NCBI RefSeq assembly: GCF_900220965.1
Contig: NZ_OBQC01000002.1
Location: forward strand, 399,176 to 463,175
Reading direction: 5' to 3'
DNA length: 64,000 bases
DNA from: Ureibacillus acetophenoni
GTDB taxonomy: Bacteria; Bacillota; Bacilli; Bacillales_A; Planococcaceae
Positions within the stretch are counted from its first letter, which is position 1, and every line of letters begins with the position of its first letter. Under the pieces are notes generated by a model. That model was not told the DNA's origin and searched no databases. It worked only from the letters and a program-made list of their open reading frames with translations. The position numbers and the translations under genes were made by a program. Shown in pieces: positions 1-64,000 of the stretch.

Positions 1-1998
1 GTCACCTACTTTTTCCACAAGTACACCCTTCTGACCATAGCTAATTACTTTTACTTCATCGCCAACAGAAAGGTTTTGAGCTCTTTCACGAATTTGTGCT
101 TGTTTTTTCAAAACAGGATTTTCAGCTGGTGCAGCTTCATCCAATCGTTTTTTCGCTTCAATGAGCTCGTGTTCTTTAACAAGGTGGCTTGCATTTTCTC
201 TCATTTTCCGTAATTCAGCAATTACCTTTTCAGCTTCCGCTTTCGCTTCATCTACAATTTTTCGAGCTTTTTCTTTCGCTTTCTTCTCTAAGCTTTCTTT
301 TTTCTCATCATATGTTTTAATTTTCGCTTCAAGCTCTTTGTGTAAGTTCTGAGCTTCTTCTAACAATACATGTGCTTCTTCTGCTTCTCGTTCTGAGCGA
401 CGTCTAGATTCTTCTAAAGAAGCAATCATCGATTCCACTTCATGACGGTCTGTACCAGTAAATGATTTTGCTCTTTGTATTATAGTATCTTTTAAACCCA
501 GTCTTTTAGAGATTTCAAAAGCATTTGAACGCCCTGGTACGCCGATTAGTAATCGATAAGTAGGACTTAATGTTTCAACATCAAATTCCACACTAGCGTT
601 TACGACACCTGGTCGATTATATCCATATGCTTTTAGTTCTGGATAGTGAGTAGTTGCCATGACACGAGCACCGCGGTCAACCACTTCATCTAAAATTGAT
701 ATAGCTAGGGCTGCCCCTTCTTGAGGATCGGTTCCCGCACCAAGCTCATCAAAAATAACGAGTGAATTTGAATCGAACTTTCCTAAAATATCTACAATAT
801 TCACCATATGTGATGAGAATGTAGATAGGGATTGTTCAATCGACTGTTCATCACCAATATCGGCAAAGAGTTGTTCAAAAACAGCAAGCTCAGAACCATC
901 GAGCGCTGGTATAGGAAGCCCAGCTTGTGCCATTAAAGTACATAGTCCGACAGTTTTAAGTGTTACAGTTTTACCACCTGTATTTGGTCCTGTAATTACA
1001 ATCGCTGTAATATCTTTTCCAAATTCAATTGTATTAGGAACAGCCTCTTCTCTTGGAATTAAAGGATGTCTTGCACGTATAAGGCGAATATAACCTTCTT
1101 TATTCATTGTTGGTTTTGTGCATTTATTTAATTGTCCATATTTAGCCTTTGCTAAAATGACATCCATTTCTCCTAACAAGTGAACAAGAACAAATAAATC
1201 ATGACTCACTTCTTGTACTTTTGCTGAAAGTTCTAATAAGATCTTTTCAATTTCTACTTGTTCTTTCACTTTTAGGCGTTGAATTTCATTGTTCAGTTGC
1301 ACAATTGCTTCTGGTTCAATAAATAACGTTTGTCCAGAAGATGATTGATCATGAACAATCCCACCATAATGACTTCGATATTCTTGTTTTACTGGAATTA
1401 CGAAACGGTCATTACGAATAGTCACAATTGAGTCAGAAAGCATCTTCGCTGCATTTGACCCACGTGTTAAACTTTCTAATTTAGATCTAACCTTTGCTTC
1501 CTCAGATCTTAAAGATTGTCGAATTGAACGTAAAGTGCTACTTGCTGAATCCATCACCATTCCGTTTTCATCGATGCAGTCATTTATCTCATGTTGTAAA
1601 GCAGTAAGAACAGGCATTTGTTCTTTTCGTTCTATGAAATGTGGAATTTCTATTTCATTTTCTTCTTGTATTTCTTCAATGAAGTTTCGAAGTATGCGAC
1701 TTGCTCTAATTGTACTAGCGATTTCCATTAGTTCCATACCGCTAAGCATCCCGCCAATTTGAGCACGTTTCGCATGAGGACGAACATCAAATATTCCACC
1801 CATAGGGACGTTTCCTTTTACACGTAAAATGGATAGACCTTCGTCCATTTCATCGAGTAGTTCAACTACTTTTTCATAATCTGTTTCTGGTATTAGTTGC
1901 TCAATCTGTGATTTTCCTATTGAAGAAGTACAAAGACTTGCAACTTGGGCAATTATTTTATTGTATTCTAGTGTTTTCAATGCTCGTTGCGCGATCAT
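1..1998 (-). CDS. mutS2: Endonuclease MutS2, 3' end cut by window edge
   Basis: Reading leftwards from the ATG at 1998, 666 codons stay open to base 1. The ATG directly follows an in-frame TAA and a GGAGAG ribosome site. The product matches MutS2: a core/lever region, then the MutS-type ATPase with Walker A GPNTGGKT at about residues 337-344 and Walker B FDELGAGTDP, then a Lys/Glu-rich coiled coil from about residue 520. B. subtilis MutS2 is near 785 aa, so about 120 residues, including the C-terminal Smr nuclease domain, lie outside. The family acts on branched DNA and collided ribosomes. It follows polX with about 40 bp between them, the usual Bacillus order. Only the C-terminus is unverified. 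Confidence 0.95.
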   Translation of the reverse strand, partial: MIAQRALKTLEYNKIIAQVASLCTSSIGKSQIEQLIPETDYEKVVELLDEMDEGLSILRVKGNVPMGGIFDVRPHAKRAQIGGMLSGMELMEIASTIRASRILRNFIEEIQEENEIEIPHFIERKEQMPVLTALQHEINDCIDENGMVMDSASSTLRSIRQSLRSEEAKVRSKLESLTRGSNAAKMLSDSIVTIRNDRFVIPVKQEYRSHYGGIVHDQSSSGQTLFIEPEAIVQLNNEIQRLKVKEQVEIEKILLELSAKVQEVSHDLFVLVHLLGEMDVILAKAKYGQLNKCTKPTMNKEGYIRLIRARHPLIPREEAVPNTIEFGKDITAIVITGPNTGGKTVTLKTVGLCTLMAQAGLPIPALDGSELAVFEQLFADIGDEQSIEQSLSTFSSHMVNIVDILGKFDSNSLVIFDELGAGTDPQEGAALAISILDEVVDRGARVMATTHYPELKAYGYNRPGVVNASVEFDVETLSPTYRLLIGVPGRSNAFEISKRLGLKDTIIQRAKSFTGTDRHEVESMIASLEESRRRSEREAEEAHVLLEEAQNLHKELEAKIKTYDEKKESLEKKAKEKARKIVDEAKAEAEKVIAELRKMRENASHLVKEHELIEAKKRLDEAAPAENPVLKKQAQIRERAQNLSVGDEVKVISYGQKGVLVEKVGD

Positions 1999-2040
1999 TT
2001 ATGAACACTCTCCAATCTAATTCGAATTCGACAATACTAT

Positions 2041-3750
2041 CTACTTGTTTTTATATATAAAAGTTTCAAAATCTTTTCTCGACCATGTATTTACAACTAA
2101 ATCTTTTTTCAACCATGCTTTTTGCGCATACTCTGTGCCTAGTTTCATATAACGTAACTGTTCAATTGCATGGGCATCAGTGTTTATTGCGATCGGTACA
2201 TTGTACTCCATGGCCAAAGCTAAATGTTCAACGCATAAGTCAAGACGATACGGACTTGCGTTTAATTCTAAAATCTTTCCGTATTCAGCAGCCCATTCAA
2301 TTAATATCGGTACATCAGGGTTATAACCGTTACGCTCCCCAATAATTCGACCTGTTGGGTGAGCAATCATATGAACATATGGATTTTGGATTGCTGTATA
2401 TAAGCGGCCCATTATCTTATCTTGTGATTGTGAAAAGCTCGAATGAATTGATGCAATGACGAAATCTAAGCTTTTTAGTACATCATCATCAAAATCGAGG
2501 GAACCATCTGGTAAAATATCCATCTCTGTACCTGCATATAAACGAAACTCTGGATTTTCGTCATTAAATGCGTAAATTTCTTGTCTTTGTCTTAAAAGAC
2601 GTTCTGGAGTTAATCCGTTTGCTACTTTCAAATATTGCGAATGGTCTGTAATGACAGCATGGGTATAATCTCGATCAATTAATGCTTCTCCCATTTCTTG
2701 AATAGAATGGGCACCGTCAGACCATGTCGTATGCAAATGTAAGTCCGAAACAATATCATCAATAGTAACTAAATGTGGGATTTCTTCAAGTCGTTCTAAC
2801 TCTTGACCACTTTCACGTAATGTCGGCGGAATAAATGGCAAATCAAAATGAGCATAAAATGCTTTTTCTGAATTGAACGTCTTTACTGTTCCATCAGGTT
2901 GTTCCACACCATATTCACTAATTTTTTTATCTTGTTCTTTTGCTCGCTGACGCATTTTCACATTATGATCTTTTGACCCTGTGAAATGATTTAGTGTAGT
3001 TACATATTCTTCTGGACTAACTAAACGGAAATCAACATTAATTGCATCGTCAATATTTAGCACAACGGATACTTTTGTATCACCATCAGCTACGATTTCC
3101 TTAACTGCTAGATCCTTTAAAATTTTTTCCTTCACGATTTCTCTAGATTCAGTAGAGATTACAAAATCTAAATCTTTACTCATTTCATTCACACGTCTAA
3201 AACTACCTGCTACTGAAAATTGTTTTACTTCTAGAATTGAACTAAGTAAATCATTAATATCACGAACAATCATCTCTAATTGCCAGATTGGATGTCTTTC
3301 ACTTCGTTCTCCAAAATGCTCTAGCTCTTTTAATATTTTTTCCTCAGTTTTCGCCCCGAATCCAGCCAGCTTTTGTACTTCCTTATTTTCACATGCAGTT
3401 CGTAGGCTATCAACACTATCAATACCTAGTTCTTGGTACAACTTAGATAACTTTTTACCTCCTAAGCCCGGAAGTTTCATTAGAGGAATTAGCCCTTTTG
3501 GAGTTTTTTCTTCTAACTCTTTTAGTTGAGAGGATTCCCCAGTTTCCATTAATTCATCTATTACAGCAGCTGTACCTTTACCGATACCTTTTATTTTTGT
3601 AATATCATCGATTTCACTTAAACTTCTTTGATCTGCCTCAAGTGCTGCAGCTGCTTTACGAAACGCAGATACTTTAAAAGGATTTTCTCCTTGTAATTCT
3701 AGAAAAAGTGCAATTCTTTCTAATGTATTAATTATGATTTTTTTATTCAC
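2041..3750 (-). CDS. polX: Family X DNA polymerase with PHP domain (PolX)
   Basis: 569 aa, the normal length for bacterial PolX. Residues 1-315 hold the Pol X part: the N-terminal sequence GENPFKVSAFRKAAAALE is typical, helix-hairpin-helix stretches GIGKGT and LPGLGGKK follow, and DLDFVIST carries the catalytic acidic pair. From about residue 335 comes the PHP domain, beginning DLHLHTTWSDG and with further metal ligands in ITDHSQY, AHPTG and NTDAHA, which gives 3'-5' exonuclease and AP-endonuclease activity in relatives. The role is gap filling in base-excision repair. It lies downstream of cvpA, but a terminator-like hairpin at 3803-3837 separates them. It probably runs on into mutS2. Confidence 0.96.
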   Translation of the reverse strand: MNKKIIINTLERIALFLELQGENPFKVSAFRKAAAALEADQRSLSEIDDITKIKGIGKGTAAVIDELMETGESSQLKELEEKTPKGLIPLMKLPGLGGKKLSKLYQELGIDSVDSLRTACENKEVQKLAGFGAKTEEKILKELEHFGERSERHPIWQLEMIVRDINDLLSSILEVKQFSVAGSFRRVNEMSKDLDFVISTESREIVKEKILKDLAVKEIVADGDTKVSVVLNIDDAINVDFRLVSPEEYVTTLNHFTGSKDHNVKMRQRAKEQDKKISEYGVEQPDGTVKTFNSEKAFYAHFDLPFIPPTLRESGQELERLEEIPHLVTIDDIVSDLHLHTTWSDGAHSIQEMGEALIDRDYTHAVITDHSQYLKVANGLTPERLLRQRQEIYAFNDENPEFRLYAGTEMDILPDGSLDFDDDVLKSLDFVIASIHSSFSQSQDKIMGRLYTAIQNPYVHMIAHPTGRIIGERNGYNPDVPILIEWAAEYGKILELNASPYRLDLCVEHLALAMEYNVPIAINTDAHAIEQLRYMKLGTEYAQKAWLKKDLVVNTWSRKDFETFIYKNK

Positions 3751-3802
3751 AATCGGACTCCTCCTTTGTACAGCTTTTCTATAGTTTAGACTTAAATACC
3801 TG

Positions 3803-3837
3803 AAAAAACTTCTCCCAGGATTGAGAGAAGCATTTTT
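3803..3837 (-). terminator. Hairpin between cvpA and polX
   Basis: CTTCTC/GAGAAG arms around an 8-10 nt loop, followed on the minus strand by a run of six T. It lies just after the cvpA stop, so zapA-cvpA transcription probably ends or drops here before polX. There is also a T run on the plus-strand side. Confidence 0.7.
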
Positions 3838-3847
3838 TACTTTTCAT

Positions 3848-4387
3848 TTAATTTGTGTAAATATACCACCAATTTTGGAACATGCCAGTAATAAGTGGTG
3901 TATGTTCTAACATTAACTTTGTTATAAACGATCCGCTTAACAGTCCTTGAATTGGTCCCAATGGCAATAAAGCCAGAACATATAGGATAATAAAAGCAAT
4001 TAAGTAGAATTCGATAAAACATAGTACCGCTCCAAGTAAACGGTTTACTGATTTTAAAACAGGTAAGTACGTTAAAAAATCAAATATCGATGCAATGACT
4101 TGTAATACAATTTTTGTCGCGAAGAAAATGACAGCAAAGGCGATAATTCTATAAAACGTATGATCTACGTCAATCGAATCTAGAATTAACGTCTTTGATG
4201 TGTCTTCACTTATCCCTGGGTACGGAACCCAGAGTACAAAATTATCTGCTAAAGGTCTATAAAAGATATAAGCTACTAATAATGAAACAAAGTAACTTAT
4301 TAAGTGGATTGCCTGTACGACAAACCCTCTTTTAATTCCGACCATTAAACTAGCAATAAATATAATTATTAAAAATAAATCTAGCAT
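3848..4387 (-). CDS. CvpA family membrane protein (YshB-like)
   Basis: 179 aa starting MLDLFLIIIF with four to five predicted membrane segments and the early motif GIKRGFVVQAIH typical of the CvpA/colicin V production family. I chose the ATG at 4387 because AAAGGA lies 9 nt upstream. A TTG at 4396 overlaps the zapA stop and sits directly against that ribosome site. Position directly after zapA is conserved in Bacillus (yshB). The function is unclear; CvpA proteins are linked to envelope homeostasis. Translation is probably coupled to zapA. Confidence 0.88.
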   Translation of the reverse strand: MLDLFLIIIFIASLMVGIKRGFVVQAIHLISYFVSLLVAYIFYRPLADNFVLWVPYPGISEDTSKTLILDSIDVDHTFYRIIAFAVIFFATKIVLQVIASIFDFLTYLPVLKSVNRLLGAVLCFIEFYLIAFIILYVLALLPLGPIQGLLSGSFITKLMLEHTPLITGMFQNWWYIYTN

Positions 4388-4392
4388 ACCAT

Positions 4393-4653
4393 TCAATCCT
4401 TTAGTTTTCTTAATTCGTCTTCGAGTTTTTCAACTTCTACCTTAAGCTTTAGCATTTCGTTCACCGTGTTGACAGCAGTTAGGACCGCAAGCTTACCACT
4501 ATCCAAAGAAGGATTAAGAACACTAATTTCACGCATTTTATCATCTACTATTGAAGCTACTAATCGCATATGCCCGGTAGATTCGGTCCCTACCATTTTA
4601 TAAGTATGACCAAATATTTCCACTGATATTCGATTTTTTTCTTGTTCAGCCAA
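4393..4653 (-). CDS. zapA: Cell division protein ZapA
   Basis: 86 aa from a TTG start at 4653 that has GGGAGGT 7 nt upstream. The longer upstream reading frame is hydrophobic and lacks a ribosome site. After [19 protein letters not shown] the sequence [20 protein letters not shown] and the block [17 protein letters not shown] match ZapA. The C-terminal third is a coiled coil (residues about 60-86). ZapA bundles FtsZ filaments at midcell. It overlaps the cvpA region and follows rnhC, which is divergent here as in other Bacilli. Confidence 0.93.
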
Positions 4654-5172
4654 ATGAGATACCTCCCACAATCGTAAGCAACTAGCAATTAAAAAGCCAT
4701 TATTAATGAACTCAAAACCAATGACGATTAGCTTAAAAAAATAATTCATACTATTTAGATACTATTAGAATATTCTAGCAAAATACATAATACATATCAT
4801 AACATCTTTGGAATACATAGTACAACTACAAAAAGGTTACAAAACCAATGACATCAACATCTTACCTGAGTTTATTAATATAACATATTTGGGAATCATT
4901 CATAGAAATAAAGCTAGAATGGTTTTTAATGGGATTTAATAGATTGGTGAATTGATTTGAATCAGTTTTAATTTACCAATGCTAACCAGTTTAAGTACAG
5001 TTTTTGATGACTAAATATCTTCCAATTTGCACCTTCTTTTCTAGACGCCCCCACAGTTTACTGTGTATATTTAGATAATGATAAGCGATTCATAACTAAT
5101 TGATAAAGCTAAATGATAAAAATTTATTATTTATGTAATAAAGGAAAATTTAACAATGGAAGGATTTCGAAT
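4654..5172. other. Divergent intergenic region between zapA and rnhC
   Basis: About 520 bp, very AT-rich, no open frame of note. It must hold the two divergent promoters. One perfect inverted repeat, CACAGT-TT-ACTGTG, lies at 5052-5065, about 110 bp before rnhC. No known operator consensus was recognised in it. Confidence 0.6.
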
Positions 5173-6123
5173 ATGACAAATATTGTATTGCAGCTATCTG
5201 TCGAGCAACAACAAAAAGTAAAAACTACTTATGCTTCTAACAAAGTTGACCGAAACGCACCAGGAGTAGTTTTCTCTGCAAAATTGCCGGATGTGGCAGT
5301 AACTGTATATAAATCTGGAAAAGTAATGTTTCAAGGTAATGGTGCCGAGCGGGAAGCAGCAAAATTCGGGGAAGTTGCGTTGAAAAGTAGTGAAAAGCAA
5401 ACTTCTAATCAGACAATTAAAACAAAGGGCGATCAACTACCTGATAACTTTGCAGGAATGTCAGTATTAGGGTCTGATGAAACAGGCACTGGTGATTATT
5501 TTGGTCCTATCACTGTTGCAGCTGTTTATGTTCCAAGAAATAAGATAGAACTCATTCAAGAACTTGGAGTAAAAGATTCTAAAATGCTTACTGATGCTAA
5601 AATGTTGGAAATCGCACCGTCCATAAAAGCGGCTTGCACACATAGTATACTGACTTTACGAAATGATAAATATAATGAAATCCAAAGTAAAGGTTATTCC
5701 CAAGGTAAAATAAAAGCTCTTCTTCATAATCAAGCTTTAAAACATGTGTTGAATAAAATGGCACCAGAAAAACCAGAGTATATTCTAATCGATCAATTTG
5801 CCGAAAGAAACACTTATTATAAGCACATACAAAGTCAAAAAGAAATTGTTAAAGAGAATGTCCTCTTTTCAACAAAAGCCGAACAACTTCATGTCTCTGT
5901 TGCTGCTGCCTCTATTTTAGCCCGCTATGCATTTTTAACGGAGATGGATAAATTAAGTAAAAAAGCAGGTGTGGAATTACAAAAAGGTGCAAGTGGCATC
6001 GTGGATAAAATGGCTGCCCAAATATGGCTGAAACATGGTGAAGAATTTTTGCACTCCATTTCAAAATGGCATTTTGCCAATACAGAAAAAGCTCGAGTGT
6101 TGGTTAATAAAAAAAGAGTATAA
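5173..6123 (+). CDS. rnhC: Ribonuclease HIII
   Basis: 316 aa from the ATG at 5173, preceded by GGAAGG 9 nt upstream. An upstream ATG at 5113 would add 20 residues absent from relatives. The N-terminal TBP-like substrate-binding domain (about 1-85, with KSGKVMFQGNGAE) is characteristic of RNase HIII rather than HII. The catalytic domain begins GSDETGTGDYFGP and continues with KDSKMLTD and AAASILARYAF, carrying the acidic metal ligands. It removes RNA from RNA/DNA hybrids such as primers and R-loops. It is transcribed alone, divergent from zapA, and ends at a strong terminator. Confidence 0.97.
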   Translation: MTNIVLQLSVEQQQKVKTTYASNKVDRNAPGVVFSAKLPDVAVTVYKSGKVMFQGNGAEREAAKFGEVALKSSEKQTSNQTIKTKGDQLPDNFAGMSVLGSDETGTGDYFGPITVAAVYVPRNKIELIQELGVKDSKMLTDAKMLEIAPSIKAACTHSILTLRNDKYNEIQSKGYSQGKIKALLHNQALKHVLNKMAPEKPEYILIDQFAERNTYYKHIQSQKEIVKENVLFSTKAEQLHVSVAAASILARYAFLTEMDKLSKKAGVELQKGASGIVDKMAAQIWLKHGEEFLHSISKWHFANTEKARVLVNKKRV

Positions 6124-6133
6124 CTTGACTTAG

Positions 6134-6187
6134 AAAAACCGAACTTAATGAAACTTAAATAATTTGTTTCATAGTAGTTCGGTTTTT
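6134..6187 (+). terminator. rnhC terminator
   Basis: AAAAACCGAACT and AGTTCGGTTTTT arms, with an inner TGAAAC/GTTTCA stem, followed by T-rich DNA, 10 bp after the rnhC stop. Confidence 0.88.
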
Positions 6188-6217
6188 ATTTGAAGGTTTT
6201 AATATTTTACATAATTG

Positions 6218-6582
6218 TTGTCACGTAACTCACTTTCTCGTGATAACTTCCAGCGGCTTACCAAAATCTTGTCATGCAACACGTTTTCTCGTGACAACTT
6301 TTAGTGGTTTACCAAAATTTTGTCACGCAACTCAATTTCTCGTGACAACTTTTAGTGGTTTACCAAAATCTTGTCACGTAACTCAATTTCTCGAGACAAC
6401 TTTTAGTGGTTTACCAAAATCTTGTCACGCAACACGTTTTCTCGTGACAACTTCCAGCGGTTTACCAAAATCCTGTCACGCAATACGTTTTCTCGTGACA
6501 ACTTTCGGTGGTTTACGTAAATCCTGTCACGCAACTCACTTTCTCATGACAACTTCCACCGGTTTACCAAAATCTTGTCATG
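6218..6582. repeat. 51-bp tandem array with TTGTCACG/CGTGACAA inverted arms
   Basis: TTGTCA(C/T)G recurs eight times at exactly 51-bp spacing (6218, 6269, 6320, 6371, 6422, 6473, 6524, 6575). Its complement CGTGACAA, with small variations, recurs seven times from 6239. Each unit is arm, 22-nt loop, inverted arm, 13-nt spacer, so every copy can fold as an 8-bp hairpin. The loop reads roughly CTTTTAGTGGTTTACCAAAA. Because 51 is a multiple of three, a 125-codon frame stays open on the plus strand, but it looks like a by-product: no ribosome site and pure 17-residue repetition. It lies between the rnhC terminator and the convergent 53-aa gene. Confidence 0.93.
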
Positions 6583-6592
6583 CAACTCATTT

Positions 6593-6754
6593 TTATAAGT
6601 TATACTTTTTATTTTGATTTTGGCTCTGATTGTTTTTTGTATTAGTACTTCCACTTTCCATCTCTTTAAATTCCTTTTTATAAGTTACCTCTTGCATTTT
6701 TGTTAAGGCATTATCATTTGTTGTTAATTGTTCATGAGGTTGTTTCCCTTTCAT
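6593..6754 (-). CDS. Small hydrophilic 53-aa protein, unrecognised
   Basis: An ATG at 6754 with GGAGTG 7 nt upstream opens 53 codons ending at a TAA. The protein starts MKGKQPHEQLTTNDN, contains MQEVTYKKEFKEME, and ends in an Asn/Gln/Lys-rich tail. It has no membrane segment and no cysteine. I do not recognise the family. Length, charge and Gln/Asn richness are reminiscent of small spore-associated proteins, but that is only a guess. Its stop lies 10 bp from the 51-bp repeat array, which may act as its 3' boundary since no classical terminator follows. Confidence 0.6.
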   Translation of the reverse strand: MKGKQPHEQLTTNDNALTKMQEVTYKKEFKEMESGSTNTKNNQSQNQNKKYNL

Positions 6755-6828
6755 TGTAGTACACTCCTTTCATTTTATAAGTTTAGTTTTGCCTGTAATA
6801 CAAATGCTATGTAAAGAATAATTAAATA

Positions 6829-6862
6829 AAAAAACCGGAAACTACAATGACAGTAGTTTCCG
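6829..6862 (-). terminator. Terminator of the LysM-CAP gene
   Basis: CGGAAACTAC and GTAGTTTCCG arms with an 7-nt loop, followed on the minus strand by seven T. Confidence 0.88.
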
Positions 6863-6879
6863 ATTGTTGTAATTCATAA

Positions 6880-7491
6880 TTATTTTTTAATAAACATTTG
6901 TGTCCAAATATTTCCATTAGAAACGTAACCTACACCCATATGAGTAAAGTTAGAATTTAAAATGTTTGCACGGTGACCAGAACTATTCATCCAAGCATTT
7001 ACTACTTCTTGTGGAGATCTTTGTCCTTTAGCAATGTTTTCTCCAGCTGCTTTATAGTTAATCCCATATGCTTTCATCATATCAAATGGTGATCCATAAG
7101 TTGGACTTGTATGGCTAAAGTAACCTTTTTTCGCCATATCTTCTGATTTGTGTTCTGCTACTCTAGCAAGCTCCCAATCATTTTTCAATGCTGGTAAACC
7201 AGCTTTTGCACGCTCAACGTTAACTAAACGAAGTACTTCTTGTTCATATGCAACGCCCTCTTGAGTAGGAACGTTAATTTGTTGACCTGGGTAGATTAAA
7301 TTTGGATTTTGTAATTGTGGGTTTGCATTAATTAATTCTTGTACACCTGTTTGTGTTTTAACAGCAATTTTCCATAATGAATCGCCTGATACTACTTTAT
7401 ATGTTGAACCTGCTGCGAAAGCAGTTACTGGAACAATTAATGAAAGTGATAGAACTGATGCAACTACACCTTTTTTCAAGTTTTTAAACAT
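6880..7491 (-). CDS. Secreted LysM plus CAP-domain protein
   Basis: 203 aa. Residues 1-27 form a signal peptide (lysines, hydrophobic core, cleavage near AFAAG). A LysM peptidoglycan-binding repeat follows (about 30-74, YKVVSGDSLWKIA to YPGQQINVP). A CAP/SCP domain fills about 84-203, with HKSEDMAKKGYFSHTSP, AAGENIA and WMNSSGHRANILN as the hallmark motifs. Relatives include B. subtilis YkwD and the spore-coat-associated CAP proteins. It is exported and wall-bound; biochemical activity of bacterial CAP proteins is mostly unknown. It has its own promoter region (7492-7740) and terminator. Confidence 0.93.
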   Translation of the reverse strand: MFKNLKKGVVASVLSLSLIVPVTAFAAGSTYKVVSGDSLWKIAVKTQTGVQELINANPQLQNPNLIYPGQQINVPTQEGVAYEQEVLRLVNVERAKAGLPALKNDWELARVAEHKSEDMAKKGYFSHTSPTYGSPFDMMKAYGINYKAAGENIAKGQRSPQEVVNAWMNSSGHRANILNSNFTHMGVGYVSNGNIWTQMFIKK

Positions 7492-7740
7492 CTAATCAAT
7501 CCTTCCTTCTGTTTGGTATAACTCTATGATAATAGCTATCTAGCACCAATTCATTGCAAAAATAATGGTAGGATTGTTTCATCAATGTTACAAAAGTATT
7601 AATTCAAATTTTAATTACAATCATACCAATAGTTCTTAACTCTTAATATTTGTCATATTTCTCGAAAATGGGTATAAAAAATATTTTTTGATTTTCATAA
7701 TTTCAACTACTATTTCCAAGGATTATAATAAAAAATTACC

Positions 7741-7780
7741 AAAAAAAGAGAGAAAGCACTCTTACATGCCTTCTCTCTTT
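7741..7780 (-). terminator. Terminator of the isochorismatase-family gene
   Basis: AAAGAGAGAA/TTCTCTCTTT arms with a 16-nt loop, then seven T on the minus strand. The remaining 250 bp up to the LysM-CAP start hold only AT-rich promoter-like DNA. Confidence 0.85.
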
Positions 7781-7809
7781 CTATTTTCGTTTATATTATT
7801 ACACAAATG

Positions 7810-8349
7810 TTACTTGATGATTTTGCTTATTGCTTTGAATTCATCGCCCTTTGCAATTTGTTGCATCTCAAACAACGCCATCTCTACTGTTGTAAGTTTT
7901 GCTCCAAGTTGCTTCATCTTTTCTAGACCAACCTCTTTACTTAAAGCAGTTCTAGACGATACACAATCCGCTAACACTTCAACTTCATATCCATTTGAAA
8001 GTAATTGGGCTGCTGTTTGATATACACATATATGCGTTTCAACTCCGGCAAGTAATACCTTTTTACGACCTGTTGCCTCTAACTGCTCAACGAATTCAGG
8101 TGTATCGTATGCACTAAATGTAATTTTTTCAATTGGTTTTTGATCTGTTAAAAGTTCGGCAATCTCTTCTACAGTTGGTCCAAGCCCTTTTGGATATTGT
8201 TCCAACCATAGAATAGGTAAATTCAATACTTTAGCGCCTTGTACAACATTTGAAATATTTTGAATGACAAATTCACTATTATCTACAATTCTAGCAAGTT
8301 TCCCTTGGATGTCTATTAGAACTAAAACTGTATCCTCTTTATGCAACAT
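7810..8349 (-). CDS. Isochorismatase-family cysteine hydrolase
   Basis: 179 aa from the ATG at 8349, which has AAGGGGG about 9 nt upstream; ten further upstream codons are open but unneeded. The fold signature is clear: VLVLIDIQGKL carries the catalytic Asp, EKITFSAYDTPEF the Lys, and AGVETHICVYQTA the nucleophilic Cys. Closest described relatives are the YcaC-like hydrolases of unknown substrate. It stands alone between two oppositely oriented genes. True isochorismate hydrolysis is unlikely, since no siderophore genes are nearby. Confidence 0.88.
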   Translation of the reverse strand: MLHKEDTVLVLIDIQGKLARIVDNSEFVIQNISNVVQGAKVLNLPILWLEQYPKGLGPTVEEIAELLTDQKPIEKITFSAYDTPEFVEQLEATGRKKVLLAGVETHICVYQTAAQLLSNGYEVEVLADCVSSRTALSKEVGLEKMKQLGAKLTTVEMALFEMQQIAKGDEFKAISKIIK

Positions 8350-8500
8350 GTTCTTTTCCCCCTTTGTTAATTTAAACAACTACCTCTCTATTATATATAG
8401 GAAAAAATATAAAAGAAATTCCTCAGTATTAGAACCACATTCAATTCTTTAAATAATCGCACTTACACTGAACTATATACTATAATAGGTGAGAGAAAGG

Positions 8501-8962
8501 ATGATTATTTTGCTTCGCCTTAGTTGGTTAATTAGTTTAGGACTCTCATTATTGGGAGTGTTAATAGTAGGAAATTTGTATATGCACTCTGAACAAAATG
8601 CTGAAAGTTTTGGCTTTATCGGTATGGTATTAGTTATACCGTTTATATTACTTAGTTTATTTATTACATATCGTTATTTTCTTGTTGCATCTAGCAATGC
8701 AAAGAACCGATTAATGAAAATGTTTTCCTTTGTGGGGGGATTTGTACTAATTGGAGTACTAATTTTCTTTGCGATCAATTACAAAAATGATATTCTATCA
8801 AATGTTGGTGCTTCGTCATCGATTACAATTTTTCCAACATTAAATCAACAAACCTATTCGGTTTATTTTAACTTCTATACATTTGCCCTTATCCATTCTA
8901 TTAGTGGGTTAATTGGTGGATTTGTAGGTCTGTCTAAAAACGACCAAAACGAAGAAAGATGA
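8501..8962 (+). CDS. Four-helix membrane protein, unrecognised
   Basis: 153 aa from the ATG at 8501, with AGGTGAG about 8 nt upstream. A GTG 12 nt earlier (8489) is possible. Hydrophobic segments lie at about residues 3-24, 34-55, 70-90 and 122-141, separated by short loops; the longest polar loop (about 93-120) would face outside or inside together with both termini. The C-terminus is charged (KNDQNEER). No motif links it to a known family. It has a good terminator at 8956-8994 and is convergent with pheT. Confidence 0.7.
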   Translation: MIILLRLSWLISLGLSLLGVLIVGNLYMHSEQNAESFGFIGMVLVIPFILLSLFITYRYFLVASSNAKNRLMKMFSFVGGFVLIGVLIFFAINYKNDILSNVGASSSITIFPTLNQQTYSVYFNFYTFALIHSISGLIGGFVGLSKNDQNEER

Positions 8963-8994
8963 TTTCTGTTTTAATACAGAAACCATCTTTTTTT
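8956..8994 (+). terminator. Terminator of the membrane-protein gene
   Basis: AAGATG/CATCTT and TTTCTGT/ACAGAAA arms followed by seven T; it overlaps the stop codon of the gene. Confidence 0.85.
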
Positions 8995-9041
8995 ATCTTC
9001 GTTAAAGAATTTAACAATTTCATTTTAAAATATTCACTTAA

Positions 9042-9078
9042 AATAAAAGAGTGACCCTTTACATTTGGGGTCACCCTT
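9042..9078 (-). terminator. pheST operon terminator
   Basis: GTGACCC/GGGTCAC stem with a 10-nt loop, followed on the minus strand by TCTTTTATTTT, just beyond the pheT stop. Confidence 0.85.
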
Positions 9079-9086
9079 ATAAATAC

Positions 9087-11495
9087 TTATCTTTCTTCCG
9101 CTCCAGCTTCAGCTAAAGCTTTTAATACTTTATTGTGTGCGCTTGTTACTTCTTCATCAGTTAGTGTACGTTCTGGATCAAAGTACGTTAATGTGAAGGC
9201 AACAGATTTTTTACCAGCTTCCATTTTTTCACCTTCGTAAACATCAAATACTTTTACCTGTTTCAATAATTTCGTTCCCGCTTTACGTATAATGCTTTCG
9301 ATTTCACCAGCTGGTTTCGTACGATCAAGTTCTAACGCAATATCACGAGTAATTTCTGGGAAACGTGGTACTGGCGTATAAACTAGAGCGTTAGTTGAAG
9401 CATTTAATATTGCAAATAAATTCAGCTCCGCAACAAAAGTTTCTTTTAAGTCTACTTTTTTACGTTCTGATGGATGTAAACCACCGATAATACCTACTTT
9501 TTCACCATCTAATAGAACATTTGCAGTTTGACCTGGGTGAAGTCCATCTACTAACGCTTTTTCAAAGGAAACTTGATCTGTCAGACCTAATTTTTCAAAC
9601 AACGCTTCCACAATACCTTTTGCAACGTAGAAATCTACTGGACGTTTTTCACCTTGCCATGCATTATCAATCCATTTGCCTGTTAAGACAATCGCTAAAT
9701 GCTCTTCTTCGTAAGGAAGTTCTTCTTCTGTTTTCCCAAGGAATACAGAACCTACTTCATATAATGCAACAGAATCTGCTTTACGAGCTACGTTATAGCT
9801 TGCAGCTTCGATTAAATGTGGGATTAAACTTTGACGTAATGTTGTACGTTCTTCACTCATTGGCATAAGTAATTTTGTCGTATCTTCCACTTTTAATGCA
9901 AATTTTTGAGATAATTCATCAGAAGTTAATGAATACGTAACTGCTTGTAATAGACCAGCACCTTCCATTACATTACGTACTACGCGACGTTTCTCTTGGT
10001 ACGGTGTTAAACCCCCAACAGAAGCATTTCCTTCTGGCAATGTCATTGGGATTTCATCGTAACCATATAAACGTGCAATTTCTTCTACGATATCTTCTTC
10101 GATTTTAATGTCCTGACGACGTGTCGGCGCATCAATGATTAATAAACCATTTGCTGCTTCCACATCGAATTGAAGACGATGTAAAATGGCAAGCATATCT
10201 TCTAGAGAGATTTTCATTCCAAGTCTAGCATTTACAAAATCCGGTGATACGACTACGCGAGTAGGTGTTTTATCAAGCTCATCTACTAACACAGTGCCTT
10301 GTAGTACTTCTCCACCTGCAAGTTCTGAAAGTAATTGTGCTGCTCTTTCCGCTGCAAGTAACACACGGTTTGGATCAACACCTTTTTCAAAACGTGCTGA
10401 AGAATCAGAACGTAATCCTAATTCTTTTGAAGTACGGCGAACAGAGAAGCCATCAAAGTAAGCTGCTTCAATCACAACAGTTGTTGTTTCACTAGTTACT
10501 TCAGAATTTGCACCACCCATAACACCTGCAACAGCAACTGGCTCTACACCATTTGTAATTACAAGGTTATGAGAATTTAAAGTACGTTCTTGATCGTCTA
10601 AAGTAACGATTTTTTCGCCTTCATTAGCTAAACGAACAACGATTTCGTTCGTTTTTAATGAGTTATAGTCAAATGCATGTAATGGTTGACCGTATTCCAT
10701 AAGAATGAAGTTTGTAATATCCACTACATTATTGTGTGGACGGATACCAGCCGCCATTAAATGATGCTGTAACCAAAGTGGTGATTCAGCAATTTTTACA
10801 TTTTTAATTACTTTAGCTGCATAAAGTGGATTTAAATCAGATGCTTCAGTACTTACTTTTATATAGTTTTCAGCATTTTCCGCTGAAGTTGGATAGTTGA
10901 TTTCTGGAAGTTTTACTTCTTCAGATAATATTGCTGCTACTTCATAAGCAACACCTAACATAGATAATGCATCAGAACGGTTTGGTGTTAACCCAAGTTC
11001 AAGAACAATATCACGTAAACCGACTAATTCTAATGCGTCACTTCCTGGCACTGCATCCTCAGGTAATACATAAATGCCATCTGCATATGCTTTTGGCACT
11101 GTACGACCTTCAACACCTAATTCTTGAAGGGAACAAATCATACCGTTTGATTCGACTCCGCGCATTTTCGCCTTTTTAATTTTCACTCCACCTGGTAAAC
11201 GTGCTCCTGGTAAAGCAACTATTACTTTTTGTCCTGCTGCAACATTCGGTGCTCCACAAATAATTTGGCGCACATCTCCTTCACCAACTTCAACTTGGCA
11301 AACGTTTAATTTATCTGCATCAGGATGTTTTTCTTTTGAAACAACATGACCAACAACGACATTCGTCATTCCTTGTGAGCGATCGATTACAGCGTCAACC
11401 TCAATACCTGAACGAGTAATTTTTTCTGCTAATTCTGTTGGTTCGATTCCATCTATATTTACATATTGTTTTAACCAGTTTAATGATACTAACAT
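9087..11495 (-). CDS. pheT: Phenylalanyl-tRNA synthetase beta subunit
   Basis: 802 aa, full length. Domains in order: a tRNA-binding OB fold at about 40-150 (VVVGHVVSKEKHPDADKLNVC), the B3/B4 editing region at about 210-390, B5 at about 405-480 (DIKIEEDIVEEIARLYGYDEIP), the catalytic-like core, and the FDX-ACB anticodon domain from about 710 (PRFPEITRDIALELDR). It forms the alpha2-beta2 enzyme with PheS and edits mischarged Tyr-tRNA. AAGGAGGG lies upstream of the ATG. It follows pheS by 13 bp and shares its T-box control. Confidence 0.98.
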   Translation of the reverse strand: MLVSLNWLKQYVNIDGIEPTELAEKITRSGIEVDAVIDRSQGMTNVVVGHVVSKEKHPDADKLNVCQVEVGEGDVRQIICGAPNVAAGQKVIVALPGARLPGGVKIKKAKMRGVESNGMICSLQELGVEGRTVPKAYADGIYVLPEDAVPGSDALELVGLRDIVLELGLTPNRSDALSMLGVAYEVAAILSEEVKLPEINYPTSAENAENYIKVSTEASDLNPLYAAKVIKNVKIAESPLWLQHHLMAAGIRPHNNVVDITNFILMEYGQPLHAFDYNSLKTNEIVVRLANEGEKIVTLDDQERTLNSHNLVITNGVEPVAVAGVMGGANSEVTSETTTVVIEAAYFDGFSVRRTSKELGLRSDSSARFEKGVDPNRVLLAAERAAQLLSELAGGEVLQGTVLVDELDKTPTRVVVSPDFVNARLGMKISLEDMLAILHRLQFDVEAANGLLIIDAPTRRQDIKIEEDIVEEIARLYGYDEIPMTLPEGNASVGGLTPYQEKRRVVRNVMEGAGLLQAVTYSLTSDELSQKFALKVEDTTKLLMPMSEERTTLRQSLIPHLIEAASYNVARKADSVALYEVGSVFLGKTEEELPYEEEHLAIVLTGKWIDNAWQGEKRPVDFYVAKGIVEALFEKLGLTDQVSFEKALVDGLHPGQTANVLLDGEKVGIIGGLHPSERKKVDLKETFVAELNLFAILNASTNALVYTPVPRFPEITRDIALELDRTKPAGEIESIIRKAGTKLLKQVKVFDVYEGEKMEAGKKSVAFTLTYFDPERTLTDEEVTSAHNKVLKALAEAGAEER

Positions 11496-11508
11496 TTAAT
11501 TGCCCTCC

Positions 11509-12546
11509 TTACCCTTCTGTTCGTTGGAATTGAGAGATGAAACGATTATCATTTGTATAGAAATGACGAATATCCTCAACACCGTATTTCAACATAGCGA
11601 TACGTTCTACACCCATACCAAAAGCGAATCCTGAATATTTCTTCGAGTCATAGCCACCCATTTCAAGAACATTTGGATGAACCATCCCAGCACCTAAAAT
11701 TTCAATCCAGCCTGTTTGTTTACATACATTACAGCCTGATCCACCGCATTTAAAACAAGAAATGTCCATTTCTACTGAAGGCTCTGTGAATGGGAAGAAG
11801 CTTGGGCGTAAACGAATTTCGCGATCCGAACCAAACATTTTCTTAGCCATTTTATCAAGAGTTCCTTTTAAGTCACTCATTCGAATATTTTCTCCAACAA
11901 CTAATCCTTCAATTTGCATGAATTGGTGGGAGTGAGTAGCATCATCACTATCACGTCGGAAAACCTTACCCGGACAAATAATACGTAATGGTTCACCTTT
12001 TTTCTCTAGCATTGTACGAGCTTGAACTGGAGAAGTGTGTGTACGTAGTAATGTTTCTTCCGTAATATAGAACGTATCTTGCATATCACGTGCAGGGTGA
12101 CCTTTTGGTAAGTTTAAGGCTTCGAAGTTATAGTAATCCTTTTCAACTTCTGGTCCTTCAGCAACTTCATAACCCATGCTTATGAATAAATCTTCAATCT
12201 CTTCAACAACACGAGTTAACGGGTGACGGTTCCCCACGCGTACAGGTCGGCCTGGCAACGTTACGTCAATTGATTCTTTTTCAAGTTGTTCTAAAACGGC
12301 TTGTTCTTCTAACTCGGCAACTTTTGCTTCTAATTGCTCCGTCACGTGTTCACGTACTTTGTTAACTAGCGCCCCCATTTTCGGACGTTCTTCAGGAGAT
12401 AATTTCCCCATTCCTTTTAGTAAATCGGTAATTGGGCCTTTTTTCCCTAGGTAAGCTACACGAACTTCATTTAACTCTTTTAAGTTCAAAGCTGCTTCAA
12501 TCTTTGCTAAAGCTTCTTGCTCTAACTGCTTTAATTGTTGTTCCAT
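11509..12546 (-). CDS. pheS: Phenylalanyl-tRNA synthetase alpha subunit
   Basis: 345 aa from the ATG at 12546, preceded by GGAGG; an ATG at 12579 would add eleven residues not found in B. subtilis PheS. An N-terminal coiled coil (about 1-85) contacts tRNA-Phe. The class II catalytic domain carries motif 1 near [14 protein letters not shown], motif 2 in [19 protein letters not shown] and motif 3 in [14 protein letters not shown]. The Phe-tRNA ligase alpha subunit charges tRNA-Phe with phenylalanine and is controlled by the upstream T-box leader. Confidence 0.98.
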
Positions 12547-12609
12547 ATCTAATTCCTCCTCTATTAGAGTGCCAGGCACCCAAACAATTGTGAATAGTCA
12601 TTAAGTGGT

Positions 12610-12875
12610 TTAAGACAAAATAAAAAACCCCGCCCCAAAAAAGGGACGAGGATCATTTCGCGGTACCACCCTAGTTATTGCATAAGTGCAATCACTTCAT
12701 TTACATAACGACTTTTCTGCCGGCATTCCTTTACAGCTAAATGCTGGTCCCGGAAGCTGCTTGCGAGGTGAACTTCAATAGTAAAAATTACTTTGTAAGC
12801 TTTCAGTCCATGGCTTACAATCCCTGAAAAGCATTTCAACTACTTACTCTTCTCGCTCAAACGCATTTTATAATT
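12610..12875 (-). promoter_or_regulatory. T-box leader, phenylalanine-specific
   Basis: The canonical T-box AGGGTGGTACCGCG lies at 12659-12672 (minus strand), directly before the terminator at 12622-12652 (GC-rich stem, then TTTTTT). In Stem I the specifier reads TTC (Phe) at 12770-12772, followed by ACC. This layout repeats in the metS and thrS leaders. Uncharged tRNA-Phe would stabilise the antiterminator and switch on pheST. The remaining bases to 13003 hold its promoter. Confidence 0.95.
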
Positions 12876-13003
12876 ATTGTTTAAAATAGTCTGAACATAT
12901 TTTACGATATATTATTCAGCGTTTCAAGTAATTGCAACAACTTCAATACATTTCTGCAATATTTTAGCGTTTTTGCCCTCTAATATCCAACATAAAACGT
13001 TTT

Positions 13004-14098
13004 TTAGCTTTTAATCACATCAGTTGTTGTTATATCAAAAAAATGAACTTTATCCTTATCTAATTTAAACTTAACTTGCTGTCCCCCTAAAATTTGGGAC
13101 TCAGCTTTCACACGGGCTACAAATTCCTGATCAGCTATTTTTGAGTATAGGTATTTTTCTGCACCTAATAATTCAGCAACCTCAACTTGTGCTGTGAAGA
13201 CCGAGTCAGTTGAATCGAACTCTGTTACCTCTTCTATGAATTCTGGTCTTATGCCTAAAACAACTTCTTTATTGTTATAGCCTTGATTCATTAATAATTT
13301 TCGTTTTTCCATAGGTATTTCAATTTTTACATTTTCAACAATAAAATGGCCATCAACAAACTTACCTGTTAAAAAATTCATTGGTGGAGAACCGATAAAT
13401 CCACCTACAAAAATATTGTTCGGATGGTCATACACTTCTTTTGGCGTTCCGATTTGCTGAATTTTACCGTCTTTCATGACAACGATTCGCGATGCCATTG
13501 TCATCGCCTCCGTCTGGTCATGTGTAACATAAATGGTAGTCGTTTGTAACCGTTGATGAAGTTTTAAAATTTCTGTACGCATTTGAACGCGTAATTTTGC
13601 GTCTAAGTTGGAAAGTGGTTCATCCATAAGGAATACTTTTGCATCTCGAACTATTGCACGACCTAAAGCAACCCTTTGTCTTTGACCACCTGAAAGTGCT
13701 TTTGGTTTTCTTTTTAAATAATCCACTAATCCTAGAATCTTTGCGGCATTCTTAACTCTTTGATCTATTTCTTCCTTTTTAAATTTACGTAGTTTTAATC
13801 CAAAAGCCATATTATCGTATACATTTAAATGTGGGTAAAGTGCATAGTTTTGAAATACCATAGCAATATCACGATTTTTTGGTGGAACGTTATTCATCTT
13901 TTGACCATCAATATATAACTCTCCACCGGAAATCTCCTCAAGGCCAGCGATCATTCTTAATGTTGTTGATTTCCCACAGCCAGAAGGTCCAACAAACACT
14001 ATAAACTCTTTATCTTGTATATGAAGGTTAAAATTATCAACCGCTAAAACATTTTTATCATATTTTTTTTGTATATTTTCAAGAAGCAGTTCTGCCAT
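13004..14098 (-). CDS. Sugar ABC transporter ATPase (MsmX/UgpC type)
   Basis: 364 aa. Walker A GPSGCGKST at about 37-45, Q-loop in FQNYALYPH, signature LSGGQRQRVALGRAI at about 134, Walker B VFLMDEPLSNLDAKLR, and switch His in TIYVTHDQTEAM. The C-terminal third is the TOBE/OB regulatory domain of MalK/MsmX proteins (GSPPMNFLTGKF, VVLGIRPEF). Unlike B. subtilis, where one MsmX serves many importers, this copy sits at the end of a CUT1 importer cluster. The ribosome site is a run of eight G (14103-14110). It probably energises the two permeases encoded upstream. Confidence 0.93.
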   Translation of the reverse strand: MAELLLENIQKKYDKNVLAVDNFNLHIQDKEFIVFVGPSGCGKSTTLRMIAGLEEISGGELYIDGQKMNNVPPKNRDIAMVFQNYALYPHLNVYDNMAFGLKLRKFKKEEIDQRVKNAAKILGLVDYLKRKPKALSGGQRQRVALGRAIVRDAKVFLMDEPLSNLDAKLRVQMRTEILKLHQRLQTTTIYVTHDQTEAMTMASRIVVMKDGKIQQIGTPKEVYDHPNNIFVGGFIGSPPMNFLTGKFVDGHFIVENVKIEIPMEKRKLLMNQGYNNKEVVLGIRPEFIEEVTEFDSTDSVFTAQVEVAELLGAEKYLYSKIADQEFVARVKAESQILGGQQVKFKLDKDKVHFFDITTTDVIKS

Positions 14099-14294
14099 AC
14101 TTCCCCCCCCTTTTAAGCTACTTTTTTATCTTCATTATTAAATTTCAAAAGTAGACATTTGGTCTAAATTAATACTATCGGGATTCCTTTTCTCTGTCGT
14201 CAGTTTTGATAATTCCATCCACAAGCTCCTTTAGTTAAGAGTTAAAGCTCTCTTACCTATGTAAAATCCGCTTCAATCTATATTCATTTCCTCA

Positions 14295-15362
14295 TTATCT
14301 ACGGGTTGCACCGTCCATTGTTATTGAAACTAAATTATGAATTATTTTTCTTAACCGGTGAATATTCGTGCTTCGTCCAAAATGAACACGATTCGTTAAG
14401 AAAATAATGGCTACATCTCGTTTTGGTGAATTCCAAATAGATGTCCCTGTAAAACCAGTGTGGCCAAATCCATCTTGAAAAAATTGACCTGAAAATGAAG
14501 ATGGATCATACAATTGCCAACCTAAGCCTCTGTTTAAATTGAGACCCTTCGTGAAGGACTTTTTCGTTAATTCAATCGATGTTGCAGATAGTAAGTTTCC
14601 TTTTCCAAAGTCACCGCCATTTAGTAACATTCTTGCGTATTTAGTCAAATCTTCAGCTGTAGAAAACAACCCCGCATGCCCACTTACACCACCAAAGTGG
14701 AACGTGTTTTCATCATGAACTTTTCCCCACTGAAAATCTTGTATCGAATCCATAAATTCCGTTGCTGCAATTCGATTTTTCTTGCTTTCAGGGGGATTAA
14801 AATACGTATCATTCATTTCTAGCGGTTCATAAATAGATTTCGCCGTATACACATCTAATGGCAATTGAACAATTTGTTCAACAATTTTTCCAAGAAGTAT
14901 AAAATTCAAATCACTATATATAACTTCTGTTTCTACAGGTTTCCTATCCCCTAAATTAGAAATGAGATCAACCACTTCATCTCTCTTAGCATTCAGTCGA
15001 TAAAATTTAATATCCGGTCGGAACCCACTCGTATGTGTTAATAAATGTTTAATGGTCACTTCATGATGATTTATCTCTAATTGAGGAAGGTATAAAGATA
15101 CAGAATCATCGATATCTAATAAACCTTTTTCCTGTAATTGCATAATCGCTGGTAAAGTTGAAGTCACTTTCGTAAGTGATGCTAAATCAAAAATTGTATC
15201 TTTTTTCATTTGGATTTGCTTTGTTTCATGTGCATAACCAAAAGCGCCTTTATATATGGTTTCATCAGATGTAGTAATAGCGATCACAGCACCCGGTATA
15301 TGACGATTTAGAACTGCTTCTTCTAGAACCTCGGCAACCCGTTGGAAGTTTTTTTGTACCAC
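14295..15362 (-). CDS. Serine hydrolase, beta-lactamase/AmiE-like fold
   Basis: 355 aa from a GTG start with AGGAGG 6 nt upstream. Class C beta-lactamase-family motifs: SLTK (SxxK nucleophile, about residue 67), YSD in place of YxN (about 149), and HTG near the C-terminus (GFGHTGFTG). There is no signal peptide, so it is probably cytoplasmic. The C-terminal NRVHFGRSTNIHRLRKIIHN resembles YbbE/AmiE, the B. subtilis amidase that trims imported muropeptides. Lying in a sugar-import operon, it may act on the imported ligand, for example by removing a peptide or acyl group. Substrate assignment is inference. Confidence 0.82.
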   Translation of the reverse strand: MVQKNFQRVAEVLEEAVLNRHIPGAVIAITTSDETIYKGAFGYAHETKQIQMKKDTIFDLASLTKVTSTLPAIMQLQEKGLLDIDDSVSLYLPQLEINHHEVTIKHLLTHTSGFRPDIKFYRLNAKRDEVVDLISNLGDRKPVETEVIYSDLNFILLGKIVEQIVQLPLDVYTAKSIYEPLEMNDTYFNPPESKKNRIAATEFMDSIQDFQWGKVHDENTFHFGGVSGHAGLFSTAEDLTKYARMLLNGGDFGKGNLLSATSIELTKKSFTKGLNLNRGLGWQLYDPSSFSGQFFQDGFGHTGFTGTSIWNSPKRDVAIIFLTNRVHFGRSTNIHRLRKIIHNLVSITMDGATRR

Positions 15363-15400
15363 TTGAGTCCTCCTAATATGGGAGTAGCTTTAATTGAATT

Positions 15401-16234
15401 TTATTTTATCGCTCCCTCAGTCATCCCTTTTACAATATGACGTTGGAAAATTGAATAAAAGATTATTACTGGTATGACCGCAATACATAATCCTGCGAAT
15501 AAGACACCCCATGCACTTTCATACCGTGCACTTGTTTTCAATAAATCCATCGCTACACCTAACGTATTTTTACTCTTCGTATCTAGCAAAATTAATGCTA
15601 AAAAATATTCGTTCCAAAAAGATATTGCATTTAATATGGTAGCCGTAATAATACCCGACTTTACTAATGGGGTAACAATTTTCAGTAAAATACCATATGG
15701 ACTCATCCCGTCTATTGCTGCAGCCTCTTCTAACTCCCTAGGCACATTGCCCATAAAACTAACGAGAATAAAAATCGTAAATGGAATTTGCGATACTGCA
15801 TATACAAGTGAAAGTGCCCATAAATTATCCAGCATGTTAAATTTTAACAGTAGGAAAAATAATGGAATCCAACCTAATACAGAAGGTAACATCATCGATG
15901 CAAGATAGGTATTTAATAATACATCGCTACCTTTAAAACGAAGTCTTTCAAGGGCATAAGCAGTAGGTATTGCAAAAAGTAGACATAACAATGATCCTAA
16001 AATGGTTACGAACAAACTATTTAAAAAAGCGGTCCCAATATTGTAATTTGACCAAGCAGCAACAAAGTTGTTTAAATTCCACTGTTGTGGCCATGACCAA
16101 GGGGATGAAAAGATTTCTGCGTTCGTTTTGAATGCACCTATGAACATCCAAACTAGAGGGAAAACGACGATTATAGACCATAGAAATAAGGGGATTCTTA
16201 CTGCAATTTTGGACAAAGTCGATAATATCTGCAT
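15401..16234 (-). CDS. CUT1 sugar ABC permease (MalG type)
   Basis: 277 aa with six predicted helices. The cytoplasmic EAA loop, needed to dock the ATPase, reads EAAAIDGMSPYGILLKIVTP at about residues 190-209. The N-terminus has the MalG-like pair: helix 1 followed by WMFIGAFKTNAEIF. GGAGG precedes the ATG. It would pair with the neighbouring MalF-type subunit to form the membrane pore of a carbohydrate importer. The gene lies 10 bp after the MalF gene and 38 bp before the hydrolase. Confidence 0.93.
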   Translation of the reverse strand: MQILSTLSKIAVRIPLFLWSIIVVFPLVWMFIGAFKTNAEIFSSPWSWPQQWNLNNFVAAWSNYNIGTAFLNSLFVTILGSLLCLLFAIPTAYALERLRFKGSDVLLNTYLASMMLPSVLGWIPLFFLLLKFNMLDNLWALSLVYAVSQIPFTIFILVSFMGNVPRELEEAAAIDGMSPYGILLKIVTPLVKSGIITATILNAISFWNEYFLALILLDTKSKNTLGVAMDLLKTSARYESAWGVLFAGLCIAVIPVIIFYSIFQRHIVKGMTEGAIK

Positions 16235-16244
16235 CCTATCCCTC

Positions 16245-17183
16245 CTAATACTCCACTTTTTCTTTTTTCAATAATACTTGTAAAATTATTACGGAAACTA
16301 ACGATAAAACTAAAATTAAGACGCCAATAGCTGCACCGTAGCCAAACTGGAAATCTTCAAATGCCTTTTGGTATAAGTACGACCCCATTACTTCTGTCGC
16401 CACTCCAGGTCCCCCTGCTGTCATTACTTGAACAAGGACAAAAGAACCATTTAACGAAGTAATAACGATATAAATAATCGATGTTTTTATTTGTGGCCAT
16501 ATTAATGGAACTGTAATTTTCCAAAATTGTTGCCATTCACTGGCTCCATCAATTTCAGCAGCTTCATATAAGCTTTTCGATATATTTGTAATTCCACCCA
16601 TTAATAACAACATAAACAATCCAATCCCTGCCCAAATAGCTGGAATTGAAACACTTGGCAATGCCCAGGTCATATCCCCTAACCATGGACGTGCCCATTC
16701 TTCTAATCCGATTGCACGAAGAAGTCCATTTACTAAACCGATGTTAGGGTCATATATAAACTGCCATAGAATCCCAATAACTACTACTGACATTATATTA
16801 GGGAAAAAGAATACGATTCGGTAAAATGGCGCTTCTTTAATGCGAAGCTGTGTTAATGCAACTGCAAAGAAAAGTGCCAAAATCATAATTCCAAACACTT
16901 TAATAAAAACAAACAAATAATCATTTATAATTGCTCGTAAAATAACGGAATCTGATAACATCCTTGTATAATTATCAAATCCGATAAACTCCATTACCGA
17001 ACTAGTACCAGACCATTTAAAAAATGAATAATAGAGTCCACCAATCATTGGGTAGACAGTAAAAATACAAAACATTATAAATGTAGGAAGCAAACAAAAT
17101 GCCAAAAAGAGATACTTTTGTGTTTTTGACTGAACCACGTCTATCACTCTTTCTACATAGGGATACAGTGAATCCAATTGCAA
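16245..17183 (-). CDS. CUT1 sugar ABC permease (MalF type)
   Basis: 312 aa from a TTG start with AAGGAT 8 nt upstream. Six membrane helices; the first is preceded by a basic stretch (QSKTQKYLF). The EAA loop is EAAEIDGASEWQQFWKITVP. TAGGPGVATEVMGSYLYQKAF near the C-terminus is typical of MalF/UgpA subunits. It forms the heterodimeric channel with the MalG-type protein. A stem-loop (17219-17253) lies between it and the binding-protein gene, as in many importer operons, where it favours binding-protein mRNA. Confidence 0.92.
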   Translation of the reverse strand: MQLDSLYPYVERVIDVVQSKTQKYLFLAFCLLPTFIMFCIFTVYPMIGGLYYSFFKWSGTSSVMEFIGFDNYTRMLSDSVILRAIINDYLFVFIKVFGIMILALFFAVALTQLRIKEAPFYRIVFFFPNIMSVVVIGILWQFIYDPNIGLVNGLLRAIGLEEWARPWLGDMTWALPSVSIPAIWAGIGLFMLLLMGGITNISKSLYEAAEIDGASEWQQFWKITVPLIWPQIKTSIIYIVITSLNGSFVLVQVMTAGGPGVATEVMGSYLYQKAFEDFQFGYGAAIGVLILVLSLVSVIILQVLLKKEKVEY

Positions 17184-17218
17184 TTTCAGTAATCCTTCAC
17201 CAATTCTTTTGATAAATT

Positions 17219-17253
17219 AAGAGAGATGTAATTAAAAGTTACAATCTCTCTTA
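17219..17253 (-). terminator. Intercistronic stem-loop after the binding-protein gene
   Basis: AAGAGAGATGTAA/TTACAATCTCTCTT arms around a 7-nt loop with one bulge, between the binding-protein stop and the first permease. The run of T after it is weak, so partial termination or 3'-end protection is more likely than full stop. Confidence 0.65.
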
Positions 17254-17279
17254 ATTTTAATCTTCCTGTTATTTGGTAA

Positions 17280-18677
17280 TTACATTCCACGTAATTCCTT
17301 TGCTTTATTAGTCATTCGATTAACAAACTCTTCCGCATCAATTTGACCTAATAATATTTCAACGATTTGTATCTTAATTTCATTCGTAATTTCTACTGCA
17401 ATTTCTTTTTCTCTATCGCCTTCTGGAGTATTTCTATTATGAATTTCAATTTGACCTGGTTCATTAATCATGTCATTAATACCTTTTAAGAAATCAGGAA
17501 CACGGTTATTAGCAGATAAATCTACATTTTTCATATTCATAATTGCACCTGTTGACTCAGCAAATTTTTGTGCATATTCCTCTGTAAAGATAAACTCAAG
17601 GAATGCCTTCGCCGCTTCAGGATTATCTGCCTCTTTTGCAATTGCAATTGTTCTGATATCTGGAATTAGTGCCATCGATTTACCTGGATCATTCATAGGT
17701 GTTGGAACGAAACCATAGACAAAATCTGCTGGTGTATCATTTTTCATTTCATTTGGAAGCCAGAACCCAACCGGAATATAAGCATTTTGATGTAGTAATA
17801 AATTCATTTGTGACTGAGTGTGATTGTATGCAGCAAATCCTGAATCTACTAATCCCGCATCTACAATCGCTTCAACCTTTTTCATTACTGCCAATACTTC
17901 TTCCCTTTCCCATGCTTCCACGACACCATCTGCTAAATCATTAAGTAATTGTTCTCCACCAGCTGCAGCAAATGCTGGGTTTAATACTCCTCGTTGGAAA
18001 TATTGAGCATATTGTCCCGTTGTATTAAATGGTGCAATTCCTGCTTCTTCTTTAATTTGCTTCATAGAAGCTAACCAGGTATCAAAATCAGTCGGTATTT
18101 CCCACCCTTGTGCATCAAACCATGCACTGTCATACCAAATTCCCCAAGTATCAAATACTAATGGTAGACTATAAATTTTCCCACCATCGAGTTCTTCAGC
18201 TGGAGAAATAAAGCTATCTAATAAAGGTGTACCATCCTCCAATGTAAGTCCTTTTGCCCAGTCACTTATGTCCAATAGCTGACCATCTGCAATCATTTGC
18301 GTTTCACTAGAACCTGCTCCATCAATATAGACAACATCAGGTGGATCATTTGATATCCATCTTGTATTCATTTCTGTATTTATGTTTGGTCCAGCATGCT
18401 CAATTACATTTACGTCAGGATAAGCTGCTTTAAAGTCTGCGATAACTTCTTTCCACCAAGCATCACCATAACCACCTACAAAATATTGAATTTCTAAATC
18501 GCCAGAAATCCCACCACTAGCACTTTCTTCACTAGTACCCTCTTCGGTATTCCCTGTCTCCGTTGTTTTCTCAGGTTCAGATTCTTCTGTCGTTGTAGTA
18601 TTAGAACATGCTGCTAAAACTAAGAGAAGAAGTGTAACAAGCAAAAACAACCAGCTTTTGTTTAAAGACTTTGTCAA
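17280..18677 (-). CDS. Extracellular sugar-binding lipoprotein of CUT1 importer
   Basis: 465 aa from a TTG start with AGAGGTG 5 nt upstream. A lipoprotein signal ends in the lipobox LAAC, with lipidated Cys at residue 24, then a Thr/Glu/Ser-rich linker (about 25-55). The mature protein is a family 1 solute-binding protein: early GYGDAWWKEVIADFKAAYPDV, and later the conserved DTWGIWYDSAWFDAQGWEIP and FLEFIFTEEYAQKFAE. It should capture an oligosaccharide or sugar derivative outside the cell. First gene of the importer operon. Ligand cannot be told from the sequence. Confidence 0.93.
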   Translation of the reverse strand: MTKSLNKSWLFLLVTLLLLVLAACSNTTTTEESEPEKTTETGNTEEGTSEESASGGISGDLEIQYFVGGYGDAWWKEVIADFKAAYPDVNVIEHAGPNINTEMNTRWISNDPPDVVYIDGAGSSETQMIADGQLLDISDWAKGLTLEDGTPLLDSFISPAEELDGGKIYSLPLVFDTWGIWYDSAWFDAQGWEIPTDFDTWLASMKQIKEEAGIAPFNTTGQYAQYFQRGVLNPAFAAAGGEQLLNDLADGVVEAWEREEVLAVMKKVEAIVDAGLVDSGFAAYNHTQSQMNLLLHQNAYIPVGFWLPNEMKNDTPADFVYGFVPTPMNDPGKSMALIPDIRTIAIAKEADNPEAAKAFLEFIFTEEYAQKFAESTGAIMNMKNVDLSANNRVPDFLKGINDMINEPGQIEIHNRNTPEGDREKEIAVEITNEIKIQIVEILLGQIDAEEFVNRMTNKAKELRGM

Positions 18678-18700
18678 TTTAACACCTCTTTACTTTTTTT

Positions 18701-18715
18701 TGTAAACCATTTACA
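18701..18715. promoter_or_regulatory. Candidate operator TGTAAA-CCA-TTTACA upstream of importer operon
   Basis: Perfect 6-bp arms with a 3-bp centre, 24 bp before the binding-protein start codon. A second small palindrome, TTTAGACTAAA, lies at 18734-18744, and GTAAACC recurs at about 18748. LacI-family sugar repressors use this type of site. No regulator gene is in the window. Confidence 0.45.
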
Positions 18716-18945
18716 TCACCTTGTGACAAACGGTTTAGACTAAATCCGTAAACCAAATCTAATCTTTCTAACTGACTAAATCTTAGGACTAAAAAGATAC
18801 ATCAAATGTAATAAGGCAAGTCCTGTCAATAATCGATTTCCAGATAGTAGTTCTATAAATCTCCATAACCCATTAGCTATATTGGTAGTTTTACTACATA
18901 GACTATTAAAACAAACGAAACTTAACTACATTGTAAGTCTATGTA

Positions 18946-18959
18946 TGAAAACGCTTAAT
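18946..18959 (-). promoter_or_regulatory. Possible catabolite-responsive element
   Basis: TGAAAACGCTTAAT matches the CcpA site consensus at 12 of 14 positions. It lies about 270 bp upstream of the importer start. The rest of 18716-19000 is AT-rich with no coding frame. Confidence 0.35.
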
Positions 18960-18994
18960 AATTATTCTTATATTTCAGAATTTTGGGTAAATTT

Positions 18995-19030
18995 AAAACA
19001 GAAACAGGAATCTATGAAACCTGTTTCCGT
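18995..19030 (-). terminator. Terminator of DUF2935 gene
   Basis: GAAACAGG/CCTGTTTC stem with an 11-nt loop, followed by T-rich sequence on the minus strand, immediately after the stop. Confidence 0.75.
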
Positions 19031-19036
19031 TACAAC

Positions 19037-19798
19037 TTAATTTTTTATTGATTCTGCTACTTTCATTAAATAATATTGTTCTTCTCTAGCCATATGATCT
19101 GCCATTGATGCGGTAAATGTTCCTAATACTTCTGCACTTAACTCCATTTCCTCCAATTCATGTAAAAAGGTTTTAAAAAGTTGAATTTCAAGGTTCACTT
19201 CATGATTAAATCTACTAAGTGCAGGAAATTTTCTTCGGTTGGTTCTTAAGTATCCAGTTAACTCAATTGCTTTTAAATAAAACTGCTCAAAGTGCTTTGT
19301 AAACTCATGACTTTTTTCTTTTAGTCTTTTTTCAACTCCATCTAATTGGTCATTAATTGCCCCTGCATGACCTGCAGCATCAATTAACCAGACTAAATGA
19401 TGATGTAATTCGTGAAATATTGGTGGGCTTTTCTTTTGTTTTAGGTAAGATAATACTCGTAGATACTCTTCTAATTCATTAACCATATGATTCATAAAAG
19501 TAGGAGTAAGGTGGATATTCATTTGACCTGTTATGTGGCGTTCGATGAGGGATAATTTAAATGTTCTTAACCGTTTTGCTGCATCTTCACAAGCATTTGC
19601 AAAAACAACTGCATTTGCATTGTTTAACGATGGTACTTGAGAATGTAACTGATCAAAAAGTTGAATAAATGTGTTCGCATATGCTATGTCCGCACTTTCT
19701 GAAGGATATAATGAATCATGGATAAACCTAGAATGGTCACCAAGTACTTGAAGCCAAAACCGATGTTCAAACACAGCGCTTTCTATATAATTTGACAA
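19037..19798 (-). CDS. DUF2935 ferritin-like helical protein
   Basis: 253 aa, TTG start with AAGGAG 11 nt upstream. The protein is all helical with two similar halves, each rich in histidine and glutamate: EHRFWLQVLGDHSRFIHD at the start, then FHELHHHLVWLIDAAGHAG, FNHEVNLEIQLFKTFLHELE and MADHMAREEQYYLMK. This matches DUF2935, a Bacillales/Clostridia family expected to form a metal-binding four-helix bundle. No function is established. It is a single gene with its own terminator. Confidence 0.85.
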   Translation of the reverse strand: MSNYIESAVFEHRFWLQVLGDHSRFIHDSLYPSESADIAYANTFIQLFDQLHSQVPSLNNANAVVFANACEDAAKRLRTFKLSLIERHITGQMNIHLTPTFMNHMVNELEEYLRVLSYLKQKKSPPIFHELHHHLVWLIDAAGHAGAINDQLDGVEKRLKEKSHEFTKHFEQFYLKAIELTGYLRTNRRKFPALSRFNHEVNLEIQLFKTFLHELEEMELSAEVLGTFTASMADHMAREEQYYLMKVAESIKN

Positions 19799-19891
19799 CC
19801 TGGTAACAACTCCTTTTTTTCACTTCGTTCACAATGTATGTTGGATTTTGTCATATTATTATAATGGAGTGAGTACCTTTTTCTATTAAAT

Positions 19892-19947
19892 AAAAAACCA
19901 AATCATTGAATTGTACTTAAAAAATCATAGTCAATTCATGATTTGGT
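19892..19947 (-). terminator. Terminator of the SpoU methyltransferase gene
   Basis: ACCAAATCATTGAATTG and CAATTCATGATTTGGT arms followed on the minus strand by TTTTTTATTT. Confidence 0.85.
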
Positions 19948-19960
19948 CTCAAATGTCATG

Positions 19961-20725
19961 TTATTTTTTCACAAGCTGATAAAGAAGAATTCCTGTCGCT
20001 ACAGCTACATTTAATGATTCGGCCTGTCCGAATATTGGTATCGTCAGATTTTGAGTTGTCTTATCTAATAGTTGTGGATGTATTCCACTTCCCTCATTTC
20101 CAACAATCACTGCAAAGGCATCTGAATTTTTTACTTCAGTATATGAAATTGCATTTTCTAGAGCAGTTCCATAAACAGGTACGTCTTTCTCTTGTAATTT
20201 CTCAACCCAATCCAGTAAATCACCGCGCACTACTGGAATATGGAAATGAGAACCTTGAGCAGAACGGACCGTTTTTGGATTAAATGCATCTACACTACCC
20301 TTTCCTAAAACAACAGCATCCAATCCTGCAGCATCTGCAGTACGAATCATTGTTCCGATATTTCCTGGATCCTGCACTGCGTCAATTAGCAATACTTTAC
20401 TCCAGCTTGACATGTCACTTTCTGAAATGACACGTTGTTTACAATGGGCAAATACACCTTGGGAATTTTCAGTCTCAGCAATTTCTCTTGCAACTGAACT
20501 TGTCACTTCAATGATCATTACTTCATCAATTGCCCATAAAAGTGGTAAATCGACTCCTTCTCGAACGATTATCTGAACAATTTGATCTTTATTTTTTAAC
20601 GCCTCTTCAACTAAATGGAATCCTTCTACAAGATATTCTCCTGTTTTTTCGCGTTCTTTTCTCATCGTCACTAGTTTTTTCCAATGTTTTACTAATGCGT
20701 TTTGTGCTGATTCAATTCTTTTCAT
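19961..20725 (-). CDS. TrmH/SpoU-family RNA 2'-O-methyltransferase (YsgA-like)
   Basis: 254 aa. The N-terminal substrate-binding domain (about 1-100) is followed by the SPOUT knot. Its three SpoU motifs are visible: VQDPGNIGTMIRTADAAG, VIVGNEGSGI and IPIFGQAESLNVAVATGIL. Known members methylate ribose 2'-OH in rRNA or tRNA. In B. subtilis the orthologue ysgA lies between sspI and pheS, the same relative place as here, although the importer cluster and NAD genes separate it from both neighbours. The target nucleotide is not evident. Confidence 0.92.
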   Translation of the reverse strand: MKRIESAQNALVKHWKKLVTMRKEREKTGEYLVEGFHLVEEALKNKDQIVQIIVREGVDLPLLWAIDEVMIIEVTSSVAREIAETENSQGVFAHCKQRVISESDMSSWSKVLLIDAVQDPGNIGTMIRTADAAGLDAVVLGKGSVDAFNPKTVRSAQGSHFHIPVVRGDLLDWVEKLQEKDVPVYGTALENAISYTEVKNSDAFAVIVGNEGSGIHPQLLDKTTQNLTIPIFGQAESLNVAVATGILLYQLVKK

Positions 20726-20808
20726 TACTAATCCGCCTTTATTCTCTTTTCATAAGCTTCATTTTACACGAAATAATAAGCACTGTAAAAGATACACGAT
20801 TTTAACAA

Positions 20809-21921
20809 TTATATATTTAGTTCTTCAATCATTTTTAATAAAGTTGTACCTAACTTTTCTACTTCAGCTTCCGTAGTCCCAACCCCAAAAGAAACTCGGA
20901 AAAATTGTCTAGCTTTCGATAAATTATACTCCATGGCTAAAATTGCTTTAGTACCTGAGGCACTATTAATGTCACAAGCACTTCCTGTAGATATACAAAT
21001 TTCATCTTCGTTTAATCGAAGCATGACATATTGACCTTCAACACCTTCAAGACAAATACCAATAATACTTGGTAATTGTTCTTCACCTTTTCCTTCTATA
21101 AACGAACAAGGTGAATGTTTTAATAGTTCTTTCAGTTTAATTCGGTATTTCCAAAAGTCTTCCAATCGATATTCATATTCTTCAATTGCTGTTACCATTG
21201 CTACAATTGCAGGAGTGTCAACAGTACCTCCTCGTAAGCCCCGTTCATGGGTTACCCCTGGAAAGACAGGTAAAACACGTCGTTTTGGGTTTAGATAAAC
21301 AGCTCCACACCCTTTTGGACCACCAATTTTATGTGCAGAAATAGTAATAGCATCTACATTGCTTGAAAAAGACTTTAGATCTAACTTACAAAAGGATTGT
21401 ACGCAATCAACATGATAAGGAATATCATATGCATTTGCAATTTGGGCTATTTTCTCAACGGGTTGGATAGTACCAATTTCAGAGTTTACGTGCTGAATTG
21501 AAATTAATACTGTATCATTTCTTATCGACTTTTCTAGCAGTTCTACATCAATGATTCCATTATCGGTAAAAGGTAGCTTAGTTATTTCATATCCTTCTCT
21601 TTCTAAAGTGTTCATTGCTGCATGTACGCTAGTATGTTCTGCATCACTTGTAATAATATGTTTTCCTTTCCCACCTCTTGCAAGAGATAAAATAGCTAAT
21701 AAGTTCCCTTCTGTTCCACTTCCCGTAAAAATAACTCCATACTTATTAACACCTAATTTATCCGCAATTATAGTACGAGCATTTTCTAATAAAAGTGCTG
21801 CTTTTCCTCCCGCATCATGAAGACTGGATGTATTTCCAAATGCTAATTTTGCTGCATCGCTATATGCATTAATCGCTGCATTACTCATTGGAGCTGATGC
21901 AGCATAATCAAGATAAATCAT
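20809..21921 (-). CDS. nifS: Cysteine desulfurase, NadA-partner type (NifS)
   Basis: 370 aa from the ATG at 21921 (AGAGAGG 8 nt upstream). A PLP enzyme: ITSDAEHTSVHAAM, the lysine of the Schiff base in ITISAHKIGGPKGCG, and the sulfur-carrying cysteine in ISTGSACDINSASG. It is divergent from nadB with a 130-bp gap, exactly as nifS and nadB are in B. subtilis, where it supplies sulfur for the [4Fe-4S] cluster of NadA. That partnership is inferred from the arrangement. Confidence 0.93.
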   Translation of the reverse strand: MIYLDYAASAPMSNAAINAYSDAAKLAFGNTSSLHDAGGKAALLLENARTIIADKLGVNKYGVIFTGSGTEGNLLAILSLARGGKGKHIITSDAEHTSVHAAMNTLEREGYEITKLPFTDNGIIDVELLEKSIRNDTVLISIQHVNSEIGTIQPVEKIAQIANAYDIPYHVDCVQSFCKLDLKSFSSNVDAITISAHKIGGPKGCGAVYLNPKRRVLPVFPGVTHERGLRGGTVDTPAIVAMVTAIEEYEYRLEDFWKYRIKLKELLKHSPCSFIEGKGEEQLPSIIGICLEGVEGQYVMLRLNEDEICISTGSACDINSASGTKAILAMEYNLSKARQFFRVSFGVGTTEAEVEKLGTTLLKMIEELNI

Positions 21922-22013
21922 TGTAGGTTCCTCTCTTATTAACATATTTTTCTATGATTCTTCCATGTTATGTTTTGAATTCAAGACTTGTTTTCTTTTT
22001 TATTTTATGTGAA

Positions 22014-22045
22014 GATAGGTGTAAAGACAACTGTAAAGAAGGTTA
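22014..22045 (+). promoter_or_regulatory. Candidate NAD-pathway operator before nadB
   Basis: Two copies of TGTAAAGA, 12 bp apart, lie just before the nadB ribosome site in the nifS/nadB divergent region. Such regions are controlled by the niacin-responsive repressor NiaR in Bacilli. I have not matched it to a verified consensus. Confidence 0.3.
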
Positions 22046-22050
22046 CTTAC

Positions 22051-23646
22051 ATGATTATCGAAACGGATATCGTCATAATCGGAAGTGGTGTTGCAGCTTT
22101 ACAATCAGCAAAAGCTTTAAGTAAAAACTTTAATGTACATATAATTACTAAAGCTGAAATTACTAATGGTAGTTCATATAAAGCACAGGGTGGAATTGCC
22201 GCTGTTATGTCTAGCGACGATCAAACCCAGCTCCATATTAACGACACATTAGTTGCTGGCGAACATCATCACTCTTTAGAAAATGTTAAAACGTTAGTTG
22301 AAGAAGGAAAAAATGCAATTCATCAGTTAATCGATGAGCATTTCCCTGTCGACCGTAAAGACAACGGTGACATTTCATTAGGTCTTGAAGGCGCGCATAG
22401 TATGCCACGAATTGTCCACTCAGGTGGTGATGCAACGGGTAAAGTACTAATAGATTATTTATTAAAAGTATTACCAAAAAACGTGCAAATTCACGATTTT
22501 GAAATGGCATTTGAATTGATTTTAAACAATCATAGTGAATGTATCGGTGTGAAAACGAAAACTTCTAATGATGATATAAATACCTATTTTGCTTCTTATA
22601 TCATATTAGCTACTGGTGGGGCTGGTGCACTTTATGCTAGTACATCTAATTCCCCGAATAGTTTTGGTGATGGCATAGCACTTGCCTTTTTAGCTGGTGC
22701 AAAAATCTCTGATATGGAATTTATTCAATTTCACCCAAGTTTACTCTATGTAAAGGGGTTATCTCGTGGATTAGTCTCTGAAGCGGTTCGTGGTGCTGGA
22801 GGACAATTTGTAGATGAAAATGGCCAAAAGATCATGGAGGGAAAACATCCCCTCGGTGATTTAGCTCCACGACATATTACAGCATTTGAAATGTATAAAG
22901 AACGTGCAAAAGGAAATGAAGTGTACATTGATATTTCCATGATTGATCATTTTGAAGAACAATTCCCAACAATTACTCAATTATGTAAAGATAATGGAGT
23001 TTCAATAACAGAAGGTAGAATACCAATAGCACCTGGTAGTCACTTTATTATGGGTGGTGTTGTTGCTGATTCGTTCGGTCGCACAAGTATTCCTAGATTA
23101 CTTGCTGTTGGTGAAGTTGCATGTACTGGTGTTCATGGAGCAAATCGATTGGCGAGCAACTCCCTATTAGAAGGGATTACTTTCGGTAAATTAATGGCAG
23201 AACATCTAATCCAAAATGGTACTAGACAAAAAAACTTCCAGCCTGTCAAAAACATTACTAGTTTTAATGTGAAATCTTTCACATTATTACCAATTGAGGA
23301 ACTCCAAAATGAAATGTTAGCAAAATCTGGTATTTTAAGAGACTCTGAAGGTTTACAAGAGTTAATTCATCAATTACCTTCTTTTGAACAATTCTTTAAA
23401 GTAGATTTTGACAATCTAAAACAAGAAAAGATTGAACAAATTTTTATGCATATCACTTCATCACTAATCGCGAATGCTGCCTTTGTACGAACAGAATCAC
23501 GTGGTGCACATATTCGAAAAGATTATGGAGATTTGAGTAACGATTGGCAAAATAAATGGATAGTTTTTGAAAATGGAAAAATGAATGTAAGGGGCGGACT
23601 ATATGAATTTGATCAAACTTCAAGACATGTTAAAGCAATTTTTTAA
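22051..23646 (+). CDS. nadB: L-aspartate oxidase
   Basis: 531 aa from the ATG at 22051 (AGAAGG 9 nt upstream). The N-terminal FAD-binding fold has IVIIGSGVAALQSAKAL. Succinate dehydrogenase-like motifs follow: SSYKAQGGIAAV, HSGGDATGK, ATGGAG, FIQFHPS and GGQFVDENG. The C-terminal cap includes GEVACTGVHGANRLASNSL and RTESRGAHIRKDY. It oxidises aspartate to iminoaspartate, the first step of de novo NAD synthesis, which NadA then uses. Its last 44 bp overlap nadC, indicating coupled translation. Confidence 0.97.
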   Translation: MIIETDIVIIGSGVAALQSAKALSKNFNVHIITKAEITNGSSYKAQGGIAAVMSSDDQTQLHINDTLVAGEHHHSLENVKTLVEEGKNAIHQLIDEHFPVDRKDNGDISLGLEGAHSMPRIVHSGGDATGKVLIDYLLKVLPKNVQIHDFEMAFELILNNHSECIGVKTKTSNDDINTYFASYIILATGGAGALYASTSNSPNSFGDGIALAFLAGAKISDMEFIQFHPSLLYVKGLSRGLVSEAVRGAGGQFVDENGQKIMEGKHPLGDLAPRHITAFEMYKERAKGNEVYIDISMIDHFEEQFPTITQLCKDNGVSITEGRIPIAPGSHFIMGGVVADSFGRTSIPRLLAVGEVACTGVHGANRLASNSLLEGITFGKLMAEHLIQNGTRQKNFQPVKNITSFNVKSFTLLPIEELQNEMLAKSGILRDSEGLQELIHQLPSFEQFFKVDFDNLKQEKIEQIFMHITSSLIANAAFVRTESRGAHIRKDYGDLSNDWQNKWIVFENGKMNVRGGLYEFDQTSRHVKAIF

Positions 23647-24448
23647 TGAAGATATTGGTGATGGAGATCTTTCGAGCGAATATTTATTCTCCCCTTCTGA
23701 ACAAGGATCGTTTACATTCTATGCAAAGGAAGACGGCGTATTTTGTGGAGCACAGATAATTGAAACTGGTTTTAAATTACTAGATCCAACGCTAGAAGTA
23801 ACATTGTTAAAACATGATGGTGAACGAATTCATAAAGGTTCACAATTAGCAGTTATTTGCGGATCCTTTAGAAGTTTACTGACTGGAGAACGTGTCATTT
23901 TAAATTTAGTTCAACGAATGAGTGCAATTGCAACAAATGCTGCAAATGCTGTTGCTTTAACAGAAGGAACCAATGCAAAAATAGTTGACACTAGAAAAAC
24001 AATTCCTGGTCTTAGAATGCTAGATAAATATGCTGTTCGATCGGGTGGTGCTTTCAATCACCGAGGTGGGTTATATGATTGCATTATGTTAAAAGATAAC
24101 CATATTGCTTTTGCTGGTGGAATTACAAATGCAGTTAAACTAGCAAAATCAAAAATTGGTCATACGATTAAAGTCGAAGTAGAAATTGAAACGAAAGACC
24201 AATTACTAGAAGCTATTGAAGCTGGTGCAGACATAATTATGTTTGATAACCGCACACCTGATGAAATTCGTGATTGGTTACCTTTTGTACCAGATCATAT
24301 AACAACTGAAGCATCTGGCGGCATTACTTTAGAAAATTTAAGAAGTTATGCAGAAAGTGGCGTTCAATATATTTCCCTTGGAGCACTTACCCATTCTGTA
24401 AAAGCTTTAGACATTAGTGCATTAGTACAACTTAAAGGAGCGTATTAA
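23603..24448 (+). CDS. nadC: Nicotinate-nucleotide pyrophosphorylase (quinolinate PRTase)
   Basis: 281 aa. The start inside nadB (ATG 23603, after AAGGGGCGG) gives the normal N-terminus MNLIKLQDMLKQFFNEDIGDGD. Conserved motifs: NLVQRMSAIAT, DTRKTIPGLRMLDKYAVRSGG, HRGGLYDCIMLKDNH, VEVEIETKDQ and ITTEASGGI. It converts quinolinate and PRPP to nicotinate mononucleotide with loss of CO2. It follows nadB and precedes nadA by only 3 bp. Confidence 0.97.
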   Translation: MNLIKLQDMLKQFFNEDIGDGDLSSEYLFSPSEQGSFTFYAKEDGVFCGAQIIETGFKLLDPTLEVTLLKHDGERIHKGSQLAVICGSFRSLLTGERVILNLVQRMSAIATNAANAVALTEGTNAKIVDTRKTIPGLRMLDKYAVRSGGAFNHRGGLYDCIMLKDNHIAFAGGITNAVKLAKSKIGHTIKVEVEIETKDQLLEAIEAGADIIMFDNRTPDEIRDWLPFVPDHITTEASGGITLENLRSYAESGVQYISLGALTHSVKALDISALVQLKGAY

Positions 24449-24451
24449 AAG

Positions 24452-25555
24452 ATGGCAATTGCAAATTTACTAAAAGATGTAAAAATGTTACCAGAAAAAT
24501 ATCGTTCGATGGAGCGTTCTGAAATGGAAGCTCGCATCCGTGAAATAAAAGAAAAATTAGGTGATGATTTATTTTTACCTTGTCATCACTATCAAAAAGA
24601 TGAAGTCGTTCAATTTGCTGATAGTATCGGGGACTCTTTACAACTAGCTCAAGTTGCGGCTAAAAATAAAAAAGCTAAACATATCGTATTTTGTGGCGTT
24701 CATTTTATGGCAGAAACAGCAGATATGTTAACTGAAGATTATCAAGATGTTTACCTACCTGACATGCGAGCTGGATGCTCAATGGCAGATATGGCGGATA
24801 TTTATCAAACTGAAGAAGCATGGAAAGAACTTCAAAATATCTTTGGTGATACAATTATTCCACTAACTTACGTCAATTCAACAGCAGCGATTAAAGCTTT
24901 TACTGGTCGTTACGGTGGTGCATGTGTTACTTCTTCCAATGCAAAGAAAATGGTTCGATGGGCATTTACACAAAAAGAAAGATTATTCTTCTTACCTGAC
25001 CAACATCTAGGTCGTAATACTGCTTTTGATATTGGCATTCCTTTAGAACAGATGGCTGTTTGGGACCCATATAAAAATGCATTAGAATTTGAAGGCAATG
25101 TTGATGACATTAAAGTGATCTTATGGAAAGGTCACTGCTCAGTTCACCAAGGTTTCACTCCAGCAAATGTATATCAAGTCCGTGAGAAATACCCTGATAT
25201 GAAAATTATTGTTCACCCTGAATGTTGTCGTGAAGTTGTTGAATTAGCTGATGACAATGGTTCTACTAAATATATTGTCGATGTCATTAATAATGCTCCA
25301 TCAGGTTCTAGCTGGGCCATTGGAACTGAAATGAATCTTGTTAAACGTATCATCGCAGAACATCCTGACAAAAGTATTATTTCACTTAACGAGAATATGT
25401 GTCCTTGTTTGACGATGAATCGGATTGATCTACCTCATCTACTTTGGGCACTCGAGATGATTGATAACGGTGAACAAGGAAATATCATTCAAGTAGATAA
25501 AGAAACAACTAGAGAGGCTATACTCTCACTTGATCGAATGCTTCAGTTGGCTTAA
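24452..25555 (+). CDS. nadA: Quinolinate synthase (4Fe-4S)
   Basis: 367 aa, the long Bacillus form. [18 protein letters not shown] is the first nucleotide/DHAP-binding repeat. The cluster cysteines are visible in MRAGCSMAD, in HPECCREV and in [10 protein letters not shown]. It condenses iminoaspartate with dihydroxyacetone phosphate to quinolinate. It is the third gene of nadBCA and ends at a good terminator. Its cluster assembly probably relies on the divergently encoded NifS. Confidence 0.97.
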
Positions 25556-25567
25556 TTTAAAAGTAGC

Positions 25568-25599
25568 GGTGATGTGTGCTTTTCACATCACCTTTTTTT
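25568..25599 (+). terminator. nadBCA terminator
   Basis: GGTGATGTG/CACATCACC stem, 7-nt loop, then seven T. Confidence 0.9.
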
Positions 25600-25696
25600 A
25601 TATTTAATAGATTTTCTAAATCAAACCCCACTAAAAAAACTAAAATACCTAATAATATAATGGACTTTCTACCAAAATTGGAACTGCCCTATGTAT

Positions 25697-26062
25697 TTAT
25701 CTTCCTTTAGCATTGAAGTATACGCCTGCAGCTAAACCTACGAAAGAAATTAACATAAAATACATACCAGTTGAAGCTGCGTTAACCGTTACGCCAAAGA
25801 TTGTTTCCGTTTTTGACATGATAAATAAAATCACACCAATAATACCTAGTAAAGCTAGAACATAACCTCCAACTTTATTTATATGTTTTCCTTGATTCAC
25901 ACGAATTAATGGATAAATAAAGATTAAAAGGAATAAATAACCTTGTTGTTGGAATCCATTCACACTGAATAATCCAACATCAACCCATTTGAAAAATAAT
26001 GAAATAATTGAAAGTAAAAACGATCCTATAATTAATTTTTTACTTAATGACCAGTTTGCCAT
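25697..26062 (-). CDS. Small four-helix membrane protein, unrecognised
   Basis: 121 aa with AGGTGA 5 nt before the ATG. Four hydrophobic segments at about residues 8-26, 41-53, 63-81 and 97-116. A short basic stretch (RVNQGKHINK) lies in the middle and the tail is basic (NAKGR). I do not recognise a family. It resembles small polytopic proteins annotated only as hypothetical in Bacillales. Single gene, convergent with nadA. Confidence 0.7.
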   Translation of the reverse strand: MANWSLSKKLIIGSFLLSIISLFFKWVDVGLFSVNGFQQQGYLFLLIFIYPLIRVNQGKHINKVGGYVLALLGIIGVILFIMSKTETIFGVTVNAASTGMYFMLISFVGLAAGVYFNAKGR

Positions 26063-26225
26063 TTTATCACCTCAGGAGTCTATATCGGCAGATAGTACTA
26101 TTTTTAAATAGTTTTTGTGAATATTAAATAATTTATCCATACTATTTTAATATATCCCAACTATTACTCTAGTGATTTTGGTACTTTTTCATTAAGTATA
26201 TTTTGTTTACTTGCAAGTTGCTAGA

Positions 26226-27095
26226 TTAATGGATATTACGCTTTCTAAAGTTCCCACCTTTTACTTCTGCAGCCTCATAGACAGTTACAAATGCAGTTGG
26301 GTCAATGTCACGTATAATTTCTTTCATTTTACTATCTTCTAATCGGTTAATGACACAAGTAATTTCAATTGATTTTTCTTTAGAATAAGCACCATATACT
26401 TCTTTATATGTTGCCGTTCGTCCTAATCGGTCACGGATCGTTTCAACCATTATCTCTGGTTCTTTTGTAATTATATTAAATGTTTTCGAACCACTTAGAC
26501 CTTCTTCAACGATTGTTACGACTTTAGAAGCAATAAAGTAAGCAATTCCGGAAAGCATCGCCCCTTTAAACCCGAATACCGTTGATACGATGATAAACAC
26601 AAAAACATTTAAGAAAAGAATCAGGTCACTCGTACCAAAAGGAAGTTTTCTTGAAAGTAATACCGCTAACATATCAATACCATCAAGCGCTCCACCATTT
26701 CGTAATGCTAACCCCATACCAAAGCCGAGAATAATCCCACCAACAACAGTAACTAATAGTGTATCTGCGTGAATAATCGTTGGTACATGGTGCATAAGGC
26801 TCGTACCTACTGATAATGAAGCGATACCAAGTATCGATAATATCGCAAATGATTTACCAATTTGTTTATAACCTAAATAGATAAATGGAATATTTAATGC
26901 TCCAATTAATATACCTAGAGGAATTCCAAATAATTGTGAACCTACAATACTAATCCCAGTAACTCCACCGTCGGATACAGAGTTTGGAATTAATACAGAT
27001 TCCAATCCGTAAGCTGCAATCGCTCCACCGATAATTACCATTATTGCTCTTACAAAAAACATTAGTTTGTTGGATTTATGTTGTACATGTCCCAT
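26226..27095 (-). CDS. YitT-family membrane protein with DUF2179 domain
   Basis: 289 aa from the ATG at 27095, 7 nt after GAGG; an in-frame TTG at 27113 lacks a ribosome site. Five to six helices fill about residues 20-195, with GLESVLIPNSVSDGGVTGIS and GFGMGLALRNGGALDGIDML as family motifs. The C-terminal 80 residues form the soluble DUF2179 domain (TATYKEVYGAYSKEKSIEI). YitT proteins are widespread in Firmicutes and thought to be transporters; the substrate is unknown. Confidence 0.88.
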   Translation of the reverse strand: MGHVQHKSNKLMFFVRAIMVIIGGAIAAYGLESVLIPNSVSDGGVTGISIVGSQLFGIPLGILIGALNIPFIYLGYKQIGKSFAILSILGIASLSVGTSLMHHVPTIIHADTLLVTVVGGIILGFGMGLALRNGGALDGIDMLAVLLSRKLPFGTSDLILFLNVFVFIIVSTVFGFKGAMLSGIAYFIASKVVTIVEEGLSGSKTFNIITKEPEIMVETIRDRLGRTATYKEVYGAYSKEKSIEITCVINRLEDSKMKEIIRDIDPTAFVTVYEAAEVKGGNFRKRNIH

Positions 27096-27297
27096 CAAAA
27101 AACCTCGATTCAAAAAAGTATGTAATTATTATATAAAACGCGTAGTACATGCGTAAAATCAAAAGTAGTATTTTTACAAAAATTTGTAATAACAAATGTA
27201 ATTATGTTAATAAAAATTTTCCAATCATTATATATACGTTCATTATGTATAGAATTTATATATTTGAAACAAAATACTCAAAGAGGAGGAGATTGTA

Positions 27298-27507
27298 ATG
27301 AGTTTTATGATACGCGAAGCGATAACATCAAATGTACAAGGTGATAGTGCGAACGAATTTCGCGATACAGTAGAAGATGCAATTTCTCGCGGTGACGAAC
27401 ATTTACTACCTGGCCTTGGAGTCTTTTTAGAAAAATGGTGGCAAACTTCAAGCGCAGCTGAACAAGAAGCGTTTACTGAAAAACTATCTCAAGCCTTTAA
27501 AAATTAA
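27298..27507 (+). CDS. sspI: Small acid-soluble spore protein I
   Basis: 69 aa after a strong AGAGGAGGAG ribosome site. MIREAITSNVQGDSANEF, DAISRGDEHLLPGLGVFLE and the Trp-containing tail match SspI of B. subtilis (71 aa). The protein is a minor SASP made in the forespore. This is the main direct sign that the organism forms spores. It stands alone with its own terminator; sspI next to ysgA/pheS-region genes is the Bacillus order. Confidence 0.93.
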   Translation: MSFMIREAITSNVQGDSANEFRDTVEDAISRGDEHLLPGLGVFLEKWWQTSSAAEQEAFTEKLSQAFKN

Positions 27508-27517
27508 CGATTGATTG

Positions 27518-27548
27518 AAGTGGACAAAGACTATTTGTTCACTTTTTT
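27518..27548 (+). terminator. sspI terminator
   Basis: AAGTGGACAAA/TTTGTTCACTT stem with one G-T pair, then a T run. Confidence 0.8.
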
Positions 27549-27556
27549 AATTGATG

Positions 27557-27590
27557 AAAAAGGCAATCCAGCGTCTCCCGGATTGCCTTT
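27557..27590. terminator. argF terminator (bidirectional)
   Basis: AAAGGCAATCC/GGATTGCCTTT stem with a 10-nt loop, with T or A runs on both sides, between the convergent sspI and argF. Confidence 0.85.
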
Positions 27591-27647
27591 ACTATGATGC
27601 AATGTGTCTTTCCAACTTGAAAAACAATCGCATGTAATTGATTTTAA

Positions 27648-28613
27648 TTAAGCTAAAATTGAAGCAAGAACTGCTTTTTGTGCATGAAGTCTGTTTTCAG
27701 CCTGTTCAAAAACATAAGAATTCGGACCATCAATAACTGATGTAGCAACTTCTTCTTCTCTATGAGCAGGTAAACAGTGTAAGAACATATAATTTGGTTT
27801 TGCAAATTTAACTAATTCATCATTAATTTGATAATCTTTAAAGTCAGCTAAGCGTTTTTTAGATTCTTCTTCTTGCCCCATTGAAGTCCATACGTCAGTA
27901 TAAACTACATCTGCGTTCATAACGGCTTCAACTGGATCATTTGTTACAGCAACGATACTTCCGTTAGCTTTTGCAATTTCAGCTGCTTTTGCAATAATTT
28001 CTTCGTTACATTCATATCCATCAGGTGTTGCTACTACAATATCCATTCCTACGTGTGCAGCTGCAACAACTAATGAGTGAGCAACGTTATTTCCATCGCC
28101 TACATATCCAACTTTTAAACCTTTTAATGTGCCTTTATTTTCTGCAATTGTTTCTAAATCCGCTAAAGCTTGGCAGGGATGATAAATATCAGTTAACCCG
28201 TTGATTACAGGGATTGTTGCATGTTCTGCAAGTTCTTTCACCATCTCATGGGAGTTTGCACGAATCATAATCGCATCTAAATAGCCTGATAAAACTTTCC
28301 CTGTATCTGAAATTGGTTCGCCTCGACCAATTTGTAAATCACGTGAATGCATAAACATTGATTTACCACCTAATTGGTGCATCCCTACTTCAAATGAAAT
28401 ACGCGTACGTGTCGAATTTTTTTCAAATATCATTGCAAGGGTTTTGCCGTCTAGTAATTTCGGGCATTTCCCTTCTTTTGTCAATGCTTTTAGTTGTGTA
28501 GCTAATTTAATTAAATCTTGAACTTCTTCACTTGTATAATCAAGCAACGTTAATAAGTCTTTTCCTTTTAAACTAGAGACTAATTTTAGTTGCACCTCTT
28601 CTAACAATTTCAT
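27648..28613 (-). CDS. argF: Ornithine carbamoyltransferase
   Basis: 321 aa. Carbamoyl-phosphate site STRTRISFE, ornithine/CP loop HPCQALADL, and HCLPAHR near the C-terminus, all intact. DGNNVAHSL marks the second-domain start. It makes citrulline from ornithine and carbamoyl phosphate. Unusually it stands alone, with no other arg gene in the window. AT-rich ARG-box-like sequences lie upstream. A catabolic role would need arcA/arcC nearby, which are not seen, so a biosynthetic role is more likely. Confidence 0.96.
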
Positions 28614-29001
28614 ACTCTTTACCGCTCCTTATTGTTAAGTTGTAATTCATTATACAATTGCATATTTATAAAATCAAGCGTATTTTTATAATATTTTTTC
28701 GTTTTACAAATTCGATAAATATTCATAAAAATAGAGAAAATCTGTGAATAAATAATAAAAATATAGAATATTAATAAAATTTAAGCTATAAAAATTCGTT
28801 ATTTTTAAATATTGTGCGAAAATTTATTCATTAAAATATGTATGTGTATGTTTAATTATTCAAGAGAGACCTAAAAAATTGAAAGGAAAAATACCTCAAA
28901 AACAATATTATGTAATGATATTCCCTTTTGTTCTTAAAATGTGGGATTAGGGACAGTTTACTGGAAATTTTTCAACTTTTTCTCCTCTCCTATCTAAAAC
29001 A
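28614..29001 (-). promoter_or_regulatory. argF upstream region with ARG-box-like sites
   Basis: About 390 bp, extremely AT-rich and without a gene. TATGAATATTTATCGAA (minus strand, 28712-28728) and GTGAATAAATAATAAA (28744-28759) resemble ArgR/AhrC half-site pairs. In such AT-rich DNA chance matches are easy. Confidence 0.3.
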
Positions 29002-29032
29002 AAAAAATCGAATTAAATTAAATTCGATTTTT
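29002..29032 (-). terminator. Terminator overlapping the end of the acyl-CoA ligase gene
   Basis: AAATCGAATT/AATTCGATTT stem, then seven T on the minus strand. The left arm encodes the last codons and the stop (29018-29020) lies in the loop. Confidence 0.8.
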
Positions 29033-30580
29033 AGCATTCATCGTTTTATTTAGTTGTTTTCGATCAAGTTTCCCAAGAGAGTTATAAGGGAGTTGGTTAA
29101 CCAATTCGATTTCCTTTGGTAATTGGTATCTCGATACCTTTGACCGCAACCAATGGAGGATTTCATGCTCGGTTAATTCGCTTCCCTCTATAGGAATTAC
29201 GAATGCTTTTAATCGTTGGCCGAACTGTTCATCTTCAATCCCTATCACGATTGCATCTATAATCGATGGATGTTTCATAAGCATTTGTTCAACCTCAATA
29301 GGATAAATATTCACCCCGCCAGAAATGATCATATCATCGATCCTACCGCATAAATAATAAAAGCCGTTTTCATCTACGTATCCTATATCCCCAGTTTGTA
29401 TCCAACTCGTGTTCCTATTCCACATTGACCATTCATTTTTTATACAGATTAGACCTACGTTTCCTTGTTTCACTTCACACAAATGACTATCTAATACTTT
29501 AAGATCCACTCCCGGTATCTTCCTCCCAACAGTTGCTGGAGAATAGATTAAATCTTCAGGAGTTGCGATAAAGTTTAATCCAGATTCTGTTGTACCGTAT
29601 AAATTGTACAATACGTTCCCCAATGAATTAAATGTATCTTCAACTAAATTAGAAGTTAACCTTGCCCCGCCGGAAGCAATACAACGCAACGACCTTAAAT
29701 CCTCCTTGTTCGTATCTAACATTCGTTGCAACATCGTTGGAACAACTGTAACGACTTTAATATGGTGTTCTTTAATTACTGTACAAGCATCTTGTGCATC
29801 AAAGTTACCCCGAATAAAGACTTGCTTCCCTAATGGAATGAATAGAAGCATAATGGCCATTCCATATCCATGATAAATCGGGGTCGCAACGTAAGCTCTG
29901 TCATATTTTAATATCTCTAATTTTTGAATAAACACAATAAAAGGATTTAAATAATTAAACAATGAAGGCTTATGTGCGATTTCTTTTGGTTTGCCAGTTG
30001 TGCCGCTCGTATGTAATACAACCTTACCACTTGATGTTCTTGGGAGTTTGTTACTTTCATGATGTTCATAAAGTAGATGATTATTAATTGCAGGTAATTC
30101 GTTATGATAACTGAACACTTTCGGATCCTTGTAATCTGATTGGCTAACAATTGAACTCAATTCAAAATCATAAATTAATAAATGAAACGGATGTTGATGA
30201 ATTAATTCATTAAACTTAATCTTGCTAATTTCAGTATTAATAAAATACAAATCTGCGCCTAGTCTTGAAACAGCAAAAATGGATTTCATAAGTGAAGCAT
30301 GGTTTTTGCACAGGATGGCCACCTTACTTCCTTTATCTATACCCATTTTTTCTTTTAGAGCGATTGCAAGTTTCATAGATGAGCTAAGCAATTCCTTATA
30401 GGTGAAAGATTCTTTGTCATCCACTAAAAACACTTGATGAGAATATCTTTTCTCTGCAAAGTTTAATAATGTCATTAAATTGACTCCACACTTTAAAAAA
30501 GAATTGATTAAATAGCATACAGCAATCGGTGATAAACATTTTATATGATAAAGAACATATAGTAATCGAAAAACTTTCAC
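29018..30580 (-). CDS. AMP-dependent acyl-CoA synthetase/ligase
   Basis: 520 aa from a GTG at 30580 with GGAG 7 nt upstream; an ATG at 30475, also with GGAG, is an alternative. ANL-superfamily motifs are intact: phosphate loop VVLHTSGTTGKPKE, YGTTES, TGDIGYVDENG, GRIDDMIISGGVNIYP and the catalytic Lys in NSLGKLDRKQL. It activates a carboxylic acid as acyl-AMP, then usually as acyl-CoA. The 35-residue N-terminal extension before MTLLNFAEK is hydrophobic and may bring it to the membrane. It is co-transcribed with the SDR gene 14 bp upstream; the pair could modify a fatty or branched acid. Confidence 0.88.
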   Translation of the reverse strand: MKVFRLLYVLYHIKCLSPIAVCYLINSFLKCGVNLMTLLNFAEKRYSHQVFLVDDKESFTYKELLSSSMKLAIALKEKMGIDKGSKVAILCKNHASLMKSIFAVSRLGADLYFINTEISKIKFNELIHQHPFHLLIYDFELSSIVSQSDYKDPKVFSYHNELPAINNHLLYEHHESNKLPRTSSGKVVLHTSGTTGKPKEIAHKPSLFNYLNPFIVFIQKLEILKYDRAYVATPIYHGYGMAIMLLFIPLGKQVFIRGNFDAQDACTVIKEHHIKVVTVVPTMLQRMLDTNKEDLRSLRCIASGGARLTSNLVEDTFNSLGNVLYNLYGTTESGLNFIATPEDLIYSPATVGRKIPGVDLKVLDSHLCEVKQGNVGLICIKNEWSMWNRNTSWIQTGDIGYVDENGFYYLCGRIDDMIISGGVNIYPIEVEQMLMKHPSIIDAIVIGIEDEQFGQRLKAFVIPIEGSELTEHEILHWLRSKVSRYQLPKEIELVNQLPYNSLGKLDRKQLNKTMNAKNRI

Positions 30581-30594
30581 CAAAACACTCCACC

Positions 30595-31419
30595 CTATCT
30601 CTTTTTTGTGAAATCCCAAAAGCTAAATAAAAAAATAGACGCCATTTGACCAAATAGTAGCCACCAAGGTTTCATTTTTTTCTTATTCTTATACATTCCC
30701 TTGCAGATAATCTGTGCTGCGCCACGTTTAGACAAGGCAGGTTTATTTCGATATGCTACAGTAGGTTCAATCATAGGTGTTTTTACTAACGGAAAATAAA
30801 TCGACGTTGTTACTATTCCTTTTGCATTTAGCTCAGGTGAAACGGACCTAAACCAAATATCAAATGCCGATTTGGAAGCTTGGTAAGCTGCGAAATAAGG
30901 GACTGGTGCTAATAAAGTATTAATACTTGACACGTTAATGAATTGCCCTCGATTTTTTTGAAGAAGTGGTATGGTTGATAAAAGTAACTGGACTGGTGCG
31001 TAATGGTTAATGGCCATCGTTCTTGAAACATCATGAAATCGATCAAGAGAATCATAGATTGAACGTTTAATGGATAGACCTGCATTACTAACGATTATAT
31101 CTAACCCATTTGGTAAGCTATGAAGAAAGGATAGCAAATCGTTCATCTCAGGTTCATTTCTTAAATCTGCTTGGAAGATATCTACCCTTGCGTTTTTCTT
31201 TTCGACCTCTCTCTTTACTTCAGCAAGCTTCTCTCCTCTTCTCGCAACTAAAATCAAATGACAATGAAAGTCCGCAAGCTCGTATGCAAGTTGTGCTCCA
31301 ATCCCTGAACTCGCACCTGTAATTAATATTGATTTCCCTTCAAGTTGTTGAGCGAGTGTTTTTTTATTCACATTAGTTAATCCAAAGAAACAGAAGTCTA
31401 CTAAATATTGATTATGCAT
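30595..31419 (-). CDS. Short-chain dehydrogenase/reductase
   Basis: 274 aa from the ATG at 31419 (GAGG 6 nt upstream). Rossmann motif TGASSGIGAQLAYEL, NAG in VSNAGLSI, catalytic Ser in INVSSINT and the YxxxK pair in AAYQASKSAF. The C-terminus is hydrophobic with KPWWLLFGQMASIFLFSFW, which suggests membrane association like long-chain ketoacyl/retinol-type SDRs. It likely reduces an acyl or ketoacyl intermediate handled with the downstream ligase. The exact substrate is unknown. Confidence 0.87.
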   Translation of the reverse strand: MHNQYLVDFCFFGLTNVNKKTLAQQLEGKSILITGASSGIGAQLAYELADFHCHLILVARRGEKLAEVKREVEKKNARVDIFQADLRNEPEMNDLLSFLHSLPNGLDIIVSNAGLSIKRSIYDSLDRFHDVSRTMAINHYAPVQLLLSTIPLLQKNRGQFINVSSINTLLAPVPYFAAYQASKSAFDIWFRSVSPELNAKGIVTTSIYFPLVKTPMIEPTVAYRNKPALSKRGAAQIICKGMYKNKKKMKPWWLLFGQMASIFLFSFWDFTKKR

Positions 31420-31531
31420 TATCAACCTCACTCAGCTTTCAACTTTTTATATAAACGTTAGTTTTTCGCATTTCATACAATGAGTCCCTTTGTTTATAGT
31501 ACCATTAAAAGAATAGGAAAAATTTCAATGT

Positions 31532-31560
31532 TGTAACTTTTACCTAAAATCTTTCGTTCC
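31532..31560 (+). promoter_or_regulatory. Candidate ECF-type autoregulatory promoter
   Basis: TGTAAC, a 17-bp spacer and CGTTCC lie 29 bp before the sigma-factor start, in the spacing used by ECF sigma factors (TGAAAC-like -35, CGT-containing -10). Autoregulation is typical of the group. Confidence 0.4.
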
Positions 31561-31588
31561 ACTAATAACACTATGAAAGGAGAACCAT

Positions 31589-32113
31589 ATGATTGAACCA
31601 GACCTACTCATCAAACAAGCAAAGGACGGGAATTTGTATGCTTATGAACAATTAATTGAACATTACATACCTACAATTGAACGGTTTGCTTTCCAAAGCG
31701 GTATTCCCCTAGATTACATAGAAGATGTGACGCAGGAAGTTTGTATTAAAATGTATCGATTTTTGCATCATTTTGTGAATGGAAAATTTACAACTTGGTT
31801 GTATCAAATCACATTAAATGAAGTTCGCGATCAATATAGAAAAAAACAAGTGATGGAAACAAACTTGAATAACTATCAAAATGAATTGCCGAGAAATTAC
31901 TATGAACACTTTTACAGTGAATTTAATAATGATTTACATAATGCAATCACTGCACTCGAAGACAAATACAAATTTCCGCTCATTTTATTTTATTTTCATG
32001 AACTTACATATAAGGAAATTGCAATCGTCCTAAACATTTCAATGCCTAATGTCAAATTACGAATACTTCGAGCGAAAAAAAAGTTAAAACATCAGTTGGA
32101 GGGAACTTTATGA
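31589..32113 (+). CDS. ECF-type RNA polymerase sigma factor
   Basis: 174 aa with GAAAGGAG before the ATG. Region 2 (about 20-85) contains DYIEDVTQEVCIKMYRF and TTWLYQITLNEVRDQYRKK; region 4 (about 115-170) contains ALEDKYKFPLILFYFHELTY and the helix-turn-helix IAIVLNISMPNVKLRILRAK. It should redirect polymerase to a small regulon. The following gene overlaps its stop by 4 bp (ATGA) and encodes a membrane protein expected to be its anti-sigma factor. Confidence 0.93.
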   Translation: MIEPDLLIKQAKDGNLYAYEQLIEHYIPTIERFAFQSGIPLDYIEDVTQEVCIKMYRFLHHFVNGKFTTWLYQITLNEVRDQYRKKQVMETNLNNYQNELPRNYYEHFYSEFNNDLHNAITALEDKYKFPLILFYFHELTYKEIAIVLNISMPNVKLRILRAKKKLKHQLEGTL

Positions 32114-33306
32114 CAAAAGAGTTAGAAGAACGATTACTTCGTTTAAAACAAAGTTATGAAAAACTCCCGATTCAGTCTGAACCAAAAAACATAATGAATC
32201 AGTTACCGATGCAGAAATTCAAAACTAAGAATAGAAGAAAGCGATTTATTCTACCTATGCCAGCCTTCGTTTTTGTAACATTTATACTTCTAGGAACTGT
32301 TAGTACGGTTTGGGTCTTAAACAACCCAACTTCCCAATCTAATTTACCTATTACAGAAACCAATGAGCGAGAGATGGATAACGAAGATTATCTCGATTTA
32401 ATTGCATGGACGAATGAATTAGAAGTGCGTTATGAAAATTCCATTCAACGTTATGCAGAAGAACTTGGATTAACAATAGAACAAATTGAATCACTATCAT
32501 ACATCCAAAACAGTTATTCTCTTTTAAAATATACGGTGGATTTAGTTGAAGAGAAAGAAATACGTTATGACAACACGAATATAAAAGAATGGGAACAAAG
32601 GATAATGGATTCCATTCGCCCCCCTAGTGAAATGCTACTATTATTAGAAAAAGGGGAAAAACTATCGCTTGAAGAAGAACATTCGTTTTTACTTGATTAT
32701 GGAGATAAAATAAAGAGTTTGTCATCACTATATAACGAACTACTGAAGACGAATACATTGCAAGCCGACTCTGAACTTCTAAAAATGCAAGGATTTATTT
32801 TAGCTACTAACAATAACGGTGAATTCTATCAGTATATATATGATGATTTTAAACCCGTTGTTTCTGAAAAACTGTCAGCTTCTGCTTTTAGTTATTTGGA
32901 AGCCCTATCAATGCAGCCTTATTTTTATGCAGGGGATTTTTTATTCTCTGTAGAAGAGATGACAAAATCGATGTTAAAATTAGAAGTACTTTTAACCAAT
33001 GAAAACTACGAACAATTCCAGGATTATGATTTACTTAAACTTTATTATCAAGGTGGTATATTTAAACTTTTCACTGGAACTGACTCATATCATGTGAAAG
33101 AAAATAACACTTATTCAACTTCTCTTATTTCTGTGCTAAATCAATTAATTGAACAAGATAGCGCAGTTAGTGAATTGGCTAAAACAATTTTAATGGAGAT
33201 TGAAAACAGTAACCATTCAGAAACAATTGAAAATCTAACTTATGATCAAATCTGGATGGAAGTGTTAAAGAAGAAGTATGGCGACATTGATCTCCAAATA
33301 AAATAA
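32110..33306 (+). CDS. Membrane protein, putative anti-sigma factor
   Basis: 398 aa. A cytoplasmic N-terminus of about 48 residues, basic near the membrane (KTKNRRKRF), one membrane helix at about 50-70, and a 325-residue outer domain rich in helix and Glu. There is no HxxxCxxC zinc motif, so it is not a ZAS-type anti-sigma factor. The role is inferred from the 4-bp overlap with the sigma gene and the one-helix topology. The outer domain matches no family I know and would be the sensor. A terminator ends the two-gene operon. Confidence 0.7.
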   Translation: MTKELEERLLRLKQSYEKLPIQSEPKNIMNQLPMQKFKTKNRRKRFILPMPAFVFVTFILLGTVSTVWVLNNPTSQSNLPITETNEREMDNEDYLDLIAWTNELEVRYENSIQRYAEELGLTIEQIESLSYIQNSYSLLKYTVDLVEEKEIRYDNTNIKEWEQRIMDSIRPPSEMLLLLEKGEKLSLEEEHSFLLDYGDKIKSLSSLYNELLKTNTLQADSELLKMQGFILATNNNGEFYQYIYDDFKPVVSEKLSASAFSYLEALSMQPYFYAGDFLFSVEEMTKSMLKLEVLLTNENYEQFQDYDLLKLYYQGGIFKLFTGTDSYHVKENNTYSTSLISVLNQLIEQDSAVSELAKTILMEIENSNHSETIENLTYDQIWMEVLKKKYGDIDLQIK

Positions 33307-33317
33307 ATCCTTAACAA

Positions 33318-33362
33318 AATGCGTAAACCCTTCTAAATTGGATTTACGCATTATACTTTTTT
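33318..33362 (+). terminator. Terminator of ECF operon
   Basis: AATGCGTAAA/TTTACGCATT stem with a 15-nt loop, then T-rich. Confidence 0.8.
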
Positions 33363-33384
33363 ACGTTCCAATTATAGGAAATCT

Positions 33385-33765
33385 TTAATCAAGGGAACTA
33401 CAAATTTCGATATAATGTCCATCTGGATCTGCTACATACGCTACTACTTGTCCCCAAGGTTTCTCAATTGGTTCCACTAAAATTTCAACATCTCGTTTTC
33501 TTAATGATTCGATTGTTCCTTTCACATCGTCAACAACAAATCCAATTTCAAATGTTTGAGAAGAATTATTTTCTGGAATAGGCAATCCTGTAATTTCTTT
33601 TACACTGTCACGTGTATTGATGGCTAAAATCGTAGAACCCGTTTCAAATTCAATATAAGTTCCATGCTCTCCACGAACTGGTAGCCCTAAAATATCTTTA
33701 TAAAATCGTTTTGATTTCTCCTGATCTGCAACATATAAAATTACATATCTCATTTTTAAGTTCAT
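33385..33765 (-). CDS. VOC (glyoxalase/bleomycin-resistance) family protein
   Basis: 126 aa from the ATG at 33765 (GGAG 9 nt upstream). Two beta-alpha-beta-beta-beta units: one around YVADQEKSKRFYKDILGL with EFETGSTILAI, the second around FEIGFVVDDVKGTIESLR ending DPDGHYIEICSSL. The final Glu sits at the usual metal-ligand place. Members bind metal and isomerise or cleave small molecules or sequester drugs; the ligand is not evident. It is next to a second VOC gene in the same operon. Confidence 0.87.
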   Translation of the reverse strand: MNLKMRYVILYVADQEKSKRFYKDILGLPVRGEHGTYIEFETGSTILAINTRDSVKEITGLPIPENNSSQTFEIGFVVDDVKGTIESLRKRDVEILVEPIEKPWGQVVAYVADPDGHYIEICSSLD

Positions 33766-33779
33766 ATACAATCACTCCA

Positions 33780-34139
33780 TTATTCAGCATTTTTTTCCCA
33801 TAGTTCAATCCATCGACCCTCTGGATCAGCAATCCAAAGAAATGTTCCAAATTCACTTTTTTCAACTTCTTTTATAAGTGGAATACCTAATTTGTTGAAA
33901 TGTTCCATCCATTCCTCAATATGGTCAACTTGAAAGTTTATCATAACTGATTGTTCTTTCGGAAAGTACTCACTATCTTCTTTAAATAAAGAAAAAATCG
34001 TTTCATTATCTTGGCTTGGAGTAATAATTGCTCCATTCCAATCGTTCATCTCAATTCCTAAAGTTTCTTTATACCATTCTTTCAATCCATGAACATCTTT
34101 CGTTCTCCAAAAGATGCCACCAAATCCTTTCACTTTCAT
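33780..34139 (-). CDS. VOC-family protein, second copy
   Basis: 119 aa from the ATG at 34139 (GGAGG 8 nt upstream). FGGIFWRTKDVHGLKEWYKETLG, GAIITPSQDNETIFSLF and WIADPEGRWIELWE are glyoxalase-fold signatures. It is only distantly similar to the neighbouring VOC protein, so this looks like two recruited paralogues rather than a fresh duplication. Single-domain VOC proteins dimerise; a heterodimer with the neighbour, 14 bp downstream, is conceivable. Confidence 0.87.
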   Translation of the reverse strand: MKVKGFGGIFWRTKDVHGLKEWYKETLGIEMNDWNGAIITPSQDNETIFSLFKEDSEYFPKEQSVMINFQVDHIEEWMEHFNKLGIPLIKEVEKSEFGTFLWIADPEGRWIELWEKNAE

Positions 34140-34197
34140 AAGGCATGCCTCCAAATATTCCATAGTACAATCCACTAATATTTATTCCATAAATAAA

Positions 34198-34225
34198 GCG
34201 CTAATCCCTTTTTGAGAATTAGCGC
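34198..34225 (-). terminator. Terminator of the M42 peptidase gene
   Basis: GCGCTAAT/ATTAGCGC stem, 12-nt loop, TTTATTTA on the minus strand. Confidence 0.8.
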
Positions 34226-34240
34226 AATCGTTAATTTGTT

Positions 34241-35329
34241 TTATTCAAATGTAATTTTATTTACAGTTTCACGGTCTAATCGTTTAGTAACTTCTACAAT
34301 TAGTTTCACTGTATTTTCATAATCATCACGATGTAAAATACCTGCATGTGAATGGATGTATCTTGTCGCAATACTAATTGCAATACTTGGAACACCAGTT
34401 CCGGCAATGTGCATTGAACCAGCGTCTGTTCCACCACCTGGAGTTGAGTCGAATTGGTATGGAATGTTCAGTTCTTCAGCAACGTCTACAACTAAATCAC
34501 GTAAACCTTTATGCCCTACCATTGAAGCATCATAAATAATAATCTGTGGACCAGCACCAACTTTAGAAGTTGATTCATTTGCTGTAATACCCGGTGTATC
34601 ACCAGCTACACCAACATCAACAGCAAAACCGATATCTGGTTGGATTTTATTTGTTGCAGTTTTTGCTCCACGTAATCCAACTTCTTCTTGTACGTTTCCT
34701 ACACCGTAAACAACGTTTGGATGATTTTCATCTTTTAATGCTTTCATAACATCAATAGCAATTGCACAACCGATACGGTTATCCCAAGCTTTTGCAAGAA
34801 GCATTTTTTCGTTTTTCATCACATTGAATTCGAAATAAGGTGTAATCATGTCACCAGGGCGAATTCCCCACTCTTCAGCTTCTTCTTTTGAGCTTGCACC
34901 AACATCAATAAAGATGTCTTTCATTTCCATTACCTTTTTACGTGCTTCAACTGGCAAGATGTGTGGCGGTTTTGAGCCGAATACACCAATGATTTCGTCA
35001 CCTTTTCGAGTTGTAATTGTTACTCGTTGTGACAGCATTACGTGGCTCCACCAACCACCAACTGTTTGGAATTTAATAAACCCTTTATCATCGATTTGGG
35101 TTACCATAAAACCAATTTCATCAAGGTGACCAGCAATCATAATTTTAGGACCATTTGCGTCCCCAACTTTTTTTGCAATTAAACTTCCTAAACCATCCGT
35201 TTCAATTTCATCTGCATATGGTTCGATATATTTTTTCATTACTTCACGAGGTGCACGTTCATTTCCCGCGATTCCATTTGCATCTGTTAATTCTTTAAAC
35301 ATTGTTAATGTTTCGTCTAATTTCGCCAT
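34241..35329 (-). CDS. M42-family glutamyl aminopeptidase (YsdC-like)
   Basis: 362 aa from the ATG at 35329, 7 nt after GGGAGG. Two-metal ligands are all present: [21 protein letters not shown], the catalytic Glu pair in [14 protein letters not shown], and [14 protein letters not shown]. The family forms large tetrahedral dodecamers that trim peptides in the cytosol. Older annotations call members endoglucanases. The B. subtilis orthologue ysdC occupies the same place next to ysdB. Confidence 0.95.
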
Positions 35330-35382
35330 TTGTTGTCCTCCCAAATAAGAATAACTAATTAAGTATACTGCAAAACTTTTTA

Positions 35383-35871
35383 TTAATACCCTGTTCGTTG
35401 TCGCTCATAATTTTTTTCATTCTTTAATTTGTAGGCAACTAAAATATCCTCTAAAGTAAATCCTAAATTATAAGCTAAGACACTATAATTTTGCCAAACT
35501 ATGTTATATTTGTCTACTTCCGGGTGTTGTATGTAAGTTAAAATTGATTGTTGTGTTTTTAAAAACAACTTGCTTAAATTTACTTCTTCATGAATCTCTA
35601 TTTCTGGCCATTCATCAATGGAAATTCCTTTTTCATTTCCAAGTGAAAGTAGGAAATGAATCGAATCCACAAATTCTTCTAGCAAAATGGCTTTTTCAGA
35701 AGTACCTTTTGAACTCCAATATTTAAAGCATCTCGTTTCATTTGCCAGTTCTGCTAACTCAACTGTTAATGCTAAGCCTTTTTCAATAAATACATCACTA
35801 TTAATACCTCGATTATTTTCTATAAATGCATCTAGTTTCCGTTGCATCGAAAAAAGTTCTATAAAATTCAT
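35383..35871 (-). CDS. Dimeric dUTPase-like protein (all-alpha NTP pyrophosphatase)
   Basis: 162 aa from the ATG at 35871 (AAGGAG 6 nt upstream); the open frame extends 44 codons further but overlaps the divergent ysdB promoter. The all-alpha dUTPase motifs are present: [21 protein letters not shown] with the ExxE metal site and [16 protein letters not shown]. It hydrolyses dUTP to dUMP, limiting uracil in DNA. Common in Bacilli and their phages. Single gene. Confidence 0.88.
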
Positions 35872-35899
35872 AATTTTCTCCTTATTTTTAATGAAAAAA

Positions 35900-35926
35900 T
35901 GAAACTTATTCTCTTCTTCAATCGTA
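35900..35926 (+). promoter_or_regulatory. Sigma-W promoter of ysdB
   Basis: TGAAAC at 35900-35905, a 17-bp spacer and CGTA at 35923-35926, an exact match to the sigma-W consensus, 36 bp before the ysdB start. B. subtilis ysdB is a sigma-W regulon member, so site and gene agree. Confidence 0.85.
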
Positions 35927-35962
35927 AATGAATGTACAACGCATTTACAAGGAGGAACTTCC

Positions 35963-36349
35963 ATGGCTCTTCTCATACGAATTATTGTAATTGTAGCAGT
36001 CATTTACATATTCTATAAAATTGTTCGTTATTTGACAGATCCGAAAAGAAAGCTTGATGAAGCTTATGAAAAGGGACAATATTATTTTTATGATGATGTA
36101 AAAAATGTACGGAAAAACTTCTTTATTTCCTATAAAGGTGCACTTTTTGAAGGTGAAAAATACTTAGGAACAACAACAGATGCTTTTGAAGTTGTATCCA
36201 TTTTCGTCTGGGTTCACGATACCGGAAAATTACAAGGCTTATCAAAAGAGGACTTTTATTATTTGGAAAAAGAAATATTATTAAATTACCCAAATGCTAA
36301 AATAAATTGGAAAAATCCGATTGAACAACTGATGAAGGAAGAAAATTAA
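35963..36349 (+). CDS. ysdB: Sigma-W pathway protein YsdB
   Basis: 128 aa: one N-terminal membrane helix (about 3-22), then KLDEAYEKGQYYFYDDVKNVRKNFFISYKGA split over a conserved basic-aromatic block, and FEGEKYLGTT. Matches YsdB in length, topology and place next to the M42 peptidase. The perfect sigma-W promoter upstream supports the call. Its function in the envelope-stress response is not fully defined. AAGGAGG precedes the ATG. Confidence 0.9.
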   Translation: MALLIRIIVIVAVIYIFYKIVRYLTDPKRKLDEAYEKGQYYFYDDVKNVRKNFFISYKGALFEGEKYLGTTTDAFEVVSIFVWVHDTGKLQGLSKEDFYYLEKEILLNYPNAKINWKNPIEQLMKEEN

Positions 36350-36360
36350 TTTATACGTTA

Positions 36361-36411
36361 AGGATTGTCTCAACATAGGTTGTTATGAACCACGTGGGAC
36401 AATCCTTTATC
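36361..36411 (+). terminator. ysdB terminator
   Basis: AGGATTGTC/GACAATCCT stem with a structured loop, then TTTATCGTTTTTATT. Confidence 0.75.
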
Positions 36412-36494
36412 GTTTTTATTAATCATAAATTTTTTATTGAATACATATCGATGAACTGAGTGAAATTAATTACCCAAGTTACTTAGAAAATGTT

Positions 36495-36521
36495 AAAGCC
36501 ATTCAATGTGAGTGGCTTTTT
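36495..36521 (+). terminator. Terminator-like hairpin
   Basis: AAAGCCA/TGGCTTTTT stem, 11-nt loop, in the gap between ysdB and the next small gene. The rest of 36412-36631 shows no gene. Confidence 0.55.
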
Positions 36522-36631
36522 ATGTGCTTAAACATTTCGGTCAAAAAGCCATAAAAGGATTTAACGATTTCTTGGCGAAATTGTTGAGTAATATCCATTT
36601 TTTTAGTAATTGTATGAGGAGGTATATTACT

Positions 36632-36898
36632 TTGCAATCTGATTTATTCTGGTGGATTTTATACGGTTTAGGTATTGCTTTTGGTATATTTTTTTGGACT
36701 GCAATTATTAGATCTATATATAAAACAAACAGAATAAGAGGCATTTCTCTAATAATGATCGCAATAAGTTCTGTCATGTTCTACTTTGCCGATATCTTTA
36801 ACCAGTTTTATGCTGTTTTCTCGACTTTCGGAATTGTTTTTCTACTGTTGGGTGGCATAATGATGGTAATATCCTTTAGGAAAAAATTAATAGATTAA
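36632..36898 (+). CDS. Small membrane protein, unrecognised
   Basis: 88 aa from a TTG start 9 nt after AGGAGG. The open frame extends upstream to 36512 but has no ribosome site there and crosses a hairpin. Three hydrophobic segments (about 5-24, 34-52 and 58-80) with the basic loop YKTNRIRG between the first two and KKLID at the end. No family recognised. It has its own terminator. Confidence 0.65.
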   Translation: MQSDLFWWILYGLGIAFGIFFWTAIIRSIYKTNRIRGISLIMIAISSVMFYFADIFNQFYAVFSTFGIVFLLLGGIMMVISFRKKLID

Positions 36899-36942
36899 GA
36901 ATGAGTGGTTAGAAAAAAATTTTTACCTCAAATTCTTGTTTG

Positions 36943-36978
36943 AAATGACCTTCATGCCATTGTGAAGGTCATTTTTTT
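36943..36978 (+). terminator. Terminator of the small membrane-protein gene
   Basis: AAATGACCTTCA/TGAAGGTCATTT perfect 12-bp stem, 8-nt loop, seven T. Its arms resemble those of the repeat array that follows at 37015. Confidence 0.85.
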
Positions 36979-37014
36979 GATGGATGCGTAACGCAAAACT
37001 AATTCCTCAACGTA

Positions 37015-37111
37015 ATGAAAGACATTTTGGTTCGATTTCTTCCCCCAAATGTCCTTCATCACCCTCATGATAGACATTTTGAATGGATTTCTTAACTCAA
37101 ATGTCCTTCAT
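37015..37111. repeat. 52-bp two-copy repeat with ATGAAAGACATTT/AAATGTCCTTCAT arms
   Basis: Two copies 52 bp apart: arms at 37015-37027 and 37047-37059, then 37067-37079 and 37099-37111. Each copy is a 13-nt arm, 19-nt loop, inverted arm (one or two mismatches), and the copies are split by a 7-nt spacer. It lies just downstream of the metS-like gene and upstream-adjacent to a terminator with related arms. Confidence 0.85.
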
Positions 37112-37129
37112 CCTCTGCTAGTAATTCCT

Positions 37130-38770
37130 TTAGTTATTTTGTGATTGTTCGTATAGCTTTCTAAGTTCTTCATCAATCCTTTTCGTATCAATTCTTTCAA
37201 ATAAAGGATGCACGTTCTTAATTTCATTTGGGAGTTGATTTTGCACTTTCCATTCATTCACTTGTATACTAAGGGTCTCTTTTATTTCACCGCTTGCGAA
37301 CGGTAAAAATGGATGTAAAAGCTGTGCAAGATTTTGAATGATGAATACACAAGAAGCTAGAGTTTTATTGCATTCTTCAATATTTTCTTTTACTTGAATC
37401 CATGGTTTTTGCTCATCAAAGTAACGATTAGCAGATCGTATATATTCGAAAACCGTCTCCAATCCTTGTTTGAAGTGACCTTTCTCGATTAAATCCCCAA
37501 CTTCTTCAAAGATTTTTTCCGTATTACGTTTAATAGACTCATCTATTTCTGCTTGTGGAATAATTGAATCAAATGATTTCTCTATAAACTTTAGTGTTCG
37601 ATTTACAAAATTTCCAAATGCCCCTAGTAATTCTCCGTTATGACTGTAAATGAATTCTCTCCATGAAAAATCCGTGTCTCGATTTTCAGGGGCATTCACC
37701 GTTAAAAAGTAACGAAGTGAATCTGGATGATAGTCTTTCAAAATTTCTGGGACCCACACTGCCCAATTTTGGCTCGTGGATAATTTCCTTTTTTCAAGGG
37801 TTAAATATTCATTTGAAATAATGTGAGTTGGCATTGCCTTTGAGCCGAGGGCAAATAAAATTGCTGGCCAAATTACTGTATGAAACGGAATATTATCTTT
37901 TCCATGAACATAATAAGAAATTGCTTCTTCATTCCACCAATTTTCAATGGACTCGTTATGCTGTTTAACCCATTCTATACTCGCCGTTAAATACCCTGCT
38001 ACCGCTTCAATCCATACATAGATCTTTTTACCTTCAAAACCTGGTACCGGAACATCGATTCCATTTGGTAAATCTCTTGTTACAGCGCGGTCTGGTAATC
38101 CTTCATTTAAGTAACGTTTAGTTAGTTCAATTGCGTTTGTTCTCCATTTTTTATTGCTATCAGCTTCAGCTACATATTGCTCTAATTTCTTTTGAAAGGC
38201 ACTAAATGAAAAATAAAAGTGTTCCGTTTCTTTTATAACGGGGGCATTTCCACACAGTTTACATCGTTTATCAATCAAGTCTAGTGGGTCTAAAATTGCT
38301 GAGCAATGATCACACTGATCCCCTCTTGCATTTGAACCACAGTTAGGACAAATTCCTTCCACATAACGATCTGGTAAGAATTGCTGGTCGTTCTCACAAT
38401 ATGCTTGTTTCACTTTCTTTTTGTATAAAAGCCCGCGTTCTAATAGGGTTAAAAAAATTTTTTGAACGGATTCATGATGATGGTTGGCATCGGTTCGTGT
38501 ATATAGATCGTAAGTGAAGCCTAATTTATTGAAACACTGAACAAATTCATTATGATATCGATCTGCGATTTCTTTAGTTGTCGTATTTTCTTGTTTGGCC
38601 CTAATGGAGATAGGTGTTCCATTACAATCACTACCAGATACGTATAAAACATTTTCTCCCTTTTGTCGATAGTAGCGCGCTAAAATATCACCTGGCAATA
38701 AGGCTGCGATATGCCCTAAATGTAATGAACCATTTGCGTATGGCCAAGCTCCTCCGATAATAACTGTCAT
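37130..38770 (-). CDS. Methionyl-tRNA synthetase, short second type (MetRS2-like)
   Basis: 546 aa. Class I motifs HLGH (17-20) and KLSTS in place of KMSKS (329-333). The zinc domain has two knuckles (CPNC 141-144, CDHC 153-156, CKLC 170-173), the double-knuckle type. The anticodon-binding helical domain follows, with [13 protein letters not shown]. The C-terminal tRNA-binding (EMAP-like) domain of the main Bacillus enzyme (about 660 aa) is absent. It resembles the extra MetRS of B. anthracis and some pneumococci, which tolerates inhibitors of the usual enzyme. It is controlled by a Met T-box and flanked by repeat arrays. A second housekeeping copy elsewhere is expected but unseen. Confidence 0.92.
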
Positions 38771-38864
38771 TCTAAAATCCTCCTATTATATATAAATTCA
38801 TAATTGACCCCGGGTAATTAAATTTTCATTTCTATTGTGTTTTATTCTAATTATTTCAGGTATT

Positions 38865-38957
38865 TACGAGACAGAATTTCGAAAAAATCGTCTAAAGTGT
38901 CTCGTATTTCGGTTTTACGAGACAAAAATTACGTAAACTTCAATAAAGTGTCTCGTA
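38865..38957. repeat. 51-bp two-copy repeat with TACGAGACA/TGTCTCGTA arms
   Basis: Arms at 38865-38873 and 38898-38906, then 38916-38924 and 38949-38957: exact 51-bp period, perfect 9-bp arms, 24-nt loops and a 9-nt spacer. The array sits inside the metS leader, between the T-box terminator and the start codon, so it would be transcribed into the mRNA as two hairpins. Confidence 0.9.
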
Positions 38958-38970
38958 AGCCAAAGAAAAT

Positions 38971-39245
38971 AAAAAAACGCCCTAATCGAATAATCGATTA
39001 GGACGAGATACCCGTGTTACCACCTAAATTCGCAAATAGCTCACACTATTTGCCTCAATCAGTACGTGTTCATACTGTTGCCGTTGTAACGAGTGCCCCT
39101 CGTCGTAGCCTACAACAATAACTGTTTCGGTACGCAGCTCAAAGGTCATTTTCAATAAGTTTCGTTTGCTTCATTTCCACCGTCAGAAGCTCTCTATCAA
39201 ACTACCTCTTATTTACTTTCCTTTTCATTGCTTTTCATTAATGAC
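38971..39245 (-). promoter_or_regulatory. T-box leader, methionine-specific
   Basis: T-box AGGTGGTAACACGG at 39012-39025 (minus strand); terminator at 38971-39005 (CCTAATCGA/TCGATTAGG stem, then seven T). Stem I carries AGAGAGC and the GGTGGAAATGAAG apical region. The specifier reads ATG at 39147-39149, followed by ACC. It should raise expression when tRNA-Met is uncharged. About 200 nt separate it from the coding start. Confidence 0.93.
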
Positions 39246-39310
39246 CATATTATTTTAAATTAAATATAATTTACTACTCATTTTGCTATTTGTAAAGTAA
39301 TACCATTTAA

Positions 39311-39580
39311 TTAAATAATGGAGTAAGTACTTACTAATATATAAATATGAATAGCGGCTAGTAGTGGGAATCCAAAGGCAAAGGAATTATGTTTTGTCTT
39401 ATGTCTGAAAAAATACATTCCAAGAACTCCACCACAGGCACCCCCGAAAATTGCAATTGTAAATAATGTCTTCTCAGAGATTCGCCATTCTTTTCTTTTA
39501 GCCCTCGACTTATCCAATTTCATAAGGACTAACAGTATAACTGACTCAACAATGATAAAGGCTAATAATGCATACCACAT
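39311..39580 (-). CDS. DUF1294 membrane protein (YsdA-like)
   Basis: 89 aa with two to three helices and the family core LDKSRAKRKEWRISEKTLF, GGACGGVLGMYFFRHKTKH. AGGAGGG precedes the ATG. In B. subtilis ysdA lies directly after rplT, as here, but a terminator separates them. Function unknown. Confidence 0.9.
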   Translation of the reverse strand: MWYALLAFIIVESVILLVLMKLDKSRAKRKEWRISEKTLFTIAIFGGACGGVLGMYFFRHKTKHNSFAFGFPLLAAIHIYILVSTYSII

Positions 39581-39601
39581 ATGTATTTGCCCTCCTATAT
39601 T

Positions 39602-39634
39602 AAAAAAGACTGATAGGGTTTAATCCTACCAGTC
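39602..39634 (-). terminator. infC-rpmI-rplT operon terminator
   Basis: GACTGATAGG/CCTACCAGTC stem, 7-nt loop, then six T on the minus strand. Confidence 0.85.
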
Positions 39635-39651
39635 TGTAATGTGAATTTAAA

Positions 39652-39693
39652 TTATTTCGCAACTGCTTTTTTTGCGCCTGTCGTAAACTTTCG
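39652..39693 (-). pseudogene. Possible remnant of a second rplT 3' end
   Basis: On the minus strand the codons just before a TAA at 39652-39654 read RRKFTTGAKKAVAK. The last seven residues, AKKAVAK, equal the true L20 C-terminus 100 bp upstream, with mostly different third bases. No start or full domain is present. It may be a decayed duplicate tail left by recombination; chance is possible in such a short match. Confidence 0.35.
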
Positions 39694-39755
39694 GCGCAGA
39701 AAAATAAAGTTATTCTTTCTAAGTATAAAATACCGTTAGAAATAAGTATAACTTC

Positions 39756-40136
<381 letters not shown>

Positions 40137-40178
40137 TTACGAATGTTTAATTTATATTACGAACGATATATTATCGAA

Positions 40179-40379
40179 TTATTTCATGTAAGTTAATAGT
40201 TCTCTAATACGTTTGAAGTCACCTGAAGTCATAACTTTTGCTTTACGTAGGTGACGTTTAGCTTTTGTAGATTTGTTAGCGAATAAGTGGCTTCCGTAAG
40301 CACGGTCAAATTTTAATTTTCCTTTGCCCGTTTTTTTGAAACGCTTCGCAGCGCCACGGTGAGTTTTCATTTTTGGCAT
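40179..40379 (-). CDS. rpmI: 50S ribosomal protein L35
   Basis: 66 aa: [20 protein letters not shown] is the invariant L35 start, and [16 protein letters not shown] follows. Highly basic. Between infC and rplT with AGGAGG before its ATG. Confidence 0.98.
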
Positions 40380-40409
40380 TTCGAATTTCCTCCTAAACTG
40401 TTTCGTATA

Positions 40410-40928
40410 TTACTTTTTCTCGTTCTTCGGTTGAAGAACTAAGAACATGCTGCGTCCTTCCATCTTCGGTTTTTGTTCAACCGTAGCTACTTCAGCACAT
40501 TCTTCAGCAAAACGATCTAAAACTCGTTGACCAATCTCTTTATGCGTAATGGCACGTCCTTTGAAACGAAGAGAACATTTTACTTTGTCACCTTTTTCAA
40601 GGAATTTAATCGCATTACGTAATTTAGTTTGGAAATCATGTTCATCAATTGTTGGACTTAAACGTACTTCCTTAATATTGATAACCTTTTGATTTTTACG
40701 AACTTCACGATCTTTCTTTTGCTGTTCAAACTTAAACTTACCATAGTCCATAATACGTGCGACTGGTGGCTTAGCTTGAGGGGCCACAAGGACAAGATCC
40801 AAGTTTACACGAGCGGCAATTTCTAACGCTTCGTTACGCGTTTTCACTCCAAGCTGATCACCATTATGATCGATTAGACGAAGTTCACGTGCGCGAATGC
40901 CTTCGTTTACATACATGTCTTTGCTAAT
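40410..40928 (-). CDS. infC: Translation initiation factor IF-3, ATT start
   Basis: 172 aa if begun at the ATT codon (40926-40928), 8 nt after GGAGGT. The residues from there, [18 protein letters not shown], align with B. subtilis IF3, which also starts at ATT; the ATG at 40916 would lack a well-placed ribosome site. N-domain about 1-75, linker, C-domain with [13 protein letters not shown] and [14 protein letters not shown]. The rare start lets IF3 discriminate against its own mRNA when abundant. First gene of the operon, under an L20-type leader. Confidence 0.96.
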
Positions 40929-41165
40929 ACGAATCCACCTCCAAGATTGTGTCGGGAATACATGTGTTTACAGCAAATATGCCCGGTTGAACGGTACACT
41001 TCCTAGGTATGTCCATAAAAAAAGGACGGACATTTCTAAAGAAGATGTCCGCCCGCAATATATTCATACGCTCAACTTCAGCGTAAATAATTCAACGTGT
41101 CATACCTGCTAACAGCAAAGCGTCATACCAGGTGAGAAGCGGGCAGCCTCTACTTTCAACCACAT
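40929..41165 (-). promoter_or_regulatory. L20-type leader of infC operon with attenuator
   Basis: The infC leader contains a strong hairpin at 41024-41054 (GGACGGACAT/ATGTCCGCCC with one mismatch) followed by seven T, a premature terminator 90 nt before infC. Upstream lie repeated GGTATGAC and GCAGGTATGACACG segments consistent with the structured L20-binding leader. Free L20 would promote termination. Mapping to the L20 leader rests on position and the terminator, not on a model search. Confidence 0.8.
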
Positions 41166-41308
41166 ATTGTATTCATAACCTAATCAATATTAACATCCCT
41201 ATATAAGGTTGTCAATAAAAAAACTTAAATTAAATTATTCGCCGTTTACATGTCCAGCAATACTTCATATTTTATAGTAATAAATGCGATAAGAATAGAG
41301 GTAATTTT

Positions 41309-41575
41309 ATGAACCATAGACGTAATAATTTCAGCATCTGCTTTCCAGGTTATCGATATTGCGGACCATGGTGTTCTGGTCCAGGATTGCCAACTAATCC
41401 AGTAGATCAATGTTGCTATGAACATGATAAATGCTATAGAAAATATGGCCGGTCCTATTATTGCGATGTAAAGTTCCATCAATGTTTATCGCCATATTAC
41501 AATTATCGAAATAAATTAGGGAGAGACGCTAGACTGTTTTCTAAAGCAATTCAATTGCGGAACTTTTTATTTTAA
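41309..41575 (+). CDS. Mini phospholipase A2-like protein
   Basis: 88 aa with AGAGGT before the ATG. The PLA2 signature is clear: YCGPWCSGPG as calcium-binding loop, then PVDQCCYEHDKCY with the catalytic His-Asp pair, and SYYCDVKFHQC with further paired cysteines. There is no signal peptide, unusual for a disulfide-rich PLA2. The tail is basic. Similar short proteins occur in Bacillus genomes without known function. It is convergent with thrS and divergent from infC. Activity is inferred only from the motif. Confidence 0.75.
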   Translation: MNHRRNNFSICFPGYRYCGPWCSGPGLPTNPVDQCCYEHDKCYRKYGRSYYCDVKFHQCLSPYYNYRNKLGRDARLFSKAIQLRNFLF

Positions 41576-41581
41576 TGATAA

Positions 41582-41607
41582 GGGGACGTCTCACTTTAAG
41601 ACGCCCC
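41582..41607. terminator. Shared terminator between the PLA2-like gene and thrS
   Basis: GGGGACGTC/GACGCCCC stem with a T-rich tail (plus strand), between the convergent stops. Confidence 0.7.
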
Positions 41608-41616
41608 GCTTCATTT

Positions 41617-43548
41617 TTATTTATTTGCTTCAGCAACTAATCTATTCAGGAATTCATCAAACGGAACTGTTTCTGAATCTTGTGAACCGTAGCGTCGTAC
41701 GTTTACAGAATTAGCTTCCATTTCTTTGTCACCTAGTACAAGCATGTAAGGGATTTTCTTCATTTGTGCTTCACGGATTTTATAACCAAGTTTTTCTTCA
41801 CGGTCATCCATTTCTACACGAAGTCCAGCTGCTTGTAATTTTTCAACTACATTACGAGCATAGTCATAATGTACTTCATTTGAAACTGGAATAACTTCCA
41901 CTTGAACTGGTGCTAACCATGTTGGGAATGCTCCTTTGTATTCTTCAATTAAGAATGCAACGAAACGTTCCATCGTTGATACAACACCACGGTGAATAAC
42001 GACTGGACGATGTTGTTTTCCATCTTCTCCAACGTATGTTAATTCGAAACGTTCTGGTAATAAGAAGTCAAGTTGAACTGTTGATAATGTTTCTTCTTTA
42101 CCAATAGCAGTTTTCACTTGTACGTCTAGTTTTGGACCGTAGAATGCAGCTTCCCCTTCAGCCTCAAAATAATCTAAACCAAGATCATCCATCGCTTCTT
42201 TTAACATGCTTTGTGCTTTTTCCCACATTGCGTCATCATTAAAATATTTTTCTGTATCTTGAGGATCACGGTAAGATAAGCGGAACTTATAGTCATTTAG
42301 CTCAAAGTCTTTATAAACATCTAAGATTAATTCAACAACACGTTTGAATTCTTCTTTAATTTGGTCAGGACGAACGAAAATATGAGCATCGTTTAAAGTC
42401 ATTCCACGAACACGTTGTAAACCTGATAATCCACCTGAACTTTCATAACGGTGCATTGTTCCTAATTCACCAATACGAATTGGTAATTGACGGTAAGAAT
42501 GCATCGATGATTTATAAACTTCCATATGGTGCGGACAGTTCATAGGACGTAACACTAATGTTTCATTATCCATTTCCATTGGTGGGAACATATCTTCTTG
42601 ATAGTGATCCCAGTGACCAGATGTTTCGTATAATCTTTTTGAACCAAGTACTGGTGTGTAAACATGTTTGTAACCTAATTTTACTTCTTTATCTACAATG
42701 TAACGTTCAATAATACGGCGAATTGTTGCACCGTTTGGTAACCATAACGGTAAACCTTGACCTACAGTTTGAGATAAAGTAAACAATTCTAATTCTTTAC
42801 CAATTTTACGGTGGTCACGTTCTCTTGCTTCTTCAAGCATTTTTAAGTGATGTGCTAAATCTTCTTTTTTGAAGAATGCAGTACCGTAAATACGTTGAAG
42901 CATTTTATTGTCTGAATTACCGCGCCAGTATGCACCTGCTAACGATAATAATTTAAATTCTTTTAATTTACCTGTTGAAGGTACGTGAATACCACGACAA
43001 AGGTCATAGAATTCACCTTGGTAATAAATCGAAACTTGCTCATCAGCAGGAATTGCTTCAAGAAGTTCTAATTTATATTCGTCGCCAACTTCTTCATAAA
43101 TTTTTTGAGCTTCATCACGTGATACTTCTTTACGTTCAATTTCAAGATTTTCAGAAATAATTTTTTTCATTTCCTTTTCGATTTTCGGGAAATCGTCCGC
43201 AGAAATTGGTTCCGGTGAATCAACATCATAGTAGAATCCACCTTCAATTACAGGACCAATTCCTAATTTAATTCCTGGGTATAAACGTTTAAGTGCTTGA
43301 GCAGTTAAGTGTGCTGTTGAGTGGCGTAAAATTTCTAATGCTTCATCCGATTCAGGTGTAATGATTGCAATATTGCCATCTTCCTCAATCGGAGTTTTTA
43401 AATCGATTAATGTATCGTTTATTTTACCAGCTAACGCTTTTTTACGGAGACCAGGACTAATAGATGCTGCGACATCTTCAGTTGTTGTTCCGCGCGCAAA
43501 CTCCTTTACTGCGCCATCTGGGAATGTTAACTTAATAATTTCTGACAT
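41617..43548 (-). CDS. thrS: Threonyl-tRNA synthetase
   Basis: 643 aa from the ATG at 43548 (AAAGGAGAG 8 nt upstream). Domains: TGS (about 1-62), the editing domain ([14 protein letters not shown] with the zinc-like HxxxH, about 75-230), class II core with motif 2 [12 protein letters not shown] and [20 protein letters not shown] and motif 3 [16 protein letters not shown], and the anticodon-binding C-terminus. Charges tRNA-Thr and edits Ser-tRNA-Thr. Controlled by a T-box leader. Confidence 0.98.
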
Positions 43549-43670
43549 GTTGGTTCTCTCCTTTAAGAATGTTTGTTTTATCACATGGTGGAATTTGAAA
43601 TTCATCAGGGAACTCATTATTTTCCCCGCAACCCAAAATCCTGTACCGTGTTATCATCTTTAGAGCAAAT

Positions 43671-43915
43671 AAAAAAGCGCCATCCCAAAAAAGGGACGAC
43701 GCGTTAGCTCGTGGTTCCACCCTTCTTCCTTCCGAAAACAATTATGTTTTCAGACGAAGCTCTAGGTCGGTTAACGTACCGATCAACGTTAGCGGATTGG
43801 CCCCGCTAATGCTCCAAGGTAGTAAAGTTAGTATCGTAACTAGGAAGCTTACAGCCATGGCCTCCCTCTCTTTAAGTCCGTATCACAAACTTGTTGTCCT
43901 CTTCAATGCATACAT
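43671..43915 (-). promoter_or_regulatory. T-box leader, threonine-specific
   Basis: T-box AGGGTGGAACCACG at 43710-43723 (minus strand), then the terminator at 43671-43703 (GC-rich stem, six T). The Stem I specifier reads ACT (Thr) at 43821-43823, again followed by ACC. AAAGAGAGG and the GGCTGTAAGC-like apical region are present. Confidence 0.95.
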
Positions 43916-43981
43916 ATATTGTTACCTTTACTTTGAAAGTAGTATACGCTCAAATAATTAAAAATGCAACTATATTTCAAA

Positions 43982-44929
43982 TTATTGTCGTTTTCGAGGT
44001 CCAACTAGTTCAAATTCATGTGTCATTGCTATAACTCTTTGAACAATTCGAGAACCTTTAAAGGGATCAATATCACCTTTTGTTATACGGCTATAAAATC
44101 GTTCTAATTCTTCATAATTTAAATTTGAAGAAACGAACAATGGTAAATGATTATTCATTCGATAATTTAAAATGGAACCTAGTACTTCATCTCTTGTCCA
44201 TTCAGAGTTTGCTTCAGCACCTAAATCGTCTAGCATTAAAACTGGCACTTTTTTTATAAAGTCTATTTTTTCCTCATAAGTACCATCATCAAGACTCGAT
44301 TTCAATTCACGGAAAAATTCAGGTACAAAAACAACCGCAGTTTGAACTTTTAATTTAATAAATTCATTTGCTAAAGCACCTAGTATATAAGTTTTACCTG
44401 TTCCGTATAGTCCATGTAAGTACAACCCTTTTCTAGGCAGTTCATTTGTTGCTTTATATATACTAATAAAATCTGCAGCATAATCAGCTATTTGTAGGCG
44501 AGATTTTGTATTCATTTCCATATTTTCTAAACTTGCCTCTAATATTTCAGGCGACATATGGAAACTTCTTAACATACGCTTTACTTCGCGTTGCTCGTCT
44601 TCAACTAATTTTTGCTGACAAGGAACATAATTTAACTCTACTTTTCCATTTCGAATTGCAAATGTTGGGATAAACCCATTTAAATAATTCGTACATTGAT
44701 CTGTCCCTTGCGCTCCGCAGCAAGTTCTAGATTGATTAATATATTCATGGAAAGTAGTTAAATTTTGTTGGATAAAATCCTCAGTTACATTTAAATCGGA
44801 ATCATTCAGTAATTTTTGAATTTCCGGATGTTCTACTATTTCTTTTTTCATCTTTTCATAACGTTCTTGAAAAGATGGAATATTTGCCACTCGTTTAAGG
44901 GCTTCACTTATTGGTTCGATGTTACTCAC
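43982..44929 (-). CDS. dnaI: Helicase loader DnaI
   Basis: 315 aa, GTG start 4 bp after dnaB. The N-terminal zinc-binding domain has CCGAQGTDQC (about 69-78) and CQQKL. The AAA+ domain has Walker A YLHGLYGTGKTY (about 168), Walker B VPVLMLDDLGAE, sensor SSNLNYEEL and the arginine finger region GSRIVQRV. DnaI loads the DnaC helicase ring with DnaB and DnaD at oriC and stalled forks. Same operon order as B. subtilis. Confidence 0.97.
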   Translation of the reverse strand: MSNIEPISEALKRVANIPSFQERYEKMKKEIVEHPEIQKLLNDSDLNVTEDFIQQNLTTFHEYINQSRTCCGAQGTDQCTNYLNGFIPTFAIRNGKVELNYVPCQQKLVEDEQREVKRMLRSFHMSPEILEASLENMEMNTKSRLQIADYAADFISIYKATNELPRKGLYLHGLYGTGKTYILGALANEFIKLKVQTAVVFVPEFFRELKSSLDDGTYEEKIDFIKKVPVLMLDDLGAEANSEWTRDEVLGSILNYRMNNHLPLFVSSNLNYEELERFYSRITKGDIDPFKGSRIVQRVIAMTHEFELVGPRKRQ

Positions 44930-44933
44930 CTAC

Positions 44934-47678
44934 TTAATTCTTATTCCCTAACTTTTCTAAAATACGTTGACGCTCTTTTTCAAAGTCGATTTGATCATCA
45001 TGTTCTTCTTTGAACTCTTCAGCAGACTTATTTCGATCATTAAACCATTTTGGTATAGGCATAACCTGTTTTGTTCCATAAGGATTAAGCTCTTTTTCCT
45101 TCTGTCTTTGTCTACGACTTTCAACAGATTCCTTCGCTATTTCAAACGCTTGGCTAGTAGTTACAATCCCTCTATATCGCCAATCAGCTGCAATTGTTTC
45201 TGTAAATTTTGTAGGGAGTTTCCCGTCATTTACTTCCAACACATATTCAACTAATACATTCGCAACCCCTACTGGCAACTCGAAACGGTTAACTAATGAT
45301 TCTGCCAAACGAACATGCTGTCCGTAAGGTTCAATCCCGTTATTTATGTTCTTTAAAAACTGGTATGGCGTTACGTTTTCATATTTTGCATATGAAGCAT
45401 CCATTTGGCGCTCATTATTTAAGCTAGTGAGTTTATCTTCTGTAATTGTTGGAATGTATCCAACTTTTTCACGGAACTCGTTTGCCTTCTCTTGACTTTC
45501 AATATTATTTTTCGCCTGTTCAACTGTTTGAATTTGTTTATTACGCCAATCGTTTGCAATGACTTCCACATACTTCTTCGGTAATTGACCAGATTTTAAC
45601 GTATGAACATATTCTATCAAAACATTGGTTACCCCAACGGATAATCCAAATTTTAATACTAAGCTTTCGGCTAAACGAACATGAGAAGATAGTGGTTCCA
45701 TCCCTTTATTTAAATATTTTAAGAACTCATATGGAGTAAGACTAGCATACCCTTGCCATTCCGCTCGAACTGTTTCCACTTTAGCAATCGATTCTGGAGT
45801 AATTTTAGGTATATAGCCAAGTTTTTTGTGCATTTCTTTTGCTTCATTTTGTTGTAGTACATAATCAATGGCACTTTGAGCTGAGTTAATTCCTAATTGT
45901 CTCCAGTTACTTGCTATCGTGTCTACTAATCGTTTTGGGAACTGTCCATTATGCGTTGTTAATACATACTCAGTTAACACGTTTACTACACCTACAGGCA
46001 ATCCATAAACAACAACTAAATCTTCCGCTAACTTCACAGTCATTGGGAACGGCTCATTGCCATTATAATAATTCTTTAGGAACTGGTATGGTGGTGTCAA
46101 TTCATAATACTTATAATCATCATCTAATTCATCTGAAATAGCGATAAATTGCTGTATATTATCTTTCGTAATACGAGCATTAAATAGAGATTCTTTCTTC
46201 GTTTGCTTTTCTTCTTTTGTTTTTTGAATATGATCTAAAGCTTCTTCTGAAGTTTGGATATTTAATGTCATCCAGTTACTTGCAATTGTCTCAACAAACT
46301 TCTTATTCACTTTACCATTTGTTTGTTCAATTGCATATTCCATCAATACATTGACGACTGAAATAGGTAAACCATGGAAGTTAACTAATGATTCTGCTAT
46401 TTTCACAATATAATCAAATGGCTCTTTTCCATCGTTTAAATAACATAAAAACTCATAGACATTATACGAATCATATGGTGATTTCTCTTTATCTAGCACT
46501 TCTGTAAGTTGTGGCGGTTTTTTATTATATTTATCGTGTTCTAATCGAGCAAACTCCATTGCTTCTTTTGCCGTTTGGATATTTTTTCGATTCCAATGGT
46601 CTGCAATCGTTTCAACAAAGTTTTTTGGAAGCTTTTTGTCAGACTGTAACATAACATAATCAATTAATACATTAACAACGCCTGGATTCATTCCATGTTT
46701 GATAAATAAGTTTTCGATTAATTCTCTTATGAATGAAGTAGGTTCTTTGCCATTATTAAGATTTCGAAGATGATCTATCGGACTAGTTGTTTCATAATAA
46801 TTTATAAGTTCTTGTTCTTTCGAATGTTTTTTTTCATTCACTGGTTTTTGTTTTTCGAATGTTTTATCGATCATAGGCAAATCTTTCGAAATGGTTAATT
46901 GATAGTATTCAAGTGCAGCTTTTTTTAAACGTTCATCGGTAATTTTTAAATGTTCATCTAAAGCTAGAATGACTACCTTTTGCATGTCTAATGGTGATAA
47001 TTGATAAAGAAATGCAAGTTTAGCAATCGATTCTCGAACTTCAGGTGTAATTGCACTAGAAGGAACTAATTGCTCGGATAGTCCAGAAAACAATAAATTA
47101 AAATCAAATTGTTGATAGTAGAATGGAACATCTTGTTTCTTACTTTCACCAATTTGAGTCAATTCTTTTGGTACATTTGTATTTACTGGTTTATAAACAT
47201 CAACGAACGTACGAGACACTTCTGTATAAGAATCTAATTTAGTATGTTTTAAGAAACGTTTTTGAAGATTGCGATACGTTTGTTCACCAATCTTACTAAA
47301 AAGAAACATGGATAGTAAGGGATCTTGAAAAAAGCTTTGGGCATCTAACGGTCGAATCAATTCATAAACAAAGAATCTACCGTCCACTGTGTCTTTTCTA
47401 TACGTTCTTAGTAAGCCGATTGCTTCTAATGAAATTCGAGCTTCAAATAGTTTCCCAATAGGCATGTCTAGTAAATTCATTAAATGATAATGATTAAAAG
47501 TTGAAGTTGACTGATTTTCACCTTCAGCCCAAAGTGTGTAGTAAAGGCTGATAGATTCTAATCCAGTTAATGGTTGATAAAATAGCGTGATTAACTGTCG
47601 CTCATGTGCAGACAAAAAATGAGGGATACTAATTTCAAAATGATCCGCAGGTTGTAATTCTTTATACAAATGAACCAT
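44934..47678 (-). CDS. dnaB: Replication initiation protein DnaB with five tandem C-terminal modules
   Basis: 914 aa, versus 472 in B. subtilis. Residues 1-265 match the ordinary N-terminal region (FYQPLTGLESISLYYTLWAE, FDFNLLFSGLSEQLVP). Then the module that occurs once in this place in B. subtilis is repeated five times at about 299-376, 406-484, 529-607, 648-725 and 770-848. Each has the pattern FLxxxNxGxEP, LAExLVxxxGLPxGVxNVLxEY and a F/Y-x-x-x-I-A-x-x-W motif, such as FVETIADHW and FTETIAADW, which is the DNA-binding motif of DnaD/DnaB C-domains. Linkers also recur (GYIPKITPES, GYIPTITEDK). The C-terminus is charged. In relatives DnaB binds DNA and membrane and helps DnaI load the helicase. 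Confidence 0.95.
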   Translation of the reverse strand: MVHLYKELQPADHFEISIPHFLSAHERQLITLFYQPLTGLESISLYYTLWAEGENQSTSTFNHYHLMNLLDMPIGKLFEARISLEAIGLLRTYRKDTVDGRFFVYELIRPLDAQSFFQDPLLSMFLFSKIGEQTYRNLQKRFLKHTKLDSYTEVSRTFVDVYKPVNTNVPKELTQIGESKKQDVPFYYQQFDFNLLFSGLSEQLVPSSAITPEVRESIAKLAFLYQLSPLDMQKVVILALDEHLKITDERLKKAALEYYQLTISKDLPMIDKTFEKQKPVNEKKHSKEQELINYYETTSPIDHLRNLNNGKEPTSFIRELIENLFIKHGMNPGVVNVLIDYVMLQSDKKLPKNFVETIADHWNRKNIQTAKEAMEFARLEHDKYNKKPPQLTEVLDKEKSPYDSYNVYEFLCYLNDGKEPFDYIVKIAESLVNFHGLPISVVNVLMEYAIEQTNGKVNKKFVETIASNWMTLNIQTSEEALDHIQKTKEEKQTKKESLFNARITKDNIQQFIAISDELDDDYKYYELTPPYQFLKNYYNGNEPFPMTVKLAEDLVVVYGLPVGVVNVLTEYVLTTHNGQFPKRLVDTIASNWRQLGINSAQSAIDYVLQQNEAKEMHKKLGYIPKITPESIAKVETVRAEWQGYASLTPYEFLKYLNKGMEPLSSHVRLAESLVLKFGLSVGVTNVLIEYVHTLKSGQLPKKYVEVIANDWRNKQIQTVEQAKNNIESQEKANEFREKVGYIPTITEDKLTSLNNERQMDASYAKYENVTPYQFLKNINNGIEPYGQHVRLAESLVNRFELPVGVANVLVEYVLEVNDGKLPTKFTETIAADWRYRGIVTTSQAFEIAKESVESRRQRQKEKELNPYGTKQVMPIPKWFNDRNKSAEEFKEEHDDQIDFEKERQRILEKLGNKN

Positions 47679-47699
47679 TAAGCAATTCCCTCCCTAACA

Positions 47700-48167
47700 T
47701 TATTTTAAATCAGATTGTCGTTGTAAAATTTCTTTTAGTTCTTGAATAAAGACATTAATATCTTTAAATTGACGATAAACTGAGGCAAAACGTACATAAG
47801 CAACTTCATCGATTTTTGCTAAATGATCCATGACCATTTCACCTACTCCATCTGAATGTACTTCTGAATTTCCTATTCTTCTTAATGATTTTTCAATTTC
47901 AATAACGATTTCTTCAAGTTTATGTAATGGTACTGGTCTTTTCTCACAAGCACGAATTAGACCGCGCAAAATCTTTTCTCTACTAAATTCTTCTCTAGAA
48001 CCATCCTTTTTCACAACGATTAAAGGTGTTTCTTCAATTCTCTCAAAAGTAGTAAAACGATAACTGCAAGACTCGCATTCTCTACGTCTACGAATTTCTT
48101 TGTTGTCATCAACTGGTCTTGAGTCAACAACACGAGTACCGTTAAACTGACATGCAGGACATCTCAT
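47700..48167 (-). CDS. nrdR: Transcriptional repressor NrdR
   Basis: 155 aa. An N-terminal zinc ribbon (CPAC at 3-6 and CESC at about 31-34), then [20 protein letters not shown] and an ATP-cone (about 49-139; [17 protein letters not shown]). NrdR senses ATP/dATP and represses ribonucleotide reductase genes by binding NrdR boxes. First gene of nrdR-dnaB-dnaI, 21 bp before dnaB, as in Bacilli. Confidence 0.97.
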
Positions 48168-48600
48168 AGTTTTAAACTCCCATTCTTAGTTTCGTACAAT
48201 TATTATAACAAATAATTAAATAGATTAGTAAAACACATCCAAACCAATATTAAACTTGTTAATGTTTTCTAATTTGGATTTTTATTTTTCATTAATAAAC
48301 AAGTAACCTCACCGAACTTTTGCAGAGGTTAATTATAAATGATTTTAATAGAATAATATAGGTTTAAAAGATGGAAATTAAAAAACACTGTTCACATTTA
48401 TGAGTTAGATATATAATATTTCAATCGATTCACTTGTAACTCAAATTACTTAGTTATGATTTCTTCCGCTGACGAAATCCATATACGACATATTTGAAAT
48501 TAAGTGCAATGATGCACATAATTTCAATTAAGTCCTATGTCAATTTCGTCAATTATCGAATTTGCATTGGTCGGTAGTGTTTCATTTTTGTTAAAGCATG
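48168..48600. other. Non-coding region between nrdR and gapB
   Basis: About 430 bp without a gene. B. subtilis has speD between gapB and nrdR; no trace is seen here. It must hold the nrdR promoter. Its notable feature is the long inverted repeat at 48470-48551. Confidence 0.6.
48470..48551. repeat. 82-nt interrupted inverted repeat
   Basis: Four nested arm pairs: TGACGAAAT/ATTTCGTCA, GACATA/TATGTC, TTGAAATTA/TAATTTCAA and GTGCA/TGCAC around an ATGA loop, 29 paired bases in all. The unpaired bulges are 8, 1, 1 nt on the left and 1, 8, 1 nt on the right. There is no T run, so it is not an ordinary terminator. It could be a structured RNA, a cruciform-forming site or a small mobile remnant. Confidence 0.8.
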
Positions 48601-48630
48601 AAAAAACCGGCTCAATTAAATTGAACCGGT
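48601..48630 (-). terminator. gapB terminator
   Basis: ACCGGCTCAA/TTGAACCGGT stem with one mismatch, then six T on the minus strand. Confidence 0.85.
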
Positions 48631-48645
48631 AGGTAATTAATATTA

Positions 48646-49668
48646 TTAGTTTGTTACAGCAGTTTTAAGTTCGCTAACAACTTTTTTCATTAAGTCAACA
48701 ACACGTGCAGAGTAACCCCACTCATTGTCGTACCATGCTAAAACTTTAACTTTTCTTGTACCCATAACCATTGTTAATGGACCATCGATTGTTGAAGAAT
48801 AAGTAGTTGTGTTGTAATCAGTTGATACTAGTGGTTCAGTAGTGAAGTTTAAAATTCCCTTCATTGGACCATTAGCTGCTTTTATAAATGCTTCGTTCAC
48901 TTCTTCAACTGTAACATCTTTTTTAACATCTACTACAAGGTCAACTAATGAAACGTTTGGTGTTGGTACACGTAAAGCTAAACCATGAATTTTCCCTTGT
49001 AATTCAGGTAGTACTAAAGCTAATGCTTTTGCAGCACCTGTTGATGTTGGAATAATTGACTCAGCACATGCACGAGCACGACGTAAGTCTTTATGTGGAT
49101 TATCGATATTTTTTTGGTCATTTGTATAAGCATGAACTGTTGTCATTAGACCATTTTCGATACCAAATGTATCATTTAATACTTTTGCTACAGGAGCTAA
49201 ACAGTTTGTTGTACAAGATGCATTTGAAATGACATCGTGTTTACTAACATCTAGTAAATCATCGTTTACACCCATAACGATTGTTACGTCTTCATTTTTA
49301 CCTGGTGCTGTTAAAATAACTTTTTTCGCTCCAGCTTCTAAATGCATTGCAGCTTTTGAGCGCTCATTAAATTTACCAGTAGCTTCAATAACGATATCTA
49401 CGCCCATTTCTTTCCAAGGTAATTTTAATGGATCACGTTCACTAATTAATGCCACATGTTTACCATTGACGATTAAAGCGTTTTCTTTTGCTTCAATAGT
49501 ACCCTCAAATTTACCGTGGTTTGTGTCATACTTAACTAAGTGAGCTAATGTTTCTGCAGGATAACTTGCATTAACTGCCACAATATTTAAATCGTCTTGC
49601 ATAATTGCTTGACGAAAAACCATACGACCAATACGTCCAAACCCGTTAATAGCGATAGAAACTGTCAT
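48646..49668 (-). CDS. gapB: Glyceraldehyde-3-phosphate dehydrogenase, gluconeogenic type (GapB)
   Basis: 340 aa. AINGFGRIGRMVFRQA Rossmann start, catalytic Cys in SNASCTTNCLAPV, His in THGF-equivalent MTTVHAYTND, and WYDNEWGYSARV at the end. Position between nrdR and the coaE-mutM-polA block marks it as GapB, the NADP-preferring enzyme used in gluconeogenesis, not the glycolytic gapA of the cggR operon. In B. subtilis it is repressed by CcpN. AGGAGG precedes the ATG. Confidence 0.95.
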   Translation of the reverse strand: MTVSIAINGFGRIGRMVFRQAIMQDDLNIVAVNASYPAETLAHLVKYDTNHGKFEGTIEAKENALIVNGKHVALISERDPLKLPWKEMGVDIVIEATGKFNERSKAAMHLEAGAKKVILTAPGKNEDVTIVMGVNDDLLDVSKHDVISNASCTTNCLAPVAKVLNDTFGIENGLMTTVHAYTNDQKNIDNPHKDLRRARACAESIIPTSTGAAKALALVLPELQGKIHGLALRVPTPNVSLVDLVVDVKKDVTVEEVNEAFIKAANGPMKGILNFTTEPLVSTDYNTTTYSSTIDGPLTMVMGTRKVKVLAWYDNEWGYSARVVDLMKKVVSELKTAVTN

Positions 49669-49822
49669 AAATAAAAAGCCTCCTGTAATCGGTTATCATT
49701 ATGTTTTACTTTACTCCAAATTAGTATAGCACATTATAAATAAAGTGGAACACATTAATTTGTTAATTTAAATGTTCTTATTTTCTGAAAAATTTCCGAA
49801 TCTATTACTATTAAATGAAAAT

Positions 49823-49853
49823 AAAAAAACTTGGTTCTCACAAAAGAACCAAG
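49823..49853 (-). terminator. Terminator of second ECF operon
   Basis: ACTTGGTTCT/AGAACCAAGT perfect 10-bp stem, 6-nt loop, seven T on the minus strand. Confidence 0.88.
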
Positions 49854-49863
49854 TAGTAGAAAT

Positions 49864-51700
<1,837 letters not shown>

Positions 51701-51708
<8 letters not shown>

Positions 51709-52225
51709 GGAGAAGCACCTCCCATTGATTGTTTTTCAATTCTTCTTTTAATAGAGCTCGAGCTTTACGGAGCCTTGTTTTTACTGTGTTGTCGGAAAGG
51801 TTTAATTGTATTGCAACTTCTAATATAGGTAGTTCTTCAAAATAATAACTAATAATGACTTCCCTATATTTTAAAGGTAATTGTAATACCGCATCTGCAA
51901 GTTCTACTTTTTCATCTTGTTCTACCAGTCTATTACGTTGTTTTTTTGAGTTTACTGAAAAGCTATTGGTTAATACTTGCATACGATATCGCCAACTTTT
52001 TAGGTAGTCTTTACATTTATTCACTGTGATTTTTGACAGGTACGTTTTTAGAGATGAGCGCTCTTCAAATTGGTCAAATTTTTGATAAAAACTAATAAAT
52101 ACATCCTGGACGATATCTTCGGCAGCAGGCCAGTCTTTAACATATAAGAATGCAATTTGTAATAGGTAATCCGTATGGTCTTCCATTATTTGCGAAAAAC
52201 TACGCTCATCTAATGCTTTGTTCAT
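51701..52225 (-). CDS. ECF-type RNA polymerase sigma factor
   Basis: 174 aa with GGGAGGAGG before the ATG. Region 2 has DWPAAEDIVQDVFISFYQKFDQF and, split across helix 3, SSLKTYLSKITVNKCKDYL; region 4 has LPLKYREVIISYYFEELPI and VAIQLNLSDNTVKTRLRKAR. It is similar in size and layout to the sigma at 31589 but not a close copy. The overlapping downstream membrane-protein gene is the likely anti-sigma factor. A candidate promoter lies at 52257-52285. Confidence 0.94.
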
Positions 52226-52256
52226 CCTAAATCCTCCTCCCTGCCTTTAATAAATA

Positions 52257-52285
52257 GACGAAGCAAAAACAGGTTACGTTTTAAC
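52257..52285 (-). promoter_or_regulatory. Candidate ECF-type promoter of the sigma operon
   Basis: On the minus strand GTTAAAAC, 17 bp, CGTC, ending 32 bp before the start codon. Spacing matches ECF promoters; the -35 is imperfect. Confidence 0.35.
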
Positions 52286-52370
52286 TTTTTGAAAATTATT
52301 TTTAAGATTGAAAGTTTTTGAGATTTAATTGTTGTTATGTATTGGATTCTTTAGATTTTTGACGGTTTAC

Positions 52371-52848
52371 TTGCGAAATTGGGTTACTTATTTGCGAAAT
52401 TCGAGTATCTATTTGCGAGTTGCGGGTGTTTATTTGCGAATTTAGATTTACTTGCGATTTTCAGTGGTTTACTTGCGATTTGCGGGTACTTATTTGCGTA
52501 ATCTGAGTATCTATTTGCGATTTCCGGATGTTTATTTGGGAATATGGATTTACTTGCGATTTTCAGCGGTTTACTTGCGATTTCTGGTTGCCTATTTGCG
52601 AATTCTAAGTATCTATTTGCGAGTTTCGGATTTTTATTTGCGAAATGCCATTTACTTGCGGTTTTCATTGGTTTATTTGCGATTTGCGGGTACTTATTTG
52701 CGATTTCTGAGTATCTATTTGCGAGTTTCGGATGTTTATTTGCGAATTTAGATTTACTTGCGATTTTCAGTGGTTTACTTGCGATTTCAGGTTCCTTATT
52801 TGCGAAATCTCCACACTTAATTGCGATTTCACGATATTTATTTGCGAA
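52371..52848. repeat. TTGCGA tandem array with 102-bp higher-order period
   Basis: TTGCGA (with variants TTGGGA at 52536, TTGCGT at 52494, TTGCGG at 52656) occurs 24 times. Spacing is 21 bp except for an 18-bp step at 52434-52452, 52536-52554, 52638-52656 and 52740-52758, which recurs every 102 bp. So four blocks of 4x21+18 bp form a higher-order repeat. Flanking bases are AT-rich with partial conservation (TTACTTGCGATTT, CTATTTGCGAG). All spacings are multiples of three, which keeps frames open on both strands; these are not credible genes. It lies between the coaE terminator and the sigma operon. Confidence 0.93.
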
Positions 52849-52862
52849 CCGAAATTCCTTTC

Positions 52863-52891
52863 AAAAAAAGGTCGGCAATCATGCCGACCTT
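52863..52891 (-). terminator. Terminator of polA-mutM-coaE operon
   Basis: AAGGTCGGCA/TGCCGACCTT perfect stem, 4-nt loop, seven T on the minus strand. Confidence 0.93.
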
Positions 52892-52901
52892 CATTACCTC
52901 A

Positions 52902-53498
52902 TTATGAAATTACTCCCCAATTGCGGAGAACCGTTTCCAACTGTGCACGGGTTTCCTCAACAGTACCATTATTATCAATGACCGCGTCTGCACCCTTTTC
53001 CTTTTCAGATAAAGGAAGTTGAGAGCTAATACGAGCACGCGCATCTTCTTCACTTAGCTGATTTCTTTCCATTAAGCGACGCAATTGCGTTTCTTCGGAT
53101 ACTGTGACCACTAATATTTTCTCTACATAATGCTGCAGTTTACTTTCAAATAGTAAAGGTATATCCATGATCACCGTTTTCGCACCATTTGCAATATGTT
53201 CATCACGCTGGCGTAACATTTCTGCACGAATTGCAGGATGGATGATGTCATTTAACACCTTACGTTTTGACTCATCGTGAAAAATGATTGAACCTACTTT
53301 AGCTCGATCCATCTCTCCATTTTCAGTAATCACTTCTTTTCCAAATGCTTCCACAATTTTCGCAAGCGTAGCTGTTCCTGGCTCTACTACAACCCGCGCA
53401 ACAACATCCGCATCCACTATAGGTAATCCATATTCTTTTAACATATTCGCGACTGTGCTTTTTCCACTAGCAATACTACCTGTTAACCCAATAATCAT
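52902..53498 (-). CDS. coaE: Dephospho-CoA kinase
   Basis: 198 aa from the ATG at 53498 (AAAGGTG 8 nt upstream). P-loop GLTGSIASGKSTV at the start, then VDADVVARVVVEPG, the lid region RQRDEH and VMDIPLLFESKL. It phosphorylates the ribose 3'-OH of dephospho-CoA, the last step of CoA synthesis. Follows mutM closely; same order in B. subtilis. Confidence 0.96.
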   Translation of the reverse strand: MIIGLTGSIASGKSTVANMLKEYGLPIVDADVVARVVVEPGTATLAKIVEAFGKEVITENGEMDRAKVGSIIFHDESKRKVLNDIIHPAIRAEMLRQRDEHIANGAKTVIMDIPLLFESKLQHYVEKILVVTVSEETQLRRLMERNQLSEEDARARISSQLPLSEKEKGADAVIDNNGTVEETRAQLETVLRNWGVIS

Positions 53499-53511
53499 TA
53501 AAAACACACCT

Positions 53512-54384
53512 TTAATGTTGACATTGTGGACAGTAAACAGAAGTTCGCCCACCAATTGTCATCGATTTCGTATTTGAACCACATGTAGGACATTGTTTTT
53601 TTCCATACATTTTCAATCGATGCTGCATACCGCCTGCCTCACCGTTAATATTTCGATAGTCAGAAATGGTCGAACCACCATTTTCAATACTTTCACGTAA
53701 AATATCTCGGATCATTTCAAATAACTTTACTTTTCGTTCTTTGCTTATTCGACTTACTTTTCGTGCTGGGTGAATCCCCATTTTAAATAAAGCCTCTGTT
53801 GCATAAATATTTCCACATCCAGAAATCACCTGTCCATCCATAATGACTTCTTTGATCGGTTTATTTTGGTATTTTGGTAATGAACATTTATTTAAAAAAT
53901 ACTCGCATGCACCATTATCAAAAGGCTCAGGAGCCATTTCAAGTAGTGGTGGATGTTCATCTAAACTAGTAAGTAATCGCATCTCACCAAAACGGCGTAT
54001 ATCCGAAAAGACTAATAGTTCACCAGAATCTAATGTGAAAACAGCATGAACATGCTTACGAAATTTCTCTTCGTGAATTTCATCTAAACGATGTACCACA
54101 AACCATGCACCGGTCATTCCAAGATGGTTTATAAATTTAAACGGTTGATCGTTTTTTTCAACATCAAAAAAAATATATTTAGATCTTCTTGTAACCTTTT
54201 TAATAAGCATGTCCTGCATTGCTTCTTCAAAATAAGAAGGCTCTAAACTTTTTACAATACACTGTTTACCAGCTGCACAGGATTCATAGACAGTTTTAGA
54301 AAACTCCACTTTCTTGATGGTCTTTCCTTCAACAGCTGGCGCTAATTCCCTAACGACTCCTTCTACTTCTGGTAATTCAGGCAT
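53512..54384 (-). CDS. mutM: Formamidopyrimidine-DNA glycosylase
   Basis: 290 aa. The N-terminal PELPEVEGV provides the catalytic Pro2 and Glu3; the helix-two-turn-helix lies at about 150-225 (VISGCGNIYATEALF), and a C-terminal zinc finger closes it with CPTC and CPQC. It removes 8-oxoguanine and formamidopyrimidines and nicks the site. Between polA and coaE, 12 bp after polA. Confidence 0.97.
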   Translation of the reverse strand: MPELPEVEGVVRELAPAVEGKTIKKVEFSKTVYESCAAGKQCIVKSLEPSYFEEAMQDMLIKKVTRRSKYIFFDVEKNDQPFKFINHLGMTGAWFVVHRLDEIHEEKFRKHVHAVFTLDSGELLVFSDIRRFGEMRLLTSLDEHPPLLEMAPEPFDNGACEYFLNKCSLPKYQNKPIKEVIMDGQVISGCGNIYATEALFKMGIHPARKVSRISKERKVKLFEMIRDILRESIENGGSTISDYRNINGEAGGMQHRLKMYGKKQCPTCGSNTKSMTIGGRTSVYCPQCQH

Positions 54385-54396
54385 CTTTTCACTTCC

Positions 54397-57024
54397 CTAC
54401 TTCGCATCGTACCAAGTACTACCGTAAGAATATTCCACTTTCAATGGAACTAATAGCTCAATTGCATTTTCCATCACTTCTGGAACAATTCTTTCTAAAA
54501 TTTCGATTTCATCTTTAGGAGCTTCAAAGATTAATTCATCGTGTACTTGTAGTAGCATTTTCGTTTTTAGTCCTTCTTCTTTCAGACGAGCATCCATGTC
54601 GATCATTGCTTTTTTAATAATGTCTGCTGCACTACCTTGAATTGGAGTGTTCATCGCAGTACGCTCTGCAAAACTACGTAAATTAAAGTTTGAACTTGTA
54701 ATATCAGGTAAGTAACGGCGGCGATTTAAAATCGTTGTGACGAAACCGTTTAATTTAGCATCTTGAACAATGGAATCCATATATTCTTTAACACCAGGGA
54801 AACTTGCGAAATATCTTTCGATAAATTCACCAGCTTCTTTACGTGTAATATCTAAGTTTTGAGAAAGACCGTAATCACTAATTCCATAAACAATACCAAA
54901 GTTAACCGCTTTTGCAGTTCGACGCATATTTGAAGTTACTTCATCAGCTTGTACATGGAATACATCCATAGCAGTTCTTGTGTGAATGTCCATCCCTTGT
55001 TTAAACGCATCAATTAGACTTTCATCTTTAGAATAATGAGCTAACACTCGTAGTTCAATTTGTGAATAGTCAGCTGCAAATAATACCCAATCTTCTTGTG
55101 AAGGAGTAAATGCCTGTCTAATTCGACGACCTTCTTCTAAACGAATCGGGATATTTTGCAAGTTAGGATCGGTAGAACTTAGTCTTCCTGTTGCAGTTAA
55201 AGCTTGTTGGTATCTTGTATGCACTTTGCTATCGTCTTTGTGAACTTCTTTCATTAACCCTTCGATGTAAGTTGACTTTAATTTTGCAAGAGTACGATAA
55301 TCTAAAATACTTGCCACAATTTTATGTTTTGATTTTAACTTTTCAAGCACATCTGCGGCAGTGGAATATCCAGTCTTCGTTTTCTTTACTGCCGGAAGCT
55401 CTAATTTTTCAAATAAAATGACACCTAACTGTTTTGGCGAGTTAATATTAAATTTTTCTCCAGCTAAATCATAGATTTCATTTTCAAGTTGAGAGATTTT
55501 TTCCGTTAACTCTTCTCCCATTTTTTCTAATGTTGAGAAGTTAACTTTAATCCCTTCACTTTCCATTGTTCCTAATATATTTGCAAGAGGTAATTCTAAA
55601 TCATGATACAGGTCGAATTGTTCGTTTTCTTTTAATTTTTCTTCAATAACTGGTTGGAGCGACCAGATTGCAAATGCTTTACGACTTACGTGTTCGGCAA
55701 GCACTTTCACCTCTGGTAATGACCATTTCGCACCTTTACCGTAGATCGTTTCGTTCGCCTGAACATCTGTAAAGTTAAATTCTCTAGCTAATGTTGCAAC
55801 ATCATCCCCAGAGATTGACGGATTTACGATATAAGACGCTAATAGTAAATCAAATTCGACACCGCGTAATTCAATCCCTACACGTTTTAAATATGCTTGT
55901 GCTGCTTTGCTATCAGACATATATTTTTTCTTTGTCTCATCTTCTAACCAGTTTTTAATTACCTTATTTTGCTCCATTTTTTCAAATGGAACATAGAACG
56001 TATTTACACCATCAGTAAGTGCTAATCCAAATAAACGACAAGTATGGTAATGTTCATTTTCTAATTCTAACTGAACAGCCATTACGTCTTTTAACATATC
56101 TTCAGTTACATTTTCTACGATATTAAATTCAAGAGCAGCTGTTTCCTTCTCTTCCATTTGGAATTTACTTTTTTCAATTAGGGATTTGAAGGATAGTTCC
56201 TGCCATACATTTAATACTTCTTGTTCATCAGGACCTGGGTAATCCAAGTCTGCAAGAGTAATTTCAATCGGTGCTGCGGTAAAGATAGTCGCAAGCTCTT
56301 TAGACATTTTTGCTTGTTCTTCATTGGCTACAAGCTTTTCTTTCATTTTCGAAGCTTTCATGCCTTCTATATTTTCGTATAGATTTTCAACCGTGCTATA
56401 CTCTTTTAACAATTTAATTGCGGTTTTTTCACCAACGCCAGGAACACCTGGAATATTATCCGAAGTATCACCCATAAGACCTTTCATATCGATAATTTGT
56501 TCAGGTGTAAGTCCGTACTTTTCTTCAATATGAGCTGGTGTATATTGCTCAATATCCGTCATACCTTTTCTTGTTATATAAACTGTTACTTTATCTGTTG
56601 CTAGTTGTGTTAAGTCCTTATCACCTGAAACGATGATGACTTCCATATTATCTTTTTCCGCTTGTTTAGCTAAAGTTCCGATAATATCATCCGCTTCATA
56701 CATTGGAAGCTCATAACGTTTAATTTGATAAGCGTCGATTAATTTTCTTAAGTAAGGAAATTGCTCAGATAATTCTGGTGGCGTTTTTTGACGACCACCT
56801 TTATATTCGTCAAAAGACTCATGTCGGAATGTTGTTTTGCCAGCATCAAAAGCAACAAGCATTTTTGTCGGTTTTTCTTCTTCTAAAATTTTCTGAAGCA
56901 TTGTCGTAAAGCCATAAACTGCATTTGTATGAATTCCACTATCATTTGTTAAAAGCGGTAATGCAAAAAATGCACGATAAGCTAAACTATTTCCATCTAG
57001 TAATAGTAATTTTTCTTTTGCCAT
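54397..57024 (-). CDS. polA: DNA polymerase I
   Basis: 875 aa, normal Bacillus length. The 5'-nuclease domain covers about 1-290 (LLLDGNSLAYRAFFAL, DADIIG-type YEADDIIGTLA, GLMGDTSDNIPGVPGVG). The central 3'-5' exonuclease-like domain lacks the usual catalytic carboxylates, as in B. subtilis. The polymerase domain has motif A DYSQIELRVLAHYS, the O-helix RRTAKAVNFGIVYG and motif C VHDE. Primer removal and repair synthesis. AAAGGAG precedes the ATG; it leads polA-mutM-coaE. Confidence 0.98.
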   Translation of the reverse strand: MAKEKLLLLDGNSLAYRAFFALPLLTNDSGIHTNAVYGFTTMLQKILEEEKPTKMLVAFDAGKTTFRHESFDEYKGGRQKTPPELSEQFPYLRKLIDAYQIKRYELPMYEADDIIGTLAKQAEKDNMEVIIVSGDKDLTQLATDKVTVYITRKGMTDIEQYTPAHIEEKYGLTPEQIIDMKGLMGDTSDNIPGVPGVGEKTAIKLLKEYSTVENLYENIEGMKASKMKEKLVANEEQAKMSKELATIFTAAPIEITLADLDYPGPDEQEVLNVWQELSFKSLIEKSKFQMEEKETAALEFNIVENVTEDMLKDVMAVQLELENEHYHTCRLFGLALTDGVNTFYVPFEKMEQNKVIKNWLEDETKKKYMSDSKAAQAYLKRVGIELRGVEFDLLLASYIVNPSISGDDVATLAREFNFTDVQANETIYGKGAKWSLPEVKVLAEHVSRKAFAIWSLQPVIEEKLKENEQFDLYHDLELPLANILGTMESEGIKVNFSTLEKMGEELTEKISQLENEIYDLAGEKFNINSPKQLGVILFEKLELPAVKKTKTGYSTAADVLEKLKSKHKIVASILDYRTLAKLKSTYIEGLMKEVHKDDSKVHTRYQQALTATGRLSSTDPNLQNIPIRLEEGRRIRQAFTPSQEDWVLFAADYSQIELRVLAHYSKDESLIDAFKQGMDIHTRTAMDVFHVQADEVTSNMRRTAKAVNFGIVYGISDYGLSQNLDITRKEAGEFIERYFASFPGVKEYMDSIVQDAKLNGFVTTILNRRRYLPDITSSNFNLRSFAERTAMNTPIQGSAADIIKKAMIDMDARLKEEGLKTKMLLQVHDELIFEAPKDEIEILERIVPEVMENAIELLVPLKVEYSYGSTWYDAK

Positions 57025-57103
57025 AGTAATCTCCTTTTGTCACGTATGTACCAATTCATTCATAGTTTTACTTTAACGTGAAAACACATTTAATTCTATT
57101 ATA

Positions 57104-57139
57104 AAACACGTATCCTTCTTATTCGAAGAATACGTGTTA
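57104..57139 (-). terminator. Terminator of the membrane-protein gene upstream of polA
   Basis: AACACGTATCCTTCTT/AAGAATACGTGTT stem with one bulge, then TTTATAATAG on the minus strand. Confidence 0.75.
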
Positions 57140-57176
57140 TTTTGGACGTCATTTCTATGATTTATTTAGTACAATG

Positions 57177-57623
57177 TTATTTAACAGTTGGTTTGTTTGT
57201 ATTACCTTGTTTAGTAATTTTTGTGTAGATTACTTCTTCATAAATGACTGTAGCTAAAAATGCGTTCATAAATGAAATCACAATGTATAAAGGCATTCCA
57301 CCTAGATCTGGTGTCATTAATGAACGGAAAAATACTTCTACTATACCGATTTGAACGAAGAAGAAAATCATCCCAACTCCAACTTCCCATATCGGACGTT
57401 GATCTTTTCTTTTTTCAAATCTCAATACCTTTTTAAAACTATTTCGTACATCTTCAGAAATAAATAATGAACCTACTAAACTAATAATAAAAATGATAGG
57501 GATATGCAGTATTTCAAATTTTGCCCAAGAGAAGGAAGTTGAACTAAATAATGCCGTTACTGAACATGCCATCATGATTGCAACTAAACTGTTTTGTACG
57601 TATTTATTCACTGCTCTCAACAT
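57177..57623 (-). CDS. Four-helix membrane protein, unrecognised
   Basis: 148 aa, GAGGGG before the ATG. Helices at about residues 11-31, 38-54, 82-101 and 112-131; a basic cytoplasmic loop (KKVLRFEKRKDQRP) between the second and third. The C-terminus is polar and basic. I do not recognise the family. It lies between hflKC and polA with its own terminator. Confidence 0.72.
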   Translation of the reverse strand: MLRAVNKYVQNSLVAIMMACSVTALFSSTSFSWAKFEILHIPIIFIISLVGSLFISEDVRNSFKKVLRFEKRKDQRPIWEVGVGMIFFFVQIGIVEVFFRSLMTPDLGGMPLYIVISFMNAFLATVIYEEVIYTKITKQGNTNKPTVK

Positions 57624-57740
57624 AATCCCCTCTAATCTAATAAATTTATGATAACTATTAAATTATATAAGAGAGTTATATTATTTTGTAGTAGTAAATT
57701 TTGTAATCGATATATAGTTTAAAGTCATCCACGGAAAATA

Positions 57741-57783
57741 AAAAAACTGGTAGCGAAAACTTAAAAGTTTCCAACTACCAGTT
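57741..57783 (-). terminator. hflKC terminator
   Basis: AACTGGTAG/CTACCAGTT stem with inner AAAACTTAAAAGTTT pairing, then seven T on the minus strand. Confidence 0.88.
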
Positions 57784-57789
57784 CCTTAA

Positions 57790-58827
57790 CTATTCTAAAT
57801 ATCCAGATAAAATACGTGCATATGGTGAATCAGATGGAATGATAATTACTGTATCTTCACCAATTGTTTGTTTGTATGTTTCTAACGTACGGTAAAGCTC
57901 GTAGAATTCTGGATCTTTCGAGAAAGCATTGTTATAAATTCTTGCTGCTTCTGCTTCCCCCTCTGCACGGATAAGCGCAGCTTCTTTTCTTGCTGTTGAA
58001 AGCAGTTCAGAAGCATTTCTATCGGTTTCTGCTTCTATACTTCTCTTTTGTGCATCCCCTGCAGATAGATAATTCTGAGCCATCGATTCACGTTCTGAAA
58101 TCATACGTGTAAATACAGATTGTTCGTTCTCTGCTGGTAAATCTGTACGACGAATACGAACATCAACTACTTCAATCCCGTATTTGTCGTTTGATAATAA
58201 TTCATTTACTCTCTCAGTAATATTTTTATTTAAATCTCCTCGAGTGGAGCTTGATTCATTAATAATTTCTCCATATTCCAGTCTACCAAGCTCTGTACGT
58301 AGTGTAGAGTATATGAATTCTTCCATTCTTGCTTCAGCATTGGCAATCGTTCTTGCATTTGAAATTAATAATTTTGGATCCGTAACTTTCCACACCGCAT
58401 AGTTATCAACAATAATTCGTTTTTTATCAGCAGTCATAATTTCTTCTTCAGTTGCCATGTCATAAATCATGACGTTTTTAGGCAATGTTGTAACGGATTG
58501 AATGAAAGGGATTTTAAAATTTAACCCTGGCTCACTTTTATAAGCAACAACTTCACCAAATTGACGGATAACCTTATATTCATTTTCTTTTACAACATAT
58601 AAGTTAGAAATAATGATTACTATAATCGCAAAAACAGCAACTAGGGAACCAATAATTGTTCCAATTTTTTTTCCATTAATCGGTTTTTTATTTAAATCGA
58701 CTACTTTTGCCTCTTTTACGTCACCAGAATCATTCGGTTCCTTAGAATTTTTCTTTTTATTATTGTTATTCCCAAAAAGGGAATTTACAAATTTATCTAA
58801 ATCGTTTTCGAATTTATCTTTACTCAT
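57790..58827 (-). CDS. hflC: Band-7/prohibitin-type protease modulator HflC
   Basis: 345 aa. An N-terminal extension of about 55 mostly polar residues (Asn/Lys/Asp-rich, unlike E. coli HflC) precedes one membrane helix (about 54-75). Then the Band-7/SPFH domain with VVKENEYKVIRQFGEV and PGLNFKIPFIQSV, and a long coiled coil with EAEARIYNNAFSKDP. HflK and HflC form an outer-face cage around the FtsH protease and restrain it. Its ATG overlaps the hflK stop by one base (TAATG). Confidence 0.92.
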   Translation of the reverse strand: MSKDKFENDLDKFVNSLFGNNNNKKKNSKEPNDSGDVKEAKVVDLNKKPINGKKIGTIIGSLVAVFAIIVIIISNLYVVKENEYKVIRQFGEVVAYKSEPGLNFKIPFIQSVTTLPKNVMIYDMATEEEIMTADKKRIIVDNYAVWKVTDPKLLISNARTIANAEARMEEFIYSTLRTELGRLEYGEIINESSSTRGDLNKNITERVNELLSNDKYGIEVVDVRIRRTDLPAENEQSVFTRMISERESMAQNYLSAGDAQKRSIEAETDRNASELLSTARKEAALIRAEGEAEAARIYNNAFSKDPEFYELYRTLETYKQTIGEDTVIIIPSDSPYARILSGYLE

Positions 58828-59783
58828 TAGTTATTGCTCCCTTCTGTCACAGGTGGATTTGTGGAAGAGTTTGGTACTAATGGTAAGTACTTCAATGTCT
58901 CACCATCGTCATTCATAATGTAAATTTGTGCATTTGGTAATACTTGTTCTAAAGTTTCAAGAATTAAACGTGTTCTTGTAATTTCTTTACTTTGGCTATA
59001 TTGTTCATATAAACTATTAAATACTGCCACGTCCCCTTCAGCTTGCTGGATACGAGATATTTTATCGGCTTCTGCTTTAGACATGATCGCATTCTTTTCC
59101 CCGTTTGCCTCATTCATTTTTTGGTTTTTATATTTTTCAGCTTCATTTAGTTTTGTTGCTTGTGTTTCACGGGCATCGGTTACAGCTGTAAATGCCTGGC
59201 GAACTTCAGCGTTTGGCACTTCAACGTCCTGTAACTGAACAGCTAATATGTTAATACCAATATCGTAATTATTAACTAACGTAGTTAATAATTCTCTTGT
59301 GTCTATTTCAATCTGCGCTTTTCCATCCGTTAATGCGTCATCAATCTTTGAACTACCAATTACTGAACGAATGGCTGCTGATGTTGCATTATGTAGTATC
59401 GATTTAGGATCGTCTGAGTTAAATAAATATTTCTCTGGATCGGCGATTTTCCATTGTACAACTAAATCTGTTAATACGATATTCTCGTCGCCTGTAATCA
59501 TTTTTGTTGCATTTTCATTACTAATGATTTCGCCATTTTCATCTAGCTTATAACCAAATGTTAAACTAAATGTTTCCCTTGATAATAACTCTACTTTTTG
59601 AATTGGCCAAGGCAGTTTAAAATGCAACCCTGGTTCTGAAACGGTATCATCTGCATGACCGAATGTAATCACTACTGCTTGTTCTGATTCATCGACTGTG
59701 TACCAAGATGTTAGTGCGGCAAGGATTACTAAAATCGCAAATATACCGGAAAAAATTAATGTTAACGTTCTTTTCACGCTCAA
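58827..59783 (-). CDS. hflK: Band-7/prohibitin-type protease modulator HflK
   Basis: 318 aa from a TTG at 59783, 8 nt after GGAGG; the frame is open further upstream but without a ribosome site. One membrane helix (about 6-27), then the SPFH domain (VDESEQAVVITFG, PGLHFKLPWPIQKVE) and a coiled coil (KLNEAEKYKNQKMNEANGEK). It pairs with HflC to control FtsH. hflKC between polA and phoR is not the B. subtilis arrangement, so this is an insertion into the backbone or a lineage trait. Confidence 0.92.
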   Translation of the reverse strand: MSVKRTLTLIFSGIFAILVILAALTSWYTVDESEQAVVITFGHADDTVSEPGLHFKLPWPIQKVELLSRETFSLTFGYKLDENGEIISNENATKMITGDENIVLTDLVVQWKIADPEKYLFNSDDPKSILHNATSAAIRSVIGSSKIDDALTDGKAQIEIDTRELLTTLVNNYDIGINILAVQLQDVEVPNAEVRQAFTAVTDARETQATKLNEAEKYKNQKMNEANGEKNAIMSKAEADKISRIQQAEGDVAVFNSLYEQYSQSKEITRTRLILETLEQVLPNAQIYIMNDDGETLKYLPLVPNSSTNPPVTEGSNN

Positions 59784-59921
59784 CAAAATTACCTCCTCTA
59801 AGTAAATCAAAGTCATCTTTATTTTTGACTTAACTAATTTACGGATTATACGCCTATAAGTTTCAAAAAATAATAAAAAAACAAATGTTTTTCTTTAAGC
59901 GACTATAATTTTATCCTCGAT

Positions 59922-59956
59922 AAAAAACACAACTCGACCTAAAACGGTCGAGTTGT
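59922..59956 (-). terminator. phoPR terminator
   Basis: ACAACTCGACC/GGTCGAGTTGT perfect stem, 6-nt loop, then GTTTTTTA on the minus strand. A second hairpin, AAATAGTGA/TCACTATTT at 59973-60006, precedes it. The rest of the 330-bp gap to hflK holds its promoter and no gene. Confidence 0.85.
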
Positions 59957-60111
59957 TATAATTTCCTTCGCTAAAAATAGTGAACAGACATGCTTGCTCA
60001 CTATTTCTCGCAAATTATTTAGTTATCTACTAAATCTGAAACAGGGGGGTTTCTAGTTATTAATATATCTTTCTAGTATGAAGAAGATATAAACCCATTG
60101 TAAACGTTTTG

Positions 60112-61563
60112 TTAATTTTTCATTTTTAATGGAATCATAATTTTTATACACGTACCTTTTCCAATTTCACTATCTATATCAAGTTTCCCGTGATGAGCTT
60201 CCACTAAATGCTTTACAATAGCTAAACCTAACCCAGTACCCCCTGAATTTCGACTTCTCGCTTTATCTACACGATAAAAGCGTTCGAAAATCCTTGGTAA
60301 TTCGTGTTTATCAATACCTATTCCCTGATCATCTATTTCAACAATTCCATATTCCTTATTTTCTTTAATACGAAGTGTTATCGTCGTATTCTCAGGAGAA
60401 TAGGTAATTGCATTTGCGATTAGATTCGTAAAAATTTGAATTAGTCGGTTCGAATCTCCCATTACGACTACGTCACGTTCAATATCAACTTTAAACTGCA
60501 TATTTTTTTCGTCTAAACGAGGACTTGTTACATCCACAGCTCGGATTAATACGTCTTGTAAACTAGTCGGAACTATATCTACTGTATAACCGTGTTGTTC
60601 GATTTTGGATAGCTCTAGTAAATCATTAATTAACATCTGAAGGCGATTACTTTCTTGATATATAATATCTAAAAACGAAAGCAACATTTTTTCATCTTTA
60701 AAAGCGCCATCCAATAACGTTTCAGAAAATCCTTTAATTGATGTAATTGGTGTTCTCAATTCATGAGAAACATTAGCAACAAAATCTTTTCGTATTTGTT
60801 CAAGACGAATTAGTTCTGAAATATCATGCATAACAATTACGACACCTAGCCAACGACCATGCTCGCCAACTACAGGTGCACCGTATACTTGCATATATAA
60901 AATTTCATGGTGTAATTCAACTTCAATTTGCTTACGATATGGTGATTCCGTTAAAAATACATGATCAATAAATTCTTCAAGGTTTTTAGGAAGACCTAAT
61001 GAATTAAAGTTCTTTCCTCGTACTTCATCAAATGTTAGTTCAAACCCTTTTAGAAATTGTCTATTCACAATTGAAACATTACCTTCTCGTCCAATCATGA
61101 TTAGACCGCTACCCATATTTTCGATTAATGTTTTTAATCTTTCCTCTTCTACTTCTCGTGTTTTTTCAATTTCTTGTAAAGTACGAGCTAAATTGTTTAT
61201 GGAACTCCTTAACTGAATGATCGTTGAAGGACCTGTTGCATAGGCTCTTGCACGATAATTTCCTTTAGTTAATTCTTTAGCTGTTTTTGTTATATTATCT
61301 AACGGTTCAATTAAGTTACTTACTAATCGATAAGCACCAAAACTTATTAATAGTAAAGCAATTGCCATTAAAATAAATAATATGAAAAAGTATTGTGAGT
61401 TAACATACCGAAATGACTCCTCATCAAAGGGGATATTATTTCGATCAAAGTAATTTTTCAAAAAGAATGGAAAAAGCTGACCTAAGATAATTCCAAGGAC
61501 AGCAAAAATTGAACCGACTATGATCATGAAGAATAGATAGAGTTGATTACTAAAGGATTTCAT
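60112..61563 (-). CDS. phoR: Phosphate-response sensor kinase PhoR, short sensor
   Basis: 483 aa (B. subtilis PhoR about 579). Two helices at about 10-32 and 57-80 enclose only about 25 outer residues, so the large extracytoplasmic domain is missing. Then HAMP (SNLIEPLDNITKTAKELT), PAS (LIENMGSGLIMIGREG), the phospho-acceptor FVANVSHELRTPITSIKGF, and ATPase boxes NAITYSPEN, DQGIGI and GGTGLGLAIVK, all intact. It should phosphorylate PhoP under phosphate limitation. It overlaps phoP by 4 bp (ATGA). Confidence 0.95.
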   Translation of the reverse strand: MKSFSNQLYLFFMIIVGSIFAVLGIILGQLFPFFLKNYFDRNNIPFDEESFRYVNSQYFFILFILMAIALLLISFGAYRLVSNLIEPLDNITKTAKELTKGNYRARAYATGPSTIIQLRSSINNLARTLQEIEKTREVEEERLKTLIENMGSGLIMIGREGNVSIVNRQFLKGFELTFDEVRGKNFNSLGLPKNLEEFIDHVFLTESPYRKQIEVELHHEILYMQVYGAPVVGEHGRWLGVVIVMHDISELIRLEQIRKDFVANVSHELRTPITSIKGFSETLLDGAFKDEKMLLSFLDIIYQESNRLQMLINDLLELSKIEQHGYTVDIVPTSLQDVLIRAVDVTSPRLDEKNMQFKVDIERDVVVMGDSNRLIQIFTNLIANAITYSPENTTITLRIKENKEYGIVEIDDQGIGIDKHELPRIFERFYRVDKARSRNSGGTGLGLAIVKHLVEAHHGKLDIDSEIGKGTCIKIMIPLKMKN

Positions 61564-62273
61564 ACTGTTTTTGGCTCCTCAAATTTATAACCTATTCCAC
61601 GTATCGTTTTTATAAATTTTGGTTTACGGCTGTTTTCTTCTATTTTTTCTCGAAGATGACTAATATGTACATCAACAATACGTGTGTCACCAGCAAAGTC
61701 ATAGTTCCACACTGCACTTAATAACTGATCGCGAGTTAGAACACGATTTTTATTTTCTAATAAGTATACAAGTAATTCGAATTCTTTTGGTGTGAATTCT
61801 AACGGTTGTTCATCTAAAAATGCTTCAAAACGCTCAGGATAGACAACAAGTTTGCCAAAGGCAAGTGTTTTATTGTCAGGTTCTTCCTGTTCTGTTTCAA
61901 GGGCTGAAGTAAAGCGTCTTAATACAGCTTTTACGCGCGCTGTAACTTCACGCGGGCTAAATGGTTTTGTCATATAATCATCAGCCCCAAGTTCTAATCC
62001 TAGAACTTTGTCAAACTCATCATCTCTCGCAGTAAGCATAATGATCGGAATGTTTTTCTTTTGACTGCGTAATTCTTTACATATTTCCATTCCATCCATC
62101 GTAGGTAGCATTAAATCAAGAAGCATTAAATCAGGTGATTTTTCTATGGCTATATCTAAACCTTCTTTTCCATCGTGGGCTAATAAAACTTCATACCCTG
62201 CTTTTTCAAGGTTATACTTTAATAAAGTTGCAATAGAGATTTCATCTTCTACTACTAGAATTACTTTAGACAT
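61560..62273 (-). CDS. phoP: Phosphate-response regulator PhoP
   Basis: 237 aa. Receiver domain with acidic pocket EDE near the start, phospho-acceptor Asp in DLMLLDLMLP, and the conserved Thr/Lys in MLTARDDEF and TKPFSPREV. The C-terminal winged-helix (OmpR type) has EFTPKEFELLVYLLENKN and RTIRGIGYKF. Phosphorylated PhoP binds Pho boxes of phosphate-starvation genes. GGAGGAAAC precedes the ATG. Follows mdh and the MaoC-like gene. Confidence 0.97.
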   Translation of the reverse strand: MSKVILVVEDEISIATLLKYNLEKAGYEVLLAHDGKEGLDIAIEKSPDLMLLDLMLPTMDGMEICKELRSQKKNIPIIMLTARDDEFDKVLGLELGADDYMTKPFSPREVTARVKAVLRRFTSALETEQEEPDNKTLAFGKLVVYPERFEAFLDEQPLEFTPKEFELLVYLLENKNRVLTRDQLLSAVWNYDFAGDTRIVDVHISHLREKIEENSRKPKFIKTIRGIGYKFEEPKTV

Positions 62274-62322
62274 TCACGTTTCCTCCAAAAATTAATTTGA
62301 AACCCCCATTTCAAATCGCAGT

Positions 62323-62760
62323 TTATATATGAGGCATAACGGTTATTACACCTTCTATAACCGACTTTTGTTCTTCATTAGTAGCATATACATAAATTTC
62401 TACCAAATTTTCAAGAATATTAATATGTTGTACTTCAATTACAATATTAATTGTTTCATAGTGATAAACTGGTTCATTATACATTAAATTTTGTTGGATA
62501 ATTCGAGAACCAGGACCTGGAATATGTTTGGAAATCGCTGATGTGATAATTCCATTAAGCATAATTACTGGAACAATAGGTTTTTTGTATGCTGTTTCAG
62601 CTGCATAATCGTGTTGAATATAAAGTGGATTATTATCATTTGTTAAGCCTAAATATAATAATAATTCCTTATCCTCAATTTTTTCGGTTAAATGCAACCT
62701 ATCTCCAATAGATAATTCATCTGCCTTTTTTCCGAGTTTTATACTCTTTCGTATCAACAA
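62323..62760 (-). CDS. MaoC-like hot-dog protein lacking the catalytic His
   Basis: 145 aa, TTG start after AGGAG. The hydratase-2 signature GLTNDNNPLYIQHDYA is present, but the position normally His in D-x-N-P-x-H is Tyr, so ordinary enoyl-CoA hydratase chemistry is doubtful. Later motif: PIVPVIMLNGIITSAISKHI. Hot-dog proteins of this kind next to mdh/phoP recur in Bacilli. Acyl-CoA or acyl-ACP binding is the reasonable guess. Confidence 0.85.
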   Translation of the reverse strand: MLIRKSIKLGKKADELSIGDRLHLTEKIEDKELLLYLGLTNDNNPLYIQHDYAAETAYKKPIVPVIMLNGIITSAISKHIPGPGSRIIQQNLMYNEPVYHYETINIVIEVQHINILENLVEIYVYATNEEQKSVIEGVITVMPHI

Positions 62761-62848
62761 CGAAGCAACTCCTTTATCCTCAGTTTATTCAATAGTATCA
62801 ATTTTTTCAGAAAATAACAATGAAAGAAAGATGTTGACGACTCAACAA

Positions 62849-62887
62849 TAAAAGAGAAGAGTAAGGATATTTACCATGTCCTTACTC
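62849..62887 (-). terminator. mdh terminator
   Basis: GAGTAAGGA/TCCTTACTC perfect stem, 11-nt loop, then TTCTCTTTTATT on the minus strand. The MaoC-like gene thus probably has its own promoter. Confidence 0.8.
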
Positions 62888-62908
62888 AAAGTTAAACGAC
62901 TTTTACTG

Positions 62909-63847
62909 TTAAATTAAAACGGACATAACCTCACGTACACTTTCAGCAGAAGCATCTAATGCTGATTTCTCTTCTTTCGTTAAATCAAGTTCATAGATTT
63001 TTTCTATACCGTTTGCTCCGAGTAACGTTGGTACTCCTAAATAAATCCCCTCATACCCATACTCCCCTTCTAAATAAGCAATTGACGGTAGGATACGCTT
63101 TTGGTCTTTTATTATTGCCTCGGCCATTTCAACAAGTGAAGCAGCTGGGGCATAATATGCAGAACCATTACCTAGCAAATTAACAATTTCACCGCCTCCA
63201 ACTCGAGTTCGATCTACTATTGCTTGAAGACGATCAGCTGCGATTAACTTTTCCAAAGGAATTCCGCCGGCATAGGAATAGCGAATAAGTGGAACCATTG
63301 TATCGCCATGTCCTCCTAGTACAAATCCTCTAATGTCTTTTACTGAAACGTTTAATTCCTCTGCAACAAAGGCACAAAAACGTGCAGTATCTAATACACC
63401 TGATTGACCAATGACTCTTTCTTTTGGGAAACCTGTTTCTTTAAACACAGTATAAGTCATTGCATCAACTGGATTTGTTAGTACTAAGATAATTGCATTT
63501 GGTGAGTGTTCCTTAATTTGTGTAGAAACAGATTTCATTACTTTTTGATTGATTTGTACTAAATCATCCCGGCTCATTCCAGGTTTTCTTGCAACACCTG
63601 CAGTTATTATGACAATATCCGATTCTTTAGTATCCTCATAATTTGAAGTTCCCATAACATGTGAATCAAACCCTTGAACAGGGGCTGCTTCCCACATATC
63701 TAAAGCTTTTCCTTTTGTCGGATTTTCAGCTTCAGGAATGTCTACTAATACAACATTACCTAATTCCTTTTGAGCCAATAAGAAGGCTGTTGTTGCACCA
63801 GTAAATCCTGCTCCTATGACAGATATTTTTTCACGTTTCATACTCAT
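62909..63847 (-). CDS. mdh: Malate dehydrogenase
   Basis: 312 aa from the ATG at 63847; a GTG at 63859 is possible. LDH-type [18 protein letters not shown] binds [20 protein letters not shown] gives NAD preference, and the active site has [34 protein letters not shown] and the catalytic His in [13 protein letters not shown]-cycle enzyme. The order icd-mdh-phoP-phoR is that of B. subtilis. Confidence 0.97.
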
Positions 63848-63876
63848 TTGTCTATTCACTCCCTAATTTCCCTATA

Positions 63877-63911
63877 CAAAAAGGAAGCATACAAAGATGC
63901 TTCCTTTTTTA
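63877..63911. terminator. Bidirectional hairpin upstream of mdh
   Basis: AAAGGAAGCAT/ATGCTTCCTTT stem, 6-nt loop, A and T runs on both sides. It would end the upstream minus-strand gene before mdh. Confidence 0.85.
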
Positions 63912-63976
63912 TACTTGTATTCAATTACAGTATAGACAATGATTTTGTAAAAAAATTCATCATTTAGAAGAAATAA

Positions 63977-64000
63977 TTAAAGGTTTTTAATTAATTCGTT
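63977..64000 (-). CDS. Possible 3' end of icd (last 7 codons)
   Basis: At the right edge the minus strand reads NELIKNL then TAA. The Bacillus order icd-mdh and the fit of such an ending to isocitrate dehydrogenase suggest the last codons of icd. Too short to prove. Confidence 0.4.
   Translation of the reverse strand, partial: NELIKNL

Follow-up and report, generated by a model that had tools for sequence, protein, structure and literature searches.

In a few related bacteria, the C-terminal domain of the helicase-loading protein DnaB has grown from one copy to five. One such protein is encoded in the stretch of DNA analysed here (the window, 64,000 nucleotides from Ureibacillus acetophenoni), in a genome where a search returned it as the one DnaB match. 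The reading favored here, given a probability of about one half, is that the four modules added to the protein make up a long, multivalent arm on its DnaI-helicase side, and that the array and a matching DnaI have been exchanged between lineages or have diverged together.

The dnaB gene of the window (44934..47678, minus strand, as are all features given below) is a single intact ORF, from ATG to stop, between nrdR (47700..48167), its ordinary upstream neighbor, and dnaI (43982..44929), which encodes a helicase loader ATPase of 315 aa. The gene order nrdR-dnaB-dnaI, which is also that of B. subtilis, is normal; the sequence-only reading had called the N-terminal part and the operon normal, which is right for the gene order and wrong for the neighboring DnaI, since the latter is unusually diverged. 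Pfam DnaB_2 matches five separate stretches of the protein (E 1.3e-51, above the Pfam cut-off), and the NCBIfam DnaB equivalog is matched with E 1.6e-150 (502.1 bits vs. a cut-off of 570, and 453.8 vs. 800); with scores of 310–340, three ordinary DnaBs of the family that have a single module are also below the cut-off, which therefore has no discriminating power here. The closest structures are PDB 29km_A (E 5.4e-67, residues 3–384) and 5wtn_A (E 4.3e-45 by sequence), and Foldseek retrieves 5wtn from the full-length model (E 1.1e-12), whose pTM of 0.31 means that the arrangement of the modules is not readable from it. By its domains, gene order and tail, the protein is assigned as the helicase loader DnaB of the chromosome, in a variant with five C-terminal modules and 914 aa instead of one module and about 470 aa.

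Residues 1–265 (46884..47678) comprise the N-terminal DDBH1 and the middle domain, according to the alignment to 5wtn/29km and the Foldseek match to 5wtn. Module 1 (residues 294–364, 46587..46799) is a canonical C-terminal domain that is hydrophobic where B. subtilis has L364, and it is followed by four modules of the extra type: module 2 (residues 402–470, 46269..46475), module 3 (524–594, 45897..46109), module 4 (644–713, 45540..45749), which was modelled alone, and module 5 (765–834, 45177..45386). The C-terminal tail (residues 866–914, 44937..45083) contains putative DnaI-docking positions according to tail alignments. Sequence profiles and the model of one module predict the DnaD/DnaB domain, DDBH2, for the modules, and no other fold was found, as the sequence-only reading had proposed for its four added copies. 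It had also placed the copies 107–123 residues apart, and the measured spacings of the cores from 1 to 5 are 108, 122, 120, and 121 residues. The DnaB domain layout has been described as DDBH1-DDBH2-DDBH2 (PMC5295017, in part), so that the DDBH2-type domains would total six if the middle domain is counted; the Pfam DnaB_2 profile has no match in that middle domain. Identity among the five modules is 42–59% in protein and 50–60% in DNA, and no module-size repeat was reported by the tandem-repeat finder (whose longest period is 500). The copies are therefore old, and a recent tandem slip is ruled out as their source; together with the purifying selection described below, this bears out the earlier view of an old and maintained expansion.

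The survey comprised 261 genomes of the host's GTDB family, and an order-level search gave the same 261. Five-module DnaB was found in 20 of them, distributed over Ureibacillus (6/25), Metalysinibacillus (3/3), Metasolibacillus (5/5), and Solibacillus (6/16), the genera being assigned from matching contigs and relatives. The 19 homologues outside the host have 859–929 aa and some come from single-contig assemblies, which rules out a sequencing artefact; an assembly artefact or a split gene is rejected likewise, and all 20 long proteins read have exactly five modules. Another 12 genomes from two further genera possess a two-module DnaB with frames of 576–615 residues (modules counted in nine, three judged by frame length); the nine proteins read (L044–L047 and L069–L073) have 571–609 aa. 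One-module-sized frames (446–513 aa) occur in 226 genomes, and the 33 in which modules were counted all have one. The rest are G014 and G129, which gave no match, and G102, which is fragmented. One of the one-module-sized frames (G247) contains one TAG, and a candidate 771-residue form (G165) proved to be a stop-to-stop frame artefact, the actual ORF having 455 aa and one module. Frames sized for three, four or six modules were not found in the family, where frame length was the sole criterion for most genomes. Scores against a profile of the extra region fall into two well-separated groups, with 20 genomes at 571–669 bits and the next at 121 bits. Two further samples of 398 genomes, one drawn from the class and one from the phylum, gave no score close to the five-module level outside the family. 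Of 107 relatives in the named collection, 80 loci were kept, 10 with five modules and 70 with a single one; the scan relies on short patterns and missed the five-module forms of Solibacillus. The literature listings searched, which lack most subscription papers, contained no account of a DnaB with multiple modules.

Phylogenies point to a common origin of the extra modules and to their movement. A module tree (86 modules, 30 genomes) clusters the first modules with single modules and sets the 52 extras of five-module proteins apart as a clade of their own (100/99); modules 2–5 are thus one derived module type. In the DnaA+DnaD tree of 30 genomes, Solibacillus is held together (100/99) with its five-module species nested inside, and the five-module Ureibacillus species fall in two places; this species tree rejects a single five-module clade (p 3.4e-6) as well as one Ureibacillus five-module clade (p 1.1e-10), and the form is spread over five lineages that it does not unite. 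Conversely, the module 1 tree groups all 15 five-module rows (87/90, the branch not being starred) and rejects the species clades of Solibacillus (p 1.6e-4) and Ureibacillus (p 0.026), and the tree of the DnaB N-terminus rejects both the Solibacillus clade (p 1.2e-5) and a single five-module clade (p 0.007). The DnaI tree leans as module 1 does (63/94), but no species clade is rejected (p 0.07–0.19). Because of these conflicts with the species tree, the five-module array appears to have been exchanged between lineages.

Two cases locate the possible exchanges more closely. In the clade of the window, the DnaB N-terminus is at 80% to the species sister (G011) and 67% to the other Ureibacillus five-module clade, whereas module 1 switches to 62% and 77%, respectively, which suggests a recombination point near DnaB residues 263–293. 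Between the two forms in Solibacillus (L063 vs. L074), the nucleotide match is 82% up to the nrdR stop codon, is absent over dnaB, and resumes inside dnaI and at thrS; dnaB was apparently replaced in place. The best account of these patterns would be that the array was exchanged together with some or all of dnaB, and perhaps with dnaI, and unequal rates are another possibility. For position-for-position homology between the Ureibacillus/Metalysinibacillus and the Metasolibacillus/Solibacillus arrays, the rejection is weak at modules 2 and 3 (p 0.03 for both) and there is none at modules 4 and 5 (p 0.055 and 0.10), and the module cross-scores are not diagonal. Position-specific module identity is kept between Metasolibacillus and Solibacillus, and between Ureibacillus and Metalysinibacillus for modules 1, 2, 3, and 5. 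A donor outside the family was considered for the Solibacillus form and rejected, the nearest N-terminus being that of Metasolibacillus (249 bits, the next 180, among the class-sample matches listed). A phage or plasmid source of the array was rejected as well: matches were found in 2 of 50,697 phage and 4 of 72,556 plasmid records, none over more than 80% of the query, and a viral-contig scan returned no relative of the array. An Anoxybacillus plasmid (NZ_CP015439.1, 258 kb) carries at 59052–59291 a protein annotated as replication initiation and membrane attachment family protein.

The neighboring gene has changed too. In a baseline of 12 single-module genomes, DnaI identity tracks helicase identity (66 pairs, residual SD 4.6, lowest -8.1), and 15 of the 20 five-module genomes were compared with this line. 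The mean shortfall of DnaI from the line is 22–28 points in both Ureibacillus clades and in Solibacillus and 11–12 points in Metasolibacillus. In Metalysinibacillus, it is -3.6 to -8.3, within or near the single-module scatter, so that the link of the array to DnaI divergence holds in four of the five lineages, with Metalysinibacillus as the exception; two two-module genomes gave -7.3 and -12.6. Against the nearest single-module relative, DnaI is at 42–45% in Solibacillus and the window's clade (77–83% expected), 53–54% in the second Ureibacillus clade (82–83% expected), and 63–65% in Metasolibacillus (78–79% expected), and it is thus unusually diverged in the same four lineages. In sister comparisons, DnaA, the helicase, and NrdR are at 88–97%. 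Between five- and single-module Solibacillus species, DnaA (95%), the helicase (96%), and NrdR (92%) stand in contrast to DnaI (45%), the DnaB N-terminus (35%), and module 1 (27%). No changed DnaA, DnaD or replicative helicase was seen in the five-module genomes compared, where NrdR is ordinary, and the genome of the window carries its own normal dnaD elsewhere. The divergence of DnaI could be hitchhiking of a neighboring gene. In most loci read, the DnaI of single-module Ureibacillus and Solibacillus (e.g., L013 and L074) lacks an N-terminal MEPI stretch and dnaI starts about 31–56 bases past dnaB; in most five-module genomes, the MEPI stretch is kept and the dnaB-dnaI junction is a few bases long or overlapping.

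The position of the extra modules within the protein suggests where they may act. In B. subtilis, DnaD binding is reduced by changes at L315, L350, Y360, and L364 of the DnaB C-terminal domain, and DnaI binding by changes at K456, M459, M460, and L466 of the DnaB tail, docking sites that rest on two-hybrid data and AlphaFold3 models (PMC13326638, in part). The L364 position, part of the groove for the DnaD tail in B. subtilis, is hydrophobic in 20/20 first modules (L or M) and 33/33 single modules and in 0/80 extra modules, counts that include near-identical genomes, above all the six of Solibacillus, and are not independent; the groove residue Y360 is absent from all 151 modules read, so that the argument on the DnaD groove rests mainly on one position. 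The DnaD tail YNWL is kept in 29 of the 30 genomes read, the exception being a two-module genome with an odd DnaD frame (G048). In that genome (L238), the DnaD match is in two pieces with an internal stop, and a 306-residue frame lacks the usual YNWL. At the other end, R903, I906, and L907 of the window's DnaB align with K456, M459, and M460 in the tail, the positions being conserved. The four extra modules are placed between module 1, with its L364 position, and these tail positions. DnaD would still dock on module 1 and DnaI on the C-terminal tail, and the extra modules would thus be a long arm, multivalent and placed between these docking sites, which may act on the side of DnaI and the helicase through contacts with either of them or with the single-stranded DNA during loading, the array and its DnaI having possibly been exchanged or having diverged together.

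The sequence-only reading had seen five DNA-binding modules, and it is conceivable, although doubtful, that all five engage DNA, single- or double-stranded, at the same time and so hold the origin or remodel it. The modules are indeed of the DDBH2 type, and the aromatic-x3-I-x3-W motif, tied to DNA binding in DnaD/DnaB (PMC5295017 and PMC6393240, both in part), had been read in each of the four added copies; it is exact in four of the five modules, and module 3 has Leu for the aromatic but keeps I and W. Across the 20 five-module proteins, however, the exact motif is present in just 46 of 100 modules (8/20 first and 38/80 extra modules, compared to 32/33 single modules) and the W is gone from 24 of the 80 extra ones, which weakens a pure DNA-binding reading, as does the net charge of the module cores (-5 to +2 in five proteins). 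A more recent study does not settle what the residues around this DnaB motif do and cites oligomerisation (PMC13326638, in part). The origin does not follow the array either: in 30 genomes (oriC loci L179–L208), the dnaA-dnaN gap is 168–190 bp with five modules and 156–182 bp otherwise, and near-consensus DnaA boxes in the gap number 3–4 (five-module) vs. 4–5 (single-module) in Ureibacillus and 4 vs. 3 in Solibacillus. With no consistent shift in gap length or box count in these genomes, and with DnaA and DnaD unremarkable, an altered oriC is rejected as a correlate of the array and the earlier idea of a ruler at oriC is not upheld. It seems improbable, too, that module number matters little and that the array is a tolerated length, grown in a near-neutral way between the docking ends. 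The loss of conserved residues from the extra modules, the sufficiency of one module in most relatives, and the looser linkers 1–2 and 2–3 (dN/dS 0.11–0.29; 0.02–0.06 in linker 3–4, and saturated in linker 4–5) would fit such a passive spacer. Yet the number is exactly five in every long protein read, intermediate or larger sizes are missing from frames mostly judged by length, module identities are kept by position as noted above, and purifying selection acts on every module in Ureibacillus, where per-module dN/dS is 0.006–0.144 in 19 of 20 comparisons over four genome pairs (dS being saturated in the other one); dS is near saturation, which makes these values rough and indicative of purifying selection and no more.

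That an ancestral five-module form was lost repeatedly rather than exchanged is about as improbable as the passive spacer. The one ancestry of all extra modules would agree with it, as would the DnaI tree, where species clades are not rejected, but the module of single-module proteins clusters with its counterparts in other genera rather than with module 1 of five-module congeners, and DnaI leans the same way. Still less credible is an escape from phage hijacking, by which the DnaB array and DnaI would have diverged so that prophage mimics of the DnaB tail cannot recruit the host DnaI. Prophage-type DnaD-like loaders with a near-identical DnaB tail are encoded in the single-module Ureibacillus G004 and G009 (L033 1498–2535, minus; L034 775–1734, plus; L036 1498–2202, minus), and these tails look like mimics of the DnaI-docking site that would recruit the host DnaI; however, the evidence amounts to three proteins in two genomes, and the tail is little changed in the Ureibacillus five-module DnaBs, so that the mimics should still fit unless DnaI changed. 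A more speculative and rather unlikely version of the exchange makes dnaB5-dnaI an alternative helicase-loading cassette, in which six DDBH2 domains per DnaB chain, one degenerate and five full if the count is true, would serve or wrap the six DnaI subunits, the number five being set by ring stoichiometry and DnaI having co-evolved. The multivalent arm is the reading retained. With four modules placed between the docking positions in several lineages, mostly with a changed DnaI, arm length, module number, and DnaB-DnaI matching are now testable by swap and deletion. The findings also suggest that in-place replacement between genera can affect a part of the initiation machine on which B. subtilis depends for viability.

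How two helicases are loaded at one origin is still an open question in Firmicutes, and the model proposed for B. subtilis has extended DnaB chains with tails that reach two DnaI-helicase complexes (PMC13326638, in part). The DnaB of that species (29km; NAR 2026, PMC13326638, in part) resembles the window's protein in its DDBH1, its middle domain, a DDBH2 whose L364 position is hydrophobic, and the DnaI-docking positions of its C-terminal tail. It differs in having one C-terminal module and 472 aa instead of five modules and 914 aa, and thus in the absence of the four derived modules that the window's protein carries between the two docking sites. DnaD (DDBH1-DDBH2; crystal structures 2zc2 and 2i5u, integrative model 9a5c) likewise has one DDBH2. 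The two-module DnaB of the same family has its C-terminal domain duplicated in the same gene and place, but it is separate from the five-module form by tree, and its second module, unlike the extra modules of the five-module proteins, keeps the hydrophobic groove residue in 9/9 and the exact motif in 9/9.
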